DNA from: Nitrospira sp.
Lineage (GTDB): Bacteria; Nitrospirota; Thermodesulfovibrionia; Thermodesulfovibrionales; SM23-35
Reading direction: 5' to 3'
NCBI GenBank assembly: GCA_016873615.1
Contig: VGWX01000018.1
Location: 1 to 35,927, forward strand
DNA: 35,927 nt
This document shows positions 1 through 35,927 of the stretch, piece by piece. How positions within the stretch are numbered: the first letter of the stretch is position 1; each line of letters begins with the position of its first letter. The translations under genes were made by a program, and so were the position numbers. The notes under the pieces are model-generated. The model was not told the origin of the DNA. It searched no databases and saw only the letters and a program-made list of their open reading frames with translations.

Positions 1-263
1 ACAATTAAGACTCGATCCTTCATAAAATAGTGCACAGAGGAAATTATAAAAACTGATAGTTTCTCTTTTATTATCAATATAATCCTCCGTGTTCTCTGTG
101 GTTAATTGCATTATTCGGGTTAACGTATTTCTTGACTCTCTATTATCAGGTGAAGAACTTAAATTTGGGGATATAGCAAGAACGGTTACTCCTTCTCGAT
201 CCTATTTCTTAAGAAGGAACGTCAGTTGGGAACATTTAAAGAAGCGACTGATAAGGATATTTG

Positions 264-680
264 TCAGCCAATTTTAATTGCCAGAAATTCCTCTGGAGTG
301 AGGACAGGAAGGGCGTCCACTTTGTAGTCGCCCTTGTTTCTAGTAATGAGGCACTCTGACTTTGCCTGAATGGCCGAATAATACTGCACGGCATCTTCGA
401 AATCCCTGAAGCTCGATGTGAGGGACAGATCGATTACCCTCTCGTCGACTGCCGCGACATGAAAGACAATTCTCACCTTCTCAAGAACTTTTATCGCCTT
501 TTCATGCTTCAGTTCTTTTGAAAGCAGGTAATAGAGTGTCGGGAAACTGAGGGCGCAGAGATAGCCCTTAAACTTCTTTTCCTCGATCATTTTAAATATT
601 GTGGCCGCTGGAGCGTAAAAAGGTTCACGCTTCAGAAAAATATCGAGAAAAAAATTGATATCACAGAGAACTGATTTCAA
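264..680 (-). CDS. PIN-domain toxin (VapC-like ribonuclease)
   Basis: ORF begins MKSVLCDINFFLDIFLKREPF (PIN-type N-terminal Asp motif) with a later DFEDAVQYYSA and CLITRNKGDY pattern typical of PIN domains; overlaps the upstream antitoxin ORF. Confidence 0.85.
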   Translation of the reverse strand: MKSVLCDINFFLDIFLKREPFYAPAATIFKMIEEKKFKGYLCALSFPTLYYLLSKELKHEKAIKVLEKVRIVFHVAAVDERVIDLSLTSSFRDFEDAVQYYSAIQAKSECLITRNKGDYKVDALPVLTPEEFLAIKIG

Positions 681-925
681 CGATATTTTTCCTGAAGATG
701 CTTTCTGTATTCCGCCTGAAGCCTCCTCGTACCCATTCCGGTTGAAAGAACACCCGATATTTCCGACAGCACCGGCGATTCAGGTGCTTCCTTCTCTTTA
801 CGGACTGCGAGGGACCTGAAATAGTCCTCCACTATGCGAGATAGGCTGACGCCTTTTGATCGTGCCGCTTCCTTTGCCTGCCTGATCAGTTTATCGTCTA
901 TCCGCAGAGTGAGCTTTGTATCCAT
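677..925 (-). CDS. Antitoxin of the PIN toxin (ribbon-helix-helix type, DUF6364-like)
   Basis: MDTKLTLRIDDKLIRQAKEAARSKGVSLSRIVEDYFRSL pattern; 4-nt overlap with the PIN ORF. Confidence 0.8.
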   Translation of the reverse strand: MDTKLTLRIDDKLIRQAKEAARSKGVSLSRIVEDYFRSLAVRKEKEAPESPVLSEISGVLSTGMGTRRLQAEYRKHLQEKYR

Positions 926-951
926 AAGATACCTCCTTTGACGTATTTATT

Positions 952-1200
952 CTATTTTATTATACGTCTAATGTCAAGAGGAGATGCGAGGTCACCTATT
1001 ATCAAATTATTGTCGTCGAGCTTCTCGTGGTTTCTATCGGAACTCAAGATCCTTGGAGAGATACCTCTGGGATTGACTCCCTGCGGACTGAGACCGGCAC
1101 TGTGAGCTTCGATGATTCCCTTACCAAGTTCCTGTGCAAACCCCTCTGCCATCTGAGAACGGCATGAGTTCCCTGTGCATAAAAACGTAATTTTCAGCAT
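952..1200 (-). pseudogene. 3'-truncated low-MW phosphatase-type arsenate reductase (ArsC-like) fragment
   Basis: MLKITFLCTGNSCRSQMAEGFAQELG...EAHSAGLSPQGVNPRGIS matches the LMWP/ArsC N-terminus (CTGNSCRSQMAEG P-loop); homology-like sequence stops after about 46 residues; total 82 aa instead of about 135-150; good RBS (aggaggcaataa before ATG). Confidence 0.7.
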
Positions 1201-1384
1201 TTATTGCCTCCTGCGCTGATCTTCTATATTGATTAATAAATATATAATCATGTCCTGGAGCACAATTTCCATAAACTTTTCGATGAATACTGCAAGCGGA
1301 AATTTCACAGGAAGTGTCCTTTTTATGCATCAGGCGTTTCCAGTGAAGAGTCCGAAAGAACCATCTCATATGCCCATACACAAA

Positions 1385-1438
1385 TTTAACACTTCTGTAA
1401 TATTCATGTAATATTCGTGAGGTATGCTCTAATATAAT
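1385..1438 (+). promoter_or_regulatory. Candidate Pho-box-like 11-bp repeats plus TATAAT -10
   Basis: TTTAAC (1385), TGTAAT (1396), TGTAAT (1407) at exact 11-bp spacing, followed by TATAAT at 1433-1438. Confidence 0.5.
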
Positions 1439-1622
1439 GATTATTTCTATTGTAAGCCTCTTATTGCTGGCAGTTGCAGCATACTTTCTCATCAAGACAA
1501 AACCGAATCTCTTTCTGTTTGAATTGATGAAGGAAGCATTCGGTGACGCAAAGGACAACCATTCTGAATCTGCTGAAAAATCACGAAATAAGAAATCCTG
1601 CGGCCTCAATAATCCTCAATAA
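1437..1622 (+). CDS. Small single-TM hypothetical protein
   Basis: MIISIVSLLLLAVAAYFLIKTKPNLFLFELMKEAFGDAKD: hydrophobic N-terminus then hydrophilic tail; no convincing RBS, and the -10-like box overlaps the start. Confidence 0.35.
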   Translation: MIISIVSLLLLAVAAYFLIKTKPNLFLFELMKEAFGDAKDNHSESAEKSRNKKSCGLNNPQ

Positions 1623-1684
1623 GATTGGGGCCAAATCAGCACAGTCAGGCGAACGCCAAATAATTGTTAAAGGGAGGTGAGATA

Positions 1685-1742
1685 TGTAACGTAAACTTAA
1701 CGGAATTGTAACGCAAATGTAACATTAACAATTTATTGTAAT
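1685..1742 (+). promoter_or_regulatory. Candidate Pho box array and promoter of pstSCAB-phoU
   Basis: TGTAAC 1685, CTTAAC 1696, TGTAAC 1707, TGTAAC 1718: four half-sites at exact 11-bp period; AT-rich -10-like TATTGT at 1734; RBS aaggaggt then ATG 1760. Confidence 0.7.
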
Positions 1743-1759
1743 ACACAAGGAGGTATGTA

Positions 1760-2572
1760 ATGAAAAAGATTATTATTGTTTTACTTTCAGCAGCATTTAT
1801 GGTTTCTCTATTCGGTCTTTCCTACGCTGAAGACCTGAGAATCGACGGTTCAACAACGGTTCTTCCGATTGCCCAGAAGGCAGCTGAAGTTTTTATGAAG
1901 AAAAATCCAAATATCAAGGTATTTGTTTCCGGAAGCGGTTCGGGAACGGGCATTAAGGCATTGATTGATGGGACTACCAATATTGCCACGAGCTCAAGAG
2001 AGGCAAAAGACAAAGAGGTAGCCTCGGCAAAGGAGAAAGGCGTTACATTAACAGGTCACAAAGTGGCTCTTGACGGCATAGTTCCTGTTGTCCATCCATC
2101 AATGAAAATGACCGATATCACCATCGAACAACTCAGAGATATCTATAATGGTAAGATCAAAAGCTGGAAAGAACTGGGTGGACCTAACCGGCCCATCTCT
2201 GTTGTTTCAAGGGATACAAGCTCAGGGACTTATGAGGTATGGGAGGAGAAGGTTCTGAAAGGTGACAAGGTTCGGGCAGATGCGCTTCTTGTTGCTTCAA
2301 GCGGACAGACTATTCAGACAATTGCACATAATAAATTCGCCATAGGTTATGTGGGCATCGGATATCTTGACAAATCTGTTAAGTCATTAAAAGTAGCCGG
2401 GAAGTCAGCCTCTGCAAACAGTGTGCGTGACAACTCATGGCCTATCGCAAGACCGCTCTTCATGTATACGAATGGAAAGCCCTCGGGAACGATCGAAAAA
2501 TTCATGGACTTCATGATGTCGAAAGAAGGCCAGAAGGTTGTGAATGAAGTGAAATACGTGAGTATAAAATAA
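1760..2572 (+). CDS. pstS: Phosphate ABC transporter substrate-binding protein PstS
   Basis: Signal peptide, LRIDGSTTVLPIAQKAAE, SGSGSGTGIKALIDGTTNIATSSRE; first gene of pst operon. Confidence 0.95.
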   Translation: MKKIIIVLLSAAFMVSLFGLSYAEDLRIDGSTTVLPIAQKAAEVFMKKNPNIKVFVSGSGSGTGIKALIDGTTNIATSSREAKDKEVASAKEKGVTLTGHKVALDGIVPVVHPSMKMTDITIEQLRDIYNGKIKSWKELGGPNRPISVVSRDTSSGTYEVWEEKVLKGDKVRADALLVASSGQTIQTIAHNKFAIGYVGIGYLDKSVKSLKVAGKSASANSVRDNSWPIARPLFMYTNGKPSGTIEKFMDFMMSKEGQKVVNEVKYVSIK

Positions 2573-2583
2573 AAACAGGGGCT

Positions 2584-3570
2584 ATGAAATGGCAGACTAA
2601 GGAAAAGGCAGTTGAGTTTATCGTCAGCGGTATCGGGCTGTTCTCTGTCGTTATCCTGCTGCTGATCGGTCTTTTTCTCTTCAAAGAAGCATTCTACGTT
2701 TTCTATAAGGCTGGCGCTGCAACAGTCATCTTCGGTTCAGCCTGGTATCCCACGCATGAGCCGCCAAGCTTCGGGATGTGGCCCCTTATAATGGGCACAG
2801 TTGCTGTCACCCTTCTTACCGCAGTTATGGCAATTCCCCTCGGGCTTGCAACTGCTGTATACGTGGCTGAAGTTGCCCATCACAGGGTCAAGGAATTTCT
2901 GAAACCGCTTATCGAAATACTGGCAAGTTTTCCATCTGTGGTGCTCGGCTTTTTCGGAATGGTGATTATTGCACCAATGCTCTCAAACTGGCTTTCTCCG
3001 GCGCTTTCGGAACAACTTCCGGAATTTCTGAGAAGCCTGAATATCCCGTTTATTTCTACAACACTGGCTGACTTCTGTTATGACAAATTGTTCATTGCAT
3101 CCGGCCTTAACATACTGACAGCATCTCTGATGCTTACGATAAGGGCTATCCCTGTCATAGCGAGTATCGCAGAGGACGCATTGACTGCTGTGCCCCGTAC
3201 ATACAGGGAAGCGTCCTACTCACTCGGAGCCGATAAATGGGATACGATATGGAGAGTAGTCATTCCCTCCTCTGTTTCAGGATTAAGCGTCGCAGTGATC
3301 CTCGGGATCGGCACCATCATTGGCGAGACCATGATTGTTCTTATGGTTGCAGGTGGCGCTGCAGTCGTGCCTCACTGGATCTTTGACGCTGCAAGGCCGA
3401 TGCCTGCGGCTATTGCAGCTGAAATGGCTGAGGCCCCTTACAGAAGCCTGCATTATCATGCTCTTTTTGGCGTCGGTGCAATCCTCTTTATCATCACATT
3501 TATTTTAAGCCTTATTTCTGATTTCATCTCTAAAAGATACCGTGCCGTCAGAATCGGGGGGAAAGTATGA
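2584..3570 (+). CDS. pstC: Phosphate ABC transporter permease PstC
   Basis: Multi-TM permease with EASYSLGADKWDTIWRVVIPSS EAA-loop motif; synteny. Confidence 0.95.
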   Translation: MKWQTKEKAVEFIVSGIGLFSVVILLLIGLFLFKEAFYVFYKAGAATVIFGSAWYPTHEPPSFGMWPLIMGTVAVTLLTAVMAIPLGLATAVYVAEVAHHRVKEFLKPLIEILASFPSVVLGFFGMVIIAPMLSNWLSPALSEQLPEFLRSLNIPFISTTLADFCYDKLFIASGLNILTASLMLTIRAIPVIASIAEDALTAVPRTYREASYSLGADKWDTIWRVVIPSSVSGLSVAVILGIGTIIGETMIVLMVAGGAAVVPHWIFDAARPMPAAIAAEMAEAPYRSLHYHALFGVGAILFIITFILSLISDFISKRYRAVRIGGKV

Positions 3571-4469
3571 AACAAGGGTCAGAAAGGATACATAAACCAT
3601 TTTATCTGACCCGCAAAAAAAGATTTAACCTGAAACAGGGGTTCTTCCTTTCACTTATCAGGACATTCGGTTTTGCCGGGGCAATAATCCTGTCCATCAT
3701 TCTGTTTTTTGTGGCCTATAACGGCATTAGTGTTCTCAGCTGGGAATTTATAACCCAATCTCCGACCGAGGGTATGACAAAGGGTGGTATTTTCCCTGTT
3801 ATCGTCGGGACCATATTGCTGACCTTTTTCTGTATGGCAGCAGTTATTCCTATCGGCGTTACTACTGCCATATTTCTCTCAGAATATTCAAAACCGGGAT
3901 TGCTCCTCAATATGGTCATGATGTCAATATACACACTCTCGGGTGTTCCTTCGGTAGTCTTCGGGCTATTTGGCCTCGCGGTTTTTGTTGTGGCATTTCA
4001 ATTTGGCATGAGTTTGCTCGCAGGTTCATTGACGCTTGCCATCATGGTTCTTCCCTATATTATTTCAACATCGGAAGAGGCTATTAAGGCGGTGCCATAC
4101 AGCTTCAGGGAAGCTTCACTCGCATGCGGCGCTACAAAGTGGCAGACCATACGAAAAGTGGTTTTGCCGACAGCCATGCCGGGGATCCTCACCGGTGTAA
4201 TATTAGGAACTGCAAAAGTTTCAGGTGAGACTGCTCCGATTATGTTTACCGCTGCCGCATTTTTTACACCGGGGGTCCCAAAAAGCCTGTTCGAACCTAT
4301 CATGGCGTTGCCATATCATATTTATGTATTGGCAACGGCGGGGACACATATCGAAGAGACCAGACCAATTCAGTATGGAACCGCACTGACCTTAATCGTA
4401 CTGGTTTTGGGGATGAATCTTCTGGGGATAATTTTACGTTCAAGGCAAAGGAAGAAGAGGGCATGGTAG
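3567..4469 (+). CDS. pstA: Phosphate ABC transporter permease PstA
   Basis: Multi-[46 protein letters not shown]; synteny. Confidence 0.95.
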
Positions 4470-5227
4470 ACGACAGACACATTTTCGAGATAAAGGATTT
4501 TAGTATCTACTACGGTGATTTCATGGCTGTAAAAAACATCAACCTCAATATCGAAACCAATAAGATTACAGCTATAATCGGTCCGTCCGGTTGCGGTAAA
4601 TCGACCCTGCTTAGGGCTCTGAACAGGATGAATGACCTTATACTTTATTCAAGGGTTGAAGGGCAGGCGCTTTTTCAGGGGTTTGATATTTATGATAAGG
4701 AAACCGATGTTATCGAACTGAGAAGAAGGGTTGGGATGGTATTTCAGAAACCGAATCCCTTCCCGAGTTCCGTTTATGAGAATGTTGCATATGGCCCCAA
4801 AATCAGAGGTATTAAAAAGAAATCGCAGCTTGACGAGATCGTGGAGAATGCTCTCGTGAGGGCAGATTTATGGAAAGAGGTGAAAGACAAGCTGAATGAA
4901 TCGGGAATGAGCCTGTCCGGAGGCCAGATGCAAAGGCTCTGTATTGCCCGTTCCCTCGCCCAGCAACCTGAGGTTCTCCTCTTTGATGAACCTACATCTG
5001 CGTTGGACCCCATATCAACAGCGCATATAGAAAACCTGCTTCAGGAATTGCAGAAAACTGTTACGATAGTGATAGTCACTCACAACATGCAGCAGGCTGC
5101 GAGGATATCTGTTTACACTGCTTTTATGTATTTAGGAGAGCTTGTGGAGTTTGGGGACACGGATAGCATATTTGTAAATCCTCAAAACAAACTTACGGAG
5201 GAATATATTACAGGGAGATTCGGATAA
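4463..5227 (+). CDS. pstB: Phosphate ABC transporter ATP-binding protein PstB
   Basis: Walker [21 protein letters not shown], signature [16 protein letters not shown], Walker [14 protein letters not shown]. Confidence 0.97.
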
Positions 5228-5886
5228 TGGCTATTTTTGATGTAGAATTAAGGGAGTTGAGGGAACGGGTTTTAAAGCTTGGGATTATGGTCGAAAATGC
5301 CATACGGGATTCGGTAAAGGCGCTGGTTGAAAGAGACAGTACACTGGCCAGAGAGGTGATCAGGAGAGATCATCTCGTTAACGCACAGGATGTGGCAATC
5401 GATCTGGAATGCATCAGGCTTCTGGCATTGAGACAGCCGATGGGAAGCGACTTGCGATTTATTACGACTACAATGAAGATTACCACTGATCTTGAACGGA
5501 TGGGAGACCTTGCCGTGAACATTGCTGAACGCGCCCTGGAACTGAACGAAGAACCCCAACTGAAGCCGTTTGTAAATATTCCCAAGATGGCTGAAATCAC
5601 ACAGGCTATGGTCAAAGATACTCTTGACGCGTTTGTTGCCGGATGCTCACGTCTCCCCTATGAAGTCATCAAGAAAGATGATGAGGTTGATGATCTCACT
5701 GTAAAGAACTTTGAAGAACTCCTCGGCCTTATGCTACAGGACCCCAAAATCATTCCATTAGCCATAAAAAGAACATATATCGCCAAATACCTCGAACGGA
5801 TAGCAGACCACGCAACAAACATCGCTGAAATGGTCATCTATATGTGCAAGGGCAAGATGATCAGGCACACTACGATTGAAGAATGA
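5227..5886 (+). CDS. phoU: Phosphate transport system regulatory protein PhoU
   Basis: PhoU helical repeats (LRQPMGSDLRFITTTMKITTDLERMGDLAVNIAERA; YLERIADHATNIAEMVIYM). Confidence 0.95.
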   Translation: MAIFDVELRELRERVLKLGIMVENAIRDSVKALVERDSTLAREVIRRDHLVNAQDVAIDLECIRLLALRQPMGSDLRFITTTMKITTDLERMGDLAVNIAERALELNEEPQLKPFVNIPKMAEITQAMVKDTLDAFVAGCSRLPYEVIKKDDEVDDLTVKNFEELLGLMLQDPKIIPLAIKRTYIAKYLERIADHATNIAEMVIYMCKGKMIRHTTIEE

Positions 5887-5925
5887 GACGATGATAATAA
5901 AAAATTGATTTTGCAGGAGGACGCT

Positions 5926-6588
5926 ATGGATGCAATTGAATGCATTAAGACGAGGATGAGTATCAGGAAATTCAAGCCAGACCCTGCGCCAACGGATATC
6001 TTAATGAAGGTTATTGAAGCAGCGCAATGGAGTCCGTCATACAAGAACAGCCAGCCATGGGAGGTTGTGATTGTGTCAGGTGAAAAAAAAGAGGCCCTGT
6101 CAAAACACCTTGTGGAGCTGCTTGAAAATAATACACCATCCTGTCCTGATCTGCCGGAACCTCAAGCATGGCCTCCTGTCATTGATGCGAGGATTACTGC
6201 TCTGATGAAAAAAAGAGGGGAGATTTTAGGGGTAGATTTGAATTCTCCGGAAATAAGGAAAAAATCGAAGACAGCAAACTTCCGGTTCTATGGAGCTCCG
6301 CACGGCATGTTGCTTTTCCAGGATTCATCGCTTACTCCCTGGTCTGTTTTCGACATGGGCCTGTTTGCGCAGAGCCTCATGCTGGCAGCTCATGCGCATG
6401 GCCTTGGAACTGTACCGCAGGCATTTCTTACGGATTATGCCCAATATGTAAAAAAGTTCCTGGACATCCCTGAATCAAAACGGTTTGTCCTTGGGATTTC
6501 CATAGGATATCCGGATATGGAGTCACCGGTGAATAGATTCAGGACCGACAGGGTTAATATGGATGAAATAGTAAGAGTGATCCAATAA
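5926..6588 (+). CDS. Nitroreductase-family protein
   Basis: MDAIECIKTRMSIRKFKPDPAP...AAQWSPSYKNSQPWEVVIVSG; start moved to 5926 because of RBS aggagg upstream. Confidence 0.9.
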   Translation: MDAIECIKTRMSIRKFKPDPAPTDILMKVIEAAQWSPSYKNSQPWEVVIVSGEKKEALSKHLVELLENNTPSCPDLPEPQAWPPVIDARITALMKKRGEILGVDLNSPEIRKKSKTANFRFYGAPHGMLLFQDSSLTPWSVFDMGLFAQSLMLAAHAHGLGTVPQAFLTDYAQYVKKFLDIPESKRFVLGISIGYPDMESPVNRFRTDRVNMDEIVRVIQ

Positions 6589-6718
6589 ACTCAAAACAAT
6601 AGCTATTGTAGTGATTTTAAAAAACTGTTGCTGATTTTTAAGAATCTTTTAAAAAATTGTTCTCATTCGACAAATAATCGTGTATACTTTATAGAATTAT
6701 TAAGAGAGGAGGTTTTTT

Positions 6719-6991
6719 ATGACAAAGGCTGACCTGATTGAAAAAATGGCAAAAGATGCTGATGTTTCAAAAGCTGTTGCAGGGAGGGCGCTTGATTCCT
6801 TCATTGACGGCATTGAGAAATCTGTGAAGAAAGGGAATAAGGTTGCTCTTGTCGGTTTTGGCACATTTTCACTTTCAAAGAGAAAGGCCCGGAAGGGCAG
6901 GAACCCAAGGACAGGCGAAACAATAAATATTAAAGCTGCCAAAGTTCCGAAATTTTCTGCCGGTAAAGCATTTAAGGATGCTGTAAGGTAA
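6719..6991 (+). CDS. HU-family DNA-binding protein
   Basis: [89 protein letters not shown]. Confidence 0.95.
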
Positions 6992-7018
6992 TTTCCCCGA
7001 ATAGCTGTAAAGGACTTG

Positions 7019-7057
7019 AAAAAGGTAGTGATTTGCTGTCACTACCTTTTTGTTTTT
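7019..7057 (+). terminator. Rho-independent terminator after HU gene
   Basis: 13-bp perfect stem AAAAAGGTAGTGA / TCACTACCTTTTT (7019-7031 / 7039-7051) with 7-nt loop, followed by T-rich tract. Confidence 0.85.
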
Positions 7058-7103
7058 GAGCGCAGCTCAGAATAATTTTGTTAAACATCAGTATGAGAGA
7101 GGT

Positions 7104-7700
7104 ATGAAAAGGATAATTCTCTTTTTTGGCATTGCAATAACTTCTCTTTTCATCATTAATTCATGCGCCACAACAAAATTGAATTCTGTATGGATGGATG
7201 ATAAATATCAGGAAGGCGCCCTTAAGAATGTCCTCGTTATCGGGGTTATTGAGCCGCAGATATTAAGGAACTATTTTGAAAACGAATTGGTCAAGCAACT
7301 CAAGGCCAAGGGGACAGATGCATTTGCAAGCAATAAAATATTCCCTGACGAAACTATGCCGAAGAAGCATGAGCTAAGAAAAAAAATTAAAGAGATGAAT
7401 ATAGATTCAGTACTTGTGGTACGTTTGGCAGACGTATCAGACATCAATGCATACATGACATACCCTCCTCAATTTGTCACCTCTGAGGGCTTTTATGGTT
7501 ATTACACCCTCTGCTGCCAGAATATTGTTTCATTGGGATATAATGTCAAATTCGAAACAAAGATATTTATGGCGAAAAACGATAACCTGGTCTGGTCCGC
7601 ATTATCCGTAACCGATTTCGACAGATCTCCTCAAAATATGACGAGGTCTTTGATCGAAGCCATAATAAATGATCTGAGTAACAGAAAACTTTTGAAATAG
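7104..7700 (+). CDS. Putative lipoprotein (unknown function)
   Basis: MKRIILFFGIAITSLFIINSCATTKLNS: lipobox-like signal; start placed at 7104 (gagaggt upstream). Confidence 0.7.
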   Translation: MKRIILFFGIAITSLFIINSCATTKLNSVWMDDKYQEGALKNVLVIGVIEPQILRNYFENELVKQLKAKGTDAFASNKIFPDETMPKKHELRKKIKEMNIDSVLVVRLADVSDINAYMTYPPQFVTSEGFYGYYTLCCQNIVSLGYNVKFETKIFMAKNDNLVWSALSVTDFDRSPQNMTRSLIEAIINDLSNRKLLK

Positions 7701-7725
7701 AGATATTTTTAAGAATGTGATGTCC

Positions 7726-7756
7726 CCTGCGGCAATGAAAAATTTCCCGCCGCAGG
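7726..7756. terminator. Possible intergenic hairpin between convergent genes
   Basis: CCTGCGGC (7726-7733) pairs with GCCGCAGG (7749-7756); no clear poly-T tract. Confidence 0.35.
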
Positions 7757-7767
7757 AGACCCGCTGA

Positions 7768-7926
7768 TTAGCCTTCGCAGCAGATGCGTTTCATTTTTTT
7801 CTTCCCTGTTGGGGAAACGGACAGAACGACATCGACCTTATTTCCACAGAAGCTGCAGCGATTTACCCTGTTCTTTGACTCAGCCCTTGCTGCAACGTCT
7901 GTCTTTGATTTTCCTTTCTCCGCCAT
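7768..7926 (-). CDS. Small (52 aa) zinc-ribbon-like protein, absent from the supplied ORF track
   Basis: Reverse strand reads MAEKGKSKTDVAARAESKNRVNRCSFCGNKVDVVLSVSPTGKKKMKRICCEG*; CxxC plus CC; strong RBS aaaggagg upstream of ATG. Confidence 0.75.
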   Translation of the reverse strand: MAEKGKSKTDVAARAESKNRVNRCSFCGNKVDVVLSVSPTGKKKMKRICCEG

Positions 7927-8147
7927 GTGCTATCCTCCTTTCATCAAGTAAGTATTTCAGTCATTAAGTGAAACAATTTAAATTCCCTTTGCAATCACCG
8001 GGCACGCAGTTTGCCTGTAATTATCTTTTACTGGATTTGTGCATCCGGTGCAGGCTTAATGCCCAGCAGGAAACATCACAAAACTTTCAATATTAACTTA
8101 TAATAAAAAATATTGTCAAGAGTCCTGCTGAAAAAAAATGAACTGCG

Positions 8148-10154
8148 CTATTTAAAGAAATTCAGGATAAAATTGAGTATCCCGCCTACAAGAAGGGCGA
8201 ACGGGATTATAAGAGCCATCATCAGTACAGATGTCTTTATCCCTCTTTCCTTTATCATCATAAAGAAGCTTGCAAGGCAGGGCACAAACAGGGTTAATGT
8301 CACAAGACTAATGATAACCTGGTTTTCATTCATAAGCCCCTGTTTTGCCAGGGCAAACATGCCGGCAGCTCCGTAATCCCTTCTCAGAAATCCCATAAGG
8401 AATGCCTCTGTTGTCTTTGCAGGCAATCCTAAAAATGTAACAACAACAGGAGAGGCAGCTGCTTCAAGCAATGCAAGGACTTTTATCTTATCCAGCAGGA
8501 AAAGAATTACTGTGCCGAGCAAGAAAAGAGGCACTGCCTCCTTCAGGTACCATTCAATCCTGCTGAGTGTTTTCATAACTATGTTCCCTATAGCAGGCGC
8601 CCTCAGAGGCGGCAACTCTATAAAGAAATCAGGTTTTTCTCCGGGAACAAATCTGGATGCCAGGAAACCTGAAAAGACAAAAACAATTATCATGCATCCG
8701 GCCCACCAGAGGAAGGCCCGTATTGAAAGGGTTCCTAACATGCCGAATACGACACCGAGCTGCGCAGAGCAGGGAATTACAAGGGCGATGAGGAATGTCG
8801 CTATGATCTTTTCCCTTTTTGTCTCGAGTATGCGTGTTGACATAGTTGCCATGGTTCCGCAACCGAGGCCGAGAATCATGGGCAGGATAGCCTTGCCATT
8901 CAGCCCGAGCAATCTGAAGACCTTATCTGAGACCACAGCAAGTCTTGGAAGATATCCGCTGTCTTCAAGAAAGCCGAATGCCAGGAAGAATGTCGTTGTT
9001 ATCGGCAGTATAATGCCAAGGGCGTATGTGAGGGCCATTGTGAAAATGCCATATTTGCCTACAAGCATGTCCTGTATAAATGGTACCGGTATAATTGCCT
9101 TTATGGTTTTTTCTATAGCGGGATTAAGGTAATGGCCGAATATGACATTCTGGAAAAAATCGACAAGGACTCCTGCGCCGAATTTTCCAACGAACTCATA
9201 AAAACCGAAAATCACAAGGAGCAAAAAAGGCACACCCCAGAAAGGATGCATTGTCCAGCTGCTGAGCCTCTGAGACAGCATGCCTGATTGCACGATGCTG
9301 CTTTTCTGGACTTTTCTGCTGATATCCTCTGCAAGTTTTATCCTGCTGTGTCCGACTGTATGCGCTATCGGCTCTCTCAGTTTCGATTGGGCCTCATCCC
9401 TGAGGTCCTCAACCCGTTTAAGATCTTCCGTATGAAGGTTTGTCATGAGCCAGTCCTTAAGGCTCTCGTCACCTGAGAGTACCATTAAAGAGATCGAACG
9501 TTTTGAGACGCCTGCTTCAGGGAGCATTGCTGATATTTTCCCTGCATATTCCTCAATCACAGGATTATAATGCATGCTCAGAACAGGGGGACGCGGCTTT
9601 AAAATAGCCTCTCTTAATTTCTGAATGCCTTTCCTTTGAGGCGCAACAGTGCCGATAACCTCGATATTCAGGAGATCACCGAGTTTCCGGTAATTTGTCT
9701 CTATCCCCCTTGCCTTTGCCTCATCTTCCATATTAAGGTCGAGTATGCAGGGGAGTTCCATTTCTGAAAGCTGTATCAGCAGCATAAGGGCTCTTTTGAG
9801 ATTTTTTGCATCTGCAACAAGGACGACTGTCTCCGGCCTCTCTTTCAGCAGGATATCCCTTGTAACCTTTTCGTCCTCGCTCATCGGGGTCAGGTTATTC
9901 ACTCCGGGAGAGTCGATAATAACGAAATTTCTGTCGCCTATGGCAGTATTGCCGTAGGAAACCTCTACAGTTGTTCCCGGATAATTTGATACCGTCACAT
10001 ATTTCCCGGTGAGAAGACCGAAGATTACACTCTTGCCGACATTCGGATTGCCGATGAGTATGACTTTTTTCGATGAAGAACCACCCCTGCGGCGTCTGTG
10101 ATTATCTGTTTTTTTCTCTTGTTTTATCTCTTTTTCTTCCGGCATTTCCTGCAA
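8148..10154 (-). CDS. feoB: Ferrous iron transporter FeoB
   Basis: GNPNVGKSVIFGLLTG (G1), DSPGVNNL (G3), LDLNMEDEAKARG (G4-like) then multi-TM domain with LGLGCGTMATMSTR and PCSAQLGV motifs. Confidence 0.93.
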   Translation of the reverse strand: MQEMPEEKEIKQEKKTDNHRRRRGGSSSKKVILIGNPNVGKSVIFGLLTGKYVTVSNYPGTTVEVSYGNTAIGDRNFVIIDSPGVNNLTPMSEDEKVTRDILLKERPETVVLVADAKNLKRALMLLIQLSEMELPCILDLNMEDEAKARGIETNYRKLGDLLNIEVIGTVAPQRKGIQKLREAILKPRPPVLSMHYNPVIEEYAGKISAMLPEAGVSKRSISLMVLSGDESLKDWLMTNLHTEDLKRVEDLRDEAQSKLREPIAHTVGHSRIKLAEDISRKVQKSSIVQSGMLSQRLSSWTMHPFWGVPFLLLVIFGFYEFVGKFGAGVLVDFFQNVIFGHYLNPAIEKTIKAIIPVPFIQDMLVGKYGIFTMALTYALGIILPITTTFFLAFGFLEDSGYLPRLAVVSDKVFRLLGLNGKAILPMILGLGCGTMATMSTRILETKREKIIATFLIALVIPCSAQLGVVFGMLGTLSIRAFLWWAGCMIIVFVFSGFLASRFVPGEKPDFFIELPPLRAPAIGNIVMKTLSRIEWYLKEAVPLFLLGTVILFLLDKIKVLALLEAAASPVVVTFLGLPAKTTEAFLMGFLRRDYGAAGMFALAKQGLMNENQVIISLVTLTLFVPCLASFFMMIKERGIKTSVLMMALIIPFALLVGGILNFILNFFK

Positions 10155-10567
10155 TATCCTCTTATCTCCAGATTATGGCCTGTTCCCTGAAAGCCTTGTT
10201 TCTTACAGAGGGCTTCCTGAAGTCTCTCAAGTTCTTCAGAATAAAACTCTATTAAATTTCCGCATTGAATGCATAACATATGATCATGGTGTTCATGGCC
10301 GAACATATTTTCATAAATAGTGCCGCGCTCCGTTTTTTTGACCCTTTCGATGAGGCCGCATTCACAGAGGATGCTCAGCGTCCTGTAGACAGATGCCCTT
10401 GAAGCTTTTAAGCCGGCCTCTCTTATCTGCAGATACAGCGATTCCGGATCAAAATGACCGCTGCAGGACAGTGTTTTCTGAAGAATGACAGAACGTTCTT
10501 TTGTAAAACGCAGTCCCCTGTCTTTGAGAAATGTGCCGAAAATAAGTTTGCCGTGCGCTTTTTTCAC
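10124..10567 (-). CDS. fur: Fur-family transcriptional regulator
   Basis: HFDPESLYLQIREAGLKASRASVYRTLSILCECGLI...HEHHDHMLCIQCGNLIEF...; overlaps the feoB start. Confidence 0.9.
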   Translation of the reverse strand: MKKAHGKLIFGTFLKDRGLRFTKERSVILQKTLSCSGHFDPESLYLQIREAGLKASRASVYRTLSILCECGLIERVKKTERGTIYENMFGHEHHDHMLCIQCGNLIEFYSEELERLQEALCKKQGFQGTGHNLEIRGYCRKCRKKKR

Positions 10568-10570
10568 ATT

Positions 10571-10591
10571 AATTGAGAATGAGTCTCAATT
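10571..10591. promoter_or_regulatory. Candidate Fur box upstream of fur-feoB (divergent from argG)
   Basis: 21-bp inverted repeat AATTGAGA-ATGAG-TCTCAATT directly upstream of the fur start. Confidence 0.6.
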
Positions 10592-10739
10592 ACAATTGTA
10601 ATTCTGTTGGCGCCGATATGTCAAGAGAAAAGGTGTTTGGGGCAGTTTTACATTTTTTTATGATTTATGCTAAGGTTTATTGTTTGTAGAGCTAACTCAA
10701 TTTCCCCATGACAGAAAACAGCTTAATGGAGGATTACGT

Positions 10740-11942
10740 ATGCTGAAAAAGATTGTGCTTGCCTATTCAGGAGGTCTGGATACCTCTGTGGCTATAAAAT
10801 GGCTGAAGGAGAAATACGGGGCAAAAATAATTGCCTTTTGCGCTGATCTCGGACAGGGCGAAGACCTTGAAGCAGTAAGAAAAAAGGCAATCAGGACCGG
10901 GGCATCAAAGGTTTATGTGGAGGATGTGAGAGAAGAGTTTGCAAGAGACTATATATTCCCTATGCTAAGGGTGAATGCTGTTTATGAGGGGTCATATCTG
11001 CTCGGCACATCCATCGCCAGACCGCTGATCGCAAAAAAGCAGATCGAGATCGCTGTGAAGGAAGGCGCAGAAGCGGTTGCTCACGGCGCTACCGGGAAGG
11101 GGAATGACCAGGTACGATTTGAACTCACCTATTATGCACTGAAGCCTGATATAAAGGTTATAGCGCCATGGAGGGAATGGCAGTTTGATTCAAGACAGTC
11201 ACTTATCAGATATTCTGCGAAGCACGGCATACCTGTGACGGCAACGAAGGAAAAGCCGTACAGCATCGACAGGAATCTCTTTCACATCAGCTATGAGGGT
11301 GGGATACTTGAAGACCCGTGGCAGGAACCGCCGGCAGATATGTATACCACGATCGTTCCGCCGGAGAAGGCGCCTGATAAAGCTTCTTATATTAATATCT
11401 CATATGAAAAAGGAAATCCTGTTGCTATAGACAACAAGCGTATGTCTCCATCACGGCTTCTTGAAAGGCTCAATACTATTGCCGGCGGACATGGCATAGG
11501 AAGAGTTGATACTGTGGAAAACAGGTACGTCGGGATAAAGTCAAGGGGTGTTTACGAAACTCCCGGCGGTACAGTGCTCCACGCAGCCCACAGGGCGCTG
11601 GAGTCAATAGTGCTTGACAGGGAAATAATGCATCTCAGGGATTCTCTCATTACACGCTATGCAGAGCTTGTCTATTACGGTTACTGGTTCTCACCTGAAA
11701 GGGTTGCCCTGCAGAACCTTATGGATGACATGCAAAAGGATGTTGCCGGAACCGTCAGGATGAAGCTCTATAAGGGCGGCTGTTTTACAGTCGGCAGAAA
11801 ATCCCCTTATTCACTCTATAATCCCGAGCTTGCGACTTTTGAGAAAGAAGATGTTTATAATCAGAAGGACGCGGAAGGATTCATAAGGATTAATGCCCTG
11901 AGGCTGAAGTTGAGCAAATTGAAAAAGAAGGGCAAACGATAA
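10740..11942 (+). CDS. argG: Argininosuccinate synthase
   Basis: [53 protein letters not shown] tggagg upstream of 10740. Confidence 0.97.
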
Positions 11943-11963
11943 ATCTCTCAAGTTACTGAGTCT

Positions 11964-13049
11964 ATGTCAGATCTAAAAAACTGGATTGCTTTATCCATGC
12001 TGCCGGAAGTAGGGCCTGTTGGCGCCAGAAAATTGTTTTCTGTATTCAGGAGCCCTGAAATGATATTTAATGCGGGACTCAATGATCTGCTTTCCGTGGA
12101 AGGGATAGGGATAAACAGGGCCAGGAATATAAAGGAATTTTCAGCCTGGAGAGCTGTAGAGGAGCAGATTGAGAAGATGGAAAAGAACGGGATAAAAGCC
12201 GTCAGTCTGGACGACCCCTTATATCCGGAAATGCTCAGGGAAATATATGATGCGCCGGCAGTGTTTTATGTTAAAGGGGATATCCGGCCAGAGGATAAAT
12301 ATTCAATTGCAATAGTTGGATCACGGAAATTGACACACTACGGGAGGTCGGTTGCAGAAAATCTCTCAGAGGATCTCGCATCCATGGGCTTTACTATTGT
12401 CAGCGGCCTGGCACGGGGTGTTGATTCCCTGTCTCATAAAGGAGCGCTTAAGGCCGGGGGAAGGACAATAGCTGTGCTTGGCTCAGGGATCGATGTGCCG
12501 TATCCTCCGGAGAATAAATCGCTCATGGATAATATTGCCGGTTCCGGATGTATTATAAGCGAATTTCCTTTGGGAACTCCTCCTGATAAAGAGAATTTTC
12601 CGAAGAGGAACAGGTTGGTAAGCGGCCTTTCACTGGGTGTGCTTGTTGTAGAGGCTGTTGCTGACAGCGGCGCTCTCATAACAGCCCGATATGCGCTTGA
12701 ACAAGGCCGGGAGGTGTTTGCAGTGCCCGGGAATATAACTTCGGGCAATTCAGAAGGGACAAATGCTCTAATAAAAAAGGGCGCAGTCCTTGTTCAAAAA
12801 GCAACCGATATTATTGAGGAACTTGCACCGGTTTTGAAGGGTTTTATAAGATTAAAGGATAAGGTCAAAATCGAAGTCAGTGATGAAGAAAAAGCGCTCT
12901 GCAATTTGCTGTCAGGAGAGCCGAAACAGATAGATATGATTTCTCGTGAGAGCGGATTGCCGGCATCAACAGTACTCGCAATCCTTCTTGAATTAGAGCT
13001 GAAAGGTGCTGTTAAACAAATAACAGGAAAGAGGTTTTATCTGGCATGA
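11964..13049 (+). CDS. dprA: DNA-processing protein DprA
   Basis: IAIVGSRKLTHYGRSVAENLSEDLASMGFTIVSGLARGVDSLSHKGAL...GREVFAVPGNITSGNSEGTNALIKKGA. Confidence 0.96.
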   Translation: MSDLKNWIALSMLPEVGPVGARKLFSVFRSPEMIFNAGLNDLLSVEGIGINRARNIKEFSAWRAVEEQIEKMEKNGIKAVSLDDPLYPEMLREIYDAPAVFYVKGDIRPEDKYSIAIVGSRKLTHYGRSVAENLSEDLASMGFTIVSGLARGVDSLSHKGALKAGGRTIAVLGSGIDVPYPPENKSLMDNIAGSGCIISEFPLGTPPDKENFPKRNRLVSGLSLGVLVVEAVADSGALITARYALEQGREVFAVPGNITSGNSEGTNALIKKGAVLVQKATDIIEELAPVLKGFIRLKDKVKIEVSDEEKALCNLLSGEPKQIDMISRESGLPASTVLAILLELELKGAVKQITGKRFYLA

Positions 13050-15472
13050 ATGCTTTAGTTATTGTTGAATCACCAGCAAAGGCAAAGACTATTAATAAGA
13101 TTCTCGGAAAGGAATTTACTGTTAAGGCGTCGGTCGGTCATATAAAAGACCTCCCGTCAAAGGATCTCGGGGTTGATGTTGAGAAGAATTTTGAACCGAA
13201 TTATATTGTAATTCCCGGCAAGGAAAAAATTATCAGGGAGCTGAAAAAAGCCTCAAAAGAGGCTGATAAGATATTTCTTGCACCTGACCCTGACAGGGAG
13301 GGCGAAGCAATTGCCTGGCATATTGCATATGAAATTTCGGACAAGAAAAACCTTACTTCAAAAAAAGAGATATACAGGATCATATTCAACGAGATAACAG
13401 AGAGGGCTGTGCTGGAATCGATCAGGAACCCTCAAAAGATTGATATGAAAAAAGTCGAGGCACAGCAGGCGAGGAGGATACTTGACAGGCTTGTCGGCTA
13501 TGGGCTCAGTCCGCTGCTCTGGAGAAAAGTGCGGCGTGGTCTGAGTGCAGGCAGGGTGCAGTCAGTTGCTGTGAGGATCATCGTGGACAGAGAGCGTGAG
13601 ATAGATGAATTCAGGTCTGAAGAATACTGGAGCATCACCGCTGAATTTGAAGGCTCCAATCTTCCGACCTTCTCTGCAAGGCTGTTCAAGATAAGTGAAG
13701 CGTCAGCAGTCAGCAGTCAGGAGCCAAAAACAGAAAGCAAATTTCTTATAACAAATGAAACAGCAGCAGGCGCAATAGTCTCAGACCTGCAGAACAAAGA
13801 GTTTGTACTAAACAAGATAGAACGCAAACAAAGGAAAAGAATGCCCTATCCTCCCTTTATTACAAGCACTCTCCAGCAGGAGGCAGTGAGGAAACTGAGG
13901 TTTCCTGCAAAAAAGACAATGATGTTGGCACAACAGCTTTATGAAGGCATAGAGCTTGGCCAGGAGGGTTCAGCAGGACTTATCACCTATATGAGGACGG
14001 ATTCTCACCGGTTGGCACATGAAGCGCAAGCCTGGTCGAGGGAATTAATCGCGAAGACGTATGGGAAAGATTATATACCTGAAAAGCCCCCTGTCTATAA
14101 AAGCAAGGCAACAGCACAGGAGGCGCATGAAGCAATAAGGCCTACTTATTCGGATAAGAGTCCTCAAGCGATAAAACAATTTCTGTCAAAAGACCAATTT
14201 GCTCTTTACACATTAATATGGAACCGTTTTATTTCGAGCCAGATGTCCCCTGCTCAGCTTGAACAAACAACATTTACCATCAATACAAAGCCAATCTCAA
14301 CTACAGATAATCTCCCCATCCCCCCTTTAGAAAAGGGGGGCGAGGGGGGATTTGAAAAAAGTGATGGGGGGGCAATTAGCAGGGTCCCATTTTACGAATT
14401 CAGAACTACAGGAACTGTGGTGCGTTTTGCCGGCTTCATGGCATTGTATACAGAAGGGAAGGATGAGATTGAAGATGAGAACGGATTGACTCTGCCTGCC
14501 CTGAAAGAAGGGGAGGCGTTAAAACTTCTCGGCTTATTGCCGAAACAGCATTTTACACAGCCGCCTCCTCGTTATACTGAGGCAACCCTTGTGAAAGCCC
14601 TTGAGGATAAGGGTATCGGAAGACCAAGCACCTACGCAACAATACTTTCTACAATCCAGGACAGAAAATATGTTCTTAAGACCGAGGGTAAATTTTCTCC
14701 CACAGAGCTAGGGGCTGTTGTGAATGATTATCTTGTTGAAAGGTTTCCGGAACTTATCGATGTAGGTTTTACCGCTAAAATGGAAGACGAACTTGATCAC
14801 ATTGAAGACGGGAAGATGAAATGGGAAAAGGTTGTGAAGGATTTTTACAAGCCTTTTCATACAGACCTTGCAGAGGCCAACAAGACTGTAGGCAAGGTCA
14901 AACCAAAAGATATCCCTACAGAAATCGTGTGTGAAAAGTGCGGTCTTCCCATGGTGATCAGATGGGGAAGGCACGGGAGGTTTCTTGCATGCACAGGATT
15001 CCCTGAGTGCAAGAATACAAAACCTTATCAGGCAGAAGGCGCTGATCAGAACCAGAACAGCCCGGAGACAAACTCACAGCAGACAGACGAAAAATGTGAA
15101 AAATGCGGTTCACCCATGGTGATAAAGTCAGGCCGGTTCGGGAAATTCCTTGCATGTTCAAAGTATCCTGAATGTAAAAACACAAAGCCTTTTTCTACAG
15201 GGATAAAGTGCCCAAAGGATGGAGGCGATATTGCAGAAAGACGTTCTAAAAGGGGAAAACTGTTCTGGAGCTGCAGCAACTATCCGAAATGCAAGTTTGC
15301 CTCATGGTATAAACCTGTTCCCAGGAAATGTCCAAAATGCGGCACTGATTTTCTGTTCGAAAAAAGAAACAAAGGCGGAGATATAACGTTCTTTTGTCAC
15401 AAAAAAGAATGTGGTTTTAAGGAAGTTGAGAAATCAGCGGAAGAAGAGGTTGTTACTGCAGGAGCAAGTTAG
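13046..15472 (+). CDS. topA: DNA topoisomerase I
   Basis: MNALVIVESPAKAKTINKILGKEFTVKASVGHIKDLP; DPDREGEAIAWH; LITYMRTDSHRL; C-terminal zinc ribbons (CEKCGLPMVIRWGRHGRFLACTGFPEC etc.). Confidence 0.97.
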   Translation: MNALVIVESPAKAKTINKILGKEFTVKASVGHIKDLPSKDLGVDVEKNFEPNYIVIPGKEKIIRELKKASKEADKIFLAPDPDREGEAIAWHIAYEISDKKNLTSKKEIYRIIFNEITERAVLESIRNPQKIDMKKVEAQQARRILDRLVGYGLSPLLWRKVRRGLSAGRVQSVAVRIIVDREREIDEFRSEEYWSITAEFEGSNLPTFSARLFKISEASAVSSQEPKTESKFLITNETAAGAIVSDLQNKEFVLNKIERKQRKRMPYPPFITSTLQQEAVRKLRFPAKKTMMLAQQLYEGIELGQEGSAGLITYMRTDSHRLAHEAQAWSRELIAKTYGKDYIPEKPPVYKSKATAQEAHEAIRPTYSDKSPQAIKQFLSKDQFALYTLIWNRFISSQMSPAQLEQTTFTINTKPISTTDNLPIPPLEKGGEGGFEKSDGGAISRVPFYEFRTTGTVVRFAGFMALYTEGKDEIEDENGLTLPALKEGEALKLLGLLPKQHFTQPPPRYTEATLVKALEDKGIGRPSTYATILSTIQDRKYVLKTEGKFSPTELGAVVNDYLVERFPELIDVGFTAKMEDELDHIEDGKMKWEKVVKDFYKPFHTDLAEANKTVGKVKPKDIPTEIVCEKCGLPMVIRWGRHGRFLACTGFPECKNTKPYQAEGADQNQNSPETNSQQTDEKCEKCGSPMVIKSGRFGKFLACSKYPECKNTKPFSTGIKCPKDGGDIAERRSKRGKLFWSCSNYPKCKFASWYKPVPRKCPKCGTDFLFEKRNKGGDITFFCHKKECGFKEVEKSAEEEVVTAGAS
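13703..13723 (+). repeat. Heptameric tandem repeat (TCAGCAG x3) inside topA
   Basis: TCAGCAG TCAGCAG TCAGGAG. Confidence 0.75.
14314..14373 (+). repeat. G/C-rich palindromic repeat inserted in frame inside topA
   Basis: CCCCCCTTT-AGA-AAAGGGGGG perfect hairpin (14320-14340) followed by CGAGGGGGGATTTGAAAAAAGTGATGGGGGGG; encodes LPIPPLEKGGEGGFEKSDGG. Confidence 0.8.
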
Positions 15473-15507
15473 AGAAATTTTCCTGATCTGCTAATGCCTG
15501 GATTAAG

Positions 15508-16050
15508 ATGATGCCTGTAATCATAGGAATCGGCGGCGGACACAGCGGCGCCGGCAAGACTCTTGTTGCATGTAGAATCCTCGAAAGGCTTAAAGGCTGG
15601 GGTGCGATAAAATATACGAACACCCCGCTTTACAGTTCCATAACAGACGATATCAAAGTCCTCTCAGAAGAAGGCAAGGATACGAAGAGATTCCTTGATT
15701 CAGGCGCTGAGAAGGTCCTCTGGGTTCAGGCTGCTTCCTCTGAATCAGAAAAGACCCTGCAGATGGCAGCAGATATGCTCTCTCATCTGCAGGGGATTGT
15801 GGTTGAAGGGAACAGTGCGATTGAGGTTTTGAAACCTGATATCGTGATTTTTGTGTCCGGAGATGCAGCGAAATTCAAGAAGAGCGCAGACAGGATTTTG
15901 CAAATAGCAGATATCCTTCTCTTTGACAGCAGGCTTCCGGCTTCAGTGCCGGAGCAGACTGTAGTATTCAGCAGGAATGATATCGATCTATGCGTAAACT
16001 TTGTTCAGGGAATTATCGAAAAAAAATGCAATCAACCCAAACTCAGTTGA
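15508..16050 (+). CDS. P-loop NTPase, MobB-like (molybdopterin-guanine dinucleotide biosynthesis B family)
   Basis: IIGIGGGHSGAGKTLVACRILERLKGWGAIKYT Walker A and MobB-like architecture. Confidence 0.6.
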   Translation: MMPVIIGIGGGHSGAGKTLVACRILERLKGWGAIKYTNTPLYSSITDDIKVLSEEGKDTKRFLDSGAEKVLWVQAASSESEKTLQMAADMLSHLQGIVVEGNSAIEVLKPDIVIFVSGDAAKFKKSADRILQIADILLFDSRLPASVPEQTVVFSRNDIDLCVNFVQGIIEKKCNQPKLS

Positions 16051-16063
16051 GATTACAGAGTGT

Positions 16064-18088
16064 TTAATGTCCTGTTTCGATTACTTTGGAAATAGTGTCA
16101 CCGAGTTCTTCAATCTGGTACGGTTTTGTAATGACGCCGTGAAATCCGTATTGTTTATAATCAGACATTACAGGATCGTTCGAATAACCACTTGATACAA
16201 TTGTTTTAACGTCAGGGTCAAGCTCAATCAGTTTTTTAACAGCCTCTTTACCCCCCATTCCGCCTGCTATGGTTAAATCCATGATTACCGCTTTAAAAGA
16301 GTCTCCTGATTCGATGGCCTTTTTATATAACTTAATTGCTTCATCCCCATCTCCGGCAAATACGACATTATATCCGAGACTGCCTAACATAAATCCTGTG
16401 GTTTTTCTGACCGCTTCTTCATCATCCATAAACAGAATCTTCCCTGATCCTTTCAGTTTAGTTTTATGATCAGCAGAATGCAGCAAAACTTTCTCTTTTG
16501 ATGCCGGGAGATAGATATGGAATGTTGTCCCGCTTCCCATTTTTGAGTCTACAGTAATCTGGCCGTCATGTTTCTTGATAATGGAATATGCAGTAGCAAG
16601 CCCGAGACCGCTTCCTTTATGTTTTGTTGTGAAATAGGGGTCAAAAATCTTCTGCAGATATTCACCTGATATGCCGATGCCCTGGTCTTTAATGGATATT
16701 TTTACATACTCACCGGCCTTGAGTGACATAAGATCACTTTCAGTAAGTGTGACATTTTCAAACCGGATGTTAATGATTCCACCCTCCGGCATGGCCTGAT
16801 CAGCATTTATAATCATATTGTTGATAACCTGGCTTATCTGCCCTGCATCAACTTTGACTGTCCAGATATCTTCAGGGAAGGAAAAGTCGAACCTTACATT
16901 GGAACCCCTTAAGGCAAACCGTGCGGAGTCTTTTACCAGCTCGACTATAGAAGTTGCCTTCTTAATGGGTGCTCCTCCTTTTGAAAAGGTCAGGAGCTGA
17001 TAAGTCAGATCCCTCGCCCTGAGTGATGCTTTCTCCGCGTCTTCCAGTATTTGTGATAATTCGTCGGGAGAATCGATATAGAGCTTTATCAGTGAGATAT
17101 TACCCATGATAGAGGTGAGTAAATTATTAAAATCATGCGCGATACCGCCGGCAAGGACACCCAATGATTCGAGTTTCTGCGCCCTGAGAAGTTCTTCTTC
17201 CATTTTCTTTTGTTCACTGACGTCTCTCACTACTTTTACCCATCCGATATGATTATTCTTTTCATCTTCAAGAGGCAATACCGTCTGCTCTACGGGGAAG
17301 ATCGTACCATCCTTGTGTTTCATATTGAACTCACGCAGGTACATAAATCCCCTTTCCCTTAAGGCGGATTGGAGATTGGCATCAAACTTTTCTTTATCCT
17401 TTTCACTGATATGCAAAAAGCGCGTAGTCCGGTCTAACAGTTCTGCCCGGTCATAACCGAATATTTTTTCTGCTGCGGGATTGCAGTCGATGACATTTCT
17501 GGTTTTTGCGTCAATGATGAAAACAGCGTCATGCAGACTGGCAAATGTCTTCTCCAGCAATTGCTTGGATTTCCTGAGGGCTTCCTCAGACTGGTATATT
17601 GTCCTGATCGGCAAAAAATATAATATAAGGAAAGCCCCTGCTCCTATCGGCAGCATTAATAACAAAATCACTAAGGTTTTTGTCAATAACTTATTAACTG
17701 AACGGTATATCTGAAGTTCGCCGACAACAGCCCCGGCATCCATGAGTTTAAAAGAACGCATGATAAACGGCTCTTCCACTTTGGTTGTATTTTCAGCAAT
17801 GACCTCGCCATTTGCATTAAGGGTTTTCCATTTTTCCGCATATCCCTTATTCGGATAATCAGATAAGACTTCCTGAAGCCTGTGCTGTTCGAATTCCCAG
17901 ATGTCAGGATTCATGCTGATTATCTGCATTATTTGTCCCGAACCTATCTGGCCCTGGGTCTCAAGGCTTCCAACCATATATTCATAAGCAATTAAAAAGT
18001 ATCCAAGAGGAAAGATGATGACAACAATGCTGATAATAATCCCTGAAAGCCAGGCAATAACAGGCGTTATGTGTTTTCTGGATGTCAT
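16064..18088 (-). CDS. Hybrid sensor histidine kinase (TM sensor - PAS - HisKA - HATPase - receiver)
   Basis: PAS (HDAVFIIDAKTRNVIDCNPAAEKIFGY), H-box GGIAHDFNNLLTSIMGN, N-box INADQAM, GSGLGLATAYSIIKKHDG, receiver ILFMDDEEAVRKTTGFMLGSLGY...VIMDLTIAGGMGG. Confidence 0.93.
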   Translation of the reverse strand: MTSRKHITPVIAWLSGIIISIVVIIFPLGYFLIAYEYMVGSLETQGQIGSGQIMQIISMNPDIWEFEQHRLQEVLSDYPNKGYAEKWKTLNANGEVIAENTTKVEEPFIMRSFKLMDAGAVVGELQIYRSVNKLLTKTLVILLLMLPIGAGAFLILYFLPIRTIYQSEEALRKSKQLLEKTFASLHDAVFIIDAKTRNVIDCNPAAEKIFGYDRAELLDRTTRFLHISEKDKEKFDANLQSALRERGFMYLREFNMKHKDGTIFPVEQTVLPLEDEKNNHIGWVKVVRDVSEQKKMEEELLRAQKLESLGVLAGGIAHDFNNLLTSIMGNISLIKLYIDSPDELSQILEDAEKASLRARDLTYQLLTFSKGGAPIKKATSIVELVKDSARFALRGSNVRFDFSFPEDIWTVKVDAGQISQVINNMIINADQAMPEGGIINIRFENVTLTESDLMSLKAGEYVKISIKDQGIGISGEYLQKIFDPYFTTKHKGSGLGLATAYSIIKKHDGQITVDSKMGSGTTFHIYLPASKEKVLLHSADHKTKLKGSGKILFMDDEEAVRKTTGFMLGSLGYNVVFAGDGDEAIKLYKKAIESGDSFKAVIMDLTIAGGMGGKEAVKKLIELDPDVKTIVSSGYSNDPVMSDYKQYGFHGVITKPYQIEELGDTISKVIETGH

Positions 18089-18091
18089 GCC

Positions 18092-18937
18092 TTATTTAGA
18101 GGCGCCCCTGATCATTGAATTGCCTGATTCCTGCAGGATCCTTTCGGCTTCCGGTGATCTGATGAAATCAATAAACCGCTTTACTGCAGCGGTTGGTTCT
18201 TTTTTGATTATCATAGCATGTGACTTAACAATGGGATATGCCTCATTAACCCTGTTTTTGACCATCGGGGGCTGACCATTATACGAGAGTATCTTCAGGT
18301 CACGTTTTTCAGAGATGATCTGTGTTAGGGTACAAAATCCCAAAGCCCCGTGAGTCTTTTCTATCATATCAGCAGTCTCCTGGTCAGTCAGCGCAACTAT
18401 CCTCCATTGCCTGGACATGGCAATATCCATTGCATTGCTCATTTCAGGGGATATATTCTTAACGACAATGGCATTGCTCTCGGCAGGCTGACGCAGTATT
18501 AAGCGGATGCGTTCCCCATTTGGCCATGTCTGAGTGGCGCCTTTATAGATTTTTACAAGTTCCTGTGTGCTTATATCAGAGACAGTGATATTTTTCTTTG
18601 TAACAAATATAATAGGGGTTTTTGAATATTCGATTACAGACAGTCCCAGTTTGCGTTCTTCATCATCCAATGGCCTGCCGATGACCCCGATATCGAGAGC
18701 CCCTTTTGAAACAGCCTTAATACCCCCTACACTTCCTAAACTCGGCAATACAACCACCTTAACTCCAGGGCGTTTTTTCTCAAAAGCTGCGGCAAGCATT
18801 TTCATCGAACCCAGAGCGCTGCCTGCACCTCCTATCTTTATTTCCTCAGCTGCAAAGACACTTGTGCATAACGTGAAGATTGTTATAAGCACGACTGATA
18901 AGAAACTTCCTATAAATAACCTTATTCTTTTTGACAT
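18092..18937 (-). CDS. PstS-like periplasmic substrate-binding protein
   Basis: MSKRIRLFIGSFLSVVLITIFTLCTSVFAAEEIKIGGAGSALGSMKMLAAAFEKKRPGVKVVVLPSLGSVGGIKAVSKGALDIGVIGRPL. Confidence 0.85.
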   Translation of the reverse strand: MSKRIRLFIGSFLSVVLITIFTLCTSVFAAEEIKIGGAGSALGSMKMLAAAFEKKRPGVKVVVLPSLGSVGGIKAVSKGALDIGVIGRPLDDEERKLGLSVIEYSKTPIIFVTKKNITVSDISTQELVKIYKGATQTWPNGERIRLILRQPAESNAIVVKNISPEMSNAMDIAMSRQWRIVALTDQETADMIEKTHGALGFCTLTQIISEKRDLKILSYNGQPPMVKNRVNEAYPIVKSHAMIIKKEPTAAVKRFIDFIRSPEAERILQESGNSMIRGASK

Positions 18938-19032
18938 AATGATCTGCTCCTCCCTGATCAAAAAGTTATTTTGGCAATACATCTGATGCGGGTTAAGATG
19001 CCCATTTTATTGAATTAATCACCTCGTATATA

Positions 19033-19116
19033 TTGTCATTCTGGCTTGTCCAGAATCTTTCTTGTCTGTTATTCATATTTTTTTAAAGAAGGATGCCGGA
19101 CAAGCCGGCATGACAA
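19033..19116. repeat. Intergenic palindromic repeat
   Basis: TTGTCATTCTGGCTTGTCCAGAATC...GGATGCCGGACAAGCCGGCATGACAA: terminal inverted TTGTCAT/ATGACAA. Confidence 0.65.
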
Positions 19117-19217
19117 ACATAAAAGCTCAGGGTATCAGTCGTAACCTTAGACACATATCAGAAATATACAAAATAATGGGGGAAGATTCAAGAAAGGCTC
19201 TACAATTGCTTAAATTT

Positions 19218-19553
19218 TCAGTGGTGTCCTTTTTCCGAGTGACCGCCTGCAATAACATATACGGCATCGGATTCAGCCTTGTTCTCAAGAAAGCATTCAT
19301 GGTTGCCTTTTATATGGAAGGCAGAACCTTCCTTCAGACAAAACTTGCAATAACCTGTTACATGCAGATCACCTTTTACGGCAAGGACGATCTCTTCGTG
19401 CCCCTTGCCGGGGTTTATGGCCCTTGCTTTTTCATGTGGTTTCATAAGACCGTATATCATATAACAGGCATGGCTGCCTGTATCCTGAAAACCGAGGATG
19501 TATTCTCTGTTTTCAGAAGTCAATGCCTTTTGTTTCAGTTCAAAAATCCTCAT
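19218..19553 (-). CDS. Cupin-fold small protein
   Basis: PGKGHEEIVLAVKGDLHVTGYCKFCLKEGSAFHIKGNHECFLENKAESDAVYVIAGGHSEKGHH: cupin-like metal-binding pattern. Confidence 0.6.
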   Translation of the reverse strand: MRIFELKQKALTSENREYILGFQDTGSHACYMIYGLMKPHEKARAINPGKGHEEIVLAVKGDLHVTGYCKFCLKEGSAFHIKGNHECFLENKAESDAVYVIAGGHSEKGHH

Positions 19554-19581
19554 TATGCAACTCCTTTATTTCATGAAAATA

Positions 19582-20049
19582 TCAGAAAATATCTGTGAGA
19601 CGTTCGGTTGCCTTGCGCAGACGGAGGGAAAGGATACGTATGAGATTTTTCAGGACCTTTATGCCTGTAACCGGATGCTGATGCATGAAATTATCCAATG
19701 TCTCATTTCTGAGGATCAGCATTGTCGTATTCTCAACAGCCTCAACAGTAGCAGAACGGTTGTGACTGTCGAAGATGGAGAGTTCACCAAAAAGGGCGCC
19801 GGATCCCAATATTGCTATTATTAATTGATTCCCTTTGAACTCGGTCTGTTTTTTCACTTCCAGTTTCCCCGAAACAATAAAACCCATGAAATCACCCGGC
19901 TCACCCTCTTTAAAAACAACTGTATGCGCAGGGTATGTCGCCAGTTCAAAGAAAGAAGAGATTTTATTGATATCCTCATCATCGAGCTGAGAGAATATCA
20001 TCTCATGTCTCATCTTCTTAAGCTGTTCGCATATTGAATGGTCTGTCAT
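19582..20049 (-). CDS. Cyclic-nucleotide-binding-domain protein
   Basis: FFELATYPAHTVVFKEGEPGDFMGFIVSGKLEV...GALFGELSIFDSHNRSATVEAVENTTMLIL. Confidence 0.88.
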   Translation of the reverse strand: MTDHSICEQLKKMRHEMIFSQLDDEDINKISSFFELATYPAHTVVFKEGEPGDFMGFIVSGKLEVKKQTEFKGNQLIIAILGSGALFGELSIFDSHNRSATVEAVENTTMLILRNETLDNFMHQHPVTGIKVLKNLIRILSLRLRKATERLTDIF

Positions 20050-20066
20050 ATCTTATTTGCCTGCTG

Positions 20067-20507
20067 TTATTTCTTTTCAAAAATATATTTACTGATCAAT
20101 TCCTCGATATCCACTGTTGATTCTGTTTCTGATATCATGCCGTTGGGCTTTATATATTCCTCTGCTCCACCCGGCGAAATCTTGACATACTTATCGCCGA
20201 TAATGCCCTGTGTCCTGATGCTTGCAATGGAATCTTCCTGAAGCCTTATCCCGGGATTGATCAATAATTCTACAATTGCCTGATAATTATCGAGGGTTAT
20301 TTTTGCGACTTTGCCGACTTTAACCCCTGCTATCTCAACTTCCGAACCCTCTTTCAGTCCCCCAATGTTTGCGAAGCGTGCCTTAACCGGATACTGTTTT
20401 GTAGCGAAGATACTGACATCCCCCAGCTTGATTGAAAGATAGGCCATGCACAAGAGCCCGGCGATAATAAAAATCCCAACAGCTGTTTCAGTAGTTATTC
20501 TGTTCAT
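20067..20507 (-). CDS. mlaD: MlaD-like MCE-domain protein
   Basis: VGIFIIAGLLCMAYLSIKLGDV...ARFANIGGLKEGSEVEIAGVKVGKVAKITLDNYQAIVELLI. Confidence 0.9.
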   Translation of the reverse strand: MNRITTETAVGIFIIAGLLCMAYLSIKLGDVSIFATKQYPVKARFANIGGLKEGSEVEIAGVKVGKVAKITLDNYQAIVELLINPGIRLQEDSIASIRTQGIIGDKYVKISPGGAEEYIKPNGMISETESTVDIEELISKYIFEKK

Positions 20508-20510
20508 ATA

Positions 20511-21284
20511 TCAACCCTCCACCTGTTCACTTTCATATATATATCCCATTGTTTTCTGCACAAATTCCTTTATAAAGGGATTCTCAGAGGTCTGAAAATC
20601 TTCGGGCGGCAAACAGTCCTGGATGACTCCATCGTGAAGCAGCGCTACATAATCAGCAAGCTTGAAAATCTTTGGCACATCGTGGCTGACAATCAGGGCG
20701 GTATACCCTAATTTCGACTGGGTCTTAAAAAAGACGCGGTACATTTCATTGCTTTTTGCAACGTCTAATCCGGTTGTCGGTTCATCAAAGAATACTATTT
20801 TAGGATTCAGGACAAGTGCCCTGGCAAGGCCGACCCTTTTCCTCATCCCCCCGCTGAGCTGCGCCGGGTATTTGTCATTGCTGCCTTCAATGTCCATTAG
20901 GTCCAGCTTCTCGTTTACGATTTTACGTATTTCTTCTTCCGAGGCTTTAGTCCGCTCACGTAACGGCAAGGCCACATTATCAAATACTGTCATAGAGTCA
21001 AAAAGAGCCGCATTCTGAAACAGAACGCCAAACTTGGACCTGATGGCTTTCAGGTCTTTCCTGCCTATCTTATTGATATCGTTCCCCTCTACCAGAACTT
21101 TGCCCTTATCCGGCCTTATAAGTCCCAGGATATGCTTCAGGATGAGACTCTTTCCTTTTCCGCTCTCCCCAACTATGACCGTTGTCTTGCCTTCATATAT
21201 GGAAAGATTAACCCCTTTCAGGATCTCCTGTGAGGCAAACCTTTTCCTAACATCTATCAATCGGATCATAGGTTCTGCATTCAT
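20511..21284 (-). CDS. mlaF: MlaF-like ABC transporter ATPase
   Basis: Walker A VGESGKGKSLILKHILGLIRPD, signature LSGGMRKRVGLARAL, IVFFDEPTTGLD. Confidence 0.93.
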   Translation of the reverse strand: MNAEPMIRLIDVRKRFASQEILKGVNLSIYEGKTTVIVGESGKGKSLILKHILGLIRPDKGKVLVEGNDINKIGRKDLKAIRSKFGVLFQNAALFDSMTVFDNVALPLRERTKASEEEIRKIVNEKLDLMDIEGSNDKYPAQLSGGMRKRVGLARALVLNPKIVFFDEPTTGLDVAKSNEMYRVFFKTQSKLGYTALIVSHDVPKIFKLADYVALLHDGVIQDCLPPEDFQTSENPFIKEFVQKTMGYIYESEQVEG

Positions 21285-22078
21285 ATAAGTACCGATGTAA
21301 TAAAATAATCTAAGACAAGTATGGAAACAGAAGAAAGCACAACCGCATTTGTTGTTACCCTGCTGACGCCTTCAGCCCCAAACCCTCCTTTTCTTTCCAA
21401 ATGCACAAAATACCCCTTGCCGGAACAAATCCAGACAACAATGAGACCGAAACACAGGGATTTTACAAATCCCATATAGATATCCTGAAATTCGACATCT
21501 TTATACATGCCTGAAAAATATGACCCTTCATTTAATCCCAGGAGCTTAACCCCTATAATATAACCGCCGAATATCCCGACGACATCGAATATGGCAGTAA
21601 GCAACGGCATGGATATAATTGCTGCAATGAATTTAGGGGCCAGGATATACTTGTGCGGGTCGATAGCCATGCATTCCAGGGCGTCAATCTGTTCCGAATT
21701 GCGCATGATGCCGATTTCTGCGCAGATGGCAGAGCCTGCCCTTCCTGTTACCATGAGCGCTGCTAAAACAGGACCTAATTCCCTTATGAGACTTAGGGCA
21801 ACCGCAGAGCCCAATAGCCCCTCGGAGCCGAATTTCCTCAGGGTGTTATAGCCCTGAAGACCGAGGACCATGCCGGTGAATAGACCGGTAAAGATAATAA
21901 CGAATATCGACAGGGCGCCTATGTTGTAAATCTGTTTTGTGATGTGTGAAATCTTGTAATACGGCAGTTTGAAGATGTTGATAATGACGTTAACAAGAAA
22001 GATTCCCATCCTGCCTGCCTGATCAACATAATAAAGAAATAAATCGCCTAATTTTTCAATATATTTCAGTAAGATCAT
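21281..22078 (-). CDS. mlaE: MlaE-family permease
   Basis: VALSLIRELGPVLAALMVTGRAGSAICAEIGIMRNSEQIDALECMAIDP. Confidence 0.95.
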   Translation of the reverse strand: MILLKYIEKLGDLFLYYVDQAGRMGIFLVNVIINIFKLPYYKISHITKQIYNIGALSIFVIIFTGLFTGMVLGLQGYNTLRKFGSEGLLGSAVALSLIRELGPVLAALMVTGRAGSAICAEIGIMRNSEQIDALECMAIDPHKYILAPKFIAAIISMPLLTAIFDVVGIFGGYIIGVKLLGLNEGSYFSGMYKDVEFQDIYMGFVKSLCFGLIVVWICSGKGYFVHLERKGGFGAEGVSRVTTNAVVLSSVSILVLDYFITSVLI

Positions 22079-22139
22079 CTTGTAATATTTACATAAAGTA
22101 TATTTAACAGATTTTGAATTTGGTATTAATTCATATATA

Positions 22140-22282
22140 ATTAGAATCTGTCCTTAAACTAAGAATTAAGTTGTCCGTCATTCCCCGACTTGATCGGGGA
22201 ATCCAGTGTTTTCAATAGGTTCTGGATTGTCCGGTCAAGCCGTACAATGACAAAATACGACTTTATAAACAGACACTAATTA
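22140..22282. mobile_element. Possible MITE-like element with imperfect terminal inverted repeats and internal palindrome
   Basis: Ends AATTAGAATCTGTCCTTAAA and (reverse complement of right end) AATTAGTGTCTGTTTATAAA, 15/20 identical; internal GTCATTCCCCGACTTGATCGGGGAATCCAG...CTGGATTGTCCGGTCAAGCCGTACAATGACA. Confidence 0.5.
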
Positions 22283-22575
22283 ATAAAAATGCAAATAGTC
22301 ATTGATATTTCTCAAAATTGATTGTACATTTTAACTCTTTAGGGAGAAAAATGCCAAAAGTAATTGTTTCTCTATGGACAGAAAAAAAAGGAGAGGCAAT
22401 GCCCTTCAAAATCAATAAACTTCCAGGTAATACTCGGTATTTTATCATATCCCATCAGGGACTTCCGGCTTCATTGAGTTTTCGAGGTCTGATGGTGTAA
22501 TATTTTTAAAGGGTTCAAGTGACCAGGGGTTCATGGGAGCCGGTGAATTGACGAACAAAACAAACACTTGAATCC

Positions 22576-22776
22576 ATGAGCTACCGGATACTTACCCTTA
22601 TTGTAATGAAAAACAGAATAGCCGAGGAGATCAGGAAAAAGGCTGTAAATAACAGACTGTCTTGCCCTGCTGCCAGAAAGATTGCAGAGGATCTCTCTGT
22701 TTCTTACAAGGAAGTCGGCAGGACCGCTGATGAGCTGAAAGTAAAGATTGCAGCCTGCGAGCTTGGTTGTTTCTGA
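22576..22776 (+). CDS. Small conserved-looking protein, Cys-containing (alternative start 22606)
   Basis: ...MKNRIAEEIRKKAVNNRLSCPAARKIAEDLSVSYKEVGRTADELKVKIAACELGCF; abuts ccsB with overlapping ends. Confidence 0.6.
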   Translation: MSYRILTLIVMKNRIAEEIRKKAVNNRLSCPAARKIAEDLSVSYKEVGRTADELKVKIAACELGCF

Positions 22777-23591
22777 TGGGGATAATATTATTTGAGCTTG
22801 CCCTGACCTTTTATTTTGCCGCTGCCATTGTCAGTATAACCGAACTATTCAAAGACTCAAAGATAACCTCTAAGATCATGCTTTTTTCAGCCGGAACCGG
22901 TTTTGCCATCCATACGATAAGCATCATTTATCGTTATGTAACAGCAGGCCACATCCCCATAACAAACCCGCATGAGGCAACGTCTTTCTTCGCATGGTGC
23001 ATAGTCCTTATCTTTTTTCTCTTGCAGTTGAGATATAAGGTCAGCCTCCTTTCTTCGTTTATCATGCCAGTTGTTTTTTTCATGATGCTTGCCTCATCGA
23101 TGTTGTCAAGGGAAATAAAGCCGTTAAGTCCCGACCTGCAGAGTTACTGGCTCGGCATTCATACCGTGCTTGCATTTCTCGGCAATGCTGCCTTTGCGCT
23201 TGCGTTCGGAATAGGCTGCATGTACCTCGTTCAGGAACATTATGTCAAATCAAAACGCCTCGGAGGCCTGTTCGAGAGGCTGCCGAGCTTACAGTCGCTC
23301 GATGAAATAAATTACAGGCTGATAACCATTGGATTTCCCCTGCTGACCCTTGCGATCATAACAGGCGCCTTATGGGCAGAGAGCGCCTGGGGGCGATTCT
23401 GGAGCTGGGACCCGAGAGAGACATGGTCCCTTGTAACATGGTTCATCTATGCGATTATACTTCATGCCCGCCTCGTTGCCGGGTGGAGAGGTAAAAGGGC
23501 TGCCCTTTTATCCATGATCGGTTTTCTCACAATCCTTATCGCCTTTTTTGGCATCAAATTACTCAGGAAAGGTCTTCATGTTTTCCTATGA
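22767..23591 (+). CDS. ccsB: Cytochrome c biogenesis protein CcsB/CcsA-type (HemX-like)
   Basis: Multi-TM with AESAWGRFWSWDPRETWSLVTWFIYAIILHAR (WWD-type motif); directly upstream of hemA. Confidence 0.88.
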   Translation: MFLMGIILFELALTFYFAAAIVSITELFKDSKITSKIMLFSAGTGFAIHTISIIYRYVTAGHIPITNPHEATSFFAWCIVLIFFLLQLRYKVSLLSSFIMPVVFFMMLASSMLSREIKPLSPDLQSYWLGIHTVLAFLGNAAFALAFGIGCMYLVQEHYVKSKRLGGLFERLPSLQSLDEINYRLITIGFPLLTLAIITGALWAESAWGRFWSWDPRETWSLVTWFIYAIILHARLVAGWRGKRAALLSMIGFLTILIAFFGIKLLRKGLHVFL

Positions 23592-24865
23592 AAGCTTTTG
23601 TTATCGGATTAAATCATAATACTGCCGATCTTGATGTGAGGGAGAAGTTTGCATTCAACGGCCCGAAACTCGAGCAGGGGCTTATGGCATTCAGGGAGGT
23701 GCCGGAGGTTGAGGAAGCCATAATACTTTCGACCTGCAACCGCGTAGAACTGTATGCAAACGTTACGGATATAGAGAAGGCATCTGAAGCAATCAAAATA
23801 TTCCTCTCAGACTTTCACAGTATAAACAGGGCATCCCTCGATAAATCTATTTATATATATGATGATATAAACGCGGTCAGGCATATTTTCAGGGTTGCAT
23901 CGAGCCTTGATTCCATGGTGGTTGGCGAGCCTCAGATCCTCGGGCAGATGAAAGACTCATTTGAACTTGCCCTTTCAAAAAAGACCACCGGTTTCCTCCT
24001 GAATAAACTGATGAAAAAGGCGCTCTCTGTTGCCAAGAGGGTGAGGACAGAAACGAGGATAGCCGAGAATGCTGTCTCTATAAGCTTTGCAGCAGTTGAG
24101 CTCGCAAAAAAGATATTCACTGATCTATCAACAAAGGTATTCATGCTTTTGGGAGCCGGCGAGATGGCTGAGCTTGCTGCGCGTCATTTGATAGGAAACG
24201 GCGTTAAAGAGGTTCTTGTATCCAACCGGACACATGAGCGTGCCTGTGATCTGGCAAAGGAGTTCAATGGCAGGCCTGTTAAGTTTGACGATTTTATCCA
24301 TGAAATGGCAAGGACTGATATCGTTATCTGTTCAACCGGAGCCCCCCATTATATTCTGGCGAAAGGTCAGATGCAAAAGGTGTTGAAGGAGAGAAAACAG
24401 AGACAGGTCTTCATTATTGATATCTCTGTGCCGAGAAATATTGATCCCGAAATAAACGACCTGGACAATGTCTATCTGTATAACGTTGATGACCTGCAGG
24501 GAGTTGTTGATTCAAATAAATTTGGGAGGCAGAGAGAGGCAGCTAAGGCAGAGAAGATCGTTGAAGAAGAGCTGGAGACTTTTCAGAAGTGGCTCTTATC
24601 ACTCGACTCTGTCCCCACTATTGTGGCCCTGAGAGAAAAGGCAGAGGAGATCAAAAATGAAGAACTCGATAAGCTGTTTAGCAAGATTCAGGGAATTGAC
24701 GAAAAAGAGAGAGAGGCCATTGAATATATGGCAACCGCTCTTATGAACAAACTTATGCATTCACCCACAGCAGCCCTGAAAGACAGTTCTGAAGATAAGG
24801 ACACCTTAGTGGCAATAATAAGAAAACTCTATGGAATCAATGGAGAAAAGCTTGAAAAAAAATAA
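23588..24865 (+). CDS. hemA: Glutamyl-tRNA reductase
   Basis: VIGLNHNTADLDVREKFAF, ILSTCNRVELYA, VGEPQILGQMKDSFELA. Confidence 0.97.
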   Translation: MKAFVIGLNHNTADLDVREKFAFNGPKLEQGLMAFREVPEVEEAIILSTCNRVELYANVTDIEKASEAIKIFLSDFHSINRASLDKSIYIYDDINAVRHIFRVASSLDSMVVGEPQILGQMKDSFELALSKKTTGFLLNKLMKKALSVAKRVRTETRIAENAVSISFAAVELAKKIFTDLSTKVFMLLGAGEMAELAARHLIGNGVKEVLVSNRTHERACDLAKEFNGRPVKFDDFIHEMARTDIVICSTGAPHYILAKGQMQKVLKERKQRQVFIIDISVPRNIDPEINDLDNVYLYNVDDLQGVVDSNKFGRQREAAKAEKIVEEELETFQKWLLSLDSVPTIVALREKAEEIKNEELDKLFSKIQGIDEKEREAIEYMATALMNKLMHSPTAALKDSSEDKDTLVAIIRKLYGINGEKLEKK

Positions 24866-25892
24866 GATCTCTATCGGAACAAGGGGAAGCAAACTCGCGC
24901 TCTGGCAGGCTGAATGGATTCAGGCTGAATTAAAAAAATTGTATCCTGATCTGGAGATCGAACTGGTCAAGATCAAGACTACAGGAGATAAGATACTGGA
25001 TGTGCCCCTCGCACAGGTTGGTGGTAAGGGGCTTTTTGTGAAAGAAATAGAAGAAGCGCTTTTGCGCTATGAGGTGGATATTGCGGTTCATAGCATGAAA
25101 GATGTGCCGACGGAATTTCCTGATAACCTCCATCTTGCAGTTATCTGCAAAAGAGAGGATCCAAGAGATGCCGTTATTGCAAGTGAAAAGTTAAAAGTGA
25201 AAAGTGAAAAAGCGGGGAGGGTGATTACTCAATCAATGATCTATAACCTTCCGCAGGTGGCGAAGATAGGGACAAGCAGCCTGAGACGGTCATGTCAATT
25301 GCTCCATATCAGGCCTGATTTAAAGATCGAACAACTGCGGGGTAACCTCGACACAAGGATGAGGAAACTTGACGAAGGCCAGTTTGATGCTATTATACTT
25401 GCTGCCGCCGGAGTTAAAAGACTCGGGCTGCAGCACAGGCTGACTGAAATACTTCCCTTTGAGATAAGTCTGCCCGCAATAGGTCAGGGCGCTGTTGGTA
25501 TCGAATGCAGGGTTGACGACACATCTGTTAATAAACTTATTGCACCCCTTAATCACCCTGATACATTCATATGCGTTACAGCAGAAAGGGCTTTCCTTAA
25601 AAAGTTGGAAGGAGGATGCCAGGTGCCTATTGCAGCACATGCGAGATTAGAGCACAGGGCACAGGGCAGAGAGCAAGGCAGTGTTCACTCATCATTGCTT
25701 ATCATGGACGGACTTGTTGGTGCAGTCAACGGTGACAGGATTGTTAATGGTCATATTGAGGGTGATCCTGAAAATTCAGAAATGCTTGGCATCAAACTGG
25801 CTGAAGACATCCTGAAACGCGGCGCCCGGGAGATACTCAATGAGGTGTACAGCAGAAATATACCTCCGGTGAATGGAGATATCAGCAGTTAA
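24831..25892 (+). CDS. hemC: Hydroxymethylbilane synthase (porphobilinogen deaminase)
   Basis: ISIGTRGSKLALWQAEWI, IGTSSLRRSCQLLHIRPDL, LRGNLDTRMRKLDEGQFDAIILAAAGVKRLGL, LEGGCQVPIAAHA; likely start at 24840. Confidence 0.96.
   Translation: MESMEKSLKKNKISIGTRGSKLALWQAEWIQAELKKLYPDLEIELVKIKTTGDKILDVPLAQVGGKGLFVKEIEEALLRYEVDIAVHSMKDVPTEFPDNLHLAVICKREDPRDAVIASEKLKVKSEKAGRVITQSMIYNLPQVAKIGTSSLRRSCQLLHIRPDLKIEQLRGNLDTRMRKLDEGQFDAIILAAAGVKRLGLQHRLTEILPFEISLPAIGQGAVGIECRVDDTSVNKLIAPLNHPDTFICVTAERAFLKKLEGGCQVPIAAHARLEHRAQGREQGSVHSSLLIMDGLVGAVNGDRIVNGHIEGDPENSEMLGIKLAEDILKRGAREILNEVYSRNIPPVNGDISS
25181..25208 (+). repeat. Heptameric tandem repeat (AAGTGAA/AAGTTAA x4) inside hemC
   Basis: AAGTGAA AAGTTAA AAGTGAA AAGTGAA. 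Confidence 0.75.
25649..25676 (+). repeat. Heptameric tandem repeat (AGRGCAN x4) inside hemC
   Basis: AGAGCAC AGGGCAC AGGGCAG AGAGCAA. Confidence 0.7.
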
Positions 25893-25896
25893 CCTG

Positions 25897-26595
25897 CTAT
25901 CTCTCCATCCTTTCCATCTCCTCGAATTGTTCTTTTCTCTCCTGGCAATCTATACAGTAAATAGCAAATGGAAGGATCTTCAGTCTGCCCTCTTCTATCT
26001 TTTCTCCGCAATCTTCGCATATTCCATAAGTGCCTTCATCCAGCTTCCTCAGGGCTTCATCTATCTTCCGGAGGGTTTCTCCATGTGAGCTCAACTGTTT
26101 TAAACTGATATCTTCAGACAGATCAACGACCGACCAGTCTCCGTCATCAAGGGCTGTATCTACAAGCTGTCTTGTTTCACCTTTTATGTATTTAGATATC
26201 TCTGTCCTGGCTTCCTGGACAATCGCTTCCCTTTTGGCAAGAAGCGTCCTTCTCAGTGCAGCCTTTACTGTGTCTTCAGGTGTAATACTTGCGGCGGATT
26301 TTTTCCGGACCTGTGGCTTAATGCCAATTTTATTTTTCAGAGCTGATTTGGTTCGTGTTTTTGCAGGGGCAATTTTAGCAGCAGTCCGTTTGGGAGTAGT
26401 TGCTTTAGCTTTTTGGGAGGTCTTTGTTTTCGCTTTTATAGTGGCGACCTTCTTTGCAACGGGTTTTTTCGAAGCCGGGGCGCTTTTTTTAGGAAATTTT
26501 GGCTTGCCTTTCAAAGGGGTTTTTCTGTCGGAAGATTTTGCTTTCTTGCCGGCAGGTTTCCTGATGCTTTTTGTTTTTACTTTTTTAGCAGCCAT
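25897..26595 (-). CDS. DksA/TraR-type zinc-finger protein with Lys/Ala-rich histone-H1-like N-terminal extension
   Basis: C-terminus LRKLDEGTYGICEDCGEKIEEGRLKILPFAIYCIDCQERKE (C4 zinc finger); N-terminal about 100 aa low complexity KKxxAKKxxPK. Confidence 0.88.
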   Translation of the reverse strand: MAAKKVKTKSIRKPAGKKAKSSDRKTPLKGKPKFPKKSAPASKKPVAKKVATIKAKTKTSQKAKATTPKRTAAKIAPAKTRTKSALKNKIGIKPQVRKKSAASITPEDTVKAALRRTLLAKREAIVQEARTEISKYIKGETRQLVDTALDDGDWSVVDLSEDISLKQLSSHGETLRKIDEALRKLDEGTYGICEDCGEKIEEGRLKILPFAIYCIDCQERKEQFEEMERMER

Positions 26596-26598
26596 TAT

Positions 26599-26751
26599 TT
26601 ATGCTTCCTTTTTTTCTTTTTCCTGTGACCTGTCTTCTTCCCTGAAGACCTCAATTATGCTTCTTACTTTTATCCCGGCAGCCTGAAGCGCCTTCTGAAT
26701 GTCTGTCAGCTTTGTATCTGTTGCTTTCACAATAAAATTGCTGTTGGTCAT
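26599..26751 (-). CDS. Small (50 aa) hypothetical protein between frr and the DksA-like gene
   Basis: MTNSNFIVKATDTKLTDIQKALQAAGIKVRSIIEVFREEDRSQEKEKKEA; start adjacent to frr stop; tight same-strand spacing. Confidence 0.55.
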   Translation of the reverse strand: MTNSNFIVKATDTKLTDIQKALQAAGIKVRSIIEVFREEDRSQEKEKKEA

Positions 26752-26752
26752 C

Positions 26753-28629
<1,877 letters not shown>

Positions 28630-28633
<4 letters not shown>

Positions 28634-29391
28634 CCTGATACCTCTGCCTCTTCCTGTTGAATTTTTCCCTCTACCTGGAGTTTCTCAGCCTCTTCTGCTG
28701 CGGATTTTGACAAGGTTTCCTTGCCTTCCATAATAGCGTCGGCTATTTTGGAGGTTATAAGTTTTATAGCCCTTATGGCATCGTCGTTTCCGGGAATGAC
28801 ATAATCAATTTCGTCCGGATCACAGTTTGTGTCAACTATTGCAACTATCGGCACGGAGAGCTTTTTTGCTTCGGCAACAGCAATCCTCTCCTTTTTCGGA
28901 TCCACAATGAACAAGGCGCCTGGAAAGCCCGACATGTTCTTGATGCCTGAAAGGTTCTTTTCCAGTTTACCCCTTTCTTTCTCTAAGGCAGAGACCTCTT
29001 TTTTCGGGAGGAGCTCATATGTGCCGTCCTCTTTCATGGCCTCGATCTTCTTGAGCTTTTCTATACTCTTCCTTATTGTCGAAAAATTCGTCAGCATCCC
29101 GCCAAGCCAGCGCTGGTTGACATAAAAAGCGCCGGACCTTTCAGCCTCATCTTTTATGGCGTCCTGAGATTGTTTCTTTGTGCCGACAAATAGCACCGGC
29201 GCCCCTGACAGAGAAACTCTTTTTACAAAATTATACGCCTCCTCAAGACCTTTTACTGTCTTCTGAAGGTCAATGATGTAAATGCCATTTCTCTCACCAA
29301 AGATATATTTCTTCATCTTCGGATGCCATCTTTTCACCTGATGGCCAAAATGTACCCCTGCCTCAAGCAATTCCTTCATCGCTGCTACCAT
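28630..29391 (-). CDS. rpsB: 30S ribosomal protein S2
   Basis: [41 protein letters not shown]; start set at 29391 (RBS ggaggag upstream). Confidence 0.96.
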
Positions 29392-29758
29392 ATCTTTTTT
29401 CTCCTCCTGTATCTTCCCTCTGTTAACTCGTGGTTTCGCCATCCCGGCGCACAGAGGCAAAATGATGTATTTTCTGAAAGAAAACATGATCTTTCAGGAA
29501 TTGAAGATTAACACAAAAATAGCTTTTTTTGCAAGGGGTTGCGGTACAGGGGATAGGCGGTAAAATCTCAGGATAATATTGCAATTTGTCAATAAACCCT
29601 CTAATATTAATCATTTAGTAAACATCAAGGGGGAAATTTGGCGAGAAAATCGAAAACGAAACACGGACACATGCCGTTCCTTTTGTCTCGTCTCATACGA
29701 CACCTCAAAACCCAAACCCAAAAGATACGACTACGATCCATACATTTGAAGTAACTAT

Positions 29759-29969
29759 ATGGCATTAACACCTTACCACGCCAAATACTTTGCATACGAA
29801 CTTACACGCCAGTATTCATCCGACAGCCTGCAAAAACTTGTTGCTTCTTTATCAGGCGCAGGATGAGGTGGACGTAAGAAAGGAAAATCTGATTAATGAG
29901 ATAGAGTCGAGGATGAAGCAAAAGACAGAAACTAATGAGTTGTTTACTATACAATGGAAGGTAGTTTAG
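29759..29969 (+). pseudogene. Internally deleted remnant of a SNF2-type helicase gene (N-terminus fused to C-terminus)
   Basis: MALTPYHAKYFAYELTRQYSSDSLQKLVASLSGAG then, after a frame change, YQAQDEVDVRKENLINEIESRMKQKTETNELFTIQWKVV*; start and end resemble the two ends of large SNF2-family helicases. Confidence 0.6.
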
Positions 29970-29982
29970 AAAGGGAGGAAGT

Positions 29983-30099
29983 ATGCAAAGTCTTGGCGAC
30001 CATTTTGTTGACGTCAACAAAATGCTTATTCTCGGTTCCGTAGCTGGAGAAATAGAATATTGTCAACTACCGTTTGAGATATATAAGAGGAAGAATTAG
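29983..30099 (+). pseudogene. Remnant of a DinD/BRO-N-type gene
   Basis: MQSLGDHFVDVNKMLILGSVAGEIEYCQLPFEIYKRKN*: DHFVDVNKM-LGS-A-EI-Y pattern of DinD-like proteins, truncated. Confidence 0.5.
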
Positions 30100-30101
30100 C
30101 A

Positions 30102-31586
30102 ATGACGGATATGGAAATCCTACAATTATTTTTAGATGCACAGGAATGGCAGCTCTTTGAATGCAAAAGAGCCGCAATACAACCTGCTAAACTTTTAGAA
30201 ACAGTAGTTGCATTTGCCAATACCGATGGCGGTTTTCTTGTTGTAGGACTGGAGGATCCAACAAAAGCGCAAGGGGAAAAGAGACTCGTCGGAATCAGTG
30301 AAAATCTTAGCAATGTTTCAGATTTTTTAAAATTAATCGAAAAAGAAATTGACCCTCCGTTAGTGTTATGGAATAAGTTTGAATTAGATATTACTAATAT
30401 CAATAAAGCTCAAGATAAACTATTAACAGTAAACATCAAAAAGAGCAACGATTTGCATTCCTTAAAAAAAGGCGATACCTTTGTTCGACGTGGACACCAA
30501 AATATAAAAATCGGCTCATCAGAAATCATGAGGCTTAAATATGAAAAAGGAGCGATAAAATTTGAAAGTGAACTTTCGGGGGAAAAATTACTTGAAGACC
30601 TTGATATAGATTTACTTGTCACCTACAAAAGGGATACGCAAAGCGAAGGACTGGATAACTGGCAGTTTTTAAAAGACAATGGTTTAGCGGCAAGACTCAA
30701 TGGAAGTTATGAACTTACAAAAGCAGGAATCTTGCTTTTTGGAAGAAACCCTTCAGTCAGTCTTGGTAGCAAATGCGGTATTAAAATCTCTCATTATTAT
30801 GGAACAAAGCCTTCATATTCTGGTCAGCCTAATTTTGTCAGGCGGCCATTTACAATTGAGGGGCCGCTTTTACATCAAATAGAGAAATGCCTCGAATACT
30901 TTCGGAATGTTGTAACAAGCTCTCCTCCAAAATTAAGCGGAGCCTCTTTCAAACCCTCTTTTCTGATACCTGAATGGGCATTTCAGGAAGCTGTTACAAA
31001 CGCTGTTATTCACAGAAATTATTTTGTGCAGGATGACATTCAAGTCAGATTTTTTGATGACCGCGTAGAAATTGAAAGTCCGGGCAGTTTTCCGGGGCAT
31101 ATAACCATAAGCAATATCAGATCGGAAAGATTTGCAAGAAATCCCCTTATCCTGCGCACATTAAACCGATTTAAGTCAGCCCCAAATCTTGATATAGGAG
31201 AAGGTGTCGACCGTATGTTTAAGGTGATGATGGAACATAACCTCTATGAACCGTTATATTTCCCGCCATACATAAGACCAAATTCTGTGCTGCTGTTCCT
31301 TTTAAATTTACAGAGAATAGAATACTGGGATACAGTCAGCAAATATTTAGATGAACATTATTCAATTACCAATAATAAAGCAAGGGAGATTACTGGTGTT
31401 AATGATACCATCAAGATGTCCAGATTATTAAAACTATGGGCTATCAAGGGCTTACTTGAAAAAATCGAAAAGGGTTTCAAAGGTCATGTCTATTATAAGA
31501 AGGTGGGCGTTGATATCCCTAATAAATTTGATAAGGCATTTGCAGGGGGGGGTGAAAATGGAACCAAGGGTTCCTTATTTCCATAA
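30102..31586 (+). CDS. AlbA_2 (Schlafen-type) DNA-binding / ATP-binding regulator-like protein (COG2865-like)
   Basis: ECKRAAIQPAKLLETVVAFANTDGGFLVVGLEDP (AlbA_2), FQEAVTNAVIHRNYF (HATPase-like) ...FDDRVEIESPGSFPG. Confidence 0.88.
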   Translation: MTDMEILQLFLDAQEWQLFECKRAAIQPAKLLETVVAFANTDGGFLVVGLEDPTKAQGEKRLVGISENLSNVSDFLKLIEKEIDPPLVLWNKFELDITNINKAQDKLLTVNIKKSNDLHSLKKGDTFVRRGHQNIKIGSSEIMRLKYEKGAIKFESELSGEKLLEDLDIDLLVTYKRDTQSEGLDNWQFLKDNGLAARLNGSYELTKAGILLFGRNPSVSLGSKCGIKISHYYGTKPSYSGQPNFVRRPFTIEGPLLHQIEKCLEYFRNVVTSSPPKLSGASFKPSFLIPEWAFQEAVTNAVIHRNYFVQDDIQVRFFDDRVEIESPGSFPGHITISNIRSERFARNPLILRTLNRFKSAPNLDIGEGVDRMFKVMMEHNLYEPLYFPPYIRPNSVLLFLLNLQRIEYWDTVSKYLDEHYSITNNKAREITGVNDTIKMSRLLKLWAIKGLLEKIEKGFKGHVYYKKVGVDIPNKFDKAFAGGGENGTKGSLFP

Positions 31587-31935
31587 TAACTTCAATGGGT
31601 TAAGAGAATGTCCCATTTGCATATACGGCAAATTGCCCTAACAGCTATGTTTATTTACCAAAGGTGAGAGCAAATAAAATAATAAACCTTATTTTATGGG
31701 AAGTTTGGCTGAGTTTATTTTCCTGCAGGGTGGTTTTGAAAGAAAAGGCAACAAAAAGCGTATCGGCCCCGACAAAGGCGGGTATTGGGAAATTTTGTAT
31801 GGCTAAACCGCAGCGTCTTGAAGTCCATGGATAGGCGAGTAGAAAAAGCAGGGCTGTGAGCAGATGAGAATTATTTAAAACGATAATATTCTATAATTAT
31901 CACAATTTGTTATCTGCTTTAAGAAGGGGAAATAG

Positions 31936-34056
31936 ATGGACGGAGAATCAATAGATATTAAACAGGCAAAACTGCAAAAGCTGAAAGAGCTTTTTCCTGA
32001 ACTCTTTGCCGAGGATCAACTGGATTGGGAGAAACTGAAAGCGGCTTTTGGGGATGACATCAACTTTGCCAATGAACGGTATGTTTTGAATTGGGCAGGC
32101 AAGAGCGATGCCTTCAGGGTGTTGCAGCAGCCCACCACAGCCACATTGAAACCCGCGCCGGAAGAATCCTGCCTCACCCCCGCCCCCTCTCCTGAAGGCG
32201 AGGGGAGTTGGAATGACTTTATCAATAGCCCGACGCAAAATGTGTTCATTGAGGGCGAAAATCTGGAAGTGCTGAAGGTTTTGCAAAAAGCATATTACGG
32301 TAAAGTCAAAGTAGTTTGCATAGACCCACCTTACAATACAGGCAGCGACAGCTTTATTTACCCCGATAGATTCAGCGAGAAAAAAGAAGATTATCTGAAG
32401 CGCATCGGCGATAAGGACGAAGAAGGCTACCTGCTGAAAGAGGGCCTTTTCCGCAAGAATAGCAAAGACAGCGGCCACTATCACAGCAACTGGCTCAGCA
32501 TGATGTATCCCCGCCTGTTCCTTGCCAAAAACCTGCTTCGTGATGACGGCGTCATCTTCGTTCACATTGACGATAATGAGGTTCACAACCTGCGGATGGT
32601 GATGAATGAGATTTTTGGGGAAGAGAATTTTGTTGTTCAAATAGTTTGGAAAAAAAGAAGTACCCCACCTAATGACCAGATTATTGGTGCTAATCACGAT
32701 TACATCTTAGTATTCGGAAAAGATAGAAATAAGGTTGGGCTTAATCTTAGAAAAAGAAGCAACAAGCAACTTGAACGCTACAGAAATCCTGACAATCATC
32801 CTAAAGGGCCTTGGACAGCAGGCGATTTAATGGCAAACGTAAAAGGGGGGAGGTATGTTTCATCTTTATATTACCCGATTATAAATCCCAATACGGGAGA
32901 AGAACATTATCCTTCACAGAATGGTAATTGGCGATTCAACAAAGAAACCATCAAAAGGCTTTTAGAGAATAATGAAATTTTTTTTGGAGATGATGGGAAA
33001 GGCCGACCAAAGCTGAAAAGATTTCTTTGTGATGTTAAACAAGGAATTACTTATCCTACAATTTGGGATTTCGTTCCATTGAATACAAAAGGTTCACAAG
33101 AGATGTCAGAATTTTTGGGTAATATGAATATCTTCGACAATCCAAAACCATCTGGTCTTATTACAGAACTTATAAAACTTGGGGCAGATTCAGAGTCTTT
33201 AGTCCTTGACTTTTTCAGTGGTTCTGGAACCACAGCCCAAGCAGTTATGGAACTCAACAAAGAAGATAACGGCAATCGTAAATTCATTTTAGTGCAACTG
33301 CCTGAGCAATGCGATGAAAACAGCGAGGCTTATAAAGCAGGCTATAAAACCATAGCTGATATTGCTAAAGAGCGCATCCGGCGGGTGATAAAACGCCTCA
33401 ATCCACCTCACCCCTCAATCCCCTCTCCTTCAGGAGAGGGGCAGGGGGAGAGGTACGCTGAAAACCTTTTCAAAGGCGCTACGCCTGTATTGTTTAAGAA
33501 CGCCAACCAGTTGAAACAAAATAGAACAGAGGCAGAAGAATTGCTTTGGCAGGCTCTAAGAAATAGGCAAATAGAGAATTGTAAATTCAGAAGGCAACAT
33601 CCTATGGGGAACTTTATTGCTGATTTTTATTGTCACGAAAAGAAACTGATAGTAGAGGTTGACGGCGGTTATCACAACGAAGCGGAACAAAAAGAATATG
33701 ATGCAGCCAGAACACAAGCAATAAACGAGTTTAGTGTAAGAGTAATAAGATTTACCAACGAGGAGATATTGAACAGTTTACCAGAAGTATTGAATAAAAT
33801 TGCAGAAGCACTGAATGCTCCCTCTCCTCAAGGAGAGGGGTGGGGTGAGGTTGGATTTAAGGTGTTCAAACTTTCTCCATCCAGTTTCAAAATCTGGAGA
33901 GGCAATGAAATAGACAGTGAAGAAAAACTTACGCAGCAGCTTGATGCCTTCACCAACCCTGTCCGGCCCGGAGCCGAAAAGCAAAATATGCTCTATGAGC
34001 TAATGCTCAAAGCAGGACATATAAAAGGGGACAGGTACATTTTTGAAAAGTTATGA
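31936..34056 (+). CDS. Type III-like (Mod) beta-class site-specific DNA methyltransferase carrying an internal DUF559 nuclease-domain insertion
   Basis: FIEGENLEVLKVLQKAYYGKVKVVCIDPPYNTGSDSFIYPDRF (DPPY motif), LVLDFFSGSGTTAQAVMELN (FxGxG motif); residues encoded about 33454-33819 read TEAEELLWQALRNRQIENCKFRRQHPMGNFIADFYCHEKKLIVEVDGGYH...VRVIRFTNEEIL (DUF559). Confidence 0.9.
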   Translation: MDGESIDIKQAKLQKLKELFPELFAEDQLDWEKLKAAFGDDINFANERYVLNWAGKSDAFRVLQQPTTATLKPAPEESCLTPAPSPEGEGSWNDFINSPTQNVFIEGENLEVLKVLQKAYYGKVKVVCIDPPYNTGSDSFIYPDRFSEKKEDYLKRIGDKDEEGYLLKEGLFRKNSKDSGHYHSNWLSMMYPRLFLAKNLLRDDGVIFVHIDDNEVHNLRMVMNEIFGEENFVVQIVWKKRSTPPNDQIIGANHDYILVFGKDRNKVGLNLRKRSNKQLERYRNPDNHPKGPWTAGDLMANVKGGRYVSSLYYPIINPNTGEEHYPSQNGNWRFNKETIKRLLENNEIFFGDDGKGRPKLKRFLCDVKQGITYPTIWDFVPLNTKGSQEMSEFLGNMNIFDNPKPSGLITELIKLGADSESLVLDFFSGSGTTAQAVMELNKEDNGNRKFILVQLPEQCDENSEAYKAGYKTIADIAKERIRRVIKRLNPPHPSIPSPSGEGQGERYAENLFKGATPVLFKNANQLKQNRTEAEELLWQALRNRQIENCKFRRQHPMGNFIADFYCHEKKLIVEVDGGYHNEAEQKEYDAARTQAINEFSVRVIRFTNEEILNSLPEVLNKIAEALNAPSPQGEGWGEVGFKVFKLSPSSFKIWRGNEIDSEEKLTQQLDAFTNPVRPGAEKQNMLYELMLKAGHIKGDRYIFEKL
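32172..32207 (+). repeat. Palindromic repeat copy 1 in mod (in frame)
   Basis: CCTCACCCCCGCCCCCTCTCCTGAAGGCGAGGGGAG; CCCCTCTCC/GGCGAGGGG stem, 1 mismatch. Confidence 0.75.
33406..33453 (+). repeat. Palindromic repeat copy 2 in mod, left flank of the DUF559 insert
   Basis: CCTCACCCCTCAATCCCCTCTCC-TTCA-GGAGAGGGGCAGGGGGAGAGG; perfect 9-bp stem at centre. Confidence 0.85.
33820..33850 (+). repeat. Palindromic repeat copy 3 in mod, right flank of the DUF559 insert
   Basis: CCCTCTCC-TCAA-GGAGAGGGGTGGGGTGAGG; perfect 8-bp stem plus GTGGGGTGAGG arm (reverse complement CCTCACCCCAC). Confidence 0.85.
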
Positions 34057-34071
34057 CTACTCTGGCAATGA

Positions 34072-34155
34072 AAGATATCTTAGATAAAATCGCCTCTCTT
34101 AAATCAGCCCTTGATAAGTATCGTCCTTTTTCGGAGCATGTCGTCAGACAGTAGA
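34072..34155 (+). pseudogene. N-terminal remnant of a Fic-family gene
   Basis: MKDILDKIASLKSALDKYRPFSEHVVRQ followed by stop; resembles the N-terminal helix of Fic/DOC proteins. Confidence 0.45.
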
Positions 34156-34360
34156 GGGATTATTATCGCATTAGTGGATAATTACAGAGGTGTGGGTAGA
34201 GGAGTAAACATCAAATGCCTCATGGGGCGGAACAGTGGAGGCTATGAGATTAATGCCCCGATACTGAAATCATGGTTCGGATATTGGTAAGATTGGAAGA
34301 AAAAATTTGAAGGGCAAGAGAAAGAGGACAAAGAAGCTTTTGAAAAAATAGAAAGAAAAT

Positions 34361-34438
34361 ATGGCTTTAAAATCAGTTGAATCCCGGAATATGGAATTTA
34401 AATCCAACTGGCGGAACGATGCGAGAGGAAAATTTTGA
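34361..34438 (+). pseudogene. N-terminal remnant of a second AlbA_2-domain gene
   Basis: MALKSVESRNMEFKSNWRNDARGKF*: start resembles AlbA_2 'ESQxxEFKxxW' N-termini, then stop. Confidence 0.5.
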
Positions 34439-35541
34439 CTAAACAAACAACACCGAACAAATACACATCTCTGATTAAGCGCCTTGCTGAAATAATTCAT
34501 TCTGCAAGGACAACTGCTGTTCGACAAATTAACAAGGCTCAAGTGCTTGCATATTACGAGATCGGCAGAGAGATTGTGGAATTTGAGCAGAAAGGGAAGG
34601 CACGGGCAGGATACGGAGAAGAACTGATAAAGAGGCTTTCAAACGACATGACTAAAAACTTTGGGAGAGGTTTCTCAGAAATGAACCTCAGAAATATGAG
34701 GCGCTTTTATTTAGAATTTCCAGTGCAAATTCAACAGACACTGTCTGTTAAATCGTCGGGAAAGAACAAATTCCAGGCAGTGTCTGAAAAATCATCAATT
34801 CGTCAGACACTGTCTGTCGAATTCGACCCCCAACTCTCATGGTCCCACTACTGCGAACTATTGAGTGTCGAACATACCCTTGCCCGTTCATTTTACGAAA
34901 AAGAAGCTGTAAATAATAACTGGTCATTCAGGGAGCTCAAACGGCAGATAAACTCACAGCTTTTTGAAAGGTTGGCTCTAAGCAGAGACTCATCTGCTGT
35001 AATTAAGCTCGCGAAAAGAGGACATATTATCGAAACTCCTGAAGACGCTATAAAAGACCCCTATGTTCTGGAATTTCTGAACCTCAAAGAGGAAAATGTA
35101 TACACGGAAAGCAAGCTTGAACAGGCAATAATAGATAACCTTCAGAAATTTTTATTGGAAATGGGCAAAGGGTTTGCTTTTGTTGCTCGTCAGAAGCGAA
35201 TTACTGTGGGCAACCGGCATTATTACGTTGACCTTGTTTTTTATAATCGTATTTTGAAATGTACGGTTCTTATTGACCTGAAAATAGATGAACTTGATCA
35301 TTCAGACATCGGACAGATGAATTTCTATCTGAATTATTTTAAGGAAAATGAAAAAGTGAACGATGAAAATGACCCCATTGGTCTTATTTTGTGCGCTAAA
35401 AAAGATGAAGTCTTTGCAAAATATGTCCTGGGGAATTTGAACAATAAAATATTCGCTTCAAAATACAAGCTCGCACTTCCCACAGAAAAAGAGCTTGCAA
35501 GAAAAATCAGCGCACTACATCTTTTAGAGAACAATAAATGA
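34435..35541 (+). CDS. DUF1016 (YhcG-type) PD-(D/E)XK nuclease-domain protein
   Basis: LIKRLAEIIHSARTTAVRQINKAQVLAYYEIGREIVEFEQKGKARAGYGEELIKRLSNDMTKNFGRGFSEMNLRNMRRFY...LSWSHYCELL...YYVDLVFYNRILKCTVLIDLKI. Confidence 0.93.
   Translation: MTKQTTPNKYTSLIKRLAEIIHSARTTAVRQINKAQVLAYYEIGREIVEFEQKGKARAGYGEELIKRLSNDMTKNFGRGFSEMNLRNMRRFYLEFPVQIQQTLSVKSSGKNKFQAVSEKSSIRQTLSVEFDPQLSWSHYCELLSVEHTLARSFYEKEAVNNNWSFRELKRQINSQLFERLALSRDSSAVIKLAKRGHIIETPEDAIKDPYVLEFLNLKEENVYTESKLEQAIIDNLQKFLLEMGKGFAFVARQKRITVGNRHYYVDLVFYNRILKCTVLIDLKIDELDHSDIGQMNFYLNYFKENEKVNDENDPIGLILCAKKDEVFAKYVLGNLNNKIFASKYKLALPTEKELARKISALHLLENNK
34735..34816 (+). repeat. Three in-frame copies of a 13-bp palindrome (CAGACACTGTCTG) within the DUF1016 gene
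   Basis: CAGACACTGTCTG at 34735-34747 and 34804-34816; variant CAGGCAGTGTCTG at 34774-34786; offsets 39 and 30 bp. Confidence 0.75.
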
Positions 35542-35699
35542 GCTATAAAACTAAGGGCAGTGATTTATGTAAAGTAAAGGGGTAGGATTACTTAAAGAAA
35601 AGCCAAGTAATGATTTGCCCATTCGTGAGGAAATATTAGTTAAAACAATTGCAGAAAATACCCGACAGGTATTTTCTGAGATTAAACAGAGGAGGGATT

Positions 35700-35927
35700 A
35701 TGATAGCGCGATATACACGCCCTGAAATGGGAAGGCTGTGGGATCCTGAGAATAAATATCAGAAGTGGCTCGATGTTGAGATTGCTGTGTGTGAGGCATG
35801 GGCAGAGCTTGGCGAGATACCGAGGGATGAGCTGAAGGTTATCAGGAAAAAGGCAAGTTTTGATATCAGGAAGATAGATGAGATAGAAAAGGTCGTGAAA
35901 CACGATGTTATAGCATTCCTTAGCTCA
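35700..35927 (+). CDS. purB: Adenylosuccinate lyase, N-terminal part (runs off the window)
   Basis: MIARYTRPEMGRLWDPENKYQKWLDVEIAVCEAWAELGEIPRDELKVIRKKASFDIRKIDEIEKVVKHDVIAFLS; RBS gaggagg upstream; no stop before window end. Confidence 0.9.
   Translation, partial: MIARYTRPEMGRLWDPENKYQKWLDVEIAVCEAWAELGEIPRDELKVIRKKASFDIRKIDEIEKVVKHDVIAFLSS

Follow-up and report, generated by a model that had tools for sequence, protein, structure and literature searches.

The DNA methyltransferase gene examined here carries an in-frame DUF559 nuclease domain bracketed by palindromes, and the most likely reading of this insert is a mobile nuclease-palindrome unit that is tolerated in protein linkers and was inherited with its host gene. 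We give a probability of roughly 0.6 to the view that it is a member of a widespread class of small mobile elements composed of DUF559 and hairpins, that such an element entered a linker of the Type III-like methyltransferase Mod, and that the fused gene then spread. It seems that DUF559 is the gene of a mobile-element family so far overlooked, with its unit present in many phyla, multi-copy in some genomes and repeatedly located in restriction-modification (R-M) genes. The domain is common and still labelled 'unknown function', and palindromes of the triplex type have no known means of spread. Linking the domain to these palindromes assigns each a role that can be tested, including in E. coli K-12.

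The window analysed is a stretch of 35,927 nucleotides from a 2.9-Mb draft genome of Nitrospira sp. in 216 contigs. Its Mod ORF (31936-34056, forward strand) encodes 706 amino acids in an uninterrupted frame. Pfam searches identified N6_N4_Mtase, the methyltransferase domain shared with Type III Mod, at aa 124-443 (E 3e-35), and DUF559 (PF04480) at aa 521-626 (E 2e-34), the latter scoring 118.2 bits against a curated cut-off of 20.6. A preliminary description had placed a DUF559 insert in frame between two palindromes at 33406-33850. The open frame, the Pfam domains and two perfect palindromes bear out the insert itself; its exact ends did not hold and are better set at 33405-33851 (forward strand, 447 bp or 149 codons), where an outer 10-bp inverted repeat, ACCTCACCCC and GGGGTGAGGT, bounds the whole unit in the order ACCTCACCCC, hairpin, nuclease, hairpin, GGGGTGAGGT, in frame with Mod. 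The left repeat (33405-33456) consists of the tail CCTCACCCC, the hairpin CCCCTCTCC-TTCA-GGAGAGGGG (33420-33441) and a purine tail, and is read in the frame used as the peptide PHPSIPSPSGEGQGERY. It is followed by the nuclease domain (33496-33813, forward strand) and by the right repeat (33819-33851), in which the hairpin CCCTCTCC-TCAA-GGAGAGGG (33820-33839) and the tail GGGGTGAGGT are read as APSPQGEGWGEV.

Mod sequence resumes with GFKVFKLSPSSFKIWRG (33852-34053, forward strand). This C-terminal part is approximately 80-90 residues shorter than in the homologues L016 and L017, so the window's Mod may be decaying. A solo copy of the repeat (32171-32204), with the tail CCTCACCCCC and a hairpin at 32185-32204, is located in frame in the N-terminal part of Mod, and is common to L016 and absent from L017 and L087. 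The palindrome CCCTCTCC-N4-GGAGAGGG is perfect at 33421-33440 and 33820-33839 and has one mismatch at 32185-32204, compared with 0.09 palindromes expected per window from dinucleotide shuffles. These three are the only copies with 0-1 mismatch in the genome, and all are inside the Mod ORF. Of the different palindromes of this kind present in the loci retrieved, about half contain no stop in any of the six frames.

The window DUF559 has a predicted PD-(D/E)XK nuclease fold of the Vsr-like EDxHD type. All 13 residues that were invariant in a 44-member DUF559 alignment are present in it, including D53, E64-x-D66 and H70 (alignment A1 numbering), in agreement with the earlier suggestion that its catalytic residues are intact. 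The DUF559 profile matched the DUF559 protein 3hrl and the homing endonuclease I-Bth0305I (3r3p, E 1e-5), and the predicted DUF559 structure (pLDDT 77) was closest to 3hrl, then to 3r3p, and then weakly to Vsr (1vsr). I-Bth0305I is the nearest solved functional relative of DUF559. Locus L166 has an intein, located at VFDPT-C-GSGTT of a methyltransferase, with DUF559 as its nuclease domain, and a C-terminal intein model matched above its cut-off. The idea of homing-like behaviour, first raised from the window alone, gains support from this intein and from the fold of I-Bth0305I. Among the loci tested the intein model matched only L166, with no match in the window ORF. The L166 methyltransferase (L166:2282-4621) also carries palindrome-encoded peptides (ARGEGWGG).

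Comparison with Mod homologues identified both empty and occupied sites. L087 and L088 have neither DUF559 nor palindromes, and the refutation proposed beforehand, a DUF559 domain at this position in most Mod homologues, found no support. In L087, which is from the same bacterial family as the window, the junction without the unit is RVIQKIEKEKAEKPDLFDKSKLDLGFKVFKLS, and that without the N-terminal palindrome is PAPEES-VNFDTTEN. Within the genome collection the DUF559 domains nearest to that of the window are those of L016 (Bacteroidales), L017 (Nitrospiraceae) and L018 (Bacteroidetes), and all three loci have DUF559 and palindromes at the Mod site occupied in the window; the Mod frame of L018 is broken upstream of the insert. 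In the DUF559 tree these three group with the window in a single supported clade, which lies within stand-alone DUF559 of Bacteroidetes. Because the fusion is common to Bacteroidetes and another member of the Nitrospiraceae, it was in all probability inherited or transferred as an already fused gene, and the notion of a unique recent insertion in the window's genome had to be abandoned.

Synonymous divergence between the window and L017 was 1.26 for DUF559 and 1.15-1.18 for the flanks, and separate acquisition by these two genomes was therefore not supported. The dN/dS of DUF559 in this pair was 0.16. A dN/dS of this size, a dS close to that of the flanks and a single clade together point to a fusion that was inherited under purifying selection and has spread horizontally. 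Although L087 lacks the unit, its C-terminal flank is more similar to that of the window than is the flank of L017, and the site has therefore undergone gain, loss or recombination. Palindromes occupy the C-terminal linker of Mod in L016 and L018, and unrelated repeats occupy it in L017 and L087. Such unrelated repeats are read in frame as the peptides PVGAGLKPAPT and SEAKQS in Mod (L017, L087) and RHSRESGNP in HsdM (L267, L271). In the L016 genome all five palindromes of this type (L016:1630, 2932, 3344, 3557 and 6128) are within the Mod-DUF559 locus, four being read in frame as part of Mod, and palindromes here seem to travel together with the R-M locus.

Enrichment of DUF559 genes for flanking palindromes had been set beforehand as a test of the mobile-unit idea. 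Pyrimidine/purine hairpins were present within 200 bp on both sides of DUF559 in 55 of 127 loci, comprising 29/66 from many phyla and 26/61 from an independent Nitrospirota sample. Upstream hairpins were found in 37/66 and 33/61 loci, and downstream hairpins in 43/66 and 45/61, respectively. When the windows were displaced by 1-2.5 kb within these loci, there were 0-2 cases on one side and none on both. Control GIY-YIG genes had flanking hairpins in 0/24 cases, and Y1 transposase genes from the same genomes had a hairpin on one side in 1/22 and on both sides in 0/22. Hairpin density rose approximately tenfold within 200-400 bp of DUF559 (70 loci, many phyla), and approximately 15-23% of DUF559 loci had no perfect hairpin on either side. 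The hairpin sequences vary by lineage (CCCTCTCC, CCTTCTCC, TCCTCTCC, CTCCCTTT, ACTCCCCC) and keep the form of a pyrimidine arm and a purine arm despite this change. Together with the empty sites of L087 and L088, this enrichment supports the earlier proposal of a mobile unit able to sit in coding sequence without breaking it.

The hairpin and tail of DUF559 loci correspond to the intrastrand triplex motif that Holder et al. (2015, PMC4666352) reported in over 260 genomes, with a Y-arm, an R-arm and a third purine tail. That study reported no mobility genes near the motif, whereas here DUF559 is statistically linked to it. E. coli K-12 ycjD is a DUF559 gene, and a perfect motif of this type is located just downstream. 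Of 5426 E. coli genomes, 3365 carry the gene; the two ycjD-less strains examined have an efflux operon next to fabI and so offered no clean empty allele. We found no paper on the DUF559-palindrome link in the open-access literature.

Palindrome number and DUF559 were also compared across 296 Nitrospirota genomes. DUF559 was present in 28 of the 31 genomes with at least four palindromes and in 131 of 296 overall (Fisher 3e-8, shared ancestry ignored), and a reversed-pattern control in the same genomes showed no association. When two palindromes were subtracted for each DUF559 the co-occurrence was weak, being not significant at >0 and P 0.009 at >=3. Genome G084 contains 513 palindromes and 13 DUF559 copies. 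Its solo elements are REPIN-like inverted doublets, AACCCCACCCTCACCC-H1-spacer-H2-GGGTGGGGATGGGGTT, and several of its DUF559 copies are bounded by an outer inverted repeat, GGTTCTTTCTC...GTGGGTAAA, around whose inverted ends no target duplications were recognised. This resembles REP/REPIN sequences and their RAYT genes in the short tailed palindromes, solo and as inverted doublets, in the many copies per genome and in the gene flanked by them; the REP/RAYT gene, however, is a Y1 (HUH) transposase, and the gene here encodes a PD-(D/E)XK-type nuclease. A RAYT/Y1 transposase as mobiliser was not supported, with no match to Y1_Tnp in G084 and no Y1 gene of the control set having hairpins on both sides.

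In one Gracilibacteria genome a unit with DUF559 as its sole visible gene has undergone transposition-like spread. The genome contains at least six near-identical copies of it, which end in 23-bp inverted repeats (GGCATAATCTAAATTTTGGTGGA) and are flanked by target duplications of 8 bp (GAATATCT, TCCCGATT, GAGAATTC and others). Each of the 29 end sequences found there fits the DUF559 element, fits a 144-bp derivative that lacks DUF559, or is truncated at the end of a contig, and no gene other than DUF559 was seen between them. Target duplications of 8 bp with inverted repeats are typical of DDE transposases, and the Gracilibacteria copies may therefore be mobilised in trans. Ends and target duplications of the kind seen in inverted-repeat transposons and MITEs thus both occur in Gracilibacteria, whereas G084 has inverted ends without duplication and the window unit has its 10-bp outer inverted repeat.

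The search for other host genes interrupted by DUF559, proposed in the preliminary description, identified HsdR, HsdM, HsdS, Mod, type IIG enzymes and RecG. We defined as deeply embedded any DUF559 whose ORF extends for 80 aa or more beyond it at both ends; two samples gave 25 such copies, 24 in R-M genes (HsdS, HsdM, HsdR, Mod, type IIG) and one in RecG. Hosts were typed by Pfam in 20 cases and by junction similarity in five, three of which (HsdM) were also typed by homology. One embedded copy is the L166 intein nuclease. In the RecG case, from a betaproteobacterial MAG (L059:1693-4176), DUF559 and palindromes are in frame directly before the MSATPIPRSLAM motif. Two DUF559 clades in the tree consist almost wholly of R-M-embedded copies, and both have entered the HsdM linker between YHAWRG and PGFCKSA. 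Among 30 HsdM loci this linker was empty in most readable ones; six had a solo palindrome or two there, one had palindrome-DUF559-palindrome and two had the unrelated repeat RHSRESGNP. Because a single HsdM linker holds two DUF559 clades and the Mod insert is in frame, insertion is non-disruptive and occurs at recurrent sites, as in homing endonuclease elements. Since Mod and HsdM linkers also hold unrelated repeats, linker tolerance is part of the explanation, and the choice of site may reflect tolerance rather than targeting. The preference of embedded copies for R-M genes suggests a part for homing-type nucleases and their repeats in reshaping restriction systems and in yielding chimeric enzymes.

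Most DUF559 genes are stand-alone and located beside housekeeping genes such as tryptophan synthase, with the same palindromes. An R-M neighbourhood for these was not supported, as 2/70 neighbours matched ResIII and the top families, among the first 25 listed, were housekeeping. In several Bacteroidetes (L021, L027, L029, L040) trp genes are present on both sides of a stand-alone DUF559, suggesting a conserved site between trpB and trpA. In Pedobacter (L034, L038, L039, L063) the DUF559 ORF is joined in frame to the start of HisF via PPLGGGGG.

We propose an element family whose only gene would be the DUF559 nuclease and whose ends would be pyrimidine/purine hairpins with purine tails, REP-like and of the intrastrand-triplex type. 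Elements and solo palindromes would be mostly intergenic, and, as both the repeats and the nuclease allow read-through, they could also enter R-M protein linkers in frame. One unit would have been inserted into the linker that joins the catalytic part of Mod to its C-terminal part, probably in a Bacteroidetes-type lineage, after which the fused gene would have moved horizontally and reached the Nitrospirota genome. In a homing-like step, DUF559 would cut an unoccupied site or an extruded hairpin, and repair would copy the unit in. Comparison of sequences documents the unit, its association with hairpins, its spread and the R-M bias of embedded copies; DUF559 is presumably an active nuclease that promotes this spread, most likely in a homing-like way, and the Mod-nuclease chimera is presumably translated whole. 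More tentatively, DUF559 may act generally on triplex/REP-like hairpins, including those of E. coli K-12, spreading units, leaving solo palindromes behind and preferring R-M genes, with in-frame methyltransferase-nuclease chimeras as the outcome.

Other explanations were considered. Another enzyme might move palindromes and inverted-repeat elements alike, with DUF559 as cargo and linkers tolerating any repeat. The resemblance of the Gracilibacteria inverted repeats and target duplications to DDE transposons, the 144-bp derivative and the unrelated repeats in homologous Mod and HsdM linkers (SEAKQS, PVGAGLKPAPT, RHSRESGNP) are all consistent with this. However, DUF559, unlike GIY-YIG and Y1 transposase genes, is tied to hairpins in many phyla, DUF559 was the only gene seen between the Gracilibacteria ends, and purifying selection acts on the nuclease also in its embedded form. 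We regard such a passenger role as rather unlikely. Alternatively, DUF559 could be a useful R-M nuclease domain in a methyltransferase-nuclease chimera, which might then work as the single-chain R-M enzyme suggested in the preliminary description, with the palindromes as incidental linkers or as recombination joints that shuffle it among HsdR, HsdM, HsdS and Mod. The 24/25 embedded copies in R-M genes, the two R-M-embedded clades and the dN/dS of 0.16 are as this would predict, and the Caulobacter DUF559 protein VsrA interacts with cytosine methylation, causing DNA damage once that methylation is lost (PMC12907096). Against it, most DUF559 genes stand alone near housekeeping genes with the same palindromes, close homologues without DUF559 retain an intact Mod or HsdM, and the L166 intein is expected to splice out. 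The window's Mod is moreover C-terminally short and no Res gene is noted beside it, none being present among the ORFs listed for 28000-35927, as had been reported. A functional fusion is on balance improbable. Fusion of an unrelated intergenic DUF559 to Mod by misassembly or a recent random read-through might be suspected in a draft of 216 contigs. An assembly artefact was rejected because L016, L017 and L018, from other projects and phyla, have the same arrangement at the same site, and with their DUF559 in one supported clade, chance of either kind is exceedingly improbable.

The mobile nuclease-palindrome unit that we favour can also be set beside known systems. Like DUF559, I-Bth0305I (EDxHD, Vsr-like; PDB 3r3p) is a nuclease whose gene is inserted at specific sites and tolerated by its host. 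It is itself a phage enzyme encoded in a group I intron, with a long DNA-binding tail, whereas DUF559 units, known here from sequence, are domains of approximately 110 aa between palindromes, with no intron. Inteins with a homing endonuclease include the L166 DUF559; the window insert is without a splicing domain, and the DUF559 domain is therefore expected to stay in the protein. Rickettsia palindromic elements are palindromic repeats located in frame inside protein genes and carry no gene. The window palindromes share this in-frame location, but bracket a nuclease.

The neighbourhood of Mod in the window is of a decaying defence type, with a Schlafen/AlbA_2 gene upstream, short broken frames directly after Mod (34056-34540) and an intact DUF1016/YhcG nuclease gene downstream at 34435-35541. 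A second DUF559 in the same genome (L002:1390-2000), with a frame of 89 aa, is seemingly truncated, and adjoins repeats of the CCCCTCCC/GGGAGGGG type and a partly duplicated flank.
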